Shown piece by piece: positions 1 through 54,218 of a stretch of DNA of 54,218 bases. This stretch comes from Phycisphaera sp. Lineage in GTDB: Bacteria; Planctomycetota; Phycisphaerae; Phycisphaerales; SM1A02. Location: assembly GCA_016124975.1 (NCBI GenBank), contig WGMP01000027.1, positions 1 to 54,218 of the forward strand, given 5' to 3'. The notes beneath the pieces were generated by a model. The model made no database searches. It had not been told where the DNA came from and worked only from the letters and a program-made list of their open reading frames with translations. Both the position numbers and the translations under genes were made by a program. The first letter of the stretch is position 1. Each line of letters starts with the position of its first letter.

Positions 1-170
1 GCAGCCGCGCCCGCTCAGGCACAGCGCTGTCTAGCACCCGAGTGAGCGGCCGCAGCCGCGCCCGCTCAGGCACAGCGCTGTCTAGCACCCGAGTGAGCGG
101 CCGCAGCCGCGCCCGCTCAGGCACAGCGCTGTCTAGCACCAGAGGGAGCGGCCGCAGCCGCGACCGCTCA
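1..170. repeat. 51-bp tandem repeat with palindromic core
   Basis: Three full units start at 1, 52 and 103 and a partial one at 154, so the period is exactly 51 bp. Each unit holds the GC palindrome GAGCGGCCGCAGCCGCG and a second small palindrome, ACAGCGCTGT. The last copy runs into the stop codon of the M16 peptidase gene: read on the minus strand, that TGA is the first triplet of TGAGCGGTCGCGGCTGCGG. The same core recurs near 37.7, 38.2 and 46.9 kb. The array probably continues to the left of the window. Confidence 0.9.
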
Positions 171-1400
171 GATACGCGGCATCACGGCCACACGCACCAT
201 CGGCTCAAGCGGAAACTCCTCCGCGCACGCGCGCAGGTCGCCGAGCGTGATCCGCTCGATCCGCGCGACCTCTTCGTCGAGCGTCGAGTACGGAGCGCCG
301 TAGCCCCACAGCGTGCCGAGGCGGAACATGCGGCCCGCGGGCCGCTCCGACGCGACGGCGGCGCCCGTCGCGATGCGGCTGCGGGCGCGCACGAGGTCGT
401 CGTCGGTCAGCGAAGCGACCAGCGCGCCGAGTTCGCCGCGCAGCACGGCCTCAATCTCGTCGACCTTGTCCGGGTCGCACACCGCGAAGAGCGTCGAGTC
501 GCCCATGCCGTCGTGGCCGTCGTAGCTCGCGCTCGCCTCCTCGGCGAGGCCCTTCTCGACGAGGGCCCAGTGGAGCCGCGAGCCGTCGCCGCCCCCGAGC
601 ACATGCATCAGCATTCCAGCCGCGTAGCGACGGTCGTCCTGGATCGCGGGCGCGGGCATCGAGAGGATGAGGTAGGCGCGCGCCGTGTTGGCGAGCTCGA
701 CGGTCGCGTGCGCGGTAGAGGGCTTCCAGCGCGGATGCGCGCGCACCGGCTTCGCGGGCGCCCAGTGCCCGCAGAGCCGCGCCGCCTCGTCGACGAGCGC
801 ATCGAAGTCGAGACGACCAGCGGCGACGAGCACCGCGTTGTCGGGCGTGTAGCGATGGGTGAAGTAGTCGGCCATCTGCGCGCGCGTCAGCGCGGAGACG
901 CTGGCATGCGTTCCCAGCACGCGGTGCGCGAGCGGATGGCCCGCGTAGAGCCGCTCCATCATCGCCTCGTACCCGACCCAGAACGGCTGGTCGGCGTACA
1001 TCGCGATCTCCTCGAGGATCACGCCCTTCTCCTCGTCGAAGTCCTTCTCTCGGAGCGCGGGGCGCAGCATGTCCGCCAGGATGTCGAGCGCCTCGTGCAT
1101 CCGCTCTGGAAGCACATGGGCGTGGTAGGCCGTGAGCTCGTTGGTCGTGAAGGCGTTCTGGCTCGCGCCGATCTCGTCGAAGTCGCGGTTCACGTCTTCG
1201 GCTGTCCTGCGCTCGCTCCCCTTGAACATCATGTGCTCGAGGAAGTGCGACACGCCCATAAGCTCGACCGGCTCGTCGCGCGCGCCCGTCCGCACGAAGA
1301 ACCCGACCGCGGCGGTGTGCGCGGAGGGGTCGACCTCGGCCTGGATCTCGAGTCCGTTCGGGAGGCGGGCGGTTCTGTGCGCGATGGTCGAGACGGTCAT
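168..1400 (-). CDS. M16 family zinc peptidase (processing-protease type)
   Basis: A predicted 410-residue zinc metallopeptidase of the insulinase/mitochondrial-processing-peptidase family. The inverted zinc motif HFLEH is at about residues 52-56, inside SHFLEHMMFKG, and the third ligand is the glutamate of ILEEIAMY near residue 131, at the spacing expected for M16. The N-terminal half has the usual LPNGLEI...VGFFVRTGARDE strand order. The length fits a single-chain bacterial M16B protein that works as a dimer, often paired with an inactive partner; none is seen nearby. The ATG at 1400 is chosen over the upstream ATG at 1436 because a TACACT box ends 8 bases before it. No signal peptide is evident. 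The stop codon lies in the 51-bp repeat. Confidence 0.9.
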   Translation of the reverse strand: MTVSTIAHRTARLPNGLEIQAEVDPSAHTAAVGFFVRTGARDEPVELMGVSHFLEHMMFKGSERRTAEDVNRDFDEIGASQNAFTTNELTAYHAHVLPERMHEALDILADMLRPALREKDFDEEKGVILEEIAMYADQPFWVGYEAMMERLYAGHPLAHRVLGTHASVSALTRAQMADYFTHRYTPDNAVLVAAGRLDFDALVDEAARLCGHWAPAKPVRAHPRWKPSTAHATVELANTARAYLILSMPAPAIQDDRRYAAGMLMHVLGGGDGSRLHWALVEKGLAEEASASYDGHDGMGDSTLFAVCDPDKVDEIEAVLRGELGALVASLTDDDLVRARSRIATGAAVASERPAGRMFRLGTLWGYGAPYSTLDEEVARIERITLGDLRACAEEFPLEPMVRVAVMPRI

Positions 1401-1408
1401 TGGCGGCA

Positions 1409-1414
1409 AGTGTA
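1409..1414 (-). promoter_or_regulatory. TACACT -10-like box for the M16 gene
   Basis: On the minus strand TACACT ends 8 bases before the ATG at 1400, the spacing seen for several other genes here. No clear -35 box is visible. It would give a leaderless or nearly leaderless mRNA. Confidence 0.5.
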
Positions 1415-1471
1415 CGGCGGCGACGGCATCCGTCATTGCGCGGGGCGCTTCGGACGGCGCGCGGCATCGCC

Positions 1472-1477
1472 TACACT
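1472..1477 (+). promoter_or_regulatory. TACACT -10-like box for lipA
   Basis: TACACT ends 9 bases before the lipA ATG at 1487. There is no Shine-Dalgarno sequence in the gap, so transcription starting about 7 bases downstream would be leaderless. It is divergent from the equivalent box of the M16 gene. Confidence 0.55.
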
Positions 1478-1486
1478 TCGCGTCCG

Positions 1487-2605
1487 ATGTCAGGCGAGCC
1501 TACAGACACCAACGCTGCCCCGACGGCCATGCCTTCGCCCGAGGCGATCGCGCGCACGCTCGCGCGGCATCCACGCCCGCTCGGCGGCGACACGCAGCGC
1601 TCCGCGGGCGGGTCGAAGCTGAGCCTGACGGGCGAGGTCATCAACAACCGCGAGGCCGAGGCGCACCACCTGCGAATCCAGCGCAAGCCCGAGTGGCTGC
1701 GCGCGCGCGTCCCTGGCGGCGAGGGCTACGAGCGGCTCAAGAAGATCATCGACGAGCATCGCCTGCACACGGTCTGCCAGGAGGCGTCGTGCCCGAACAT
1801 GGGCGAGTGCTGGGGCCGCGGCACCGCGACCATCATGATCCTCGGCGACACCTGCACGCGCGCGTGCGGTTTCTGCAATGTGAAGACGGGGAAGCCGCCC
1901 GTCTACGACCTCGACGAGCCGCGCCGCGTGGCCGCGTCGCTTGCGCTCATGAAGCTCAAGCATGTCGTCATCACGAGCGTGAACCGCGACGAGCTGCCCG
2001 ACGGCGGCGCCGCGATCTGGGCCGAGACGATCGAACGCGTGCACGAGTCGTGCCCCGACATGTCCGTCGAGATCCTCGTCGGCGACTTCCAGGGCGACGA
2101 GAAGGCGATCCAGACGGTGTGCGACGCGCGCCCCGAGATCATCTCGCACAACATGGAGACGGTGCGCCGAATGCACCCCGCGGTGCGGCCGCAGGCGAAG
2201 TACGAGCGCTCGCTCGCCGTGCTGCGGCAGTTCAAGCGGAACGGACTCGTGACGAAGACGGGCATCATGGCGGGAATCGGCGAGCACGACGAGGAGATCC
2301 TCGAGCTCTTCGACGATGTCCGCGCCGCGAGCGACGCCGACATCATCACGGTCGGGCAGTACCTCCAGCCGACGCGCAACCATCTTCCGATTCACCGCTG
2401 GGTGCATCCCGACCAGTTCGCCATGTATCGCCGCGAGGCGCTTTCGCGCGGATTCAAGGTATGCGAGAGCGGACCGCTCGTGCGCTCGAGCTACCACGCC
2501 GAGGAGCAGGCCGCGATGCTGTCGGGCGCCGCGAAGGAAACGCACGAGGCGATGGCGGGACTCATCGCGCGCGGACGCGCGGGCCGCGATCCGTCGAACG
2601 CCTGA
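1487..2605 (+). CDS. lipA: Lipoyl synthase
   Basis: Radical-SAM enzyme that inserts two sulfurs into protein-bound octanoyl groups to make lipoate. Both iron-sulfur cluster motifs are visible: the auxiliary cluster cysteines in CQEASCPNMGEC and the radical-SAM CxxxCxxC in CTRACGFCNV. NRDELPDGG, GIMAGIGE and VGQYLQPTRNHLPIHRWV are family signatures. The 372 residues are longer than the usual 300-330 because of about 50 extra N-terminal residues. The ATG at 1487 is preferred over upstream in-frame codons because of the TACACT box just before it. A client lipoyl-domain protein, the E2 acyltransferase at 48523-49899, lies 46 kb away. No lipB is adjacent. Confidence 0.97.
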   Translation: MSGEPTDTNAAPTAMPSPEAIARTLARHPRPLGGDTQRSAGGSKLSLTGEVINNREAEAHHLRIQRKPEWLRARVPGGEGYERLKKIIDEHRLHTVCQEASCPNMGECWGRGTATIMILGDTCTRACGFCNVKTGKPPVYDLDEPRRVAASLALMKLKHVVITSVNRDELPDGGAAIWAETIERVHESCPDMSVEILVGDFQGDEKAIQTVCDARPEIISHNMETVRRMHPAVRPQAKYERSLAVLRQFKRNGLVTKTGIMAGIGEHDEEILELFDDVRAASDADIITVGQYLQPTRNHLPIHRWVHPDQFAMYRREALSRGFKVCESGPLVRSSYHAEEQAAMLSGAAKETHEAMAGLIARGRAGRDPSNA

Positions 2606-2611
2606 TGCCGG

Positions 2612-2631
2612 CGCGCGCGGCGAAGCGCGCG
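2612..2631. terminator. GC hairpin between convergent genes
   Basis: Seven-bp stem CGCGCGC (2612-2618) and GCGCGCG (2625-2631) with loop GGCGAA, seven bases after the lipA stop and before the end of the convergent gene. There is no T-tract, so termination activity is inferred only. Confidence 0.35.
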
Positions 2632-2656
2632 ACCGACTGCCCGCGACCCCGTGCGT

Positions 2657-3802
2657 TCATGAATGTCCGGCGTCGCCGGAGGGCTTCTTCTCTGCGTCCT
2701 TCGAGTCGGGTGCGGGCTTGTCTTCGTCCGCACCATCGGCCTTCGCCTTCTCGGCGTGGCGATCGGACGCGGCCTCCGCGGCCTCGGCGTCCGCGACCTG
2801 AGTGAAGTCGATGGGGCCGATGCCCTCGTAGGCGGCCGAGCGCAGCGCGAGCGCCCAGGCCACGGGCATGGCGAACAGCATCGTCAGCGCGAACGCGCTC
2901 ACGATCAGCTTGGCGTTCTCGGGAACGAAGCGCATCGGGTACGAGAGGATCCTGACAAGAAGCGACGGCCCCTCGGCAGCGCCGTCCGCGGCAGCGGCTG
3001 CATCCGCCTCCTTCGACTTCGGCTTCGCCGGTTCCTTCGCGGGTTCCTTCGCGGGTTCCTTGGGCTTCTCGAGCTTGATCTCGGCGGGCTTCGGCTGCTC
3101 GGGCTCGGGCTTCGGCGCGTGCTCCGCCTCCGCAGGCGCCTTCTCGACGGTGACCTTCCCCTCGGTCGGCTCGGGCGCCTTCTCGACCTTGATCGATCCG
3201 AGCGACACATCGGGCGCCGTCTCGACCTTCAGCACCGTGTCGACCTGCTCGGGCGCCGCCTCCACCTTCAGGACGCTGTCGACCTGCGCGGGTCCCGCTT
3301 CGACCTTCACGGAGCCAGACGACTCCTCGGATCTCTTCTCCTCGACAACCTTCGGCGCATCCTCGGCGGCCTTCGGAGCCATGCGCGGCGCGGGCACCGG
3401 AGGCACGGCGGGCTTGGGCGCCGACTTCGGCATCGCCACCTTGTTCTTCGAGAGCGCCTGCGCGAGCGCCTTGTCGATCTTCTCGTGCTTCTTTGCGAGC
3501 GTCTTCGGATCGAAGATCGACTCGAGCGTCTTTCCGAGGAGACCGTTGGTCGAGCTGAGGAGCGCGTTCGTCTCGTGCGAGAGGATCTCGTTGATCTCCT
3601 TCAGCAGCGGCGCCACGAGATCTTCGCGCGACTGCGCCGCCGACGAACGCAACGCATCGCGCGCCGGGGTCTTGAGATTCTCAATCTCCTTCTCGAGCGT
3701 CGCGAAGGTGTCGAGCACCTCCGACGGATCGCCGCCCTCGTGCGGCGGCGGCACGCGCGGAGCCGTGGGATCCGTCTCGGGGCTGGTGTTGGCGTCGCCC
3801 AT
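2657..3802 (-). CDS. Repeat-rich single-pass membrane protein, unknown function
   Basis: Not recognised as a named family. The 381-residue product has a helical, charged N-terminal half (about residues 25-130, with EILSHETNALLSS) and then a low-complexity middle. That middle is built from KVExAP units (VKVEAGPAQVDS, VLKVEAAPEQVDT, VLKVETAPDVSLGS, IKVEKAP), followed by a PKPEPEQPKP stretch and EPAK triplicates. One strong transmembrane helix (LIVSAFALTMLFAMPVAWAL) is near residues 305-325, and the tail is acidic and lysine-rich. A surface or periplasm-spanning role, as in TonB-like linkers, is possible but unproven. The ATG at 3802 is preferred over one at 4021 because the extra stretch crosses the divergent PilZ gene start and a GATAAC box lies 5 bases before it. 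Confidence 0.7.
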   Translation of the reverse strand: MGDANTSPETDPTAPRVPPPHEGGDPSEVLDTFATLEKEIENLKTPARDALRSSAAQSREDLVAPLLKEINEILSHETNALLSSTNGLLGKTLESIFDPKTLAKKHEKIDKALAQALSKNKVAMPKSAPKPAVPPVPAPRMAPKAAEDAPKVVEEKRSEESSGSVKVEAGPAQVDSVLKVEAAPEQVDTVLKVETAPDVSLGSIKVEKAPEPTEGKVTVEKAPAEAEHAPKPEPEQPKPAEIKLEKPKEPAKEPAKEPAKPKSKEADAAAAADGAAEGPSLLVRILSYPMRFVPENAKLIVSAFALTMLFAMPVAWALALRSAAYEGIGPIDFTQVADAEAAEAASDRHAEKAKADGADEDKPAPDSKDAEKKPSGDAGHS

Positions 3803-3998
3803 GTCCCCGTTATCGGCAGGAATCTTCGGCGACTCGACCGAAACGGCCTGGCCCTGCGGATTTGCGCGTCGTCCGCCCGTCAAGCTCCGCCAAAGCCTCC
3901 AAACGCCGCGGAATTCGCCGTTCTGCGGCGTCGCGCCAAAGTCGGGCGCCGTGGAAGCCGTTCTCAACCGTGGAGACACCGCTCCGAGGAGGTCCGCA

Positions 3999-4340
3999 AT
4001 GTCCGAACGATCGCATCCCAATCACCGCACGGCCCACGACGAGCGCCGGCGGGCGCGCCGCGTCATCCTGCCCGCGCAGATCGTGATCCGATGGGAGTGG
4101 AGCGGACAGATGGAGCAGGTGAAGCTCGTCGACTTCTCGGCGTCGGGATTCAGGTTCCGAACGCCGAACGGCGTGCTGAACGGCGAGATCGGACGCGCCA
4201 TCAGCATCAAGCCCGAGGGAACGCCCGTCGACGCGGAATTCGTGGTGGTCTGGAGCCGCGAGTACGGCCTTCTCGGCCCTCACGGACAGGAGTGCGGCGC
4301 GCAGTTCGTCGACTCTCGCGCGCAGCGGCGCCAGCGCTGA
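3999..4340 (+). CDS. PilZ domain protein
   Basis: A 113-residue stand-alone PilZ domain, the small beta-barrel that binds cyclic di-GMP. The arginine motif is present as RRRARRV near residues 16-22 and the second motif as DFSASG near residues 44-49, matching the (D/N)xSxxG consensus, so ligand binding is plausible. The rest follows PilZ order up to ECGAQFVD. It has no partner domain. The start is well supported by a GAGGAGGT Shine-Dalgarno sequence at 3985-3992, an unusually strong one for this window. It is divergent from the repeat-rich membrane protein. What it controls cannot be read from the neighbours. Confidence 0.9.
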   Translation: MSERSHPNHRTAHDERRRARRVILPAQIVIRWEWSGQMEQVKLVDFSASGFRFRTPNGVLNGEIGRAISIKPEGTPVDAEFVVVWSREYGLLGPHGQECGAQFVDSRAQRRQR

Positions 4341-4383
4341 GGCGATTGCGGGGAAGGCGCGGCCGCGCGACAATGCGCGGCGC

Positions 4384-5286
4384 ATGGAGATGGCGAACAA
4401 GCGGAACACCGCGGCGCCGCGCGGCGCCGCGCGTGCGCCGCTCGAACTGATCGTCAATGTCGACGATCTTGGCCTGCATCCAGCGGTGCGGCGCGCGGTC
4501 GAAGCGTGCGCGGCGGCCGGCACCGTGACGAGCGCGAGCGTGCTTGCGAACGGGCCCGACCTCGGTGCAGTGCGGCCGGTCGCTGGCGTCTCGCTCGGCG
4601 CGCACCTCAACATCCTGCGCGGTCCGCCGATCTCGCCTGCCCGAGAGGTGCGATCGCTCGTCGGAGCCGACGGCAACTTCGTGGGAAGCGCGTCGGCGCT
4701 TGCATGGCGCGCGGCGCGCGGCGCGCTCCGTCACGAGGAGGTGCGGCTCGAGTGGTCGAGGCAGATCGCCGCCCTCCGAGAGCGGGGGCTCGTTCTCTCG
4801 CATGTCGACGGCGAGAAGCATACGCATTGCCTCCCCGGCCTTTTCTCCATCGCGTGCGCGGTCGCCGCCGAGCACGGAATCCGCTGGGTGCGCCGCAGCG
4901 ACGAGCGCTTCGGGAACCTCCGCATCGGAGCGCCCGCCGTTCGCCGCGCCGTGCTGCGCGCCCTGTGCGTGTCCGCGCGCACGACCGCCGCGACCGAGTC
5001 GACCGACGCCGTGTGGGGCATCGCCGAGCAGGGAAGGTCGTTCACGGCCGCGGCCTGCGAGCGTGCGCTCGCGGGCATTGGCGCGCGCCGCATCGAGGTC
5101 GTCTGCCACCCGGGCGACCGTCACGAAGGCGACCCCGCCCTTCCTCCGTCGTTCGGTAGGATGCGCGTCCACGAGCTGTGGGCGCCCGAGTTCGAGAGTC
5201 TTCGCGACGGCTCGTGGCTCGCCGCCGCGGCGCGCAACCGCTGGAGGCTCGTGAACTTCGAGTCCGTCTCGTCCGACGCCCGCTGA
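4384..5286 (+). CDS. YdjC/ChbG-like carbohydrate deacetylase
   Basis: Predicted metal-dependent deacetylase of acetylated sugars (YdjC family, which includes chitooligosaccharide deacetylase ChbG and hopanoid HpnK). Family motifs in order are NVDDLG near residues 25-30, LGAHLNI near 72-78 and SHVDGEKHTH near 139-148, which together give the aspartate and histidine metal ligands. VCHPGD appears near the C-terminus. There is no signal peptide, so it is cytoplasmic. It lies nine bases upstream of a polyprenyl-type glycosyltransferase, the usual company of HpnK-like enzymes, which suggests action on a lipid-linked N-acetyl sugar rather than chitin. A GACAAT -10-like box ends 9 bases before the ATG. 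A second ATG at 4390 is possible. Confidence 0.88.
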   Translation: MEMANKRNTAAPRGAARAPLELIVNVDDLGLHPAVRRAVEACAAAGTVTSASVLANGPDLGAVRPVAGVSLGAHLNILRGPPISPAREVRSLVGADGNFVGSASALAWRAARGALRHEEVRLEWSRQIAALRERGLVLSHVDGEKHTHCLPGLFSIACAVAAEHGIRWVRRSDERFGNLRIGAPAVRRAVLRALCVSARTTAATESTDAVWGIAEQGRSFTAAACERALAGIGARRIEVVCHPGDRHEGDPALPPSFGRMRVHELWAPEFESLRDGSWLAAAARNRWRLVNFESVSSDAR

Positions 5287-5295
5287 AGACCGCCG

Positions 5296-6303
5296 ATGCA
5301 TCCAGAATCGTCCGCCGCACACGCCGCCGCCCGCGACGCGACCATCGCGATCTCGGTCGTGACGCCCATGCACAACGAGGAGCTGTGCGTGGAGGAGTTC
5401 CTGCGCCGCACCGACGCGGCGCTCCGCGCGATCGGCAGGCCGCATGAGATCGTCATCGTCTCCGACGGCTCGACCGACCGCACCGAGGAGCTGCTGCGCG
5501 CGTCGGCGTCGCGCTATCCGTCGCTGCGCGCGGTGTTCCTTGCGCGCAACGTCGGCCAGTGCAGCGCGCTCTACGCGGGAATCCAGCATTCGCGCGGCCG
5601 CGTGGTCGTCGTCGCAGACGGCGACCTGCAGCACCGCCCCGAGGACATCCATCTTCTGATCGCGAAGATGGACGAGGGCCACACGCTGGTCTCGGGCTCG
5701 CGCCGCGACCGAAGCCACGAGAGGCTCTCGAAGCGCCTGCCGAGCCGCATCGCCAACAAGCTGCTGCGGGCGGTCACGGGCTGCGAGATCCGCGACATGG
5801 GCGGGTTCAAGGCGATCGACGGCGACATGGCGCGCTCGCTGCGCCTGCGGCCGGGCCACCATCGGCTGCTTCCCGCGCTCGTACACATGCGCGGCGGCTC
5901 GACCGCCGAGGTGTTCGTCGAGGCCCAGGAGCGCTTCGCGGGGAAGAGCCACTACGGAATCTCGCGGTCATTCGATGTCTTGTTTGACATCGTCATGCTT
6001 GGTTTCCAATCAAGCTTCAAGGCGCGGCCGCTCTATCTCTTTGGCCGGATCGGCATCGCGCTCCTCCTCGTCGACTGCGTCGTCATGCCGTGGCTTCTCT
6101 ACGAGAAGTTCGCCCTCGGCGTCGACATGGGAACCCGCCCCCCGTTTCTCGTGGCGATCATGTTGTTCCTCGCCGCGCTCTTCTTCCTGGCGATGGGCTT
6201 CGTGCTCGAGCTCCTGAGCGACGCCAACAACGCCATCGGCGGGACGAAGCCGTACGTGGTCCGTGATCGGATTGATTCATGCAGCTCCGGAAACCAGAGA
6301 TGA
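5296..6303 (+). CDS. Family 2 glycosyltransferase with two membrane helices
   Basis: A 335-residue GT2 enzyme of the dolichol-phosphate-mannose synthase/ArnC/GtrB type, expected to move a sugar from a nucleotide donor to a polyprenyl phosphate at the inner membrane. Visible motifs are SVVTPMHNEE near 22-31, IVSDGSTDRT near 53-62, the DxD-like DGDLQHRPED near 107-116 and the GFKAIDG acceptor loop. FAGKSHYGISR precedes two hydrophobic helices at about 245-270 and 285-310, where GtrB-type enzymes are anchored. It is co-transcribed with the deacetylase upstream, and its TGA overlaps the ATG of the porin gene (ATGA). Confidence 0.92.
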   Translation: MHPESSAAHAAARDATIAISVVTPMHNEELCVEEFLRRTDAALRAIGRPHEIVIVSDGSTDRTEELLRASASRYPSLRAVFLARNVGQCSALYAGIQHSRGRVVVVADGDLQHRPEDIHLLIAKMDEGHTLVSGSRRDRSHERLSKRLPSRIANKLLRAVTGCEIRDMGGFKAIDGDMARSLRLRPGHHRLLPALVHMRGGSTAEVFVEAQERFAGKSHYGISRSFDVLFDIVMLGFQSSFKARPLYLFGRIGIALLLVDCVVMPWLLYEKFALGVDMGTRPPFLVAIMLFLAALFFLAMGFVLELLSDANNAIGGTKPYVVRDRIDSCSSGNQR

Positions 6304-7850
6304 ACGCAAAACTCCGTCTTGCGATGGCGGTCTCCCTTGTCCCCGGCTTCGCCGCGCATGCGGACGACGGCGCCGACCTCAGGCGCGCGCTGGCGGAGAT
6401 CGAGTCGCTCCGCGTCCAGAACGACGCCCTCGCCGCCAAGGTCGACCGGCTCGAGGAGCGTGTCGCGGCCGACGGCGAGTGGCTCACCGAGCGTCGTGCG
6501 CAGGAGATCCGCGCCATCGTCGGCGATGTGCTCGGCGACGCGTCCTCGCGAGCATCGCTCGCCGCAGACGGGGCGACCGCGGGGTACGACGCCTCGAAGG
6601 GCGCGTTTGTCGCGAGCGCCGACGGCAGCTTCAGGCTCGGGCTCAAGGGCGACATGCAGATCCGCTGGGCCTACAGCGGCCGCGACATCGGCACCGCAGC
6701 GGCCGCGCAGGGCTCGCCCGCGAGCACCGCGTCGGACGACTCGTGGGGCTTCGAGCTGAGGCGGTCGCGCCTCGCGCTCTTCGGGCATGTGATCGACCCG
6801 AGCTGGTCGTACGAGCTGCGGCTCGCCTTCAACCGCACCGCCACGGGGAGCTCGAACGCCGCGATGGAGGAGGCGTACTTCGAGAAAGACTTCGGCGGCG
6901 GCGTTTCGCTGCGCGCGGGTCAGTTCAAGGCGCCGTTCCTGCGCGAGGAGCTCGTCCCCTCCACCGCGCAGATGGCGGTCGAGCGATCGGCCGTGAACGA
7001 TCTCTTCTCGCCGAGCCGAGCCCAGGGCGTCAGGCTCGCCTGGGAGGAGCAGGACTTCAGGATCGAGGGATTCTTCGGCGACGCGCTGCGTGCCAACGGC
7101 ACGGGGCCCTACTCGATCACGACGGCCGGCATCGGCCCGCTCAACGCGGGCGCCGCGCTCGGCGTCGCAAGCTCGCAGAACACAGGCTTCAACCTGAACC
7201 AGTCGAGCTACGCCTTCGCGGCGCGCGCCGAATGGAAGCCGCTCGGCGAGTGGAGGCAGTTCCGCGACATGCGCAGTCTCCGTGGCGAAGAGGCGGGCGT
7301 GCTCCTTGGCCTCGGCGGCTATGCGCAGCAGGTGGACGCCGTGACCGCCACGGACGGCGCCTCGCCCGATGTCCTCTGGAGCATGACGGCCGACGCCTCG
7401 ATCGACCTCGGCGGCGCGAACATCCTCGTGTACGGCGTCTACCGCAGCGTGTCGCTGCACGCGGCGCAGCCTGTGCGCGGGGGCGGAAGCGACGACTCGC
7501 TCGACCAGTGGGGCGCGGTCGTCCAGGGCGGCGTCTTCGTCACCGACGACGTCGAGCTCTTCGCGCGCTACGAGATCGGAGACAGCGACACGGACCGCTA
7601 CCGCACGCAGGCGACCGCGCTCGCCGCGTCGGGCGGCGACCTCAGCCTCGCGACCGTCGGCGTGAACTGGTGGCCTGCGGGCTCGCGCAACACACGCATC
7701 AAGTGGACCACCGACGTCAGCTACGGCTTCGAGTCGCTCGTCGACTTCTCGCCGTCCGGCGCGGACATCCTTCCTGACTACACTGCCTCGGGCGGCGCGA
7801 CCTCCGACGGCCAGTGGATCGTGCGGTCGCAGCTCCAGTTCATGTTCTGA
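6300..7850 (+). CDS. Porin of the phosphate-selective Porin_O_P family
   Basis: Outer-membrane beta-barrel, 516 residues. The start at 6300 gives a standard signal peptide (MNAKLRLAMAVSLVPGFAAHA), while the in-frame ATG at 6279 would spoil it; the ATG overlaps the previous stop as ATGA. A short coiled coil follows (about 30-55, RALAEIESLRVQNDALAAKVDRL shortened here), the usual periplasmic trimerisation segment. The barrel then begins with FRLGLKGDMQIRW and FELRRSRLALFGHV, both typical of OprP/OprO relatives, and the protein ends in aromatic QLQFMF. With a PstS-like protein two genes downstream, phosphate or another oxyanion is the likely cargo, but planctomycete relatives vary in substrate. 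Confidence 0.85.
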   Translation: MNAKLRLAMAVSLVPGFAAHADDGADLRRALAEIESLRVQNDALAAKVDRLEERVAADGEWLTERRAQEIRAIVGDVLGDASSRASLAADGATAGYDASKGAFVASADGSFRLGLKGDMQIRWAYSGRDIGTAAAAQGSPASTASDDSWGFELRRSRLALFGHVIDPSWSYELRLAFNRTATGSSNAAMEEAYFEKDFGGGVSLRAGQFKAPFLREELVPSTAQMAVERSAVNDLFSPSRAQGVRLAWEEQDFRIEGFFGDALRANGTGPYSITTAGIGPLNAGAALGVASSQNTGFNLNQSSYAFAARAEWKPLGEWRQFRDMRSLRGEEAGVLLGLGGYAQQVDAVTATDGASPDVLWSMTADASIDLGGANILVYGVYRSVSLHAAQPVRGGGSDDSLDQWGAVVQGGVFVTDDVELFARYEIGDSDTDRYRTQATALAASGGDLSLATVGVNWWPAGSRNTRIKWTTDVSYGFESLVDFSPSGADILPDYTASGGATSDGQWIVRSQLQFMF

Positions 7851-7865
7851 CGCGGGCCAAGCAGC

Positions 7866-9356
7866 ATGTCTCGAACCAACGCAGCGTCCTGCGCACGGCT
7901 GATGGCCGCGCTCTCGCTCTCCGGGCTCGTCGCGGGAATCTCCGGCTGCGCGATCGGCGCGAGCGGTGCGCCGCGCGTCACGAAGGCAGTCGTGGGATCG
8001 ACCGACTTCAACCGCAGCGCCTCGCTCGAGAAGATCGGCGACGCCGAGCTCGACGAGCTGACGAACGCGTTCGCGGACAGGTACCGCACGCTTCTCGAGG
8101 ACGCCGTGAGCGCGGTCGTCACGGGCAACCCCGATGCACGCCAGCGCTCGCTCGCGCAGCGCTTCCTCGTCGAGACCACGACGAGCGCCTACGACATCGC
8201 CACGAACGGCGATCCGTTCTCGCAGGTCCTCGACCTGACGATCATGGTCACGCTCACAAGCCAGGTGTGGATCGACGACGACCGCGCCTCGCGCGAGTTC
8301 GGCGAGACGCGGGGCGAACCGCTCGTGGCGTCGCTGCGCCGTGCGCGCGAGGAGGTGTGGGACATCGCGGCGCGTGTCTTCACGCCCGACCAGCTCTCCG
8401 CGCTCGACTTCCTCATCGCGGGCTGGCGCCGCGGCAACACGGGCGTCGAGGACGTGAGCTTCGTGCGCTTCGGCGACTTCGCAGAGGCGCGCGGCCAGTC
8501 TGTGATCACAGAGGCCGCGCAGGGCGGCGGGCTCTTCCAGCCGATCAACCAGGCCGTCGACGAGGCGGTCGCCTATCGCAAGCTCCTTGAGCGCATGTTC
8601 TACCTCGCGAAGCGCGCGCCGACCCTCATCAACTGGCAGTCGCAGTCGGTGATCGACCAGGTGCTTGCGAAGGAGGAGACCGTGCTGGCGCTGCGCAACC
8701 TCGACAGCGTCACGGCGTCGGTGGACGAGCTTGGGAAGACCGTCTCGCGCCTCAGCGACGACATCCCGAAGATCATCGCGACCGAGCGGGAGGCCGTCTT
8801 CGCGGAGATCGACCGTCTCCAGGGCGATGTGCAGTCCTCGCTCGCCGAGGTGCGCGTGATCGCAGAGGAGGCGCGCGCGGCCACGGCCGATGTGCGCGCG
8901 GTCGTCGATGGCGTCGCACCTGCGCTCGGCGAGGCGCAGAAGACGCTTGACGCCGCGCAGCCGACGCTTGCGGCGGTCGAGCGCCTCGCGGGCGCGTCCG
9001 AGCGGATCCTCGGCAAGGTCGCCGAGATGTCGGGGCCGCCGAACCCCGATGCGAAGCCGTTCGACATCGCGGAGTACCGCGGCGCCCTCGTCGATGCGAC
9101 CGAGACGCTCGCGCAGGCGAACACGCTGGTCGAGCGCGGCGAGTCGCTCGCGTCGTCGCCCGCGGTGCGTGGGCTCATCGACGAGGTGACGGAGGCGACC
9201 GAGCAGAGGATCGACAGCTTCGAGGCGGCCGTGACGCGCATCGTGTGGCTCGTCGGCGGCGTCGGCGCGGCGCTGGTGATCCTGTCGTTCGCGCTGCTCG
9301 CGGCGCTTCGGTACATCCCTCGCGCGCAGGCGACGCAGGCAGGAGGTGCGGCATGA
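7866..9356 (+). CDS. Coiled-coil lipoprotein with C-terminal membrane helix
   Basis: Unrecognised, 496 residues. The N-terminus is a lipoprotein signal with lipobox ISGC (cysteine at about 28). Residues 50-240 form a mostly helical globular region. Residues 270-400 are long amphipathic helices with regular SLAEVRVIAEEARAATADV-type heptads, resembling the dummy helices of chemoreceptors or MlaD-like proteins. A transmembrane helix lies near 465-485 (VWLVGGVGAALVILSFALL). With both a lipid anchor and a C-terminal helix, the protein could tie two membranes or lie along one. Its stop overlaps the start of the PstS-like gene (ATGA), so it probably works with the porin and binding protein on either side. 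Confidence 0.8.
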   Translation: MSRTNAASCARLMAALSLSGLVAGISGCAIGASGAPRVTKAVVGSTDFNRSASLEKIGDAELDELTNAFADRYRTLLEDAVSAVVTGNPDARQRSLAQRFLVETTTSAYDIATNGDPFSQVLDLTIMVTLTSQVWIDDDRASREFGETRGEPLVASLRRAREEVWDIAARVFTPDQLSALDFLIAGWRRGNTGVEDVSFVRFGDFAEARGQSVITEAAQGGGLFQPINQAVDEAVAYRKLLERMFYLAKRAPTLINWQSQSVIDQVLAKEETVLALRNLDSVTASVDELGKTVSRLSDDIPKIIATEREAVFAEIDRLQGDVQSSLAEVRVIAEEARAATADVRAVVDGVAPALGEAQKTLDAAQPTLAAVERLAGASERILGKVAEMSGPPNPDAKPFDIAEYRGALVDATETLAQANTLVERGESLASSPAVRGLIDEVTEATEQRIDSFEAAVTRIVWLVGGVGAALVILSFALLAALRYIPRAQATQAGGAA

Positions 9357-10480
9357 AGAGCACGGATGGCAGGAAGCCGACGGACGGCGACGCGTTCGGC
9401 CCGCATCGGCCCTCGGAGACGCGCCGCGACGCGCTGCGCATGCTGCTTGCGCCGATCATCGTCGGAGGACTTGGAGCGTTCGGCGCGGCGGCCGCGCGCG
9501 CCGTTGCGCAGGACGGTACACCGTCGCCGGAGCCTGCCGAGCCGACGCGCACCGACCCTGCGTTCATCGATCCCGAGGCGAGCCCCTATCCGACCTTCAT
9601 CGCCGATCCAGCCGTGAAGGGCACCGTGCGCTGCGTGGGAAGCTCCGCGGTCGCGCTGCTCCTCAACGCGATCCGCGGTGATTTCCGCGACGCGCAGCCC
9701 GCGATCGAGCTCGAGGTCGTCTCGTCTGGTTCGGGAAGCGCGCCGAAGGCGCTCGCCGCGGGCGAGTCCGACCTCGCGCCGATGAGCCGCGCGATGCGCG
9801 ACTCGGAGATCGCCGCCATCGAGAAGGCGCGCGGCGCGCCCGTGCGCTTCGTCGATCTCGCGCTCGATGCGATCGCGATCTGCGTGAACCGCCAGAACCC
9901 CGTCGAGCGGATGACGCTCAGGGACCTCGATCGCGTCTTCGGGCGCGAGCGGAAGCGCGGCGGCGGACCCGCCGTGATCTGGGGCGATGTCGGCATGCGC
10001 GCGGCGGGATTCTCAAGCCGCTCGATCGTCCTCTTCGGCATGGGCCCGGGCACTGGCTCGAACGGCATCGTGCGGGAGACGATCCTGCTCGGCGGCGAGT
10101 TCCGCACGAGCGTCAAGGAGGAGCCCGTGTCGTCGAGCGTGGTGCAGGGCGTCGCGACCGAGCCCGGCGCCATCGGCTACTGCAGCGCGTACTTCACCTC
10201 GGGCCGCGCGAGGCCTGCGCGCGTGCGCGAGCTCGAGATCGAGTCGGAGCCCGGCGGCGCCTTCGTGGCGCCGACCGACGAGGCGATTCGCAGCGGTCGC
10301 TATCCGCTCGCGCGCGCGCTTCGCATCTACTTCGTCGACGACCCGAAGCGCCCCGCGCCTGCGGTGCGCCTGCTGCTTCGATTCCTCCTGTCCGAGGACG
10401 GGCAGACGCTGATCGGCGAGCTCGGGCAGCGCACGCTTGCGCCCGAGGCGGCGCATCGTTTCTTCGACGCACTGAAGTGA
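9353..10480 (+). CDS. PstS-like phosphate-binding protein
   Basis: A 375-residue type II periplasmic binding protein of the phosphate ABC-transporter family. The N-terminus has a twin-arginine-like segment (ETRRDALRMLLAP) and a hydrophobic stretch ending in an AxA-like site, so Tat export is possible. The core begins VRCVGSSAVALLLNAI and contains the ligand-loop-like SSGSGSAPKALAAGESDLAPMSRAM, then MGPGTGSNG and GAIGYCSAYF, matching PstS order. An AGGAGGT Shine-Dalgarno sequence at 9341-9347 and an ATGA overlap fix the start. No pstC, pstA, pstB or phoU follows, so it either serves a transporter encoded elsewhere or acts as a sensor or scavenger with the porin. Confidence 0.88.
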   Translation: MKSTDGRKPTDGDAFGPHRPSETRRDALRMLLAPIIVGGLGAFGAAAARAVAQDGTPSPEPAEPTRTDPAFIDPEASPYPTFIADPAVKGTVRCVGSSAVALLLNAIRGDFRDAQPAIELEVVSSGSGSAPKALAAGESDLAPMSRAMRDSEIAAIEKARGAPVRFVDLALDAIAICVNRQNPVERMTLRDLDRVFGRERKRGGGPAVIWGDVGMRAAGFSSRSIVLFGMGPGTGSNGIVRETILLGGEFRTSVKEEPVSSSVVQGVATEPGAIGYCSAYFTSGRARPARVRELEIESEPGGAFVAPTDEAIRSGRYPLARALRIYFVDDPKRPAPAVRLLLRFLLSEDGQTLIGELGQRTLAPEAAHRFFDALK

Positions 10481-10492
10481 GCGCGGAGCGAA

Positions 10493-11857
10493 TCAGCGCG
10501 CGGGAGCAAGCGCCGAGAGATCGGTTTCGTGCGTGTGGATCACGCTTCCCTGCGCGTCGACGAAGACCGCGCGCAGTTCGGGGCCATCTGCCCGCGCCTC
10601 CTCGATGTCGAGGATGAGGAAGGTCTGCGTGGCGCTCTGGTCGAAGAGGACGCCAGGAACGACTTCGACGGCGCTCGAAGCGGAGGCACCGTGCAGCGGC
10701 CCCGCGACGAACTCGAGGAGGTTGTAGCCCGCGGCATCGGCCGTGGCATGGCGAACCACGCGCGAACGGGCGGCATCGGTCGACAGCAGCACGACGCCGC
10801 TTGCACGGGCACGGCCGACGGCCTCCGCGAGGCGCTGAAGACCCCGCCGCGCGGCGTCTTGGTCGCGCCAGGCCGAGCCGATCGCGACCACCTTGAAGAG
10901 GGCGGTGCTGCGGGAAAGCGATTCCTCGAGCCACCGCCACTGCATGTCGCCTGCTCCCGAGGTGTCCGCGGATTCCAGCGCGCGCCCGTCGAGGAGGAAG
11001 ATCTCCGCCGAGCCGAGCGTGAAGGAGGTGTGGATGCCGTCCACGCCGTCGCCGAAGCCTGGATTCGGGTGGTACTCGCAGAACGCGCGCCTGCTGTTCG
11101 ACTTCTCGGCGAGGCCTGCGTCCGCAGCCTGCTTCGCGGGATACGCGCTGCAGCGGATCGCATAGAGCGGGATCTCCGCGGCCAGTTCCGCGAAGGCGGC
11201 CGACTTCGAACGCGCGCGATAGTGCGCCCGCTGCGCGGCGAGGCTCGCCGCGGCCGCCGACGGCGTGTCGACGACGAGGATGAACGCATCGGGGTGCTCG
11301 CGCTCGACCGCGCGGAGGGTCGCGTCGGTCGCCGCGTCGGCCTCGGCGCCTGCGCCTCCGCCAAACGCGATGCGCGCCCGCGTCATGCGCGCGGGTGGCG
11401 TGGCGAACGAGCCCTCGGCCAGCGTGGCGTCGGCGTTCTCGACGCGCGCGATTCGATAGCGATGGCTCTGGCCAGGCTTGAGGCCCTCGAGCCTGAACAC
11501 GGCGGTGCCGTCGCCGTCGATGGACGCCTCCGCATCGAAGGTCCGTGCGCTTCCCTCGCTCGCTCCGAGGAGCTCGAGCCGCAGCACGGTCGGCTTCTCC
11601 GCGTCGAGGCGCGCTGGATCGAGGCGGACCCAGATTTTCGCGCCCGTGGCGGTTCGCGCGCCGAGGACGGGGCCTGCATCGAGCGACTCGTCCACGGGCG
11701 CCATCGGCGTGGCGTCGATCTTCGGCCCGCCTGCCCGCGTCGCGCCTGTGCATCCAACGAGCGTCAGCGCGATCGCGCCGACGGCAAGCGACGCGCCTGT
11801 GGCGCCGGCGCCGCGCACGACGGAGGTGAAGAGGGATCGAACCGCGAATCGCCGCAT
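10493..11857 (-). CDS. PhoD-like lipoprotein lacking the metal-binding motifs
   Basis: A 454-residue lipoprotein (lipobox LVGC near residue 35) with the domain order of alkaline phosphatase/phosphodiesterase PhoD: an N-terminal fibronectin-like domain (TGAKIWVRLDP) and then a metallophosphatase-like domain. The scaffold strands are clear (HTSFTLGSAEIFLLDGRALES; QWRWLEESLSRSTALFKVVA; GVVLLSTD). The metal ligands are not: the usual LGDNIY position reads VVDTPSA, the WDDHD position reads RCSAYPA, and SGDRH reads STDAA. It is therefore probably a pseudoenzyme or binding protein. It is convergent with the PstS-like gene, 12 bp apart. A TAGGCT box ends 17 bases before the ATG. An in-frame start at 11950 is less likely because it would bury the signal peptide. 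Confidence 0.75.
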   Translation of the reverse strand: MRRFAVRSLFTSVVRGAGATGASLAVGAIALTLVGCTGATRAGGPKIDATPMAPVDESLDAGPVLGARTATGAKIWVRLDPARLDAEKPTVLRLELLGASEGSARTFDAEASIDGDGTAVFRLEGLKPGQSHRYRIARVENADATLAEGSFATPPARMTRARIAFGGGAGAEADAATDATLRAVEREHPDAFILVVDTPSAAAASLAAQRAHYRARSKSAAFAELAAEIPLYAIRCSAYPAKQAADAGLAEKSNSRRAFCEYHPNPGFGDGVDGIHTSFTLGSAEIFLLDGRALESADTSGAGDMQWRWLEESLSRSTALFKVVAIGSAWRDQDAARRGLQRLAEAVGRARASGVVLLSTDAARSRVVRHATADAAGYNLLEFVAGPLHGASASSAVEVVPGVLFDQSATQTFLILDIEEARADGPELRAVFVDAQGSVIHTHETDLSALAPAR

Positions 11858-11963
11858 GGACTGGCCTCGTTCATAGCCTACGCGAGGGGATGCGCGCGTG
11901 GAAGCGGCCGATGCGATGCACCGAGCGCGGTCGGGGCCCGCACGAATCACCCGCGCTCACGCG

Positions 11964-11969
11964 TACACT
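11964..11969 (+). promoter_or_regulatory. TACACT -10-like box
   Basis: TACACT ends 7 bases before the ATG at 11977 of the propeller/HEAT/cytochrome gene. No Shine-Dalgarno sequence lies between, so leaderless initiation is inferred. Confidence 0.55.
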
Positions 11970-11976
11970 CCACGCC

Positions 11977-14568
11977 ATGACATTCGTCCCGAAGTCCACG
12001 GCCTGCGCGCGTCGAACCTTCGGTGTGCGCGGAACCGCCGCGTTCTGCGCGGTTTTCGCGTCGCTCGCGCCCTCGATCGCGCTCGCGCAGCAAGGCGACC
12101 GCGCGGGCGAGACGCAGGGCGAACTGCCTGCCGAGTGGCGCGTCGACTCGTCGCCCGTGCGCACGGCGGACGAGCAGCTCGCGACCTTCGCGCTTCCCGA
12201 TGGATATCGGATCGAGCTCGTCGCCGCCGAGCCGCTCGTCGAGGCGCCTGTCGTCTTCGAGTTCGGGCCCGACGGGCGGCTCTGGGTCGTCGAGATGCGC
12301 GGCTACATGCGCGACGCCGACGGCGCGGGCGAGCGCGATCCGATCGGCCGCATCAAGGTCCTCACGGACGACGACGGCGACGGCCGCATGGACCGCGCGG
12401 AGATCTTCCTGGATGGGCTCGTGATGCCGCGCGGCATCGCGCTCTGGCGCGACGGACTGCTCGTGATCGAGCCGCCGCACCTCTTCTTCGCACGCGACAC
12501 CGACGGCGATGGCCGCGCGGACCGCTCCGAGCTCGTCGCGAGCGGCTTTGCGGGCGAAGACAACCCCGAGCACGCGGGCAACGGGCTTCTCTTCGCGCTC
12601 GACAACACCTTCGTGTGCTCGCAGCACCCGTTCCGTTTCGTCGTCGACGGCGCGTCGCTGCGCGCCGAGCCCGTGTCGCCGCACGGGCAGTGGGGGCTCT
12701 CCGAGGACGCTCTTGGAAGGCTCTACTACTCGCCGAACTCCGATCCGCTTCTCGTCGACCTGCTGCCCAAGCAGCACGCGGCGCGCAACCCGTCGCAGCG
12801 GAACTTCGAGGGCGTGCCCGCGCGCGCCGCGCGCGACGCGCGCGTCCACCCCTCGCACCTCACGCCCGGCGTGAACCGCGGCTACCAGCGCGGCGTGCTG
12901 CGCGATGGACGCCTCGCCGAGTTCACGGGCGCGTGCAGCCCGCATGTCCACGAGGGCCGCGCGATGGGCGCCGACATGGAGGGCTGCGCCCTCGTGTGCG
13001 AGGTCGCGGGAAACCTCGTCCATCGCTATCGCCTCACGGAGGAGGACGGAAGGATCGTCGCGACGCCAGCAGACGACGGGCGCTCGTTCCTCACCTCGAC
13101 CGACGAACGCTTCCGCCCCGTCCACTGCGAGGCGGGCCCCGACGGGTTCATCTATCTCGCCGACATGTACAGGGGCGTGATCCAGCATCGGCGCTTCATG
13201 ACGACCTTCCTGCGCACGCAGGTCGAGGCACGCGGGCTCGAGGAGCCGCTCGACGCGGGCCGTATCTGGCGGATCGTTCCCGACGGCGCGGCCCAGCGCC
13301 GTGCGCCGAACCTCGCGACGGCCGATGCGGCCGCGCTCGTCGGCTTCCTGTCGCACGACGAGAAGCCCGTGCGAACGATGGCGCGGCGACTTCTCGTCGA
13401 GCGCCGCGAACCCGCCGCGATCGCGCTCCTGCGCGAGCAGCTGCGCGGAACGGCGCTTTCGCGCGTGGCGGCCATCGAGTCGCTGTGGGCGCTCGCGGGG
13501 ATGGGTGGCGCGGACGATGCGCTCCTCGCGGAGACCCTGCGCCGCGACGACCCCGTGCTCCGCGTCCACGCGCTGCGCGTCGCCGAGCGCTCGAGCGACA
13601 CCGTGACGCTCGCGTCGTTCCTCACGCGCGCGATCGAAGACCCGGCCCACGCGCCGCGCGTGCAGGCGGCGCTCTCGGCGTGGCGGCTCGACGCGCCGCT
13701 GCGCGCCGCGTTCCTCGAGACGGCGATCAGGCGCGACATCGGCTCGCGCGAGATGCGCAGCGCCGTGCTCGCCTCCGCGCGCGGCGTCGAGCGCGACATC
13801 CTCGACGCGGTCGTCGCGGGCAGACTTCTCGCCGAAGAGGGCGTCGCCTCGCGCGCCTTTGCGGTGGAGCTCGCCGATGTCCTTCTCGACGACGGCGACG
13901 GACTTCCGAGCCCCGCGACGCTCGCGGAGACCGTGTCCGCGGCGGCGCGCATCGCACGCGAGCGCCCGTGGCTTGCGAAGGCGATCCTCGAGCGCGTCGC
14001 CGCGAAGCAGAACCTGAACGCGAAGGAGCCGCGCCAGCTCGTCGCCGCAGCCGAGCCCGCTGGCTGGGGCGCGCTCCTCGACGCGCTTCCTGCCGACCTC
14101 GCGCTCGCAAGCTCGGTCGACCGGCAGCTCTTCTGGCCAGGGCGCGAGGATGTCTCCTTTATCGCGCCGCGCATCGCGCGCGGGAAGGAGCTGAGCCTCG
14201 AGGAGTTCGGCAAGCGGCTCTACTCGAACTGCATGAGCTGTCATCAGGCGAACGGCCGCGGGCTTCCGCCCGTCTATCCGCCGCTTCGTGGCAGCGAGAT
14301 CGTGCACGGCGACGCGACCACGCTCGTCAAGATCGTGATGCACGGGCTCGAGGGACCGATCATGGTCGACGGCCAGCGCTACAACCAGGTCATGCCCGCA
14401 GCGCCACTGCGCACCGACGAGGAGATCGCCGCGGTGCTCACCTATGTGCGCGGCGCGTGGGGGAACGCGGGCGCGCCGATCGACACGGCGCTCGTCTCCG
14501 AGGTGCGCGAGGCGACCAAGGGCCGCAACAAGCCGTTCACCTCGAAGGAGCTCGGGCTGCATCCTTGA
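11977..14568 (+). CDS. Propeller, HEAT and cytochrome c protein of the PVC dehydrogenase type
   Basis: An 863-residue exported protein of a family common in planctomycetes and verrucomicrobia. A signal peptide (ending near SIALAQQ, about residue 38) precedes a glucose/sorbosone-dehydrogenase-like beta-propeller (about 60-440; PDGYRIELVAAEPLVEAPV, RGIALW, HPSHLTPGVNRGY). HEAT-like helical repeats follow (about 445-690). The C-terminal class I cytochrome c domain has CMSCH at 752-756 and a probable distal methionine at about 806 in VMPAAP. It probably oxidises a carbohydrate-type substrate in the periplasm and passes electrons to the heme, but the substrate is unknown. The start is set by the TACACT box. 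Its stop codon begins a palindromic repeat. Confidence 0.9.
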   Translation: MTFVPKSTACARRTFGVRGTAAFCAVFASLAPSIALAQQGDRAGETQGELPAEWRVDSSPVRTADEQLATFALPDGYRIELVAAEPLVEAPVVFEFGPDGRLWVVEMRGYMRDADGAGERDPIGRIKVLTDDDGDGRMDRAEIFLDGLVMPRGIALWRDGLLVIEPPHLFFARDTDGDGRADRSELVASGFAGEDNPEHAGNGLLFALDNTFVCSQHPFRFVVDGASLRAEPVSPHGQWGLSEDALGRLYYSPNSDPLLVDLLPKQHAARNPSQRNFEGVPARAARDARVHPSHLTPGVNRGYQRGVLRDGRLAEFTGACSPHVHEGRAMGADMEGCALVCEVAGNLVHRYRLTEEDGRIVATPADDGRSFLTSTDERFRPVHCEAGPDGFIYLADMYRGVIQHRRFMTTFLRTQVEARGLEEPLDAGRIWRIVPDGAAQRRAPNLATADAAALVGFLSHDEKPVRTMARRLLVERREPAAIALLREQLRGTALSRVAAIESLWALAGMGGADDALLAETLRRDDPVLRVHALRVAERSSDTVTLASFLTRAIEDPAHAPRVQAALSAWRLDAPLRAAFLETAIRRDIGSREMRSAVLASARGVERDILDAVVAGRLLAEEGVASRAFAVELADVLLDDGDGLPSPATLAETVSAAARIARERPWLAKAILERVAAKQNLNAKEPRQLVAAAEPAGWGALLDALPADLALASSVDRQLFWPGREDVSFIAPRIARGKELSLEEFGKRLYSNCMSCHQANGRGLPPVYPPLRGSEIVHGDATTLVKIVMHGLEGPIMVDGQRYNQVMPAAPLRTDEEIAAVLTYVRGAWGNAGAPIDTALVSEVREATKGRNKPFTSKELGLHP

Positions 14569-14600
14569 GCGCTCGCCGCTGCGGCGGCTCGCTCTGGCGT
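14566..14600 (+). repeat. Stop-codon-overlapping palindrome
   Basis: TGAGCGCTCGCCGCTGCGGC followed by GGCTCGCTCTGGCG. The TGA is the stop codon of the preceding gene. It aligns with the elements at 168 (minus), 38185 (minus), 46984 (minus) and 53788 (plus). The arms can form an imperfect stem around TGC. A transcription-terminating or REP-like role is inferred. Confidence 0.7.
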
Positions 14601-14643
14601 GAAGGAAGCACATGGCGTGCGCCGCGCCGCCGACGCTCCGCGT

Positions 14644-15102
14644 TCACGCCTTCTCAAGCTCGACGAACTCGACGCCCGACTCCGCGAGAAGCTCGCGCGA
14701 TTTCGCGAAGTTCGCCTCCCAGTGCTCGTCGCCCTTGCCCGCGCGGTAGGTGACGACGCGCACGACGCCCGCCTGGATGATCGACAGCGTGCAGTGGACG
14801 CATGGCGCGAAGGTCGTGTAGATCGTCGAGCCGACGGGCGAGACCCCGTTTCTCGCGCACTGGATGATCGCGTTCATCTCCGCGTGGCAGATGAGGTCGT
14901 ACTTCACGGGCCGCTCGAGACGCTCGGGCCTGTCCTCGATGCCGCGTGGAAGCCCGTTGAAGCCCGTGGCCACGATCTGCATGGCGGGGCTCACGATCAC
15001 GGCGCCCACGCCGCGCGAGGGATCCTTCGACCAGCCCGCGATCGTCTCGCTCAGGGCGAGGAACCTGCGGTCCCACTTGAGTGCGCGCGAACGGTCGTGC
15101 AT
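14644..15102 (-). CDS. Deoxycytidylate (dCMP) deaminase
   Basis: A 152-residue zinc deaminase converting dCMP to dUMP, the precursor for thymidylate synthesis. The zinc site is complete: HAEMNAI at 73-79 gives the histidine and the proton-shuttling glutamate, and PCVHC at 100-104 gives the two cysteines. RSRDP-like SKDPSRGVGAVIV and GFNGLPRG match the ComEB/dCMP deaminase family rather than tRNA or riboflavin deaminases. It follows the subtilisin-dockerin gene on the same strand by 20 bp. It has its own TACATT box (minus strand 15109-15114) six bases before the ATG, so it may be transcribed separately. Confidence 0.93.
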   Translation of the reverse strand: MHDRSRALKWDRRFLALSETIAGWSKDPSRGVGAVIVSPAMQIVATGFNGLPRGIEDRPERLERPVKYDLICHAEMNAIIQCARNGVSPVGSTIYTTFAPCVHCTLSIIQAGVVRVVTYRAGKGDEHWEANFAKSRELLAESGVEFVELEKA

Positions 15103-15121
15103 GGCGCGAATGTAGCGCCGA

Positions 15122-16630
15122 TCACCAGACCGAGAGCAGGATCGTGAGGTCGCGCGCGTCGACGGCGCCGTCGGCGTCGAGGTCCGCGCGCGCGCCGCCC
15201 GCGGCGGGCCCCCACGCGCTCAGGAGCGCGGCGAGATCAGGCGCGGCGACGAATCCGTCGAGGTTGATGTCGCCGCGCGGCGGAGCGATCGGCCCGACGG
15301 CCACGGCGCCCGACGCCGAGATGCGCGATTGGCCGAGCTCGCCCGCGAATCCAGGGTTGAGCGCGTCGATGTCGACTCCCGTCTGACCGAGCGTCGCGCG
15401 CACCGTGTCGAAGACGAGCCCCGCGGGAACCGAGGCGTTCGGCCAGGTCGGATGCTGGGCGCGCACGAGCGCGGCCGTTCCCGACACGAACGCCGCCGAA
15501 AGCGAGGTGCCCTCCCACACCGCGTACTCGCCGCCCGGGACGGGGCCGACGATCGAGCGCGCGAGATCGGCGCCGCCGCCGAAGAGCACCGATCCGCCCG
15601 GCGCCGCGAGGTCCATGCGCACGTCGAAGTTCGAGAACGGCGCGCGCAGGTCGTTCCAGCCTGTTGCCGTGACGCCGAGGGCGCGGTCGTTGCACGCGGG
15701 ATACTCGCGCGGGTCGTCGGTCGCGCGGTTGCCTGCGGCGCCGACCACCACGATGCCGCGCGACGCCGCCTCGAGCACCAAGTCCTCGAGCGTGAGCGAC
15801 TCGTAGTCCTCGCCGAGGCTCATGTTGATGACATGGGCGCCGCGGTCGATCGACCACGCGACGGCGCGCGCGAGCTCGAAGTTGTCGGCGCGGCCCTCGC
15901 TGTCGAGGACGCGCACGGGAAGGAGCATCGCATCGGGCGCGACGAGCGAGATGAGACCAGCGACGAAGGTGCCGTGCCCGACCTGCTCGTCGACGAGCCC
16001 GTCGCCGTCGTTGTCGACGCCGTCGCCGATGTCGAGGAACGACGGCGAGCCCGCCACGAAGCTCACGCCCGCGCTCGACACGCGGCCCGAGAGCGCGGGG
16101 TGCGTGGAGTCGATGCCCGTGTCGATCACCGCGACGATCGTTCCAGCGCCGCGCGAGCGCTTGTGCGCGGCGTCGAGGCCGAGGAGGTCGCGTGCGTACT
16201 GCCCGTCGTAGTGCGCGTGACCGAGCCCGAGCCCCGAGAGCCACAGGCTGTCGGTGCGGCCTTCACCCGTCTGCCCCTCGTAGTTGAGCTCGCCCCAGGT
16301 GATCGTCGACGACAGGACCAGCGCGTCGATGACGAGATCGACATCGTCGGGCGTCTGCTTCGGCGTGAGTCCGTAGGAGACGAGGTAGATGGGCCGCCCC
16401 TCGATCTGCGAGAGGACGCCCACATCGGAGAAGCTGGCCGAGAGCGTGGCGAGCGCGGACGCGAGCAGCTTTGGGTTCTCCGCGCGGAGCATCAGTTCGC
16501 CCGGCACAAGCGGGTCGGTTGGATCGCCTGCGTGCGCGACGCCCGCTGCGAGCGGGATCGCGAGGCACGCGGCAGCGCATGCGAGCGAGCAAAGGATCGG
16601 TCGGCGGAAGGGCGTCGGGTCGGTGAACAT
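15122..16630 (-). CDS. Secreted subtilisin-like serine protease with dockerin-like tail
   Basis: A 502-residue exported S8 protease. The N-terminus is a signal peptide (hydrophobic to about residue 30, then VAHAG). A propeptide-like region precedes the catalytic domain, which has the whole triad: Asp in VIDTGID (about 170), His in VGHGTFVAG (about 219) and Ser in GTSLSAAFVSG (about 376), plus the oxyanion Asn in AAGN. A DGVDNDGDGLVDEQ insert looks like a calcium loop. The last 60 residues hold two dockerin/EF-like repeats (RGDINLDGFVAAPDLAALL and ADLDADGAVDARDLTILL), typical of Phycisphaerae surface proteins. The ATG at 16630 overlaps the CHAT stop by one base (TGATG), which implies translational coupling. 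The upstream ATG at 16666 lies within the CHAT gene. Confidence 0.93.
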   Translation of the reverse strand: MFTDPTPFRRPILCSLACAAACLAIPLAAGVAHAGDPTDPLVPGELMLRAENPKLLASALATLSASFSDVGVLSQIEGRPIYLVSYGLTPKQTPDDVDLVIDALVLSSTITWGELNYEGQTGEGRTDSLWLSGLGLGHAHYDGQYARDLLGLDAAHKRSRGAGTIVAVIDTGIDSTHPALSGRVSSAGVSFVAGSPSFLDIGDGVDNDGDGLVDEQVGHGTFVAGLISLVAPDAMLLPVRVLDSEGRADNFELARAVAWSIDRGAHVINMSLGEDYESLTLEDLVLEAASRGIVVVGAAGNRATDDPREYPACNDRALGVTATGWNDLRAPFSNFDVRMDLAAPGGSVLFGGGADLARSIVGPVPGGEYAVWEGTSLSAAFVSGTAALVRAQHPTWPNASVPAGLVFDTVRATLGQTGVDIDALNPGFAGELGQSRISASGAVAVGPIAPPRGDINLDGFVAAPDLAALLSAWGPAAGGARADLDADGAVDARDLTILLSVW

Positions 16631-19455
16631 CAGATCGATCCAGAGAGCACGAAGGGCGCCCAGCACGAAGGATGGGCCGATTCAGCGATGAGGGCAAGCG
16701 TCGATTCGCGAAGTGCGCGAGATGGACGGGAACCCGCGTGGAGCGCGCGGTGGAATCGCGTCGCAAGGCGAAGCGCCGAACGATCTCGGACGCTCCAGAG
16801 CGTGGTGACGAGCCGCCGCGCGCCCGCGGCGTGGAACGCGCGCGCGATGCCCGACAGCTCGTCGCCTGCGTCGACCGCATGCCGGCCCGTCTCGCAGCCC
16901 GAGAGGACGACGAGGTCCGCCGCGAGACCAAGGTCGAGGATGTCGCGAATCGGTAGCCATCCGTCCGCGAGGCGCAGGCCCGATGCGGCGGGAAGCGACG
17001 GCACGAAGCGCCCGTGGCAGGCGAGGTGGATCATCGCGGCGGAGGGCGCCGCGTCGCGCAGCGCGCCGCGCGTGGCCGCATCGCCCTTCAGGAGCCGAGC
17101 GCCCGAGATCGCGGCGATCTCGTCGACCTCCTCGCCGATCAGAGGCGCGGCGGCATCGGCCACGCCGACGACGAGCGCGCCGTCAGGTGCGCTTCGCGTC
17201 GCCGCGGCCGGGCAGGCGATCGACGCGCTCGGCGCGGTCTGAATCTCGAACCGCTCGATGAGATGGCGCTTCCCATCGGAAAGGAGTGCGAAGGGAAGCG
17301 CGTGCAGCGCGCCGAACGGAACGACGACGAGGCGCGTGGCGCGTGCGTCGATGTCGGGCCGCTCGCCGAGGATCGGCGCGAGCACGCGGTCATGGAGCGC
17401 CCGCGAGAACCACGCGATCGCGCGCGAGCCGACGGGCGACCCATCACGCGCCGCGCCGTCGGTCGGCGCGCGCAGCTGGAACAGCAGCTTCTCGACGAGC
17501 TCGTCGACCTCGCCGCCGAAGACGAGCGCGCGGCTGCACGCGATCTCGCCCTCGAAGATCGTGAAAGCCATCAGCTCGTCGCCTGCGCGGAAGTAGGCGA
17601 TGAGCGCATCGCCGTGCGCGAGCCGCGCGGCGACCGCAGCGGCCTCCTCGACGCGCGCGAGAAGCGGCGACACGCCTCCCGCAGGCGCATGCATCGCCTG
17701 ACGCGCCGTGACAAGTTCGTCGATCGCGCGCTCGGTGCGGCGCATCGCGTCGAGAAGCGCGGGCGCGATGCCGCGGCGGACGCCTTCCGCGCCGCCGTCG
17801 GAGCCGTCGCGCGCAAGCCTCGCATGGAGTTCGGAGAGCTGCGCCCGCAGGAGGGCGAGCTGGTCGTCGGGGGTGCCCGCCGCGGAGTCTGTGCGTTCGA
17901 CCGCGCGCAAGATGGTCTCGAGAAGCTGCCTGCTGCGCGCACGCTCGACGGTGGCGAACGCGCGCGCGAGCGACGCGCGGTCGCCGCGTTCGAGCTCCGC
18001 GAGCGCGAGCTCCTCGTAGACGCGCAGCCGCGACGCCGTGAAGGTCGATCGATGGCGCTCGGCGCCGATCGTCGCGCGCAGTTCCTCGGCGGTCTCGACG
18101 GCGGCGGCGAGAAGCCTCTGGCTCTCGTCGTGCTCGCCGAGGGCGCGCGCGCAGGCCGCGGCGGTCGTCGTCAGGTCGATCTCGACGGTGCGCACGCCGA
18201 GGTCCTTCGTGCACGCGAACGCCTCGTCGATCGCCAGGCGCGCGGCGCGCGCATCGCCCTCGAGGAGATGCGCCTCCGCCGCGATCGCCCGCGCCCGCGC
18301 GCGGTCGAGCGGGCTCGCGTCCTCCGAGGCCTCGCGGGCGAGTTCGTGGGCGCGCGCAGGTTCGGCGGCGCGCAGCGCGAGTTCGGCGCGCATCAGCGTG
18401 GCGGCGCGGCGGCCGCGCACATCGCCGATCTCGGACGAGATGGCGAGCGCCTGCATGGCTTCGCCATCTGCATCGGTAAACCGCGCGGCGGCCGCGAGCG
18501 TGCGCGCGCGCACGAGCCGTGCGCGCGCCGTCTCGGCACGGAGCCCGCGCGCAGACGCGACCTCGAGCGCCTCGCTTGCGGCGGCCAGGGCCTCGCGCGC
18601 CGCGCCGAGCGTGGCGAGCGCCTCGGCCTCTTCGATGAGAAGGCGCGCGTGGTGGCCAGGCGCCACGCCCTTCGCCGCCTCCGCGGCACGCGCGAACGCC
18701 GCGATCGACTCGCCGAGCCGGCCCTGCCGCGCAAGAAGATCGGCCTTGTTTCCGAGGACGATCGTGCGCGCGAGCGGAAGACCCTCGAGCGCCGCGTCCG
18801 CGTCGTCGAAGGCGCGCATCGCCTCCGAGAGTCGGTCGAGCTGCAGCAGCGCTTCGCCGAGCGTGTTGAGGATCGTGCCGCGCGCGGCGCGGTCCTCGGG
18901 CGCGACACCCGCGAGCGCACGCTCGAGCGCGGCAAGCGCCTCCGCGGATTCACCGCGGATCTTGTGGACATTCGCGAGGTTGAGCTCGGCGCGGGCCGCG
19001 AGATCCATGCGCCCCGCCGCCGCGAGCGTGTCGCGCGCGGCCGCACCGCGTGCGATGGCCTCGGCGGTGCGGCCGAGCTTCGCGAGCGCATGCATCGAGG
19101 CCACGCGGGCGCGCGCCGACTCGACGGCGTCGCCCGAGGCCTGCGCGATCTCCGCGGCGGCGTCGGCACAGGCGATCGCCTGCTCGAGCTCGCCGAGGTA
19201 GGCGTGCGCCGCGACGAGCGCGCGGCCCGCGCGCGCGGCGGCCGAGCCGAGACCAAGCGCCCGCGCGGTTTCTTCGACCGCGCGTGCGGCGCGCACGGCG
19301 TCCTTTGGCGAACCCGCCGCGAGTCGCTCGCACGCGTCGCCGAGCGCGGTCAGCGCGGCCATGGCGCCGCGCGCGTCGTCGCGCACGGCCTCGCCGCGCG
19401 CCGAGGGCGACAGCGACATGAACGCCTCGAGTTCGAGCGGTGGCTGCTCCGTCAT
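16630..19455 (-). CDS. TPR-CHAT protein (caspase/separase-like protease)
   Basis: A 941-residue cytoplasmic protein. Residues 20-520 are alanine-rich helical hairpins with tetratricopeptide spacing (AELNLANVHKIRGESAEALAAL, written here in part; NTLGEALLQLDRLSEAMRAF). A linker and the CHAT domain follow, about 620-941. The caspase-fold dyad is intact: His in HLACHG at about 814 and Cys in VVLSGCETG at about 854. The C-terminus (CWAPFVLSGSI) is also typical of CHAT. Such proteins are protease effectors, the TPRs usually sensing a partner; the substrate is not visible here. Its ATG overlaps the stop of the upstream unknown gene (ATGA), and its own stop overlaps the subtilisin start, so three genes are tightly coupled under the sigma-factor promoter. 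Confidence 0.92.
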   Translation of the reverse strand: MTEQPPLELEAFMSLSPSARGEAVRDDARGAMAALTALGDACERLAAGSPKDAVRAARAVEETARALGLGSAAARAGRALVAAHAYLGELEQAIACADAAAEIAQASGDAVESARARVASMHALAKLGRTAEAIARGAAARDTLAAAGRMDLAARAELNLANVHKIRGESAEALAALERALAGVAPEDRAARGTILNTLGEALLQLDRLSEAMRAFDDADAALEGLPLARTIVLGNKADLLARQGRLGESIAAFARAAEAAKGVAPGHHARLLIEEAEALATLGAAREALAAASEALEVASARGLRAETARARLVRARTLAAAARFTDADGEAMQALAISSEIGDVRGRRAATLMRAELALRAAEPARAHELAREASEDASPLDRARARAIAAEAHLLEGDARAARLAIDEAFACTKDLGVRTVEIDLTTTAAACARALGEHDESQRLLAAAVETAEELRATIGAERHRSTFTASRLRVYEELALAELERGDRASLARAFATVERARSRQLLETILRAVERTDSAAGTPDDQLALLRAQLSELHARLARDGSDGGAEGVRRGIAPALLDAMRRTERAIDELVTARQAMHAPAGGVSPLLARVEEAAAVAARLAHGDALIAYFRAGDELMAFTIFEGEIACSRALVFGGEVDELVEKLLFQLRAPTDGAARDGSPVGSRAIAWFSRALHDRVLAPILGERPDIDARATRLVVVPFGALHALPFALLSDGKRHLIERFEIQTAPSASIACPAAATRSAPDGALVVGVADAAAPLIGEEVDEIAAISGARLLKGDAATRGALRDAAPSAAMIHLACHGRFVPSLPAASGLRLADGWLPIRDILDLGLAADLVVLSGCETGRHAVDAGDELSGIARAFHAAGARRLVTTLWSVRDRSALRLATRFHRALHAGSRPSRALRESTLALIAESAHPSCWAPFVLSGSI

Positions 19456-20150
19456 CGCCCGCTCCGCGCGGGCCATTCGATCACGGCGACGACCGCACCA
19501 GCGCGGTCGATGAGCGCAAGCCGCGCCGTGCCCGCGGGAACCGCGAGCGTGAACATGCCGAACGGGTCGAGCTCCGCGCGCGCGAGCACCGTCTCGCCCG
19601 CGCCGAGCGCTGCGATAGAGCCGCGCATCGCGCCGCCCGCGCCCTCCTCGCGCGCGATCTCCCCGACCACGCGCTCCGTTCCGTCCTCGGCCTCGATCCG
19701 TTCGGCGCGAATCCTGAGCGCTCCGACCGTGCCTGCGACGGTGTCGGCACCACGGTCGTCGCGGAATCCCGCCAGCGTGACGCTTGCCGCCTCATCGCCG
19801 CGCGCAAGGCCGAGCCACGACGCGATCGCGGCGCCCGCCGTGTCGAGCGCGCTCCCGATCGACGCGATCGCGCCCATCGGTCGCTGGCCGCGCGCCGCTA
19901 CCCGCGCCCCGAGCGCGAGGGCGCGGCGAAGCGCGTCCGCAGGCGGCTCGAGTTCTTGCGCCGCCGTGCACTCGGCGCGCACGGCCTCTGCGGCCGTGCG
20001 CATCCCGCGCAGCAGATCGGCGGTGGCGCGGTCGCGCGTCGCCGCGATCTCGATGCGCCGAACGACATCCTGCGCCGCGTCGCCGAACGCGACGGACGCG
20101 ATCTCCTCCGTAGAGGGCTGGCGAGGGGATGGGCGAGGTTCGGAAGCCAT
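19452..20150 (-). CDS. Unknown protein between sigma factor and CHAT protease
   Basis: Not recognised. The 232-residue product has a helical first half (about 12-110; STEEIASVAFGDAAQDVVRR, then AALGARVAARG). The second half looks beta-rich (about 125-232), with alternating strands such as AELDPFGMFTLAVPAGTARLALIDRAG (written here as its start AELDPFGMFTLAVP), a layout like a small sandwich or carboxypeptidase-regulatory-like domain. There is no signal peptide, membrane helix or cysteine/histidine zinc motif, so it is not a classical anti-sigma factor. The ATG at 20150 fits the spacing after the sigma gene, while an in-frame ATG at 20387 would overlap the sigma gene by 140 bp. It overlaps the CHAT start (ATGA). 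A role linking sigma activity to the protease is inference from position only. Confidence 0.7.
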   Translation of the reverse strand: MASEPRPSPRQPSTEEIASVAFGDAAQDVVRRIEIAATRDRATADLLRGMRTAAEAVRAECTAAQELEPPADALRRALALGARVAARGQRPMGAIASIGSALDTAGAAIASWLGLARGDEAASVTLAGFRDDRGADTVAGTVGALRIRAERIEAEDGTERVVGEIAREEGAGGAMRGSIAALGAGETVLARAELDPFGMFTLAVPAGTARLALIDRAGAVVAVIEWPARSGR

Positions 20151-20247
20151 TTCGAACGGAAGGCCGGCCAAGCGGAAGGGGCGGAGCGCTGCGTCCTCCA
20201 AAGGAGCGGAGCGGGGCGCCCGAGATACGGCGAAATCAGCGGCGCGG

Positions 20248-20904
20248 TCAGGAATCCTCGAATGGGCGCTGCTGGTCGGCGGATCGGCCCTCCGAGCGGC
20301 CGGCGGCCCCGTCCCCGAAACCCAGCGTTCCGAGAACACGGGCGAGTTTCTCGAGGCACCGCGCCCGGGTCGGTCCGATCGACCCAACGCGCAGGCCGAG
20401 CCGCTCGGAGATCAGCGCATAGTTCGGCTCGCCCGACGGGCCCTGCATTGACCCGCCGAACAGCGCCTCGAGCAGCTCGCGGCACTTCCCGCCGAGCCGC
20501 TCGAGCCCCTCGCGCACCAGCTGGCGCTCGGTCGCGGTCTCGACGACCTCCCGTTCCCCGCGCGTGTCTTCGGGGTCGATTCCCGCGCCATCCTCGTCGG
20601 CCGCGCCGACGCCCGCGGCGGCCTCGCGCGACGAGCGGGCCCGCTGCGCCGCGCGCCAGCACAGCCGACGCGCCGTGGTCGCAAGCCACGCGGGCAGCGC
20701 CTTGCCGTCGCGCACCCCGTCGAGATGCTCGACGAGCGCCGCGAACACTTGCTGGAAGATGTCCTCGCGCTCCTCCTCGCGAAGACGATGCTTGAGGAGG
20801 ATCGACCAGACGAGCCGTCGATGCCGCTGCACCAGCGCTTCCCAAGCGGCCGCATCACCGTCGCGGCAGCGCTCGAGCAGGGTCTCGTCCGGAACAAAGG
20901 ACAT
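20248..20904 (-). CDS. ECF-type RNA polymerase sigma factor (CHAT operon)
   Basis: A 218-residue sigma-70 family factor. Region 2 runs from about residue 5 to 75 (DETLLERCRDGDAAAWEALV; EDIFQQVFAALVEHLD) and region 4 from about 125 to 185, with the helix-turn-helix PNYALISERLGLRVGSIGPT followed by RARCLEKL. It would direct polymerase to a set of promoters that probably includes its own operon. It is the first gene of the minus-strand set: sigma, unknown, CHAT, subtilisin-dockerin. The ATG at 20904 is chosen because TACACT lies just upstream and the protein then begins in the usual way; an ATG at 21009 would run into the repeat tract. There is a 97-bp gap before the next gene. Confidence 0.93.
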   Translation of the reverse strand: MSFVPDETLLERCRDGDAAAWEALVQRHRRLVWSILLKHRLREEEREDIFQQVFAALVEHLDGVRDGKALPAWLATTARRLCWRAAQRARSSREAAAGVGAADEDGAGIDPEDTRGEREVVETATERQLVREGLERLGGKCRELLEALFGGSMQGPSGEPNYALISERLGLRVGSIGPTRARCLEKLARVLGTLGFGDGAAGRSEGRSADQQRPFEDS

Positions 20905-20914
20905 CGCGGCTGCG

Positions 20915-20920
20915 AGTGTA
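20915..20920 (-). promoter_or_regulatory. TACACT -10-like box of the CHAT operon
   Basis: On the minus strand TACACT ends 10 bases before the sigma-factor ATG. It is the same box as before household genes such as lipA, so basal expression is probably driven by the main sigma factor. Confidence 0.5.
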
Positions 20921-20966
20921 GTGCACGGCGCGCATGGGGCCGAATCGAGGCATCCTTCGAGCGATT

Positions 20967-21046
20967 CGCGGACTTCCGCGGACTTCCACGGACTCTCACG
21001 GGCTCTCACGGGCTCTCACGGGCTCCCACGGACTCCCACGGGCGCC
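20967..21046. repeat. Eight tandem 10-bp repeats between divergent sigma genes
   Basis: Eight consecutive decamers close to CACGGGCTCT: two CGCGGACTTC units, then CACGGACTCT, CACGGGCTCT twice, CACGGGCTCC, CACGGACTCC and CACGGGCGCC. The 10-bp period equals about one turn of DNA, so bound proteins would sit on one face. The tract lies between the start codons of two ECF sigma genes (20904 and 21103). Confidence 0.9.
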
Positions 21047-21102
21047 CTCCCTCGCGCACCTGTCCCGCTCCACGCCAGACGCGAATCTGAGACAACTCCG
21101 AC

Positions 21103-21753
21103 ATGGATGCCATGGGCGGCGGCTTGAACGACGACTGCTCCGATCTCGCGGCCTTTGCGGCGGGCGATGCGGATGCGGGACGACGGCTCTACGACCGCCA
21201 CGCCTCCGTGCTCTTCGCCCTGTGCAGGGAAGAGACAGGGTCGCGCTCGCGGGAGGACGCTGAGGACGCCGTGCAGGAGACCTTCCTGCGCGCCTTCCGC
21301 ATGCGCGACCGTTTGACCGATCCGACGGGTTTCCGCCCGTGGCTCTACGCCATCGCACGCCTCGTGTGCAGGGAAGCGAAGGCCGCGCGCGCGAAGGCGC
21401 GACGCGACGCGGGATATGGACTCGGAGCGTCGCGCGGCACCTCGATGGGCGTCGCGCGCGAAGGAGCCGAACGCATGGCGGACCACACGGCACATGAACA
21501 GCTTGCGCGCCTCGGTGGCGCGGCCCCATCCGCGCCGCTCGAGCAGACCGAGGCGCTCGCGAGCCTCGGTCGCGCGATCGACGCGCTGCCCGAGGACCTG
21601 CGCCTCGCGCTCCACATCTTCTACATCGAACGCGACCCCGTCTCGGTCGCGAAGGAGGCGCTCGGGATCTCCCGTGCGCAGTTCTACCGCCTCGTCGCAG
21701 AGGCGCGAAACCTGATTGCGGCGCGGTTGACGCGAGGGGACTTCCAGTCATGA
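21103..21753 (+). CDS. ECF-type RNA polymerase sigma factor (VIT/vWA module)
   Basis: A 216-residue sigma-70 family factor. Region 2 has LAAFAAGDADAGRRLYDRHA and EDAVQETFLRAFR (about 13-65), RPWLYAIARLVCRE (about 78-91) matches region 2.4, and region 4 is about 145-205 (ALPEDLRLALHIFYIERD; VAKEALGISRAQFYRLVAEAR). It is unlike the sigma factor of the neighbouring CHAT operon in region 4, so the two are not recent duplicates. Its stop overlaps the ATG of the VIT/vWA membrane protein (ATGA), the typical layout of an ECF factor with its regulator. GACAAC ends six bases before the ATG; the ATG at 21112 is an alternative start. Confidence 0.93.
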   Translation: MDAMGGGLNDDCSDLAAFAAGDADAGRRLYDRHASVLFALCREETGSRSREDAEDAVQETFLRAFRMRDRLTDPTGFRPWLYAIARLVCREAKAARAKARRDAGYGLGASRGTSMGVAREGAERMADHTAHEQLARLGGAAPSAPLEQTEALASLGRAIDALPEDLRLALHIFYIERDPVSVAKEALGISRAQFYRLVAEARNLIAARLTRGDFQS

Positions 21754-24700
21754 CGAACCACGACCACCACGACCGCGCGCGCGACGGCGACGACTCGCCC
21801 GAGATCCCGCGCGGCGATTCGCTCGACGCGCTCTTGCGCGCCTGGCACGACGAGAACGCGGCGTCCGCGCGCGCCAAGCGCGACGAGATCATGCGGTCGC
21901 TTCTCGCCGAGCGCACGGCGCAGCGCGCCCCCGCACCCGCCCGCACGACGGGCGTCCTCGCGCAGATCGGCTTCGCACGCCTCGCCGTCGCGGCGCTTCT
22001 TCTTCTTGCGACGGGCGTCTTCATCACCATGCTCGTCGGCCCCGTCGGCACGCGCGAAGCCGTCGCAGACGATGGAATCATCCAGGTCGCCGAGGGCGGC
22101 GCGCTCGAGGCGATCGACGCGGACGGAAACCCGCTCGGCGCGTGCCCGCTCCAGCGAACGGAGGTCTCGGTCGAGATCTCGGGGCCATTCGCGCGCACGG
22201 TCGTCGAGCAGACCTACGCCAATCCGTTCCCGCGCACGATCGAGGCCGTCTACACCTTCCCGCTCTCGAACCGCGCCGCGGTCGACCGCATGACGATGAC
22301 CGTGCGCGGGCCGTCGGGCGACAAGGTCGTCGAGGGCGAGGTGAAGGAACGCGCGCTCGCCCGCGCCATCTACGAGGACGCGCGCGAGTCCGGCTTCGTC
22401 GCGAGCCTGCTCGAGCAGGAGCGCCCCAACATCTTCACGCAGTCTGTCGCGAACATCGAGCCGGGCGCCACCGTCAAGGTGCGCATCGCCACCATCGAGC
22501 TCGTCGAGCGCAAGGACGGCGTCTCGCAGTACGCCTTCCCGATGGTCGTCGGGCCGCGCTACATCCCGGGGCGAAGCTCGCTCGCTGGAGACGCGATGCC
22601 GAGGCTTCCCGAGGGATGGGCCGTGCGCGAGGGCCTCGTCCTGCGCGGGCCCGCGTCGGCGGAGACGGAGCCGGGCGCCGCGATCTCGCCCGCGCGCCTC
22701 GGGCGCATGCTCGTCGAGGCGATTCCCGTGCGAGCGACCGACGCCGCCGCGATCGACGCCATGCTTGCATTCGGCGACGGCGTGCCGTTCCTCGCACGCT
22801 ACGCCGACGGCGGCGGCGAGCGCGGCGTCTTCTCGCCCACGGCCTCGATCGGCGAGATCAACGGGCGCTTCTTCTTCGTGCCCGCCGCTCCGCAAGGCGG
22901 CGCTGGCACGGGCTTCGCGAACCCGACGGACGAGGTTTCCGACGCAGACAGGATCACGCCCGTTCCCGTGCGCCCCGAGACGCGCGCGGGCCACGACATC
23001 TCGGTGAAGGTCACGATCGACTCTGGCGGCGCGCCGCTCGGCGCGGTCGCAAGCGCGGAGCACGCCGTGCGCGTCGAGGATCTCTCGCCCACGCGCCGCG
23101 TCGTCTCGCTCGCCGATGCGAAGACGATTCCGAACCGCGACTTCGTGCTGCGCTGGCAGTCACCCGCGGCGACGGTCGAGCCCGCGTTCTTCACGCACAC
23201 CTCGGATGCGGCAGACGCCGATGCACGCGGCGGCTTCTTCGCGCTCATGCTCGAGCCGCCCGCGCGCGTCGAGCCATCCGCGAAGCGCCCGCGCGAACTC
23301 GTCTTCGTGCTCGATGTGTCGGGCTCGATGAACGGCTTCCCCATCGAGAAGTCGAAGGAGCTTGCGCGCAAGGCGATCGCGCGCATGCGTCCGACGGACA
23401 CCTTCAACATCGTCACCTTCGCAGGCGCGACGGCCGTGCTCTGGCCCGAGCCGAAGCCCGCGACCGCGGAGAACATCGCCTTCGCCGACAGCTTCCTCGC
23501 TGGCGCATCGGGCGGCGGCGGCACGGAGATGATGACCGCGATCAACGCGGCGCTCGTCCAGCCTGGCCGCAGCGGCGTCGATGCGGCGAAGCTCCTCGAG
23601 CTTCCCGCCGACGGGCGCAGCATGACGGTCGCGGTGCCGGCGGGCACCCTCGCCGTCGACGGCGCGCGCTGGAAAATCGACGCGGGCCTCGCCGCCGACG
23701 GTACGCGGCGCACGGTCGTCGCGGAGATTCCCGTCGTTCTCCCCGAGAACCCGCGCCGCCTCGCGGTCCTCCTCGACGGCGCGTGGACGACGAAGGACGC
23801 CGAGCGCGTGTTCGTCGCGCGCAGCGCCCGCTTCGAGGACGCCGACGCGCGCACGCGCTTCGTCTTCTTCCTGACCGACGGCTACATCGGCAACGACCAG
23901 GCGGTCGTGCAGGCCGTGCGCGACAACGCGCGCGCCTCTCGCGTCTTCAGCCTCGGGATCGGCAACTCCGTCAACCGCTTCCTGCTTGACGAAATGGCGC
24001 GTGCGGGCCGCGGCGTGTGCGAGGTCGTGACGCTTGCGGAGGACGCAGACGCCGCCGTCGAGCGGCTCGTGCGGCGCATCGACGCGCCCGTCCTCACCGA
24101 CCTCGAGATCGCGGTCGACCCCGCGCTCGGAATCCGCGAGCTTCTCCCGGCCGGCGAGTGGCTGCCCGACCTTTACGACGTCGAGCCGCTCGTCCTGATC
24201 GGCCGCTTCGACGGCGCGGCGCGCGGCGCGATCACGCTGCGTGGCCGAACGGGCGCAGGTCCGTGGGAGCGCACGGTGTCGGTCGAGCTTCCCGCGCGTG
24301 AGCCGCGGCACGATGTGGTGCCCTCGCTCTGGGCGCGTGCGAAGGTCGACGCACTGCTTCTCCCGCATCTCGCGGCGGTCGAGTCCGACACGCTCGACCC
24401 CGTCACGCGCCGCTCCGTCGTCCGCCTCGGCGAGGCGTTCCGCATCACGACGCCGTTCACGAGCTTCGTCGCGGTCGAGAAGAGCCGCGTGGTCGTCGGC
24501 GGCAAGCCGCTCCTCGTGGCGGTTCCCGTCGAGCTTCCGTCGGGCACGAACTGGAACGGCTTCTTCGGAACGGGCGCCGAGATTCCCGCCGCGATGCGCG
24601 CAGAGGCGCGCGGCGTGCGCGACGAGCGGGGCGCGGTCGCGTCGTTCGGTGCCGCGTTCGCGCGGATCGCGGGCGAACGCGGGCTCGACGACGGCGCTGC

Positions 24701-25601
24701 GACCGAGTCCGATCCGCGCGGCACGGGCGGAGTGATCGGCGCGCCGACGATGGATGCACCCATCGCACCCGCCGTTTCCGCATCGGCCGTTCCGCCGCCA
24801 GGAAGCGCTGTCCGCCTCGGCGGCGGCGGCGGCTCGACAGGGCGCGAGATCCTGCGGAAGGATGAACTCTCGCGGCGCGACGGCTCCGTCGATGCCGCGA
24901 ACCGCGGTCCGCAGTCGCCGACGGGCGCCCAGGCGAGGCGGCAGCCTTCGGAGCGCGCGATCGAGGGGCAGTCGGGCGAGCTGCAGGGCCTGACGGGCCG
25001 CCGCACCAATGCGAACGCGCCCATCGCGAGGCCTGGCGCGGGCGCTCGGTCCGGTGCGATGCCCGGCGGTGGATCGATGGAACGAGGTGAACGATCGCGT
25101 CCGTCCGCCCCGCCGCCACCCCTCGGGGAGCCAGCTGCGGCGGGCGAGGCCCTCGCGTTCGAGGCGGCGCAAGCGCCAGCCCTGTCGCAGGCCGAGCAGG
25201 AGGGGGCGTCCGACCGCGTCGACGGTGGCTGGCCTGCGCCGCTCGCAGATTCGGCGGCGCGCGACGCGCTCGTCCGCGTGCTCGAGCGCAGGCTCGTGAT
25301 CCTCGCGCTCGCCGTCCTCTTCGGCGAGGAGGCGCGCGTCGCGCCGCTTGCGGCCGAGCTCGACCTTCCGCTTGCCGACGGCATGCTCTCGGTCGCCCTG
25401 AAGGTCGCGACCGAGCGTGGCGCGCCGTCGCCCGCGGCGCTTGAGGCGATCCGCGCAGCGGGCGGCCGCGTGGTCGCGGAGGACGCGTCGCGCGGACTCG
25501 TGGTCGCGGAAGTCCCACCCGCAGGCCTCGCGGCGCTCGGCGGTTCGGCGGCGGTGCTGCGCGCCGAGCCTCTCGCGGCGCGGGCGGCCTCCGAGGGCTA
25601 A
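21750..25601 (+). CDS. Membrane-anchored VIT and von Willebrand factor A protein
   Basis: A 1,283-residue protein coupled to the sigma gene. Residues 1-75 are cytoplasmic and helical, in the place of an anti-sigma domain. One transmembrane helix follows at about 77-97, then an extracytoplasmic VIT domain (about 130-260; VVEQTYANPFPRTIEAVYTF) and a vWA domain from about 515. The MIDAS metal site is intact: DVSGS at 522-526, the threonine of GGTEM at 592 and the aspartate of FLTDGYIGN at 710. About 100 residues (603-701) are inserted inside the vWA fold. Later come a low-complexity glycine/proline region (about 1010-1130) and a helical C-terminus. It probably senses an envelope signal and holds or releases the sigma factor; that mechanism is inferred. 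Confidence 0.88.
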   Translation: MTNHDHHDRARDGDDSPEIPRGDSLDALLRAWHDENAASARAKRDEIMRSLLAERTAQRAPAPARTTGVLAQIGFARLAVAALLLLATGVFITMLVGPVGTREAVADDGIIQVAEGGALEAIDADGNPLGACPLQRTEVSVEISGPFARTVVEQTYANPFPRTIEAVYTFPLSNRAAVDRMTMTVRGPSGDKVVEGEVKERALARAIYEDARESGFVASLLEQERPNIFTQSVANIEPGATVKVRIATIELVERKDGVSQYAFPMVVGPRYIPGRSSLAGDAMPRLPEGWAVREGLVLRGPASAETEPGAAISPARLGRMLVEAIPVRATDAAAIDAMLAFGDGVPFLARYADGGGERGVFSPTASIGEINGRFFFVPAAPQGGAGTGFANPTDEVSDADRITPVPVRPETRAGHDISVKVTIDSGGAPLGAVASAEHAVRVEDLSPTRRVVSLADAKTIPNRDFVLRWQSPAATVEPAFFTHTSDAADADARGGFFALMLEPPARVEPSAKRPRELVFVLDVSGSMNGFPIEKSKELARKAIARMRPTDTFNIVTFAGATAVLWPEPKPATAENIAFADSFLAGASGGGGTEMMTAINAALVQPGRSGVDAAKLLELPADGRSMTVAVPAGTLAVDGARWKIDAGLAADGTRRTVVAEIPVVLPENPRRLAVLLDGAWTTKDAERVFVARSARFEDADARTRFVFFLTDGYIGNDQAVVQAVRDNARASRVFSLGIGNSVNRFLLDEMARAGRGVCEVVTLAEDADAAVERLVRRIDAPVLTDLEIAVDPALGIRELLPAGEWLPDLYDVEPLVLIGRFDGAARGAITLRGRTGAGPWERTVSVELPAREPRHDVVPSLWARAKVDALLLPHLAAVESDTLDPVTRRSVVRLGEAFRITTPFTSFVAVEKSRVVVGGKPLLVAVPVELPSGTNWNGFFGTGAEIPAAMRAEARGVRDERGAVASFGAAFARIAGERGLDDGAATESDPRGTGGVIGAPTMDAPIAPAVSASAVPPPGSAVRLGGGGGSTGREILRKDELSRRDGSVDAANRGPQSPTGAQARRQPSERAIEGQSGELQGLTGRRTNANAPIARPGAGARSGAMPGGGSMERGERSRPSAPPPPLGEPAAAGEALAFEAAQAPALSQAEQEGASDRVDGGWPAPLADSAARDALVRVLERRLVILALAVLFGEEARVAPLAAELDLPLADGMLSVALKVATERGAPSPAALEAIRAAGGRVVAEDASRGLVVAEVPPAGLAALGGSAAVLRAEPLAARAASEG

Positions 25602-25641
25602 AGACGCGGCGTGCGAGGCCTTTTGCGGGCTTCGACGGGGC

Positions 25642-25676
25642 GTCTGCGCCTTTTTCACGCAAATTCGGGCGCAGAC
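25642..25676. terminator. Inverted repeat after the VIT/vWA gene
   Basis: Perfect 9-bp arms GTCTGCGCC (25642-25650) and GGCGCAGAC (25668-25676) with a 17-base loop starting TTTTT. Position just after a long gene suggests a terminator, but the T-run is in the loop, not after the stem. Confidence 0.4.
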
Positions 25677-25702
25677 TCCTTTGGCAATCCGATGATTCCC
25701 AT

Positions 25703-26017
25703 ATGACGAGTTTCGGTCCAACACCGATTCCGCAGACCCCGGGGGCGCTTCAGTCGTCGTACATCGCGCGCGAGAGCGTGGGCCCGCGCGCGCGCGACCG
25801 CGCCAAGCCGCCCGAGGTCGATCGGCCGCAATTCGTCATCAAGGACGAGGTCCGCATCACGGATCCGATCGAGTCCGACGCGATCGACCCGAAGCCCGAC
25901 GCCGTCGAGGAGTGGAAGCACCGTCGGCCGCCCAGCGACGAGCGCCGACCCAAGATGAATGACGACGAGCGTCGCCCCGACGGCGACGATCACATCCGTC
26001 TCGACATCAAGGCGTGA
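25703..26017 (+). CDS. Small charged protein, probably disordered
   Basis: A 104-residue protein of no recognised family. It is rich in Asp, Glu, Arg and Pro (PEVDRPQFVIKDEVRITDPI; DERRPKMNDDERRPDGDDHI), has no hydrophobic core or cysteines, and ends in IRLDIKA. A disordered adaptor or surface-exposed cytoplasmic protein is the simplest reading. It is kept because codon use is strongly GC-biased at third positions like its neighbours, there is a clear gap on both sides, and no longer frame competes. CATATG surrounds the start; no Shine-Dalgarno sequence is visible. Confidence 0.65.
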   Translation: MTSFGPTPIPQTPGALQSSYIARESVGPRARDRAKPPEVDRPQFVIKDEVRITDPIESDAIDPKPDAVEEWKHRRPPSDERRPKMNDDERRPDGDDHIRLDIKA

Positions 26018-26085
26018 TTCGGGCGTGACGCTGCGATTTCGCGCGGCGTTCCGCGCCTCCACCAGGGGCTCTGCGCCTCACGGCC

Positions 26086-26994
26086 TCACGGCCTCGCGCC
26101 GCCCGCGCGCACGCCGAGCGTCCTGTAGATGCGCTTCGTGGCGTCGCTCTTGTTCAGCGTGTAGAAGTGGATGCCCGCGACATCCTTGTCGAGAAGGTCG
26201 CGGCACTGCTCGGTCGCCCAGTGGATGCCCGCGTGCTCGATCGCCTCGGCGTTTCCCTTGCAGCGCGCGATGGCCTTCAGGAGCGGCGCGGGAAAGCGCG
26301 TGCCCGCCGCGAGGTCGGCCATGCGCTTCAGGCCGCTTCCGCTCGTGATCGGCATGATTCCCGCGACGATCGGCGCCTTGATTCCCGCGAGGTCGCAGCG
26401 CGCGCGCCAGTCGTGAAAGGCGTGGTTGTCGAAGAAGAGCTGCGTCACGATGTAGTCCGCGCCCGCGTCGACCTTCGCCTTCAGGTGCTCGAGCTGCTCG
26501 AGCGTGTTGGGTGTCTCGGGGTGACCCTCTGGGAAGCCCGCGACGCCGATTCCGAAGCCGCGCCCGCCGTTCACGCCGAGCCGCTCGCCTTCCTGCCTGA
26601 TGAAGCGGACGAGGTCGGCCGCATGGCGGAAGTCGCCGAGGGCGAGGATGCGCGCGCCCGCTGGCGGGTCGCCGCGGAGGGCGAGCACGGTGCCCACGCC
26701 GTTCGCCGCGTAGAGCTCGAGGATCGCGCGGATCTCGTCCTTGGTGTGGCCGAAGCAGGTGAGGTGCGGGACGGGCTCGAGCGGCGTCTCGCGACGCAAC
26801 CGCACCACGAGCGCGTGGGTGTTGTCGCGGGTCGAGCCGCCCGCGCCGTAGGTCACGGACACGAAGCTCGGCTCGAGCGCCGCGAACTCGGTGATTCCCC
26901 GATAGAGCGACTCCCAGCCGGCGTCCGACTTCGGGGGAAAGAACTCGAAGCTGAGCGAGGGCGTGTCGCGCGCGAGGATGTCCGCGATGTGCAT
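26086..26994 (-). CDS. metF: Methylenetetrahydrofolate reductase
   Basis: A 302-residue FAD enzyme that reduces 5,10-methylene-THF to 5-methyl-THF for methionine synthesis. Family signatures are SFEFFPPKS near 14-22, SVTYGAGGSTRDNTH (about 47-61), THLTCFGH-type VPHLTCFGHTKDEI, VLALRGDPP, GVAGFPEGHPE and the substrate region DYIVTQLFFDN. IVAGIMPI and HFYTLNKSDAT close the barrel. The length is normal. TACCCT ends seven bases before the ATG at 26994. It is divergent from rex with 63 bp between the start codons, so the two may share regulatory DNA; no SAM riboswitch is visible. Confidence 0.96.
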   Translation of the reverse strand: MHIADILARDTPSLSFEFFPPKSDAGWESLYRGITEFAALEPSFVSVTYGAGGSTRDNTHALVVRLRRETPLEPVPHLTCFGHTKDEIRAILELYAANGVGTVLALRGDPPAGARILALGDFRHAADLVRFIRQEGERLGVNGGRGFGIGVAGFPEGHPETPNTLEQLEHLKAKVDAGADYIVTQLFFDNHAFHDWRARCDLAGIKAPIVAGIMPITSGSGLKRMADLAAGTRFPAPLLKAIARCKGNAEAIEHAGIHWATEQCRDLLDKDVAGIHFYTLNKSDATKRIYRTLGVRAGGARP

Positions 26995-27045
26995 GGAGCG
27001 GAGGGTATCGCAGCGCGTGGCGCCTCGGTGCACGGAGTCACGCCG

Positions 27046-27051
27046 TACCAT
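27046..27051 (+). promoter_or_regulatory. TACCAT -10-like box for rex
   Basis: TACCAT ends six bases before the GTG at 27058. The spacing matches the TACACT boxes of other genes and supports the GTG as start. Confidence 0.45.
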
Positions 27052-27057
27052 GGCGGC

Positions 27058-27753
27058 GTGCCGAGTCGCCGCAACATTCCGAAGCCCGCCGTGCGGAGGC
27101 TCAGCCTCTACCTGCGCGAGCTCGCGAGCCGTCAGGAGGCGGGCGAGGAGACGGTCAGCTCGAAGGCCCTCGGCCGCTCGCTCGGGCTGACCGATGCGCA
27201 GGTGCGCAAGGACCTCGCGCTCTTCGGGCAGTTCGGGCATCCCGGCCGCGGCTATGCGGTGGCGGAGCTCGTGGCGTCGCTGCGCCGCATCATGGGGCGC
27301 GACCGCCTCTGGCGCGCCTGCGTCGTGGGTGCCGGCAACATCGGCCGCGCGCTCGTCAGCTATGACCGCTTCCGCCGCGAGGGATTCCAGATCGCCGCCG
27401 TCTTCGATGCGGATCCCGCGCTGGCGGGGCGAGAGGTCGGGAGCGGCCTGCGCGTGCAGCGCATGTCGGAGCTGGCGTCGGTGGTGGCGGCAGAGGGAAT
27501 CAACCTCGGCATCATCGCCGTCCCGCGCGAGACGGCGCAGCAGGTCGCAGACGCGCTCGTCGCAGCGGGCGTGCAGGGCATCCTGAACTTCGCGCCGCGC
27601 CGCATCGAGGTGCGGGAGGGAATCGCCATCGTGAGCGTCGACTTCACGGTGTCGCTCGAGCTGCTGGCGTTCCAGATCGCGTTCGGCGAGAGCGGCGTGC
27701 TCGACCCGGGGAACGACGGACCCGAGGACGCGGATTCTCCGAGCGACGAGTAG
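27058..27753 (+). CDS. rex: Redox-sensing transcriptional repressor Rex
   Basis: A 231-residue NADH/NAD+ sensor that represses fermentative and respiratory genes when NADH is low. The N-terminal winged helix (NIPKPAVRRLSLYLRELAS; LGRSLGLTDAQVRKDLALFG) is followed by QFGHPGRGY and a Rossmann domain with the glycine motif VVGAGNIGRAL (about 87-97). DADPALAGREV, IIAVPRETAQQVAD and GVQGILNFAP are family signatures, and FTVSLELLAFQI forms the domain-swapped C-terminal helix. The GTG start gives the usual short lead-in; further in-frame codons upstream would intrude on the metF promoter. It is divergent from metF. Confidence 0.95.
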   Translation: MPSRRNIPKPAVRRLSLYLRELASRQEAGEETVSSKALGRSLGLTDAQVRKDLALFGQFGHPGRGYAVAELVASLRRIMGRDRLWRACVVGAGNIGRALVSYDRFRREGFQIAAVFDADPALAGREVGSGLRVQRMSELASVVAAEGINLGIIAVPRETAQQVADALVAAGVQGILNFAPRRIEVREGIAIVSVDFTVSLELLAFQIAFGESGVLDPGNDGPEDADSPSDE

Positions 27754-27779
27754 CGCCGCTTCCCGCACAACCGAGTGGG

Positions 27780-27785
27780 TACACT
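27780..27785 (+). promoter_or_regulatory. TACACT -10-like box
   Basis: TACACT ends 9 bases before the ATG at 27795 of a lipoprotein gene, without a Shine-Dalgarno sequence. Confidence 0.55.
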
Positions 27786-27794
27786 CCGCCCGCG

Positions 27795-28511
27795 ATGCGA
27801 CCGAGCGTCTTCAGCACCGCCGATGACTCCGCCCAGCGCCACCGCGCGCGCGCCGCGGTCGTGCTTGCGCTGGCCGCAGGTCTCCTCGGCGCTGGATGCA
27901 GTGGCCGCGCGCTCGTCCCGAACGAATCGGACCGCCTGCGCGAGGAACTGGCCGCCGCAAACGACGCCCGCGGCCGCGCCGAGTCCCGCGCAGACGAACT
28001 CGAGTCGCGCCTCGCCTCGCTTGCGCGCGAGCGCCAGGGAGAGATCGATCCCGAGGTCGCTGCGGCGCTGCCCGCGCTCGCGTCCGTCACGCTCTCGTCG
28101 AAGTCGACGGCGCGGCTCGCGGACTCCGAACCATCCGCGCAGGATGGCGGCACGCTGTCGGTCGCGCTCATCGTCACCCCTGCCGACGGCCTCGCGCGCT
28201 TCATCCAGATCACGGGGACGCTCCGCCTCACGGTCGCAGCCCTTGTCGCGGGCGCCGACGCCATCGAGACCACGAGCGTGACGGTCGGCCCGAAGGCGCT
28301 CCGCGACGCCTACCGAAGCGGGTTCCTCGGCACGCACTACACGGTCGAGTGCACCGTGCCGTGGAAGGGCGAATCGGCGCCGCGCGCACTCTCCGTCGCG
28401 GGCGAGTTCACCGACGGCCTCACGGGCCGCGTCTACCCGATCGTGGGGACGGTGCCCGTCGTTGCGGCGCCGCGCCGCGCCGCGACCGCCAGCGCATCCG
28501 ACCCGAACTAG
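27795..28511 (+). CDS. Coiled-coil lipoprotein, unknown function
   Basis: A 238-residue predicted lipoprotein. The signal ends at lipobox GAGC (cysteine about 35). Residues 43-78 form a short coiled coil (DRLREELAAANDARGRAESR). The rest looks like one beta-rich domain (TLSVALIVTPADGLARFIQI; TVGPKALRDAYRSGFLG; HYTVECTVPW). No family is recognised. It probably forms an oligomer held under a membrane, with the globular domain facing the periplasm. The start is supported by the TACACT box. It is 9 bp upstream of a second small lipoprotein and so probably in one operon with it. Confidence 0.75.
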   Translation: MRPSVFSTADDSAQRHRARAAVVLALAAGLLGAGCSGRALVPNESDRLREELAAANDARGRAESRADELESRLASLARERQGEIDPEVAAALPALASVTLSSKSTARLADSEPSAQDGGTLSVALIVTPADGLARFIQITGTLRLTVAALVAGADAIETTSVTVGPKALRDAYRSGFLGTHYTVECTVPWKGESAPRALSVAGEFTDGLTGRVYPIVGTVPVVAAPRRAATASASDPN

Positions 28512-28520
28512 GACCGCCTC

Positions 28521-28775
28521 ATGCAGACCGCTCCTCGAGCAACCTCCGTTTCGACATCGGCTGCGCGCGCCACGCTCTTCGTGGCCCTGTCGGCGGTCGT
28601 CCTGGCCGTCACGGTTCTCGGCGGCTGCCAGCGCGCACTCTTCCCCTCGGACCTGCCGAGGAGCCAATTCGAGACCTACGACCGCATGCGCCAGCGCTAT
28701 GTGCCCCTCGAGGAACCCGATGTCTTCGGAACGCCGCAACCCGCCCTCAGGGCGCGCCTCGGCGATCAGAACTAA
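28521..28775 (+). CDS. Small lipoprotein, unknown function
   Basis: An 84-residue protein with a lipoprotein signal (hydrophobic LFVALSAVVLAVTVLGGC, cysteine at about 36). The mature part of 48 residues is polar with SQFETYDRMRQRYVPLEEPD and ends near ALRARLGDQN. Similar short lipoproteins ending in a YDR(M/Y)R...P motif appear in planctomycetes as far as can be recalled; that is not proof. It follows the larger lipoprotein by 9 bp and probably shares its mRNA. Confidence 0.7.
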   Translation: MQTAPRATSVSTSAARATLFVALSAVVLAVTVLGGCQRALFPSDLPRSQFETYDRMRQRYVPLEEPDVFGTPQPALRARLGDQN

Positions 28776-28972
28776 GGGATTTCACGGACGCCACAATTGT
28801 TGGTAACGAAGGATAAGTGGACGAATACCGCCTCGCGCGGCGCATGGCACCGAGCATTGTGGAAATCCTGCAGCCATGCCCGCCGCGTGGCCGATTTCCG
28901 ATAGCGTTCACAGCGCACGAGTTCCACGACGGAATCGCCCGACACGAATGGAATCGCCCAAGAGGAACCCCC

Positions 28973-29650
28973 TTGGCCCGGAAGCCGCAGTCCAAGTCGT
29001 CCGCCCGATCCGCCTCCAAGAAGGAGACGCGCACGCGCAAGGTCCATCCGAAGCGCACGGGCATCGTGTGGGGAGTCTTCGTGGGCGCCATGACCTTCGC
29101 GGGCGGTGCGCTCATGCTCGGTGACGGCTGGCAGGGTCTTCCTGCGGTCAGCATCGCCTCGCGCAACATGACCTCGGTGCAGGCCCCGATCGAGAGCGGT
29201 CGCTGGCAGGCGATCGTCATCCATCACAGCGGCACCGCCGCGGGCACGGCGGGCGACATCGCGCGCCAGCACGCCGCGTGGGGCCTCCCGTCGCTCGGCT
29301 ACCACTTCGTGATCGGCAACGGCAACGGCGAACCGGACGGCGTGCTCTTCACGGGCCCGCGCTGGACCACGCAGGAAGCGGGCGCTCATGTGGCGGACCG
29401 CGCCGCGGGCGCCACGCCCGATGCCGCATGGTTCAACCAGCACGCGATCGGCATCTGCCTCGTCGGCAACGGCGAGCGCCGCGAGTTCACCGACGCCCAG
29501 CTGAAGACGCTCGCGCGCGTGGTCGAAGATCTGCAGGCCGCCTGCGGGATCCCCGACAGTGCCGTGTTCCTCCACTCGGATCTCGCGCCCGTCGCGAGCC
29601 CGGGACGGTGGTTCCCGCGCGCCCAGCTCGCGCTCGAGCTTGCGAACTGA
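28973..29650 (+). CDS. Membrane-anchored N-acetylmuramoyl-L-alanine amidase/PGRP-like protein
   Basis: A 225-residue protein of the amidase_2/PGRP fold, predicted to cut the amide bond between muramic acid and the peptide stem of peptidoglycan. A basic N-terminus is followed by one membrane helix (about 33-50, TGIVWGVFVGAMTFAGG) and then the catalytic domain. IVIHHSGT (about 82) gives the first zinc histidine, GYHFVIG the family strand, and FLHSDLAPVASPGRWFP the second histidine region, where the usual GHRDxxxxCPG cysteine is a serine. The TTG at 28973 is chosen because AGAGGAA precedes it; a GTG at 28817 would add 52 atypical, less GC-rich residues. The 197 bp upstream are AT-richer and probably hold the promoter. 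Confidence 0.82.
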   Translation: MARKPQSKSSARSASKKETRTRKVHPKRTGIVWGVFVGAMTFAGGALMLGDGWQGLPAVSIASRNMTSVQAPIESGRWQAIVIHHSGTAAGTAGDIARQHAAWGLPSLGYHFVIGNGNGEPDGVLFTGPRWTTQEAGAHVADRAAGATPDAAWFNQHAIGICLVGNGERREFTDAQLKTLARVVEDLQAACGIPDSAVFLHSDLAPVASPGRWFPRAQLALELAN

Positions 29651-29666
29651 ACGCAGCACGCACGCC

Positions 29667-30470
29667 GTGACGAAGACTCCTGACGCATCGCCCGATCCGG
29701 CATTGGTGTCGATGCTCGCGAGACTTCGCGGCTTTCCTGCGCCCGACGCCATCCTCTTCGATCTCGATGGGACGCTGATCGACTCGGTCGAGGACATCCA
29801 CGCTGCTGTCGACCGCCTGCTTGCGGAGCTCGGCCTTCGCCGTCCGACGCGCGCTGAGGTCGCGATGTGGGTCGGGAACGGCGCACGCACGCTCATCGAG
29901 CGCGCGATGTCGGGGCGGATCGAGGGGTTCGCAGGTCTTGGTAATTCAGGTCTTGGTGATTCAGGTCTTGGTGACGCGACAGCGCGCCACGCGGCGGCCG
30001 ATGCGGCGATGCCGCGTTTCCGCGCGATCTACGAGGAGATCTGCGTCGACCACACGAAGCCGCTCGACGGCGCGCGCGAGGCGCTCCGCGCCGCGCATGA
30101 GCTCGGTCTCGGTGTGGCGATCGTCACGAACAAGCCGTTGGCGCCGACGATTCGCATCGTCGATGCGCTGGGCTGGCGTCCGTTCGTCGGCTGCGTCATC
30201 GGCGGCGACTCGCTTCCCGCGCGCAAGCCAGACCCCGCGCCGCTTCTCGAGGCCATGCGCCAGCTCGGTGCGACCCACGCGTGGATGGTCGGCGACAGCG
30301 CCAACGACGTCGGTGCCGCCCGCGCGGCGGGGATGCCGAGCCTCGTCGTGCGCGGCGGCTACAACCACGGAAAACCCGTCGAGGAGCTCGACCCCGCGCC
30401 CGAGGTCATCCTCGATTCGCTTGGGCCGTTTCCAGCGCTGTTGCGCGAGGCGCGTTCAGTTCGGGGCTGA
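29667..30470 (+). CDS. gph: HAD hydrolase, phosphoglycolate phosphatase-like
   Basis: A 267-residue haloacid-dehalogenase phosphatase close to Gph, which removes phosphate from 2-phosphoglycolate. All four HAD motifs are present: FDLDGTLIDS (about 31-40, nucleophile and acid aspartates), the threonine of IVTNKP, the lysine of RKPDP and the acidic pair in MVGDSANDVGAA. The small helical cap holds an in-frame 15-bp repeat (see separate entry). A GTG start 16 bp after the amidase stop is used; a later GTG at 29706 is possible. The 3' end overlaps the convergent HlyD-family gene by 15 bp. Substrate is inferred from family only. Confidence 0.88.
   Translation: MTKTPDASPDPALVSMLARLRGFPAPDAILFDLDGTLIDSVEDIHAAVDRLLAELGLRRPTRAEVAMWVGNGARTLIERAMSGRIEGFAGLGNSGLGDSGLGDATARHAAADAAMPRFRAIYEEICVDHTKPLDGAREALRAAHELGLGVAIVTNKPLAPTIRIVDALGWRPFVGCVIGGDSLPARKPDPAPLLEAMRQLGATHAWMVGDSANDVGAARAAGMPSLVVRGGYNHGKPVEELDPAPEVILDSLGPFPALLREARSVRG
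29932..29976 (+). repeat. In-frame 15-bp triplet repeat in the HAD gene
   Basis: Three units CAGGTCTTGGTAATT, CAGGTCTTGGTGATT and CAGGTCTTGGTGACG encode AGLGNSGLGDSGLGD in the cap domain. They are visibly less GC-rich than the rest of the gene, which suggests a recent expansion. Confidence 0.95.
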
Positions 30471-32246
30471 CACCGCGGCCGCGGGCGCCGCTTCCGCAGG
30501 CGCGGGGGCCGCTGTGGCGGGTTGCGCGGTGGGAGCGTCCTTTGCCGCAGTGGGCGTTCCGGCGGGAGCCGCCTCGCCCGCACCCGCGGGCCGGCCACGA
30601 CCAGCGGGCGGGCCACCTGCGCCAGCGCCATCGGGGCGACCGCGGCGCGGCCGTGCCTCGCCCGCGGGCGCGCCTTCCGCAGCGCCCGCTCCTGCACCGC
30701 TGAAGTTCGGCGGCGCTGCGGCCGCAAGCTCGAACACAGCCGGATCAAGCTTCGACACGACCTCGAACGGCTTCGGCTCGCGCAGGAGGACGCGCTCGCC
30801 CGGGGTGACGCCGCTGACGACCTCGATCTGCGTCTCGCTCGCCTGTCCGAGCGACACCTGGCGCTGCGCGAAGCCACCCGTCGCCTCGACATAGACATAG
30901 GCGACCGGCCCTTGGCGGAAGACGGCCTGCACGGGGATGTTCACCACGCCCTCGACGCGGCCGAGGAGGATCTCTGCCTTGCACCGCATCGCGGGCTTGA
31001 GGCCGAGCTCGGGCTTCGTGTCGAGCGCGACCTTCACCGTGTACTCGCGCCTGTTGGGATCGCGCCAGCCGCCCGTCGCAGCCAGCACGCTCACGCCCGT
31101 GACCTCGCCCGCGATGGCGGTGTTCGGCATCGCGTCGCTGTAGACGGTCACGCGCTGTCCCTGCCTGATGCGGCCCGACAGCGCCTCGCTCACCTTGAGG
31201 TTCGCGATCATGCGCGACACATCGGGCAGGATCATGACGAGCTCGTTGGGGCGGAGCTCCGTGCCGACCTGCGGCGGCTGCGCGTCGCCGCCGCCACGGC
31301 CGCCGTTCGAGCTGTCGATGCTGGTCGCATAGACCACAAGCCCGTCGATCGGCGCAACGAGCGTGGTGTTCGAAAGCTGCGTCTCGAGGTTGACGAGCCG
31401 CTCCTTGGCGCTCTGCAGCTGGAACTCGGCGCTCGCGACATCCGCACGCGACTTCACGAGCTCCGCGTCGAACTTCTCCTCGACGCGCGAGCGCTCGGCC
31501 CGCGCCTGGTCGAGATCAGAACGCTTCTTCGCCTCGTCCTGGAAGAACTGGTACTTCTCGTAGACCTCGAGGTCGAGCGCGGCCTGCTTGACCTTCGCCT
31601 CGGCCTCGATCATGGCGATGCGGTCGCGCTCGAACTCGTCCTTGGCGATGAAGCCCTGCTTGACGAGCTTGTCGCTCTCGACGAAGCGGTCCTTGAGGCG
31701 CGCGAGGTTGATCGCGGCCGTCTCGTTGGCAAGCTCGAGCTGCTGGCGCTTGTTGACGACCTCTCCCTCGAGCCAGCCCTGGAGCGCGAGCTCCGCGATG
31801 CGCACGGTGACATCGGCCTTCGCCAGCTCGCTGCTGCGCTCGCCTTCCTTGATCGCCAGCGACTGCTGCGCCGCGACGGCGGAGCTCTGCGCCGTGTTGA
31901 CCTTGTCGCGCGCATCCTTGATGCGGTCGATGATCTCCTCCTGCGCGAGCCTAACGAGCACATCGCCGCGCGCAACCTGCGTCCCCTCGGGGACGATCTC
32001 GGTCACGATCGCGCGCGTCTCGAGCTTGTTGCGCACCTCGACCTGCTGCTGGGCAGCCAGCTCGCCGCTGACGGGAAGCAGCATGTCGAACGAGCCCTTG
32101 TCGACCGAATGGATGTCGCGCACCGCCACGGGCGTGGACTGCGCGGATTCGCCGCCGCATCCTGTGGAGAGCGCGATGGCGATGCACGCGACCGGCAGGA
32201 TGGCGAGCGCACGGACGGTTCGGACTGGTTGCATGGCGTGAAGCAT
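30456..32246 (-). CDS. HlyD/RND-type periplasmic adaptor of an efflux system
   Basis: A 596-residue membrane-fusion protein. A lipoprotein signal ends at STGC (cysteine about 30). A split barrel/lipoyl half follows (LLPVSGELAAQQQVEVRNKL; VTEIVPEGTQVARGDVLVRL), then an unusually long helical hairpin (about 105-280; KDARDKVNTAQSS to ERLVNLETQLS), the second lipoyl half (LVAPIDGLVVY) and beta-barrel domains ending near 510. The last 80 residues are Ala/Pro/Gly-rich and disordered. A GGAGAGA Shine-Dalgarno sequence fixes the ATG at 32246. It follows the TolC gene by 23 bp. No inner-membrane pump gene is next to it, so it may serve a MacB-type ABC or RND protein encoded elsewhere. Confidence 0.9.
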   Translation of the reverse strand: MLHAMQPVRTVRALAILPVACIAIALSTGCGGESAQSTPVAVRDIHSVDKGSFDMLLPVSGELAAQQQVEVRNKLETRAIVTEIVPEGTQVARGDVLVRLAQEEIIDRIKDARDKVNTAQSSAVAAQQSLAIKEGERSSELAKADVTVRIAELALQGWLEGEVVNKRQQLELANETAAINLARLKDRFVESDKLVKQGFIAKDEFERDRIAMIEAEAKVKQAALDLEVYEKYQFFQDEAKKRSDLDQARAERSRVEEKFDAELVKSRADVASAEFQLQSAKERLVNLETQLSNTTLVAPIDGLVVYATSIDSSNGGRGGGDAQPPQVGTELRPNELVMILPDVSRMIANLKVSEALSGRIRQGQRVTVYSDAMPNTAIAGEVTGVSVLAATGGWRDPNRREYTVKVALDTKPELGLKPAMRCKAEILLGRVEGVVNIPVQAVFRQGPVAYVYVEATGGFAQRQVSLGQASETQIEVVSGVTPGERVLLREPKPFEVVSKLDPAVFELAAAAPPNFSGAGAGAAEGAPAGEARPRRGRPDGAGAGGPPAGRGRPAGAGEAAPAGTPTAAKDAPTAQPATAAPAPAEAAPAAAVSAPN

Positions 32247-32269
32247 GGTTTCTCTCCGGATGACCGCTC

Positions 32270-34117
32270 TCACGGGTTCCGATCGATGAGCGCGTCGCCA
32301 GTGACCTCTCCGAAGGCCATGCCTGGCAGGGGAACGAGCGTGCCGTCGGCCGCGATGCGCAGCTGGCCCGTCGTGTTGAGATAGCGGATGATCGCGAGCT
32401 GCAGGTCCTTGCGCGCTGCGTCGAGCGAGTCCTGCGCGCGGCGCAGCTGGTCAAGCGCTTCCGTGCGGTCGCGTGCGGTCGCGCGGTCGGGCGCCGCGTC
32501 GATCGCGGCCTGGCGGTTCATCGCGGCCTTCACGTTCTTCTGCTGCACCGAGAGGCTGAAGAGCGAGCGCTCGATGCCGCGCGCCGCCTGGCGCACCGAG
32601 ACCGCCGCGTTGTCGCGCGACCGGAGGTATCCGCGCCGCGCCTGCTCGAGGAGAACCTGGGCCTGGCGCAGGCGAAGCTCCTCGGTCGTTCGATCGAGCG
32701 GCATCGAGTAGACGAGCCGCGCGCTGAACTCGTCGTACTTCGGCGCGAACTCGAGCCCCGACTGCGGCTCGAGCGGGTTCGTGGGCAAGCTGTTCGCGAG
32801 AATGAGGTCGAGGTCGCCGAGGAGGCCGTTGCGCGCGACATCGACCTTGCGCGCGAAGTCATCCACGATGTCGCGCTCGGTCTGCAGGTCGAGCCGATAG
32901 CGGAACGCAAGGCCGAGCGCCTCGTCGGGCTGGACCTTGGGAACGGGCAGCTGGAACTGCACGGGATCGATCTTCAGCGGCTCCTCGACGGGCATGCCGA
33001 GGCGCGCCTTGAAGCGGTCGACGCTCAGGCGATACGACTCGCGCTGCGAGACGAGCCTGTCGAGCGCGAACAGCGTGTTCTGCGTGGCGAGGTCCGCCTG
33101 GAACGGCTCCGTGCGGCCGCTCTCGACGAGGGCGCGCGTGCGCGCCTCGACCTGCGCGCTGCGCTCGACCTGCCGCTCGCCGTTGGCGATTCCCTGCAGC
33201 TGCTGCACGAGCGTGAGGTAGTCGTTGGCGAGCTCCTGGTAGAAGTCGCGGCGGAACTGCTCGAAGGCACGCGCCGCGTAGATCAGGTTGCGCCGCGCCT
33301 GGATGAGGTCCTCGCGCGCCACGTCGCCGAAGCCGCGCAGGAGCGGGATCGCGGCGCTCAGGGCGATCTCGGCGGACTGGGTGTCCTGCGTCAGGAGGTA
33401 CTCGTCGAGTTGCTCGGTCGCCCGCACCACGAAGGCTGCGCTGACTTCGCCGCCGAAGGGGAGCCGCTGGGAGATGCCGAGGTCGTTGACGATGCTGAGG
33501 GCGTTGTTGAAGCGGCTTCCGCCACCGTCGGTCGAGAATCCGAGGGAGGTCGTGTTCGAGGGCAGCGGCGCCCATCGGTGTTCCTCGAGAAGCAGTCGGA
33601 TGGCCGCGAGCAGGTAGTTCTCTTCGGCCGAGAGGTACTCGTCCGAGTGGACCATCGCGTAGGCGACCGCGTCGTCGAACCCGAAAAGCTTCGCGTTCGG
33701 GTCCTCCTCCGCGAGGCGTTGGAAACGCTCGGCGATGGCCGCAGCGTCCTCGGCGGGCTTCGGCGCCGCCTCGAACTTCAGTTCTGCGGCCACGGGATTC
33801 TCTGTGGTCGGCCGATCGCTGTTTTCTGGAAAATCGGGGAAGTACGAACCACTTTCGTAGCGTTTCTCATCAATATCGGGATAGATCGAGTTTCCACCGA
33901 TCTGCTCGGCGCTTGCGCGCAGCTTGGCCGTCGTCGATCGATCAATCGCCCGCATGCCGCTCTCACAACCCGTCGCGACCAACACAGCGCCAACGAGCAC
34001 GAAACTGGGCAGGGCGCTGGTGATGACGCCGCCGTTGGAGCGACGCCGACCCCGAGGGGCGGGGACTTGGGCTGGTTCAGGGCGTGGGTGTGACATGATA
34101 GAGTCAGGAAGGCGCAT
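32270..34117 (-). CDS. TolC-family outer-membrane efflux lipoprotein
   Basis: A 615-residue outer-membrane channel protein. The signal ends at lipobox ATGC (cysteine about 51). The two TolC repeats are about 150-370 (FGFDDAVAYAMVHSDEYLSA; ARRNLIYAARAFEQFRRDFY) and 380-590 (PDEALGLAFRYRLDLQTERD; RGIERSLFSLSVQQKNVKAA). It supplies the exit duct for the adaptor encoded immediately downstream. The ATG at 34117 has GGAAGG seven bases upstream; the ATG at 34096 is an alternative. About 100 residues between the lipid anchor and the first repeat are proline-rich and probably a linker. It is longer than E. coli TolC because of that linker. Confidence 0.9.
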   Translation of the reverse strand: MRLPDSIMSHPRPEPAQVPAPRGRRRSNGGVITSALPSFVLVGAVLVATGCESGMRAIDRSTTAKLRASAEQIGGNSIYPDIDEKRYESGSYFPDFPENSDRPTTENPVAAELKFEAAPKPAEDAAAIAERFQRLAEEDPNAKLFGFDDAVAYAMVHSDEYLSAEENYLLAAIRLLLEEHRWAPLPSNTTSLGFSTDGGGSRFNNALSIVNDLGISQRLPFGGEVSAAFVVRATEQLDEYLLTQDTQSAEIALSAAIPLLRGFGDVAREDLIQARRNLIYAARAFEQFRRDFYQELANDYLTLVQQLQGIANGERQVERSAQVEARTRALVESGRTEPFQADLATQNTLFALDRLVSQRESYRLSVDRFKARLGMPVEEPLKIDPVQFQLPVPKVQPDEALGLAFRYRLDLQTERDIVDDFARKVDVARNGLLGDLDLILANSLPTNPLEPQSGLEFAPKYDEFSARLVYSMPLDRTTEELRLRQAQVLLEQARRGYLRSRDNAAVSVRQAARGIERSLFSLSVQQKNVKAAMNRQAAIDAAPDRATARDRTEALDQLRRAQDSLDAARKDLQLAIIRYLNTTGQLRIAADGTLVPLPGMAFGEVTGDALIDRNP

Positions 34118-34564
34118 TCTTGGCCCTTCCGAGCCCTTTTCGAGTCCGCAGAGCGGTGCGAGAAAGCGAGGAACAGGGAGCGGAGACGGAACTCACCAGT
34201 GGTGGAGGACCAGTGGTGGAGGAGAGGGAGACCCCTCGCCGAAGGGGCAGACGCAAGCGAGAGAGAAGACCAGAAGGTCCAGGACCGAACGAGGGGCAGG
34301 TTGTACCGCGCCGACGGCGTGGGCTGCGGGCTTCGTCGGCAGGTTCGTTCAGGATGCCCTCCATTTTGCCCATGCAGCGAGATTGTGGGAGAGTTGGGTG
34401 TCTTCGCGGTCGCATCACGGTTCATTGTCGACCTCGGGCGTCGGGTTGTGCGTCCTGACGGGCCGCGCGGGCGAATCGGCCCGTCCTCGGGCCAAACCCC
34501 ACGCTCCGGACTGTCCGCCGAGTGACATGAAGTCGCGCCCGTCCACCGCCCGCATCTCACACCC
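34118..34564. other. 447-bp gap, purine-skewed, possible structured RNA or long leader
   Basis: No gene is supported. The plus strand is purine-rich with about ten GGA motifs between 34160 and 34285, a perfect tandem 14-mer CCAGTGGTGGAGGA at 34196-34223, and a small hairpin CCCCT/AGGGG at 34232-34247. It is less GC-rich than the genes. It is the longest unexplained gap apart from 37.6-38.2 and 43.3-43.9 kb and holds the TolC promoter and the start region of the GH35-like gene. Confidence 0.5.
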
Positions 34565-37195
34565 ATGCCCTCCGTCTCGTACGACTCCAAGAGCTTCTTT
34601 CTCGACGGCGCCAAGTCGGGCATCCGACGCCTCGCGCTGGTGGGCGCCTCGCTCGAACCCGCCGTTCTCCCTCCCTCGGGATGGACGGCGACCTTGCGCG
34701 CGATCCGGCGCGCGGGCTGCAACACCGTCGCCGTGCGCGTGCCGTGGTCGATGCACGAACCGACGCCCGGGCGCTTTGACTTCGAGGGTGCCAGGGACCT
34801 CAGGCGATTCATCGTCGAGGCGGGCGCCGCGGATCTCAAGGTCGTCGTGCGCGTCGGCCCGTGCGTCGGTGGCACCTTCGCGCGCGCTGGCCTCCCCGCG
34901 TGGCTGCCCGAACTCGCGGGCGACAGCATCCGCGACGCAGCGCCCGCCTTCATGCAGCGCGTGACGAGCTGGTGGCGCAGGCTCGCGCGCGAGTGGGTCG
35001 ACCTGCAGGCCACCCGCAACGGAAGCAGCGCGGAGCGCCCCGTCATCGCCGTCGGCATCGAGAACGACTGGCACTCGCTCGACGAGGAGGTCGGCGCGCG
35101 CTACTTCGGCGACCTCGTCCGCTATGCGCGCGAGTGTGGCATCGAGGTCCCGCTCGTCAGCGTCAACAACTGCTGGTCCATGCACGAGGGCGTCGTCGAC
35201 GCGTGGCGCATGGGTTCGGGTGGCGGCGGCGCGCGCACGGCGCTCGAGCTTCGCGAGGTGCAGCCCGACGCGCCTCCCGTCCTCATGGGGCTCGCGCGCT
35301 CGGTGCAGGAGGTCGCCGGTGCGCTCGCCTCGCGCGCGGACTTCTTCCTCGAGTTCCTCGGCGGAACGCACGCGACGGCCACGGCCGCGCTCGGCGCTGC
35401 GCAGGTGCCCACGCAAGGCATCGATTCGCTGCGACGGCTCCTCGTCTTCGCGAGCACGTTCGGGCCGCTCCTCGCAGGGCTCGTGCCCGAGCCGACGCCT
35501 GACGACGAAGGCCGCAGCGTCCTGAGGGGCCCGGGGGCCGAACGCGTGTTCGTGACGCCGTCGAAGACCGCGTCTGGCATCGCATTCCATGCAAGCGACA
35601 TCTCGATCAACGGATCGAGGCTCGAGCGCTGCACCGCATCCCTCGTGGCGCTCTCGGGCGATCTCCTCGTGGTCGCGGGCCGCGCGCGCACGAAGATCCG
35701 CGTGCGCGTGAATGGAAGCGAGAGCGCGCTGACGGTGCCTGCCGATGGCGCTGTGCCGAAGGTGACGCGCGTGCGAAGCCTGCGGATTGCCGTGGTGCCC
35801 CTTTCGCTCGCGGACGGAATCGCCATCGCGGCCGACGGCTTCGAGTTCATCGACGACGCGGGCAAGCTCGTCGCGTCGATCTCGACCGATGGCCGCGTCG
35901 TGCGTCACAAGCCAGCGTCGCGCGCCGCATCGGCGCAGCGGGGCAAGGCCATCAGGCTTGGCGCGCTCGAGATGCTCGAGGAACGAGATCTCCTTGACGG
36001 CTCGCATCCGCGCTTTGCATCGACCGCGGCGCCGCGCGCGCTCGGCGCATACGGCGTCGACTCGCTGCACGGCTACTACCGCGCGCGGCTCAAGTCCCGC
36101 GCAGGATCGAAGAGGATGCTCGCGCTTCCGTTCGCCCGGCTTGGCTCTGGCCGCGTGGCCATCGACGGCACCGCGGAGTCGCGCGGAACCGCTCCCGTGT
36201 TCGAGCTCGCGCCCGCGAAGGGCGCGCGGTGCATCGTCGCCGAGGTGCGTGCGCCTGGCTTCGTGACCGACGCGGCGCCCGCGGGTTCGTTCGGTGAACT
36301 GCGCACGGGTGTCTTCGGACCACTCGTCGACCTTGCGCCGCTCAAGGGCGTGCGCAGCGAGTTCATCCCCATGCCTGCGTTAGATGCCACGCGGATGGGG
36401 CGTTTCGTGCTTGGATACGACATGCGCGACCCCGCGCGCGCGGCGCCGCGCACGCTGCGCTGGACCTTCCCGCCCCGCACGACGGCTGTCGTCATGCGTC
36501 TGCCCCGATGGTGGGTGGCCGGGTCGTGCGCCGCAGGTGGCGCCGCATCGCGCGACGCGCTGCGCCTCAACGGCGAGCTCGTCGTCGCAGGGCAATCGGC
36601 GTTCTCGGCGGAACTGGTCTGGCTCGACGGCTCGCGGCTCTCGCCCATGCGGCCGAAGGCGCTCGCAAAGGGCGAGAAGCCACCCAAGGCGAAGGCCGTC
36701 CGACTCGAGCCAGGTGCGAACGAGGTGGTGCTCGACCTCGATCACCGCGCAGACCATGGCTCGGGCCCCGATCTCGAGCGTCTGCGCAGCGAGGTGGCGT
36801 TCCTCGAGGTGCGCCACGAGGTCGCGGCGGAGTGGGCCTTCGCGCGAATTGCGCCGCCTGCGAGCTGGGCGCGCGCCGTGCCGCTTCCGCGCAGCGGCGG
36901 CGCGAAGGCATCGGGCATCCCCACATGGTTCCGCGCGTCGTTCGTGGTCGCCGCGGGAGGTGCCTGCACGCTCGAGGCGGCGTTCGAGCGCGAAGCCTGT
37001 GCGACGGTGTTCGTGAACGGCGCGTGCGTTCTCGCGCAGGACGGAGTGAGCGGAGAACCCCGCGGCAAGGGCGCGCGCGCCAAGCTCGTTCGCCGAGCGA
37101 CGCTCGCGCCGACCGCGCTCGAGGGCGGCCGCAACGAGATCGCCGTCTTCTCACCCGATGGCCGCGCGCCCGACCTGTCCCTGCACGAGTGCTGA
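34565..37195 (+). CDS. GH35 beta-galactosidase-like protein with deleted nucleophile segment
   Basis: An 876-residue cytoplasmic protein. The N-terminal TIM barrel follows GH35 beta-galactosidases: the start VSYDSKSFFLDG, TLRAIRRAGCNTVAVRVPWS then MHEPTPGRFDFEG, RVGPCVGGTFARAGLPAWLP and RPVIAVGIENDW, whose glutamate (about 164) matches the acid/base. The expected MxEFWxGWFDxWG block with the nucleophile is missing: QPDAPPVLMG runs straight into LARSVQEVAGAL. The HGGTNFG position reads LGGTHAT. C-terminal beta domains follow, ending with a jelly-roll-like segment (ASFVVAAGGACTLEAAFERE). It is probably a pseudoenzyme or has a changed mechanism. No signal peptide is seen. It overlaps the convergent membrane gene by 45 bp at the end. 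Confidence 0.72.
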   Translation: MPSVSYDSKSFFLDGAKSGIRRLALVGASLEPAVLPPSGWTATLRAIRRAGCNTVAVRVPWSMHEPTPGRFDFEGARDLRRFIVEAGAADLKVVVRVGPCVGGTFARAGLPAWLPELAGDSIRDAAPAFMQRVTSWWRRLAREWVDLQATRNGSSAERPVIAVGIENDWHSLDEEVGARYFGDLVRYARECGIEVPLVSVNNCWSMHEGVVDAWRMGSGGGGARTALELREVQPDAPPVLMGLARSVQEVAGALASRADFFLEFLGGTHATATAALGAAQVPTQGIDSLRRLLVFASTFGPLLAGLVPEPTPDDEGRSVLRGPGAERVFVTPSKTASGIAFHASDISINGSRLERCTASLVALSGDLLVVAGRARTKIRVRVNGSESALTVPADGAVPKVTRVRSLRIAVVPLSLADGIAIAADGFEFIDDAGKLVASISTDGRVVRHKPASRAASAQRGKAIRLGALEMLEERDLLDGSHPRFASTAAPRALGAYGVDSLHGYYRARLKSRAGSKRMLALPFARLGSGRVAIDGTAESRGTAPVFELAPAKGARCIVAEVRAPGFVTDAAPAGSFGELRTGVFGPLVDLAPLKGVRSEFIPMPALDATRMGRFVLGYDMRDPARAAPRTLRWTFPPRTTAVVMRLPRWWVAGSCAAGGAASRDALRLNGELVVAGQSAFSAELVWLDGSRLSPMRPKALAKGEKPPKAKAVRLEPGANEVVLDLDHRADHGSGPDLERLRSEVAFLEVRHEVAAEWAFARIAPPASWARAVPLPRSGGAKASGIPTWFRASFVVAAGGACTLEAAFEREACATVFVNGACVLAQDGVSGEPRGKGARAKLVRRATLAPTALEGGRNEIAVFSPDGRAPDLSLHEC

Positions 37196-37624
37196 CGCGA
37201 ACTTCCCCGCGCCGATCGCCGCTACGGGCGGCAGTATGACGCCCGCGGCAATCATCCAGAGGGGATGCGGCATCAGCACGAAGTTCATCGCCACAAACAC
37301 GACGGCGATCACGGCGATCGCGATCGAGAGCGGCATGCAGTTCGCGCCGCCCACGCGGCACGCCGCGAACGCGCCGAGCGCAGCGCCGAGCGTCCACGCG
37401 ATCACCACGACCGCGAGCGCGCCGAAGGGCATGCCGCCCATCGCGGTCGCCAGCGCGTCGCGTGCGCCTTCCTCACCGCGCTGTAGGAGGGCGATCGCAT
37501 CGAGCATCTCCTGCGAGGGCGGGTAGATCTGCTTGCCGAGGCCTTCGAAGAAGCCCGTGAACGCGACCAATACGAGCACCCCTGCGGGCAACGCGAGCGC
37601 GAATCGAATCCGCTGCAGGTTCAT
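37151..37624 (-). CDS. Four-helix membrane protein, unknown function
   Basis: A 157-residue integral membrane protein without a recognised family. Hydrophobic helices are at about 8-26 (ALALPAGVLVLVAFTGFF), 66-90 (FGALAVVVIAWTLGAALGAF), 97-115 (SIAIAVIAVVFVAMNFVL) and 117-140 (WMIAAGVILPPVAAIGAG). The loop after helix 1 contains YPPSQEMLDA. This layout resembles small uncharacterised proteins of many gram-negative and planctomycete genomes. TACTCT (minus strand 37631-37636) ends six bases before the ATG at 37624, which decides against an upstream ATG at 37720. Its tail overlaps the GH35-like gene. Confidence 0.75.
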   Translation of the reverse strand: MNLQRIRFALALPAGVLVLVAFTGFFEGLGKQIYPPSQEMLDAIALLQRGEEGARDALATAMGGMPFGALAVVVIAWTLGAALGAFAACRVGGANCMPLSIAIAVIAVVFVAMNFVLMPHPLWMIAAGVILPPVAAIGAGKFASALVQGQVGRAAIG

Positions 37625-37662
37625 GTGGGAAGAGTACCGCGCCCGTCGACTCCGATGGTTTG

Positions 37663-37690
37663 CGTTCCGCATGCTGAAGCATGCGGGCAC
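37663..37690 (-). repeat. Hairpin element, GCATGC stem variant
   Basis: Read on the plus strand: GTTCCGCATGCTGAAGCATG then CGGGCACC. The stem is CCGCATGC/GCATGCGG with loop TGAA. The flanks GTTCCG and CGGGCACCC match the elements in the 37765-38100 array, but the stem sequence differs. Confidence 0.85.
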
Positions 37691-37723
37691 CCCCGGCTTT
37701 GGGACTCCGACGCGTGTCATCCA

Positions 37724-37757
37724 CGCCAGAGGAAGCCGCCGCAGCGGCGACCGCTCA
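37724..37757 (-). repeat. Palindromic element, copy without adjoining gene end
   Basis: On the minus strand: TGAGCGGTCGCCGCTGCGGC then GGCTTCCTCTGGCG, the same family as the stop-codon elements at 168, 14566, 38185, 46984 and 53788. Here it lies inside the intergenic region, next to no supported stop codon. Confidence 0.75.
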
Positions 37758-37764
37758 AACCACG

Positions 37765-38100
37765 GGGTGCCCGTGGACTTCAGTCCGCGGAACGGATGAT
37801 GTCAGCCGTCGACTCCGACGGTTGTCGTTTCGGGGACTTCGTCCCCGGGCACCCATGGTTGATGACTCCGACGATCTGAATCATCCGACACGACAATCAT
37901 GGGTGCCCGTGGACTTCAGTCCGCGGAACGGATGATGTCAGCCTTCGACTCCGACGGTTGTCGTTCCGGGGACTTCGTCCCCGGGCACCCATGGTTGATG
38001 ACTCCGACGATCTGAACCGTGCGACACGAAAATCAGGGGTGCCCGCAGACTTCAGTCTGCGGAACGGGTGACGTCAGCCGTCGACTGCGACGCGCACCGT
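37765..38100 (+). repeat. 136-bp tandem repeat, each unit with two hairpins
   Basis: Units begin at 37765, 37901 and 38037 (last partial). Each opens GGGTGCCCG, carries a GTGGACTTCAGTCCGC hairpin and, about 70 bp on, GGGGACTTCGTCCCC followed by CGGGCACCC, so the unit is itself bounded by an inverted repeat. In the third unit the first hairpin reads GCAGACTTCAGTCTGC: both arms changed together. No reading frame is conserved across the units. CCGACGGTTGTCG, between the two hairpins, is a third conserved block. Confidence 0.92.
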
Positions 38101-38152
38101 CCACGCCAGAGGAAACCGCCGCCGCGGCGTGGACAACGCCGAGCGTCACTCA

Positions 38153-38187
38153 CGCCAGAGGGAGCGGCCGCAGCCGCGACCGCTCTA
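38153..38187 (-). repeat. Palindromic element directly after the ALDH stop
   Basis: On the minus strand the stop codon TAG is followed at once by AGCGGTCGCGGCTGCGGCCG and CTCCCTCTGGCG. A degenerate half copy (CGCCAGAGGAAACCGCCGCC) lies at 38104-38128. Here the element's first triplet has become TAG in place of TGA. Confidence 0.8.
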
Positions 38188-39087
38188 TTGAAGCGCACTC
38201 GGATGCCACACCGTCTTCAGATCGACGAACGGCTGGATCGCGAACGGCGAGTGCCAGAACGCGTCGTCGTCGAACGGCGGCGCATCGTGGAAGAGGTGCA
38301 CGCGCTTCAGGTTCTCAGCGGCGCCGAGCTCGAGCGCCTTCGCATCGGCTGCGGGAAGCCGCGCGCCTGCGACGCCTGCGAGGTCGCGGTGCGACGCGAT
38401 CCACGGCGCGAGCTCCGCGCGTGCGCCCGTGAGGATGTTGATGATTCCCGCAGGCACATCGCTGGTGGCGACCGCCTCCGCGAACGCGATCGCAAGCGGC
38501 GCGTTCGCAGCTGGCTTGCCCGCGACGGGCGCGACCACGATCGCGCTGTTCCCTGCGGCGATCACGGGAAGCAGCAGCGAAACGGTCGCAAGCAGCGGCC
38601 GCTCGTCGGGCACCATCACAGCGACCGTGCCCATCGGTTCGGGCATCGTGAACACGAAGTACGGCCCCGCGACGGGCTGCTTGCCGCCGAGCACCGCGGC
38701 GATCTTGTCGGTCCAGCCCGCGAAGCACACGCAGCGGTCGATCGCGCGGTCGACTTCCTTCGCGGCCTCGCCCTTCGTGCGGCCCTCGATCGACACGATG
38801 AGCGACGCGAACTCCGCGCGGCGCGCCTCGAGCATCTCGGCGAGGCGATAGAGCACCTGCCCGCGGTTGTACGCGGTCGCCGCGGCCCACTTCGGCTGCG
38901 CGGCGTTCGCGGCCTCGACCGCGTCGCGCAGGTCCTTGCGGCTGGCGTGCGACGCGTGCGCCACGAGACGCTTCTTCGCGTCGAGCACAGGCACGGTGCG
39001 CCCGCTCTCGCTGCGCGGGAACGCGCCGTTCACATAGAGCTTCAGCGTCTTCGCGACCTCGACGCGGGTGGCGTTCGCAGGACTCAT
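38185..39087 (-). CDS. Truncated aldehyde dehydrogenase paralogue without catalytic domain
   Basis: A 300-residue protein related to the N-terminal (NAD-binding) half of aldehyde dehydrogenases: LYVNGAFPRSESGRTVPV, KDLRDAVEAANAAQPKWA, NRGQVLYRLAEMLEARR and the Rossmann stretch PEPMGTVAVMVPDERPLL. The conserved ELGGKS glutamate, the catalytic cysteine segment and the whole C-terminal half are absent; it ends in a short FHDAPPFDDD tail. The ATG at 39087 overlaps the stop of the full-length ALDH upstream (ATGA) and has GGAGGTG before it. The pair looks like a split form of the ALDH16 class, in which an active ALDH carries a second inactive ALDH unit. It probably assembles with the upstream enzyme. 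Confidence 0.85.
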   Translation of the reverse strand: MSPANATRVEVAKTLKLYVNGAFPRSESGRTVPVLDAKKRLVAHASHASRKDLRDAVEAANAAQPKWAAATAYNRGQVLYRLAEMLEARRAEFASLIVSIEGRTKGEAAKEVDRAIDRCVCFAGWTDKIAAVLGGKQPVAGPYFVFTMPEPMGTVAVMVPDERPLLATVSLLLPVIAAGNSAIVVAPVAGKPAANAPLAIAFAEAVATSDVPAGIINILTGARAELAPWIASHRDLAGVAGARLPAADAKALELGAAENLKRVHLFHDAPPFDDDAFWHSPFAIQPFVDLKTVWHPSALQ

Positions 39088-40541
39088 CGCGCACCTCCAA
39101 GCTTCACATACGCCGAAAGCCCCTGGCGCCCGCCCTCGCGGCCGAAGCCCGACTCCTTGTATCCGCCGAACGGCGCGCTCGCGTCGAAGCGGTTGAAGGT
39201 GTTGAGCCACACCACGCCCGCGTTCAGGCGGTTCGCCATCTCGAGCGCGCGCGCGGCCTTCTCGGTCCACACGCCCGCGCTGAGGCCGTAGGTCGTGTTG
39301 TTCGCGCGCTGCACGGCTTCTTCAGGCGTGCGGAAGGTCATCACGCTGAGGACGGGCCCGAAGATCTCCTCGCGCGCGATCGTGTGCGACGGCTGCACGC
39401 CCGTGAAGATGCACGGCCTGCACCAGAAGCCCTTCTTCGGCAGGTCGCACGCGGCCTCGAACCTCTCCGCGCCTTCGTCGGAGCCGGCCTTGAGATAGCG
39501 TTGAATCGTCGCGAGCTGCGCCTTCGAGTTGATGGCGCCGACATCGGTGTTCTTGTCGAGCGGGTCGCCGACGCGCAGCGAGCGCATGCGGTTCCGCAGG
39601 CGGTCGATGAAGTCCTCGTGGATCGATTCCTCGACGAAGAGCCGCGAGCCCGCGCAGCAGACATGGCCCTGGTTGAACCAGATCCCGCTCACGACGCCCT
39701 CGACCGCCTGGTCGAGCGCTGCGTCTGCGAACACGATGTTCGGGCTCTTGCCGCCGAGTTCGAGCGTGAGCTTCGCGCCCGAACCCGCGAGCGCCTTCGC
39801 GATCGCTTTGCCGACCTCGGTCGAGCCCGTGAAGGCGACCTTGTCGACCTTGCCCTTCGCGGCGAGCGCGGTGATCGCGCGGCCGGCGTCGGGGCCGCCC
39901 GTCACGATGTTGACGACGCCTTCGGGAAGGCCGCACTCCGCGAGGATCTCGCCGAGGACCAGCGCCGTGAGCGGCGTCGTCTCGGCGGGCTTCAGGACGC
40001 AGGTGTTGCCGCACGCAAGCGCGGGCGCCAGCTTCCACGCCGCCATCAAGAGCGGGAAGTTCCACGGAATGATCTGCCCGCATACGCCGACGGGCTTCGG
40101 CTTCGCGCCCGCGAACGCATAGTCGAGCTTGTCGCACCATCCCGCGTGGTGGAAGAAGTGCTGGGCGACGAGCGGAAGGTCCTCGTCGCGCGACTCCTTG
40201 ATCGGCTTGCCGCCGTTCATCGACTCGAGCACCGCGAGCTCGCGCGAGCGCTCCTGGATGCGCCGCGCGATGCGGAAGAGGATCTTGGCGCGCTCTGCGG
40301 GCTTCGTCTTCGCCCACTTCGGCTGCGCCTTGCGCGCGGCGTCGACCGCGCGCGCGACATCGGCCTCGCCCGCGTCAGCGACCGTGGCGATCGCCTCCTC
40401 GGTGGCGGGATTGATGGTCCTGAAGCCCTTGCCGGACTTCGGCTCGACGAAGCGGCCGCCGATGAAGAGCCCGTATTCGGACCTGAGCGTGGGTCGGACG
40501 CTCTCGGGCGCGGGCGCGTAGGGAATTGGCGCGATTGTCAC
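39084..40541 (-). CDS. NAD(P)-dependent aldehyde dehydrogenase
   Basis: A full-length 485-residue ALDH that oxidises an aldehyde to its acid. LFIGGRFVEPKSGKGF opens the fold, IIPWNFPLLMAAWKLAPALA and FTGSTEVGKAI make the cofactor site, ELGGKSPNIV contains the general-base glutamate (about 261), and GHVCCAGSR holds the catalytic cysteine (about 295). EEIFGPVLSVMTF and PFGGYKESGFGREGG close it. The GTG at 40541 is used because TACACT ends seven bases before it; no ATG lies nearby in frame. It is the first gene of the pair with the truncated paralogue and is divergent from the SOUL lipoprotein. Substrate cannot be told from sequence. Confidence 0.93.
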   Translation of the reverse strand: MTIAPIPYAPAPESVRPTLRSEYGLFIGGRFVEPKSGKGFRTINPATEEAIATVADAGEADVARAVDAARKAQPKWAKTKPAERAKILFRIARRIQERSRELAVLESMNGGKPIKESRDEDLPLVAQHFFHHAGWCDKLDYAFAGAKPKPVGVCGQIIPWNFPLLMAAWKLAPALACGNTCVLKPAETTPLTALVLGEILAECGLPEGVVNIVTGGPDAGRAITALAAKGKVDKVAFTGSTEVGKAIAKALAGSGAKLTLELGGKSPNIVFADAALDQAVEGVVSGIWFNQGHVCCAGSRLFVEESIHEDFIDRLRNRMRSLRVGDPLDKNTDVGAINSKAQLATIQRYLKAGSDEGAERFEAACDLPKKGFWCRPCIFTGVQPSHTIAREEIFGPVLSVMTFRTPEEAVQRANNTTYGLSAGVWTEKAARALEMANRLNAGVVWLNTFNRFDASAPFGGYKESGFGREGGRQGLSAYVKLGGAR

Positions 40542-40548
40542 GGCGGTG

Positions 40549-40554
40549 AGTGTA
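40549..40554 (-). promoter_or_regulatory. TACACT -10-like box of the ALDH operon
   Basis: On the minus strand TACACT ends seven bases before the GTG start of the ALDH gene. It supports both the start choice and a leaderless mRNA. Confidence 0.55.
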
Positions 40555-40598
40555 ACGGGGTGCGAATCTCGGACGGCGCGGTGGGCGAACCCCGCCGC

Positions 40599-41534
40599 AT
40601 GACTCGACTCCTCGCCCGCTGGCCGCTCGCCCTTCTCGTCCTTGCTCCGCTCGGTGCCTGCGCGACGACCGAGTCCGACCCGAACAAGATCCCCGATCCC
40701 GTGAAGGCGACCGATGGCGGGGGTGCGGCGCCGGGAGCCGTCTCGGACACGCAGGTCGTGGTTGATGTCGTGGCTGATGTCGTGGCTGATGTCGTGGCTG
40801 ATGTCGGGGCTGATGTCGGGGCGGATGCCGCGAGGGCCGAGGAAGTGAAGCTCCACTCGGGCCGCGCGTCGGAGCCTGGTGCCGAGGAGTGCCAGCCCGT
40901 CCGGACGCCCGAGCTCGTGACCCGCGTCGGCGGCGACATGGAGGCGCAAATCGAGATCCGCGGCGGCCGCTTCCGCTTCGGCCCGTCGCAGATCGAGAGC
41001 CCGCTCCCCGCCGGATACCCCGAGCCGACGCCCCCCGGCGCGATCGACATCAAGCGCTACCCCGCCGTGCGTCGCGCCGAGTTCGTCTCGAGCGGCAGCG
41101 CCAGCATGGGAATGAACATGGGCTTCTTCCCGCTGTTCAACCACATCAAGGACAACGACATCGCGATGACGAGCCCCGTCGAGATGGACTACCGCGACAT
41201 GTTCGAGCCGGGCACGGGCAAGCAGTCGCCCAAGTCGACGATGTCGTGGACGATGAGCTTCCTCTACCGCACGAAGGACCTCGCACCCACGGGCAGGGAC
41301 GGCAACGTCGTCATCACAGACCGGCCCGAGATCACGGTCGTCTCGATCGGCATGAACGGGCCGTACGGCACGGGCGTCGTCGAGCGGGGCCTTCGGCAGC
41401 TGAACGCGTGGCTCGCCGAGAACCCCGAGTGGGAGGTCGCGGGCGACCCGCGAGCGTTCCACTACAACGGGCCGTACATCGCGAACCGCGTCAAGTGGTC
41501 GGAAGTCCAGATCCCGGTCGAGAAGAAGGATTGA
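40599..41534 (+). CDS. SOUL-family heme-binding lipoprotein
   Basis: A 311-residue lipoprotein (lipobox LGAC, cysteine about 21). The signal is followed by a 12-bp-repeat-encoded VADV tract and a linker. The SOUL domain is about 130-310, with IDIKRYPAVRRAEFVSSG, FPLFNHIKDNDIAMTSPVEM, FLYRTKD and, near the end, NPEWEVAGDPRAFHYNGPYI. SOUL proteins bind heme or tetrapyrroles; the planctomycete lipoprotein forms have no known role. It is divergent from the ALDH pair with only 57 bp between starts. No Shine-Dalgarno sequence is visible. Confidence 0.9.
   Translation: MTRLLARWPLALLVLAPLGACATTESDPNKIPDPVKATDGGGAAPGAVSDTQVVVDVVADVVADVVADVGADVGADAARAEEVKLHSGRASEPGAEECQPVRTPELVTRVGGDMEAQIEIRGGRFRFGPSQIESPLPAGYPEPTPPGAIDIKRYPAVRRAEFVSSGSASMGMNMGFFPLFNHIKDNDIAMTSPVEMDYRDMFEPGTGKQSPKSTMSWTMSFLYRTKDLAPTGRDGNVVITDRPEITVVSIGMNGPYGTGVVERGLRQLNAWLAENPEWEVAGDPRAFHYNGPYIANRVKWSEVQIPVEKKD
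40752..40823 (+). repeat. Six 12-bp repeats in the SOUL gene linker
   Basis: Units close to GATGTCGTGGCT, later GATGTCGGGGCT, encode (V/A)DV(V/G) steps between the lipid anchor and the SOUL domain. Exact copies of three neighbouring units suggest slippage; the number probably varies between strains. Confidence 0.95.
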
Positions 41535-41633
41535 TGAGTCGCTGCCCGGGATTCGATTGCCACGACTTCACTCTCGTGCAGGGATCCCCGCGAAAAAGTC
41601 ACTCGCAGGGCCCCTCTTGCCGACGACAGCCGC

Positions 41634-42350
41634 ATGGCAGCCCCGTCTTCGCCCGCGCCCGTCACCGTCACCCTCGACATCGGCGGCACCAACGCCAAGG
41701 CGCGCTGCGCGCACTGGCCTGAGAAGCGCTCCACGCCGTCGGGGAAGGGCTACACGCCCGAACAGCTCGTGCGCGACCTCGCGACGCTCCTCGCGGGCGA
41801 GCGGGTCGACCGCATCACGATCGGGCTTCCCACGCCGATCAAGGACGGGCGGCCGTTGCGCGACCCCGTGAACCTCGGCGCGGGCTGGAAGGACTTCGAC
41901 TACGGCGGCGCGTTCGGCGTGCCCGTGAAGATCCTGAACGATGCGGCCATGCAGGCGATCGGCAGCCATCGCGCAGCGGGCCTTGCGGACGAGACGATGC
42001 TCTTCCTCGGCCTCGGCACGGGCCTCGGCACCTGCATGATCGCTGGAAGGCGCGTGCTGCCGATGGAGCTTGCGCATCTTCCCTACAGGAAGGGACTGAC
42101 CTTCGAGGACTATCTCGGGGTGCGCGGCCGCGAGCGCAACGGCACGCGCAAGTGGCGCGGCCATGTCGTCGAGTGCGTGAACATCCTGCGCGCGGCGCTC
42201 CTTCCCGATGTGGTCGTCATCGGTGGCGGCAATTCAAAGGCGCTTCGCGAGGTTCCCGCAGGGTGCGTGCTCGGCGCGAACTCCAACGCGTTCCTCGGCG
42301 GATACGCCGTCTGGGACGCGGAGTGGGCTGCGGCGGCGAAGGAAGTGTGA
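41634..42350 (+). CDS. ppgK: ROK-family polyphosphate glucokinase
   Basis: A 238-residue sugar kinase, closest in layout to polyphosphate/ATP glucokinases. The phosphate-1 loop is LDIGGTNAKA (about 14-23), the sugar-site aspartate is in ILNDAAMQAIG (about 100), and the phosphate-2 loop is GLGTGLGTCMI (about 124-134). The classic ROK zinc motif (CxCGxxGC) is absent, as in PpgK. Length and PVNLGAGWKDFD fit the polyphosphate-using branch, but the donor is inferred. There are 99 bp without a gene before it, in which nothing definite is seen. It is convergent with the kinase gene. Confidence 0.85.
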   Translation: MAAPSSPAPVTVTLDIGGTNAKARCAHWPEKRSTPSGKGYTPEQLVRDLATLLAGERVDRITIGLPTPIKDGRPLRDPVNLGAGWKDFDYGGAFGVPVKILNDAAMQAIGSHRAAGLADETMLFLGLGTGLGTCMIAGRRVLPMELAHLPYRKGLTFEDYLGVRGRERNGTRKWRGHVVECVNILRAALLPDVVVIGGGNSKALREVPAGCVLGANSNAFLGGYAVWDAEWAAAAKEV

Positions 42351-42371
42351 GCCTTCGGAAGCGCGATGCGC

Positions 42372-43319
42372 TCACGCGCTCGCGGTCGCCGCGGCGGGCA
42401 TCTGCGCGATCAGCCCGTCGAGCTGCGAGGCGATCCAGCTCATCGGCTTGCGCCGCGTCGGGAGCCGCTCGAGCGACTCCTGAATCAGCATCGACAGCGC
42501 CTGCGGGACTTCGCGGTGCGTCTCGTGGATCGGCGTCGCGGGCCCAAGCCGCTCGGGCGGCAGCATCAGCGACTTCGCGGTCGGCGTGTGCTGGCTTGCG
42601 GGCGTGTGAAGCCGCATCAGGATCCAGTACATGGTGGCGGCGAAGTTGAAGACATCGGTGAGCTCGGTCACGGGCTCGTAGAGCTTCGATTCCTTCGCCT
42701 TGTCGCCGCCGCGCGGCGGCTTCTCCGCCTTCGGCGAACGGGTCTCCGTCGCCTGCTCGGGCGCGATGAAGCCGGGCGAACCCTGGAGTCGGATCTTCTG
42801 GGTTCCGATCTTCGCGGCCTGCCCGAGATCGATCACCTTGGTGCGGCGGTCGTCGGTGTAGAGGATGTTGAGCGGCTTCATGTCCGCGTGGACGAAGCCC
42901 TTCGAGTGCATGTGCATGAGTGCTCCCGCGACATCGCGGAAGATCTGCAGGCACTCGGGCATGGACGGCCGCCGCTGCTCGGACAGGGGCTGCGCGTCGA
43001 TGAGCTCCATCACGAGGCCGAGATCGCGCGAGTTGCGGGCGAGCCAGGTCCCCTGGTGCTCGAGCGCGACGAGCTTGCGCAGCGCGGGGTGGTCGAGCTT
43101 GCTGCCGATCTCCCACTCGGCGCGCAGCTGGTCGAGGTAGCGGTCCTGCTTGTCGCCTTCGGAGATGACATGCTTGAGCGCGTAGGCGGTGTGCGTCTTG
43201 ATGTCCTCGACCTCATAGACGCGGCTCCAGGCGCCGTCGCCGATGTGCTTGCGGACGCGGTAGCCGAAGAGCGTGCCCTTGGCCATCTTGCGCTGGGCGG
43301 GAGGCAGGTCGTCGCTCAT
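42372..43319 (-). CDS. Ser/Thr protein kinase with altered HRD motif
   Basis: A 315-residue soluble Hanks-type kinase. The glycine loop is IGDGAWSRVY (about 26-35), the ATP lysine is in YALKHV (about 49), and the helix C glutamate is near 68-70. The catalytic loop reads HADMKPLNIL in place of HRDxKxxN, so the arginine is alanine while the base aspartate (146) and asparagine (151) remain. The magnesium motif reads DLG for DFG. GSPGFIAPEQ gives the APE region. The kinase is probably active but not activated through an HRD-arginine/activation-loop contact. No transmembrane or sensor domain is present. The ATG at 43319 has GGAGG before it. Confidence 0.9.
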   Translation of the reverse strand: MSDDLPPAQRKMAKGTLFGYRVRKHIGDGAWSRVYEVEDIKTHTAYALKHVISEGDKQDRYLDQLRAEWEIGSKLDHPALRKLVALEHQGTWLARNSRDLGLVMELIDAQPLSEQRRPSMPECLQIFRDVAGALMHMHSKGFVHADMKPLNILYTDDRRTKVIDLGQAAKIGTQKIRLQGSPGFIAPEQATETRSPKAEKPPRGGDKAKESKLYEPVTELTDVFNFAATMYWILMRLHTPASQHTPTAKSLMLPPERLGPATPIHETHREVPQALSMLIQESLERLPTRRKPMSWIASQLDGLIAQMPAAATASA

Positions 43320-43922
43320 CGCTGCCTCCGCGTCTGCGTGGTGCTCCTCTGCGGGGCGGAAGTCGGCGCCAAGGTGCGGTGGGCGGAAGGCTCGTCCGGC
43401 ATGCACGCCACAGCGGGGACGACGACCAGGCCGCGTCCGTGCGGATATGCGCGACAGCGCGCGAGATCAGAGGGTCGACCCTGCGACATATGACTGAGAA
43501 CCATCGGTTGCCCGAACCGCACCACGCGAACGGGCAGCGAGCCGCGGCATTGCGGTCGCGAAGAAATGAACGAACGAATCAGGATACGCGAACGCGGGTG
43601 GATATTGGAGCGAAGCGACCGATTCAGAGAGAAGTTGCGCTCCCGCCTCGAGCGCGGTCGGACTCTCGGACATCCATGTTCACGAAGTGTGAACACGGGT
43701 CGGAGCGTCGAGGGGCCGCAGGATCTTCCGCGTGGTTCAGTTCGACGCAGATCGCCGTCGTGCGGGCATGCGATCGGCTTCGCCCGAGTGGCCGAGGTTC
43801 GACGACTCGCTGGAGACCCGCGGTGCGAGCGGCCCAGCCGAGGCTCGAACGACAAAGTGCATCGAAATGAATCGAAATCAGGCGATCTCTATGCGATCGA
43901 GCGCTTTCTTGCGCGAAATCAC
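43320..43922. other. 603-bp gap upstream of the kinase, no gene supported
   Basis: No frame has coding character here. It is less GC-rich than its surroundings. It contains the palindrome at 43677-43695 and a tRNA-like word near 43790 that does not fold as a tRNA. It probably holds the kinase promoter and a terminator region for deoC. Confidence 0.5.
43677..43695. promoter_or_regulatory. 19-bp palindrome, operator-like
   Basis: Perfect 7-bp arms TGTTCAC and GTGAACA with spacer GAAGT. The AT-containing, spaced dyad is what dimeric helix-turn-helix regulators bind. It lies about 360 bp upstream of the kinase start and 230 bp downstream of deoC. No regulator can be assigned. Confidence 0.5.
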
Positions 43923-44879
43923 TCAGGCCTCCGCGAAGTCATCGCGGGCCGCATAGCCGCCATGCTCAAGCTTGGCGATCTGCCGCAGCAGGTCGTTGAG
44001 CAGCGTCGACGCGCCGAAGCGGAAGAGCGCGGGCGTGAGCCACTCGGGGCCGAGCGTCTCCTGCACCATGACCAACTGCGCGATCGCGGCCTTCGCGGTT
44101 CGGATCCCGCCCGCGGGCTTCATTCCGATGCGCACGCCCGTCGCTCGGTAGGCGTCGCGGATCGCCTCGAGCATGACGAGCACGACGGGCATGGTCGCGG
44201 CGGGAGTGACCTTGCCCGTCGAGGTCTTGATGAAGACCTCGCCGTCCGCTGCGGGGCCGCAGGCCAGCGCTGCGGCGATGGCGATGTCGCTGGCATGGCG
44301 CACGGCATCGAGCGTCTCGAGCTCGCCCGTCTCGAGGATGACCTTGAGATGCGCGGGCCCGCACGCCTCGCGGATCGCTGCGATCTCATCGGCGACGCGC
44401 GCGTACTCGCCTGCGAGGAACGCCCCGCGGCTGATGACCATGTCGATCTCGTCGGCGCCGTCGTCGACCGCCCGTCGGGTGTCGTCGAGGCGCACCTCGA
44501 GCGGGAACTGGCCGCTGGGGAACCCGGTCGCAACCGAGGCCACTTTCACGCCCGAACCCGCGAGCGCCTCGCGGGCGGTTCGCACGAGCGTCGGGTAGAC
44601 GCATACGGCGGCCACGCTCGGGATCGGCGCGCGGCCGCGTTCGCGGAGCTCTGCATCAAGCGCGGGTGCAGGCGAGATCGCCTTCCGGCAGAGCGCCCGC
44701 ACCTTCTCCGGCGAGTCCTTGCCTTCGAGCGTGGTCAGGTCGGTCATCGCGATCGCGAGGCGCAGCGCCTGACCCTTCGACGCGGACTTGATGGATCGCT
44801 TGCCAAAGCTCTCCGCGCGTCGCGTCGCCATGACCGCATCGACGGGTCGCTTCTGCGGGAGGTGGATCGCGGCGCGCAT
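43923..44879 (-). CDS. deoC: Deoxyribose-phosphate aldolase
   Basis: A 318-residue class I aldolase that splits 2-deoxyribose-5-phosphate into glyceraldehyde-3-phosphate and acetaldehyde. The Schiff-base lysine is in VFIKTSTGK (about 218), with the catalytic aspartate in EIDMV (about 146) and the second lysine in GMKPAGGIR (about 253). VCVYP and FRFGASTLLNDLL are family signatures. The N-terminal 40 residues are longer than in E. coli DeoC, as in the mammal-like long form. AAAGGA lies before the ATG. The acetaldehyde produced could feed the ALDH in this window; that link is only suggestive. Confidence 0.95.
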   Translation of the reverse strand: MRAAIHLPQKRPVDAVMATRRAESFGKRSIKSASKGQALRLAIAMTDLTTLEGKDSPEKVRALCRKAISPAPALDAELRERGRAPIPSVAAVCVYPTLVRTAREALAGSGVKVASVATGFPSGQFPLEVRLDDTRRAVDDGADEIDMVISRGAFLAGEYARVADEIAAIREACGPAHLKVILETGELETLDAVRHASDIAIAAALACGPAADGEVFIKTSTGKVTPAATMPVVLVMLEAIRDAYRATGVRIGMKPAGGIRTAKAAIAQLVMVQETLGPEWLTPALFRFGASTLLNDLLRQIAKLEHGGYAARDDFAEA

Positions 44880-44900
44880 CGAAGGTCCTTTGGGCGCGGA

Positions 44901-45218
44901 TCAGCCGCCGCGTGCCGCGCGGAACAGCGCAGGGATGCTCGCGCCGCCTCGGAGCGAGAGGCGCGGCGTGGTGCCGCCGCTGTCGACCCCGTAGACGAAC
45001 AGCGTCTCCGTGCGGTTGTCGATGATGTAGAGGACCTCGAACGGCTGTTCGTCGGGACCCTGTCCGACCGAGGCGGTGATCGCGGTCATGCCGCCGACGC
45101 CGATCATCGCCGTGGCGGCATCGGCCTCGGGATGCAGCCGACCGGCCTCGACGATTGCGAAAGCGGTGATCGCAAAGGCGCTGGTCGCGAGAATGGCCTT
45201 GGAAAGCTGCGTGGACAT
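44901..45218 (-). CDS. Small exported or membrane-anchored protein, LYIID family
   Basis: A 105-residue protein of unknown function. A hydrophobic N-terminal segment (about 8-25, AILATSAFAITAFAIV) is a signal or anchor. The rest contains FEVLYIIDNRTETLFVYGVD, a short beta hairpin, and ends GGASIPALFRAARGG. The next gene upstream encodes HALYIVDETTQEVVAVQWDP at the same place, so the two are paralogues. GAGGAGAA precedes the ATG. The hairpin motif looks like a single propeller blade without the rest of the propeller. Confidence 0.75.
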   Translation of the reverse strand: MSTQLSKAILATSAFAITAFAIVEAGRLHPEADAATAMIGVGGMTAITASVGQGPDEQPFEVLYIIDNRTETLFVYGVDSGGTTPRLSLRGGASIPALFRAARGG

Positions 45219-45251
45219 CGGGCGGTTCTCCTCAGTGCGTTCGGCAGGCGT

Positions 45252-45599
45252 TCAGTTCGCGCGCGGGCGTGCGGTGTCTGCTGCGTCGGCTTGCAGGCTG
45301 CGATAGCCGAGGCCTCGCACCTGCTTCTTCTGCGGGTCCCACTGCACCGCAACGACCTCCTGGGTCGTCTCGTCCACGATGTAGAGGGCATGCACCTCGG
45401 TTCCCTCGATGCGGCCCGATGCCGCGGCATAGGTGCTGCGGATCCGAGCCTGCGCTTCCGCCGGTCCAGAGAGCTTCACGAAGGCGAGGAAGCCGAGCGC
45501 GGCCACATTGGCCGCGACCAGGACATGCAGGGCGCCGAAGCGCCTCTCTGTCACTTGCGACGCCGACGCGTGATCGGCCTTGCTCGAACCGTGCTCCAT
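45252..45599 (-). CDS. Small membrane-anchored protein, LYIVD paralogue
   Basis: A 115-residue protein. A polar N-terminus precedes one membrane helix (about 23-43, FGALHVLVAANVAALGFLAF). The conserved blade-like hairpin is HALYIVDETTQEVVAVQWDP at about 69-88, and the tail is polar. It is 33 bp upstream of its paralogue and on the same strand, so probably co-transcribed. The N-terminal topologies differ (short signal versus inset helix). Function is unknown. Confidence 0.75.
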   Translation of the reverse strand: MEHGSSKADHASASQVTERRFGALHVLVAANVAALGFLAFVKLSGPAEAQARIRSTYAAASGRIEGTEVHALYIVDETTQEVVAVQWDPQKKQVRGLGYRSLQADAADTARPRAN

Positions 45600-45738
45600 G
45601 TCGGGGCTCCTCGATTGGGTGCGCTCGTTCCGCGGCCGCGTTCCCCGCGCGTGCGCAGGCGCGTCCTCCGACTCGACCTCGGTCTCCGTCCGTTTCCGAT
45701 CGATGCAGTGTCGCGCGGAGAGCGCGCGCCGTCTTCGA

Positions 45739-45942
45739 TCAAAGATCCTGATGCGAGCGCTTCGAAGGCATCAGCGACAGCGCGACGATGATGCCGAAGA
45801 GAACGGCGATCACGAGGTAGCCGATCACGGGGCTCGTCTTCGGCTCGAAGGCGGGCTGCGGCGGAGCGAGCTGCTCCTGCGCGGAGGCGATCGCCGTCAC
45901 GACGAGCGGCACGATGGCGGCGGTGATGGTGGAAAGTCGCAT
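45739..45942 (-). CDS. Tiny two-helix membrane protein ending in MPSKRSHQDL
   Basis: A 67-residue product: a signal-like N-terminus (MRLSTITAAIVPLVVTAIAS), a 15-residue proline-rich stretch, a membrane helix (about 39-58, VIGYLVIAVLFGIIVALSLM) and the basic tail PSKRSHQDL. TATGCT ends six bases before the ATG, the same spacing as other leaderless starts here. The SLMPSKRxHQD ending is remembered from other Phycisphaerae small proteins, not checked. It is overlapped by a longer frame with no coding signature, which is rejected. It is one of three tiny membrane genes in a row. Confidence 0.7.
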   Translation of the reverse strand: MRLSTITAAIVPLVVTAIASAQEQLAPPQPAFEPKTSPVIGYLVIAVLFGIIVALSLMPSKRSHQDL

Positions 45943-46001
45943 CGGGGCAGCATACCCGCAGTTCGCGGTGCCGCCGTCGGCGTGTGCGGCCGCTGCGCGA
46001 G

Positions 46002-46874
46002 TTATCGCGCGCCGCCCGCATCGATGGGTGCGAGCGACAGGCGATCTGCGCCCTCGCGACTCGATGAGCGCACGACCCGGGCGAACGCGTGGTCGTCGTC
46101 GTGGTCGAGCGCGATCGTCCAGCCCGCGCGTTCGGCCCGGTCGAGCAGCGCGAGCTTCGTGCACATCGCCTCGTAGGCCATCATGTCGTAGCCGAGGCTC
46201 GCGGCGGGGTGCGCGTGGTGGAGGGTCGGGCATGCGTCGCCCGCGAAGAGGTGCGGCGCCGCACCGCCCGCCGCGCTCGCGCCATCGACGAGCACCGCCT
46301 GGTGCCCCCAGGTGTGGCCCGCGGCGGGCAGCAGCGTGAAGCCCGCGAGCGGCGCGCACTCGCCGTCATGAAGCTCGATCTTGGACGCGATCGGATCGAG
46401 ATGGGTGCGCAGGTAGGTGCGCGTCATCGTGCTCTTGTTCGCGAGCGCGTCGTGCCACTCGGTGCGCTGCACATGGATCCTCGCGCGCGGGAAGGTCGGG
46501 ACGGGCCCCGCGTCCGATGCGCGGGTCAGGCCACCCGCGTGGTCGAAGTGGAGGTGCGTCACGACCACATGCGCGATATCGGCCGGGTCGACGCCGACCT
46601 CGCGAAGCGCGTCGACCGCGGTGCGCCGCTCGAGCGCGTACATCGCGCGCTCCTTGTCGGTCCACTTGTCGCCATAGCCCGCCTCGACGAGCACCAGACC
46701 GTCGCGCGCCGTCTCGACGAGGAGCGACCGCGTCGCGAGCGCGATGCGGTTGTCGGCGTCGGGCGTGGTCCACTGCGACCACATCGTCTTCGGGATCAGC
46801 CCGAACATGCCGCCGCCATCGAGGCGGAACGAGCCCGTGCGGAGGGGAGTGATGCGGTGGTTTGAGGAAGGCAT
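46002..46874 (-). CDS. Metallo-beta-lactamase-fold hydrolase
   Basis: A 290-residue MBL-fold enzyme with the complete dinuclear zinc motif THLHFDHAGG (about 110-119), a later histidine in AAGHTWGHQAV and the bridging aspartate in FAGDACP. LDGGGMFGLIPKTMW near the N-terminus is the signature of the branch that includes AHL lactonases and related esterases. There is no signal peptide. The true substrate (lactone, ester or thioester) is unknown. TAGCCT ends 10 bases before the ATG. A perfect 11-bp hairpin lies 19 bp upstream, at the end of the preceding gene's region. Confidence 0.88.
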   Translation of the reverse strand: MPSSNHRITPLRTGSFRLDGGGMFGLIPKTMWSQWTTPDADNRIALATRSLLVETARDGLVLVEAGYGDKWTDKERAMYALERRTAVDALREVGVDPADIAHVVVTHLHFDHAGGLTRASDAGPVPTFPRARIHVQRTEWHDALANKSTMTRTYLRTHLDPIASKIELHDGECAPLAGFTLLPAAGHTWGHQAVLVDGASAAGGAAPHLFAGDACPTLHHAHPAASLGYDMMAYEAMCTKLALLDRAERAGWTIALDHDDDHAFARVVRSSSREGADRLSLAPIDAGGAR

Positions 46875-46892
46875 GCGGCGGGGTAGGCTACC

Positions 46893-46918
46893 GCACGGGC
46901 ATCCGACGATGCCCGTGC
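46893..46918 (-). terminator. Perfect 11-bp hairpin
   Basis: GCACGGGCATC (46893-46903), loop CGAC, GATGCCCGTGC (46908-46918). It is downstream of the DUF155 gene and just upstream of the MBL gene. No T-run follows; it may be a dispersed hairpin element rather than a true terminator. Confidence 0.5.
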
Positions 46919-46921
46919 CAG

Positions 46922-46984
46922 CACCAGAGGGAGCGGCCGCAGCCGCGACCGCTCAAACCTCGAGGCCGCAGCCGCGACCGCTCA
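46922..46984 (-). repeat. One full and one half palindromic element over the DUF155 stop
   Basis: Minus strand: the stop TGA of the DUF155 gene starts TGAGCGGTCGCGGCTGCGGC, then CTCGAGGTT, then a full copy TGAGCGGTCGCGGCTGCGGC and CGCTCCCTCTGGTG. The full copy is identical to the one at 168 over its core. Confidence 0.9.
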
Positions 46985-48070
46985 AGTGACGAACGCCCGC
47001 ACGACCTCGAACGCGATCAGCGCGATGATGATCCACTCGAGCAGCTCGCTGCGGTACTGCGACTGGCGGCCTTCGAGGCGCTCGCTGATCGAGCCGAGCG
47101 TCTCGAGCTTGCGCGCGATCGACTTCTCCCAGTCGTCGATGCGGAAGCGGCGGCCCGCCGCACGCTGGACGCGGGCGAGGAACGCGTCGCCGAAGAGCTT
47201 CAGCGCGTTGGTGATGCCGTCGAAGAGCGCGGCGCCCTCGAGCTCGAGCTCGGCAAGCTTGCGCAGGTTCGCACGCAGACGGAAGCGCGCGAAGAGACTG
47301 CGGTCGTTCGCCATCGACCACACCTGGTCGAGGCCGCGGTCGAGCTCGCTGTCGAGGTGCTTGAGCTCTGCGAGCTGCACGTTCGCGAACTCGAGCACCG
47401 CGAGCGTGGCCGCGGGCTCCGCGTCGACCACGAACGCGGCCGCCCAGTCGACGAGCACGAGGTCGCGCTCGCCGTAGGCAAGCGGCTGCGCGGTGGCATC
47501 GGCGATCTCCTCGGCCGAGAGCGGCTTGTCCTCGAGGCGCACGAGCGCCGCAATGTTCGCGGCGCCGAAGGCCGCGACAGACGGCGCCGCGCCGCCGGTG
47601 CGCGTGGGGTCGACCACGAACACGATGTAGTCCTCTGGCGCGCCGCGCACCTCGGGGCGCGTCGCTGCGTCGCCGAGCGTCGTCACGATCTCGTCGACCA
47701 ACGCACGCGCGGCCGCCGCAAGCGCCGCGTTGTTCCAGAGCGCGGCGGCGAGCGCGCGCAGCTCGACGGGCGAGCCCGAGATCGCGATGCGAAACGACAC
47801 GCTCATCGCGCCGAAGTCGTAGAGCGTGACCTCGACCGCGCGCTCCGTGCGCCATGCGCCGAGCGCGATCGGCGCGCGGTCGACCACGATGCGAAGCGGC
47901 TTCTGCGCGAAGTCGGCGTCGGCGGGAAGGCGGCGGCTCTGCGGCAGCGCCTCGCGCGCGCTTGCGGGAAAGCGGGCGGCCGCGCGCGCGAGGTCGACGG
48001 CATACGCCGCCTCGAACGCGAGGAACGCGCGGCATTCGCCCGCGAAGTTGGGAACCGGCTCTGCCAGCAT
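46982..48070 (-). CDS. RMD1/DUF155-family tail-anchored membrane protein
   Basis: A 362-residue protein of the DUF155 (yeast RMD1, human RMND1) family. The middle has the family's acidic/hydrophobic strands (DLVLVDWAAAFVVDAEP near 215-231) and then the helix LEFANVQLAELKHLDSELDR. The C-terminal signature is complete: RRSELLEWIIIIL-type SELLEWIIIALIAFEVVRAF, a single tail anchor at about 343-360. Eukaryotic members act in mitochondria and the nuclear envelope region; the bacterial role is unknown. It follows the chagasin-like gene by 24 bp and probably shares its mRNA. Its stop codon lies in the palindromic repeat. Confidence 0.85.
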   Translation of the reverse strand: MLAEPVPNFAGECRAFLAFEAAYAVDLARAAARFPASAREALPQSRRLPADADFAQKPLRIVVDRAPIALGAWRTERAVEVTLYDFGAMSVSFRIAISGSPVELRALAAALWNNAALAAAARALVDEIVTTLGDAATRPEVRGAPEDYIVFVVDPTRTGGAAPSVAAFGAANIAALVRLEDKPLSAEEIADATAQPLAYGERDLVLVDWAAAFVVDAEPAATLAVLEFANVQLAELKHLDSELDRGLDQVWSMANDRSLFARFRLRANLRKLAELELEGAALFDGITNALKLFGDAFLARVQRAAGRRFRIDDWEKSIARKLETLGSISERLEGRQSQYRSELLEWIIIALIAFEVVRAFVT

Positions 48071-48094
48071 GGCGTGTCCGTGCGCGCGATCGCG

Positions 48095-48487
48095 CTACTT
48101 GGCCGTGACCGTGACCTTGACCGAGCGCGTGTCGACCGCGGGGGCGTCCTTCTCCCACGGTCGCTTGAGCTCGAACACGATGATCGTCTCGCCGCGGCCG
48201 ACGAGGTTGAAGCGCAGTTCCTCGATCATCGGCCCGCCCGGCATGGCCTCGCCGCCCGCGCGGCGCGATGATTGCTCCTCGAGCTTCACGATCTTCTCGT
48301 CGAAGCGCGACGCGGTCCACGCGTAGCCAGTGCCCGCGTTGAACGGAAGCTCGGCCGTGTAGGTCGAGCCCTTCGGCGCCGAGAAGTCCGCGACCGATTC
48401 CTTCGGCGGCTCGTGACGGATGACCGCAGGCGTGACGCACGCCGCGAGCGCGGACGCGAGCAAGATCAGGGCAAGGCCGGCGCGCAT
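48095..48487 (-). CDS. Chagasin-like (I42) protease-inhibitor lipoprotein
   Basis: A 130-residue lipoprotein (lipobox LAAC, cysteine about 16). The mature part has the three inhibitor loops of I42: NAGTGYAW (about 50-57, usual NPTTGYxW), GGPMIEELRFNLVGRG (about 85-100) and the C-terminal ELKRPWEKD (about 107-115). I42 proteins block papain-like cysteine proteases and sometimes serine proteases. The ATG at 48487 is preceded by GGAGGA, which settles the start. It is upstream of the DUF155 gene on the same strand. No papain-like target is in the window; a link to the CHAT cysteine protease (cytoplasmic) is unlikely because this protein is exported. Confidence 0.85.
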   Translation of the reverse strand: MRAGLALILLASALAACVTPAVIRHEPPKESVADFSAPKGSTYTAELPFNAGTGYAWTASRFDEKIVKLEEQSSRRAGGEAMPGGPMIEELRFNLVGRGETIIVFELKRPWEKDAPAVDTRSVKVTVTAK

Positions 48488-48522
48488 GGATGTCCTCCGC
48501 GGCGCTCTTCCGCGAGCGACGC

Positions 48523-49899
48523 TCACGCGAAGAGCGCGTCAGGGTCTTCGAGCAGCTTGACGACGGTGTTCAGGAAGCGGGCGCCCTCTGCGCCGTCGAC
48601 CACGCGGTGGTCGCACGAGAGCGACAGGGGCAGCACGAGTCCCGCGTAGAACTTTCCGTCCTTCACGCAGACGCGCTCCTTGGCGCGGCCTGCTGCGAGG
48701 ATCGCGACCTCGGGATAGTTGATGACGGGCGTCGCGAACATGCCGCCGTAGCTGCCGACATTCGAGATCGTGAAGGTTCCGCCGAGCGAATCCTCGCGCG
48801 CGATCGTGCGGTCCTTGCACTTCGCGGCGAGCGTCTTCACGCTCTGCGCAAGCTGGACCGGCGCAAGCGCGCCCGCGTTCCTGATGACCGGCACCATCAG
48901 GCCCGCGTCGGTGTCGACCGCGCAGCCGAGATTGACGCTCGACTTGAGGATGATCTCGCCCTTCGCGTCGTCGACGATCGCGTTCAGGCTCGGGTGCTTC
49001 TTCAGCGCGCGGCAGATCGCGGCCATGATGAAGGGAAGCATCGAGAGCTTCTCGCCGACGACCTTCGAGTATTCCTTGCGCTTCGCCTCGAGCGCCGTGA
49101 CATCGGCCTCGTCGACCACGGTGAAGTGGACGGCCGTCTGCACGCTGCGCGAAAGCGCCTCTGCGATCTTGCGGCGCACGCCGCGGAACGGCACGCGCTG
49201 CGCCACGTCGTTCTGGTCGATGTAGACGGAGCCCGGCGCGATCGTGGCCGCGCGCGGCGCGAAGCCTGCGCCGCCGGCGGTCGCTGCGCTCGCAGTCGCG
49301 ACGCCTCCCTCCGCGAACGCCGCGACATCGCTTGCGGTCACGCGGCCGCCGCGTCCGGAGCCAGGAACCTTCTGGATGTCGACGCCGAACTTCCGCGCAA
49401 GCCCTCGCACGGACGGGGTCGCGAGCGCCTTGCCGTCGCGCACGGCGACGGCGGCCTCGGGCGCGCGGCGCGCGAAGCGGTCGCTGACGGTGAGCGTGCC
49501 CGACATCGTGCCGACGACCGTGCCCTGATCGCCTTCCGCCGCAGGCGCGCCCGCCGCGATCTGGCCCGACATGCACGCGTTGCCGTTCGAACCCGCCGTG
49601 GCACCGACCGCCACGGGCGCGGGCGCCGCAGCGGCCTTCGCCGCGCCGTAGCGCACGAGCACCGCGCCGACCTTGATGACATCGCCTGGCTTGCCGCAGA
49701 TCTCGCTGACGGTGCCCGCCCACGGCGACGGCACCTCGACGAGCGCCTTGTCGGTCTGCATCTCGGCCAGGGTCTGCGACTCCTTCACGGTGTCGCCCGC
49801 CTTCACCTTCCAGCTGATGAGCTCCGCCTCGGCGAGGCCCTCGCCGAGGTCGGGAAGCAGGAAGTGGCTCTTGTCCGAGGGTTGCTTGACTCCGGCCAT
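48523..49899 (-). CDS. 2-oxo acid dehydrogenase E2 acyltransferase
   Basis: A 458-residue E2 subunit. The lipoyl domain (about 11-85) carries the lipoylated lysine in MQTDKALVEV (Lys 51). A linker with NACMSGQ precedes the E3-binding domain (about 158-195, ATPSVRGLARKFGVDIQKVP) and the catalytic domain (about 220-458) with CDHRVVDGAEG (His about 431, Asp about 435). The linker also contains GTVVGTMSGTLTV, like a remnant of the usual QVVGTM extension. Substrate type (pyruvate or branched-chain) cannot be settled. There is no E1 or E3 gene beside it. GAGGA precedes the ATG; TACAAC lies about 37 bases upstream. It needs lipoate, made by the LipA encoded at 1487. Confidence 0.93.
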   Translation of the reverse strand: MAGVKQPSDKSHFLLPDLGEGLAEAELISWKVKAGDTVKESQTLAEMQTDKALVEVPSPWAGTVSEICGKPGDVIKVGAVLVRYGAAKAAAAPAPVAVGATAGSNGNACMSGQIAAGAPAAEGDQGTVVGTMSGTLTVSDRFARRAPEAAVAVRDGKALATPSVRGLARKFGVDIQKVPGSGRGGRVTASDVAAFAEGGVATASAATAGGAGFAPRAATIAPGSVYIDQNDVAQRVPFRGVRRKIAEALSRSVQTAVHFTVVDEADVTALEAKRKEYSKVVGEKLSMLPFIMAAICRALKKHPSLNAIVDDAKGEIILKSSVNLGCAVDTDAGLMVPVIRNAGALAPVQLAQSVKTLAAKCKDRTIAREDSLGGTFTISNVGSYGGMFATPVINYPEVAILAAGRAKERVCVKDGKFYAGLVLPLSLSCDHRVVDGAEGARFLNTVVKLLEDPDALFA

Positions 49900-50019
49900 C
49901 GTGGATCCTCAATCGCACCGAAACGGCGCGCGCCATGTTGTACCACAGCGCGTGGCCGTGGCAGGCAGGGAGGGTAGGCTGTGCATCCGCACTCCGCCAC
50001 GCATCGGAAGGACCGCGAC

Positions 50020-51672
50020 ATGCACGAAAGAGCCGAGAACCCCGCCGTCGACGGAAACGAGATCGACTGGGCCCTGCCGCATGACGCGCGCAGGCCCGCT
50101 GTGTGCGGCTCGATGGCCGTCGCGACCAGCCAGCCGCTCGCGGCGCAGGCGGGCGTCGAGATCATGCGCAGGGGCGGCAACGCGGCCGATGCGGCGGTCG
50201 CGACCGCTGCGGCGATGGCGGTGCTCGAGCCGACGACGAACGGGATCGGCGGCGATGCGTTCGTGCTGGGGATCTTCGGCGGCGAGGTCGTCGGCCTCAA
50301 CGCGTCGGGCCGCTCGCCCGCGCGACAGCCGCGCAGCGCGTTCGACGGCCGCGCGGGCATGCCGCTGCGCGGATGGGGCCCCGTGACCGTGCCGGGCGCG
50401 GTGTCGGGGTGGGTCGCGCTGTGGAGGCGCTTCGGTCGGCTTCCCTTCGCAGACCTGATGGAGCCTGCGATTCGCTTCGCGCGCGACGGATATCTCGTCG
50501 CGCCGCGCACGGCCGACCTCTGGGCGCGCGCCTACCCCGCGCTTGCGCCGTTCGCCGAGTGGAAGCGCGTGTTCGCGCCGAACGGCCGCGCGCCGCGCGC
50601 CGCCGAGCGCATCGTGCTCGCCGACCACGCGCGCACGCTCGAGGAGATCGCGCGAACGGAGGGCGCGTCGTTCTACACAGGGGCCCTCGCGCGGCGCATC
50701 GCCGACGCCGCGCGCGCCGATGGCGCGGTGCTCGACGAACGCGACCTCGCGGCGCAGACGGCCGAATGGGTGACGCCGCTCGAGTCGCCGTTCGGCGCGA
50801 GCACGATGTGCGCGATTCCGCCGAACGGGCAGGGCATCGCCGCGCAGATCGCGCGCGGAATCCTCGAGGTTTCTCGGGCGAATCCGCGTTTCGCAGACCT
50901 CTCGCCCGACTGCGCGGACGCCGTGCACCTCGCGGCCGAGGCGATGAAGCTCGCGTTCCGCACCGTGCACCGCGAGGTGGGCGACCCGGCGGCGATGCGC
51001 GTGACGACCGACGCGCTCCTCGACCGCGCCGCGCTCGCGCAGCTCGCGGATGAGATCGACCCCGCCCGCGCGAAGGACTTCGACCACGGACCGCCGAAGA
51101 CGGGCGGCACGATCCTCCTCTGCACCGCCGACGCGGACGGCAACATGGTGTCGCTCATCCAGTCGAACTACCAGGGCTTCGGCTCGGGCATCGTGATCCC
51201 CGGCACGGGCATCGCCATGCACAACCGCGGCGCGTGCTTCACGCTCGAGCGCGGGCATGTCAACGAGTACGGCCCCGCGAAACTGCCATATCACACGATC
51301 ATCCCCGGACTTCTCGTCGTGCGCGATGCGGCGACGCGCACCGCGCGGCCGCATGTCGCGTTTGGGTGCATGGGCGGCTACATGCAGCCGCAGGGGCAGC
51401 TTCAGATCGCGTCGCGCCTCGAGGACCATCGCGCGAATCCGCAGTCCGCGCTCGATGCGCCGCGGTGGCAGGTGAGCGAGGGGCTCAGGCTCGACCTCGA
51501 GCCCGGGTTCCCCGCCGAGACGCTCGCGGAGCTGCGCGCGCGCGGCCACGAGGTCAAGGTCGCGGGCGACAAGTCGATCACCTTCGGCCGTGCGCAGTGC
51601 ATTCGCCGGGTGGCCGACGGCTTCGTCGCGGCGAGCGACTGCCGTGGAGATGGGCAGGCGGTCGTGGCGTAG
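50020..51672 (+). CDS. Gamma-glutamyltransferase family protein
   Basis: A 550-residue Ntn-hydrolase expected to self-cleave into two chains. The N-terminal part has AVATSQPLAAQAGVEIMRRG then GGNAADAAVATAAAMAVLEP. The probable nucleophile threonine is in TGGTILLCTADADGN (about 364), followed by SLIQSNYQGFGSGIV and the subunit-closing AFGCMGGYMQPQGQ. There is no signal peptide, so it is a cytoplasmic member and may act on other gamma-glutamyl or acyl amides. GGAAGGA is placed correctly before the ATG at 50020; an upstream in-frame GTG at 49981 follows the TAGGCT promoter box directly and is rejected. It is divergent from the E2 gene. Confidence 0.9.
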   Translation: MHERAENPAVDGNEIDWALPHDARRPAVCGSMAVATSQPLAAQAGVEIMRRGGNAADAAVATAAAMAVLEPTTNGIGGDAFVLGIFGGEVVGLNASGRSPARQPRSAFDGRAGMPLRGWGPVTVPGAVSGWVALWRRFGRLPFADLMEPAIRFARDGYLVAPRTADLWARAYPALAPFAEWKRVFAPNGRAPRAAERIVLADHARTLEEIARTEGASFYTGALARRIADAARADGAVLDERDLAAQTAEWVTPLESPFGASTMCAIPPNGQGIAAQIARGILEVSRANPRFADLSPDCADAVHLAAEAMKLAFRTVHREVGDPAAMRVTTDALLDRAALAQLADEIDPARAKDFDHGPPKTGGTILLCTADADGNMVSLIQSNYQGFGSGIVIPGTGIAMHNRGACFTLERGHVNEYGPAKLPYHTIIPGLLVVRDAATRTARPHVAFGCMGGYMQPQGQLQIASRLEDHRANPQSALDAPRWQVSEGLRLDLEPGFPAETLAELRARGHEVKVAGDKSITFGRAQCIRRVADGFVAASDCRGDGQAVVA

Positions 51673-51715
51673 CGGCGCGCCGCGGCACGGACCGCGAGGT
51701 GCGTTGCCGAGGCGT

Positions 51716-51721
51716 TACACT
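51716..51721 (+). promoter_or_regulatory. TACACT -10-like box with leader
   Basis: TACACT lies 39 bases before the ATG at 51761, with a GGAGAC Shine-Dalgarno sequence at 51751-51756. This gene is thus the leadered exception that uses the same -10 hexamer. Confidence 0.5.
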
Positions 51722-51760
51722 CCCGCTTCAAACACCCCTTCTCCAAGAACGGAGACAGTC

Positions 51761-52510
51761 ATGCTCGTCAAGTCGATCGTCCTCCCCGTGCTCGCGGCGC
51801 TGCCGCTCCTCGCGGTCCAGACCGCACCTCTCAACGAGACCCCGAAGGAGACGCCTTCGCGCCCGACCACGCCGCCGATCACGGCAAGCAGCAACTTCAC
51901 GCACGACGGCAAGCCGCTTCTCCTCGGCGACGCCGTGCAGCTCTTCAACGGCGCCGACACGAAGGGCTGGAAGGCCTTCGTGCCCGATCTCGCGAAGGAG
52001 GAGAAGGACCAGCTCTCCGTCTGGAGCGTGAAGGACGGCGTCCTCCAGTGCGCGGGGAATCCGATCGGATACATCCAGACCGAGGAGCTCTACGACAACT
52101 TCGTCCTCGAGCTCGAATGGCGCTTCGACCCCGCGAAGGGCGCTGGAAACTCGGGCGTCCTCTTGCGCACGATCGGTGACGACACCGTGTGGCCGAAGTC
52201 GATGGAGGCGCAGCTTCATTCGCGCAACGCGGGCGACTTCTGGAACATCGGCGAGTACGCAGCGACCACCGATGCGACCCGCACCGATGGCCGCCGCACC
52301 GTCAAGATGCATGAGTCGAACGAGAAGCCGCTCGGCGAGTGGAACAAGTACCGCATCGTCGTGAATGGCGGCACCATCGAGCTCTGGGTGAACGGGCTGC
52401 TGCAGAACATCGCGACGGGCGTCGAGGCGAACAAGGGCCGCATCGCGCTCCAGAGCGAGGGCGCGTACATCGAGTTCCGCAACATCGTGCTTCGGCCGAT
52501 CCAGAATTGA
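51761..52510 (+). CDS. DUF1080 (3-keto-disaccharide hydrolase-type) secreted protein
   Basis: A 249-residue exported protein. A signal peptide (about 1-22) and a Pro/Thr linker precede a concanavalin-like domain of the DUF1080 family: LFNGADTKGWKAFVPD, WSVKDGVLQCAGNPIGYIQT, FVLELEWRFDPAKGAGNSGV and the closing IALQSEGAYIEFRNIVLRPI. Family members include 3-keto-glucoside hydrolases and many sugar-binding proteins; the function here is open. TACACT and GGAGAC mark its start. Its TGA overlaps the TTG start of the PLP enzyme gene. Confidence 0.9.
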   Translation: MLVKSIVLPVLAALPLLAVQTAPLNETPKETPSRPTTPPITASSNFTHDGKPLLLGDAVQLFNGADTKGWKAFVPDLAKEEKDQLSVWSVKDGVLQCAGNPIGYIQTEELYDNFVLELEWRFDPAKGAGNSGVLLRTIGDDTVWPKSMEAQLHSRNAGDFWNIGEYAATTDATRTDGRRTVKMHESNEKPLGEWNKYRIVVNGGTIELWVNGLLQNIATGVEANKGRIALQSEGAYIEFRNIVLRPIQN

Positions 52511-53772
52511 ACACGGGCGATCCATCGGCAATCGGCGGCTCCGAGGGCACCGCGGATCCTCGCGGCCTCGGCACGCGGCTTGCGCACACCGCGCGCGAGC
52601 CGTTTGCGAACCGCGGCTTCGTCAACACGCCGATCCATCGCGGATCGACCGTCCTGTTCCGTACGCTCGACGAGCTCGAGGGCGCGATGCAGGTCAATAC
52701 GCGTACGGGGCCGTACACCTACGGGCTCATCGGAAATCCGAACTCGCGCGAGCTTGAGCGCATGCTCGCGTCGCTCGATGGCGCGGCGGGCGCGGTTGTC
52801 GTCGAGAGCGGGCTGGCGGCGGTGTCGGTGGCGCTGCTCGCCGCGCTGAAGTCGGGCGACCACCTGCTGATGACCGACTCGTGCTACGGGCCGACGCGAT
52901 ACCTGTGCACGCATGTCCTCGCGCAGCTCGGCGTCGAGACGACCTTCTACGACCCGCGCGCGGGCGCGGCGATCGAGGCGCTCATCCGCCCGAACACGCG
53001 CGTCGTGTTCCTCGAGTCGCCTGGCTCGCTCACCTTCGAGATCCAGGATGTGCCCGCGATCGCGCGCGTCTGCCGCGCGCGAGGCGTGACGACGATCATC
53101 GACAACACCTGGGCGACGCCGCTCTTCTTCCGTCCGATCGAGCACGGCGTCGACCTCGTCGTTCACGCGCTCACGAAGTACCAGTCGGGAAACAGCGACA
53201 TCCTGCTCGGCGCCGTCTCGTGCGCCGACGACGCATGGTGGAGGCGCGTGAAGACGACCGCAGAGGCGCACGGCCACTACGCGCATCCCGACGACTGCGC
53301 GACCTGCCTGCGCGGCATGCGCTCGCTCGAGGTGCGCGTGAAGCGGCACGAAGCGAGCGCGCTCGAGGTCGCGCGCTGGCTCGAGACGCGCACAGAGATC
53401 GTGCGCGTGCTGCACCCCGCGCTGCCGTCGCACCCCGACCACGCGCTCTGGAAGCGCGACTTCACTGGCTCGACGGGGCTCTTCGGCTGCGTGCTGCGCG
53501 CGCATCCGTCGGGCCGCGCGTACAAGAAGGCGTTCCTCGAGAGCCTGCGCCTCTTCGGCATGGGCTTCTCGTGGGGCGGTTTCGAGAGCCTCGTCGTCGC
53601 GAGCGATGTGCGCGCCTCGCGCATCGCGCCGCCGTTTCCCGACGCGGCGTCGAACGAGGGCACGCTGCTGCGGCTGAGCATCGGGCTTGAGGACCCGCGC
53701 GACTTGATCGCGGACGTGAGTGGAGCGCTCGCCACTGCGGTGGCTCGCTTTGGTGCTGCTGGCGGTGCGTGA
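52507..53772 (+). CDS. Cys/Met metabolism PLP enzyme, cystathionine beta-lyase-like
   Basis: A 421-residue fold-type I PLP enzyme of the MetC/MetB group. The pyridoxal lysine is in HALTKYQSGNSDILLG (about Lys 224), the ring-binding aspartate in IIDNTWATP (about 199), and the substrate-loop YGLIGNPNSRELE (about 72-84) is present. GFSWGGFESL and GTLLRLSIGLEDP fit beta-lyases, for which GxxxxWGGxxSL is typical. The only suitable start is a TTG that overlaps the DUF1080 stop (TTGA), so it is translationally coupled. The last 17 residues (SGALATAVARFGAAGGA) come from the first copy of the 66-bp repeat. Confidence 0.9.
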   Translation: MNTGDPSAIGGSEGTADPRGLGTRLAHTAREPFANRGFVNTPIHRGSTVLFRTLDELEGAMQVNTRTGPYTYGLIGNPNSRELERMLASLDGAAGAVVVESGLAAVSVALLAALKSGDHLLMTDSCYGPTRYLCTHVLAQLGVETTFYDPRAGAAIEALIRPNTRVVFLESPGSLTFEIQDVPAIARVCRARGVTTIIDNTWATPLFFRPIEHGVDLVVHALTKYQSGNSDILLGAVSCADDAWWRRVKTTAEAHGHYAHPDDCATCLRGMRSLEVRVKRHEASALEVARWLETRTEIVRVLHPALPSHPDHALWKRDFTGSTGLFGCVLRAHPSGRAYKKAFLESLRLFGMGFSWGGFESLVVASDVRASRIAPPFPDAASNEGTLLRLSIGLEDPRDLIADVSGALATAVARFGAAGGA

Positions 53773-53890
53773 CGCTCGCTCGTGAATTGAGCGCTCGCGG
53801 CTGCGGTGGCTCGCTTTGGTGCTGCTGGCGGTGCGTGACGCTCGCTCGTGAATTGAGCGCTCGCGGCTGCGGTGGCTCGCTCTGGTGCTT
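53723..53890 (+). repeat. 66-bp tandem repeat covering a gene end
   Basis: Units begin at 53723, 53789 and 53855 (last partial), each opening GAGCGCTCGC(C/G)(A/G)CTGCGG and containing TTTGGTGCTGCTGGCGGTGC and GTGACGCTCGCTCGTGAATT. The first copy is coding and gives the PLP enzyme its C-terminus and stop; the rest are not. The core matches the stop-codon palindromes elsewhere. Confidence 0.95.
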
Positions 53891-53973
53891 GGTCGCCGCA
53901 GGAAGCGCCCACGACGACGGAGCGCAGCGAAGTCGGAGCGCCCAATGCCGCAGTCGCGAGTCGCGCCGTGTGG

Positions 53974-54003
53974 CACTATCCCCCTGCGAAGCAGGGGGTA
54001 GTG
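53974..54003. repeat. GC hairpin with one bulge
   Basis: CACTATCCCCCTGC (53974-53987), GAA loop, GCAGGGGGTAGTG (53991-54003), one bulged T. It stands 200 bp after the last gene and looks like a dispersed hairpin element. Confidence 0.8.
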
Positions 54004-54218
54004 GCGGCCTCGAACGCACGGTGTGCGCCCAGCCTGCAGCCCAGAGACGCTGCCGCACCGCCACGATTCGATGAAAAATGGGGCTTCAGGCTTTCGTGTG
54101 GGTTTCGACACCGTCCGCTCCCGCCGCGCGCCGTGCCGCGTGCGGCTGGCGGTCTCGTGGTCTCTCACGGAGGCGCGGAGGCACAGAGAACAGAGAACGG
54201 GACTCGCCGAGATGCGAA
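54004..54218. other. Right-end gap, no gene seen
   Basis: No supported gene. It is less GC-rich than the coding parts. Near the end is ACGGAGGCGCGGAGGCACAG, then a repeated AGAGAAC; such short direct repeats occur in many genomes' intergenic DNA. The window edge cuts whatever follows. Confidence 0.5.

Follow-up and report, generated by a model that had tools for sequence, protein, structure and literature searches.

What maintains a hairpin whose ends hardly vary while its stem differs from copy to copy? The question is raised by a 54,218-nucleotide stretch of Phycisphaera sp. DNA (hereafter the window, meaning the whole stretch that was analysed), which carries six such hairpins side by side. 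A preliminary description had noted that both arms change together while the flanks stay, and had proposed that the folded form is preserved or copied, either as an RNA structure under selection or as hairpin DNA handled as a single strand. We consider it probable, at roughly four chances in five, that the array is a BIME of REP-like palindromes in inverted doublets (REPINs) that carries an atypical tag and is spread by a RAYT encoded on contig C15 of the same genome.

A hairpin array with fixed ends and variable stems

The features of the array and its linkers are as follows; positions are those of the window.

37664 to 38065, no strand assigned: six hairpins forming a REP/BIME-like array; order A+ B- C+ B- C+ J-, successive gaps 72, 33, 46, 33 and 46 nt
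37664 to 37692, plus strand: class A hairpin, stem CCGCATGC, loop TGAA, GTTCCG-CATGC-TGAA-GCATG-CGGGCACCC
37693 to 37764, no strand assigned: 72-nt linker variant that contains another short repeat module (37722-37756)
37765 to 37793, minus strand: class B hairpin, stem CCGCGGAC/GTCCACGG with C.A at pair 4, loop TGAA, GTTCCG-CGGAC-TGAA-GTCCA-CGGGCACCC
37794 to 37826, no strand assigned: 33-nt linker between the GTTC ends of a facing pair; an identical linker joins other stem classes elsewhere
37827 to 37854, plus strand: class C variant hairpin of the GGGAC type, starting with GTTTCG, loop TTC
37855 to 37900, no strand assigned: 46-nt linker between GGGCACCC ends
37901 to 37929, minus strand: class B hairpin, GTTCCG-CGGAC-TGAA-GTCCA-CGGGCACCC
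37930 to 37962, no strand assigned: second 33-nt linker
37963 to 37990, plus strand: class C hairpin, stem CCGGGGAC, loop TTC, GTTCCG-GGGAC-TTC-GTCCC-CGGGCACCC
37991 to 38036, no strand assigned: second 46-nt linker
38037 to 38065, minus strand: class J hairpin, stem CCGCAGAC, loop TGAA, GTTCCG-CAGAC-TGAA-GTCTG-CGGGCACCC

The ends are nearly fixed (GTTC..GGGCACCC), while four stem versions occur among the six copies. Each stem comprises 8 base pairs, CCG/CGG included, and is closed by TGAA in four cases and TTC in two. Five hairpins start with GTTCCG and the sixth, at 37827, with GTTTCG. The sequence CGGGCACCC is found eight times in the window, six of them in the array, whereas 100 shuffles averaged 0.82 occurrences and never exceeded 3. 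The outline, ends and four stems given in the preliminary description stand, as do its coordinates apart from shifts of one or two bases. Its constant loop and invariant start do not, given the two loops and the GTTTCG copy, and the arms that it read as GGAC/GTCC are actually CGGAC/GTCCA with a C.A mismatch at pair 4. The mismatch concerns the strand as written; the complementary strand, which reads GGGTGCC, has a T.G wobble there.

The array sits between open reading frames 37151-37624 and 38185-39270, provided that the first starts at 37624; its frame stays open to 37720, inside the array. No match to this first frame was found in the 15 loci searched. The other short repeat module, CACGCCAGAGGAAGCCGCCGCAGCGGCGACCGCTC, has a small palindrome of its own and occurs at 37722-37756, 38151-38185 and, on the minus strand, 14567-14601; 36 copies are present in 29 of 74 other loci scanned, often within linkers of 70-72 nt. 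Integron attC sites also combine fixed ends with variable stems. They follow the rule GTTRRRY, which GTTCCGC breaks, and this identity was rejected.

A repeat family spread through the genome

The genome surveyed comprises 3.61 Mb in 59 contigs and is 97.6% complete. The pattern GTTCCGN8-30CGGGCACCC occurs in it 190 times (91 forward, 99 reverse), and the same pattern read backwards does not occur at all. We collected 279 hairpins in 75 clusters (73 fetched loci, the window and the locus of the C15 RAYT), which is a lower bound because only clusters matching the search patterns were taken in. A looser hairpin scan gave 363 candidates, many of them chance palindromes, and was kept out of all counts. 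Ten classes can be told apart by stem and loop together and eight by stem alone, each label allowing up to two mismatches to its reference.

Class A: CATGC, 84 hairpins
Class B: CGGAC/GTCCA, 62 hairpins
Class C: GGGAC, 27 hairpins
Class S: GTTCAGCAGAC..GTCTGCTGGCACAC, 22 hairpins
Class G: CAGGT, 20 hairpins
Class E: TGGAC, 19 hairpins
Class D: TTGGAC, 18 hairpins
Class F: class D stem with another loop, 17 hairpins
Classes J and K: CAGAC with two loops, 2 hairpins each
Unclassified: 6 hairpins

With lengths of 28-29 nt and this copy number, the hairpins agree with the REP format of high-copy palindromes of ~20-40 nt. They lie on the minus strand in 144 cases and on the plus strand in 135, alternating inside arrays. 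Opposite-oriented neighbours face each other across 32-34 nt between GTTC ends (103 gaps) or 45-47 nt between GGGCACCC ends (70 gaps), which is the alternating orientation and regular, conserved spacing of BIMEs. Same-orientation gaps of 108 and 151-152 nt contain a class S hairpin, one of them in decayed form. Linkers are alike across arrays with different stems, and one exact 33-nt linker joins class A to H, E and G variants, indicating that the linker persisted while stems were altered or swapped. From their coordinates, 45 of the 75 clusters in this genome (G000) lie within ~200 nt of a contig end, and the repeat therefore probably causes much of the assembly fragmentation.

The flanks that stay fixed read GTTC and GGGCACCC, the latter being GGGTGCCC on the complementary strand. 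A strict definition of REPs (PMC3686654) calls for a GT[AG]G tag at the foot of the hairpin followed by a palindrome, and the absence of this tag weakens the REP/BIME assignment. On the REP/BIME reading, the family is an atypically tagged variant of the known REP/BIME kind, with GGGTGCC in place of GT[AG]G.

Both arms change together

Among 278 hairpins (one of odd length, at locus L068, was left out of the pair counts), 2131 of 2224 stem cells are Watson-Crick pairs and 196 hairpins are fully so. Reduced to 37 distinct cores, 262 of 296 cells are Watson-Crick, whereas 1000 shuffles averaged 192.8 and peaked at 210; these shuffles ignore relatedness among classes that are few and heavily copied. 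Adding 22 hairpins from relatives (19 new cores) gives 398 of 448 cells against a shuffle mean of 291 and maximum of 315, with a bias toward pairing since these 22 were picked by eye as hairpin-like. Seven of the eight stem pairs, pairs 2-8, vary on both sides. The foot covaries as well: its second pair changes from C-G to A-T in class S, and the third from G-C to T-A in classes D and F. The central claim of the preliminary description, that the arms change together and the fold is kept, is supported. Pairing is kept, yet independent compensatory events are few: about ten classes have been copied many times, and the 279 hairpins do not represent 279 events.

At least one non-Watson-Crick pair is present in 82 of the 278 hairpins, 55 of which have the commonest class B core. 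Of the deviating cells, 69 are wobbles on the GGGTGCC strand, 6 are wobbles on its complement and 18 are true mismatches whichever strand is read. Arm changes that disrupt pairing, named earlier as evidence that would count against a preserved fold, therefore do occur, as a minority of 18 in 2224 cells. The 69-to-6 imbalance hints that the GGGTGCC strand is the one that folds; most of these wobbles belong to class B and so have few origins.

Rare intermediates with one arm changed exist (TGGAC/GTCCC in 2 copies, GGGGAC/GTCCA in 1 and CGGAC-TTC-GTCCA in 2), as does one chimera in which a CAGAC arm is joined to a GCATG arm. These forms, and the identical linkers that join different stems, could also come from a process that never selects shape, in which template switching (quasipalindrome correction) or recombination of whole hairpin cassettes produces matched arms in repeats that may be passive. 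We think this unlikely as a full account, because it leaves the high copy number, the tag, the alternating arrays and the RAYT beside copies unexplained. Template switching or cassette recombination could nevertheless act together with REP/BIME spread.

It is very improbable that the hairpins instead act in transcripts (in mRNA stability, termination or as small RNA), with compensatory changes preserving an RNA fold. The kept pairing and the excess of wobbles on one strand would suit such a role, and a 226-nt part of the array, treated as RNA, folds far better than shuffled sequences (z = -7.36), though inverted repeats alone give that result. The wobbles, however, stem mostly from one class and thus few origins, and the nearly equal, alternating orientations argue against a strand-specific RNA. 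No Rfam family scored above its gathering threshold in 37000-39000 of the window. Two terminator-like hits in 37500-38300 (37643-37658 and 38117-38138) do not coincide with these hairpins, which led us to reject terminators, and no promoter-like site was found. Of the two origins envisaged in the preliminary description, selected RNA structure is consequently disfavoured, and single-strand handling of hairpin DNA fits a genome in which a RAYT gene has three copies adjoining it.

A RAYT gene adjoins copies of the repeat

Three RAYT-type genes are present in the genome, on contigs C15, C14 and C30; a PF01797 search missed the C14 gene, which was recovered by protein search and NF047646. The C15 protein scores 89.5 bits against NF047646 (REP-associated tyrosine transposase; cut-off 80) and 30.9 bits against PF01797 (cut-off 23), and matches the solved TnpA_REP structure 4er8 at E = 0.0042. 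Its translation contains NHVH and YIHLNP, corresponding to the HUH motif and the catalytic tyrosine in the RAYT motif table of PMC6006769, and also WQ. Three hairpin copies lie upstream of the gene and none of the pattern lies downstream (locus L078), an arrangement of the REPtron kind. A scan with the C15 protein gave one hit, a distant protein with 26% identity. DUF1501 adjoins the RAYT and suggests a host within the Planctomycetota.

The 190 exact copies, alternating arrays, shared linkers, kept pairing and adjoining RAYT together argue for the REP/BIME interpretation, as do the GGTGCC-tagged hairpins at RAYT loci of the genus and the variation of the site among relatives, both described below. 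Under it, each palindrome would form an 8-bp hairpin as single-stranded DNA, and the folding strand would most probably be 5'-GGGTGC-CCG..loop..CGG-AAC. The prime candidate for the agent would be the C15 RAYT, a TnpA_REP-like single-strand transposase of the HUH/Y1 type. If it behaves like the TnpA_REP enzymes studied so far, it may recognise the 5' tag together with the shape of the hairpin and accept varied stem letters. Stems would drift or be swapped as matched cassettes while the tag and linkers stay, and different stem classes on the two strands would weaken the long palindrome that two identical facing hairpins make.

Several observations weaken the link to C15. The repeats lie on one side of the gene only, and adjacency to one given gene would arise by chance with a probability of the order of a few percent (a rough figure from ~75 clusters and ~3000 genes). 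This repeat adjoins none of the RAYTs found in relatives with the C15 protein (25 other loci), and the relative G008 has 21 exact copies with no NF047646 match at 1e-5, in an assembly that is 82% complete. The REP/BIME assignment itself is weakened by the standing C.A mismatch of class B, since mismatches lowered cleavage by two studied enzymes according to PMC8266576.

The other two proteins score 84 bits (C14, with no Pfam match) and 60.8 bits (C30, below the cut-off of 80, with 39 bits for PF01797) against NF047646. The C14 RAYT (locus L094, 1147-2037) is flanked by a low-copy palindrome family of its own, GGGTGCCACCACTT, with six members in the genome and four at the locus. The C30 RAYT (locus L004) has GGTGCC..GGCACC palindromes with inner GCACGTGCC on both sides (1437-1497 and 2267-2322), and similar palindromes flank RAYTs in relatives G004, G010 and G012.

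Across the genus there are 23 RAYT matches. Leaving out two partial ones (L115 and L127), GGTGCC-tagged hairpins occur at 10 of 21 RAYT loci, with 21 hairpins in total compared with a mean of 4.0 in five base shuffles. This recurrence suggests that in this group the role of GT[AG]G may fall to GGTGCC.

No stem class is seen on both strands of an array

Hairpins that lie in opposite orientation within 200 nt of each other always differ in class (260 of 260), compared with same-oriented neighbours, 76 of 130 of which share one; no class occurs on both strands of an array in any of 68 arrays. The rule is unaltered when D is merged with F and J with K. Six unclassified hairpins are excluded from the 200-nt neighbour counts, included in the facing-gap counts, and included in the label-free counts where they have standard length.

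Facing pairs 32-34 nt apart share a class in 0 of 103 cases, against 9.3 expected when sides are kept and 17.1 when they are pooled, and none of 5000 shuffles reached 0. Taking one facing pair per locus leaves 0 of 61 against 7.0 expected. For the 46-nt set the count is 0 of 70 (shuffle mean 4.3, P = 0.005), or 0 of 42 with one pair per locus (P = 0.013). Without labels, fewer than 2 of 16 arm bases differ in 0 of 266 opposite-oriented pairs versus 79 of 135 same-oriented pairs; 50 of the 266 differ by just 2 of 16, or about one base pair.

The left classes (mainly A, B, D and F) and right classes (mainly A, C, E, G and S) are largely separate, so that the shuffle test of the rule rests mainly on class A, which is found on both sides and never faces itself. 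This separation makes an origin free of functional constraint a serious candidate for the class rule alone, at somewhat below even odds: a small number of founder pairs, whose left and right members gave rise to distinct lineages, may have been copied, or same-class inverted pairs may have been lost in sequencing or assembly. The position of 45 of 75 loci within ~200 nt of a contig end and the 50 opposite pairs that differ by 2 of 16 arm bases point the same way. Against it stand the absence of same-class facing pairs despite class A being on both sides (0 of 103 versus 9.3; per locus, 0 of 61 versus 7.0) and the label-free contrast of 0 of 266 with 79 of 135. Visual comparison of five closely spaced, oppositely oriented pairs in relatives shows that they differ too (G003 C32, G004 C44, G004 C67, G006 C460 and G008 C23).

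Local folding as the reason for the rule was half upheld. With DNA energies, the mean predicted minimum is -29.2 kcal/mol for native facing pairs compared with -46.5 kcal/mol for same-class constructs, and self-pairing is predicted to outweigh cross-pairing in 31 of 103 native pairs versus 0 of 206 constructs. The long palindrome is thus weakened, yet cross-pairing is still the predicted outcome for the majority of native pairs. The latter counts against a further proposal, in which stem classes would serve as orthogonal barcodes: the RAYT would need self-folding single-stranded hairpins, and selection would keep mutually non-pairing classes on each strand of every array without SbcCD. We hold this to be quite unlikely. 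SbcD as the cause was also rejected, since no match was detected at E = 0.001 in the 97.6% complete genome, compared with matches in 13 of 14 control genomes.

Relation to known REP systems

Among the closest parallels are the GTAG- and CGTC-tagged REPs of PMC3733652, which likewise are short palindromes, present in many copies and tagged at one end, have alternative complementary stem residues within families, and form inverted dimers with conserved spacers, some families as heterodimers only. The present family differs in its GGGTGCC tag, in having about eight stems in one genome and in a class exclusion that spans whole arrays, beyond dimers. Stem variation of this sort is usual for REPs and its extent here is rich; the class rule is the part worth following. 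In that study no obvious explanation was seen for the heterodimer preference, and SbcCD was suggested; the absence of same-class pairs among 260 opposite neighbours quantifies this preference in a genome where SbcD was not detected.

PMC8266576 describes E. coli BIMEs that similarly place different REP types (y and z) in inverse orientation, form tandem mosaics and are accompanied by a TnpA_REP gene. Those REPs carry GTAG, and also a conserved bulge that activity requires; here GTAG is lacking and stems are mostly full. According to the same paper, the E. coli element loses all activity once its bulge is removed, and two other enzymes cleave less when the stem is mismatched, so stem letters are not free everywhere. 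Pseudomonas fluorescens REPINs, as presented in PMC3116915, also are inverted doublets separated by a spacer and can fold into a single long hairpin, and compensatory changes were noted in them. Their doublet ends are highly conserved, whereas the paired ends here differ in stem class.

By the motifs NHVH, WQ and YIHLNP, and by these only, the C15 protein would be placed nearest to TnpA_Y1 subclass 2.1 of PMC6006769, where that subclass has no REPs found adjoining it and carries a C-terminal domain, unlike the C15 case. TnpA_Y1 class 3, from the same paper, resembles our case in occurring in Planctomycetes among others and in being flanked by multi-copy atypical hairpins, and differs in its CnGA tag and tyrosine motif. 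Among the matches listed, no title or abstract describes a GGGTGCC-tagged family; GGGTGCC does occur inside published Stenotrophomonas REPs written GGTGGGTGCC. With tag and linkers nearly fixed and about eight stems, this one genome offers a natural series in which the enzyme's cue, shape or letters, is directly testable.

Relatives and the insertion site

Exact matches to the pattern occur in 8 of 15 other genomes of the genus, with 1 to 21 each; the backward control occurs once in each of three. The neighbouring aldehyde dehydrogenase gene has counterparts at 13 loci in relatives (78-91% identity). Twelve of these hold no such hairpin within the stretch fetched, and at the thirteenth (G004, L136) an inverted pair is present whose two stems are of other types. 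From the end of the glycosyl hydrolase gene to that of the dehydrogenase gene the distance is 990 nt in the window, compared with ~100 nt or less in L131, L132, L135 and L138 and ~450 nt in L130, the figures for relatives being our own arithmetic from extrapolated ends. Such comparisons indicate that the site of the array varies among relatives.

Other arrangements are seen in this group. Contigs C221 and C242 of G006 carry CAGAC hairpins of the same class as direct repeats, several of them 64 nt apart, in a single orientation per contig, unlike the alternating arrays of the window genome. In G014 a longer hairpin, GTTCCGCAGTCTCCGCTNCGCGGCGACTGACGGGCACCC, shares the ends of the family and occurs in more than 10 copies on many contigs.
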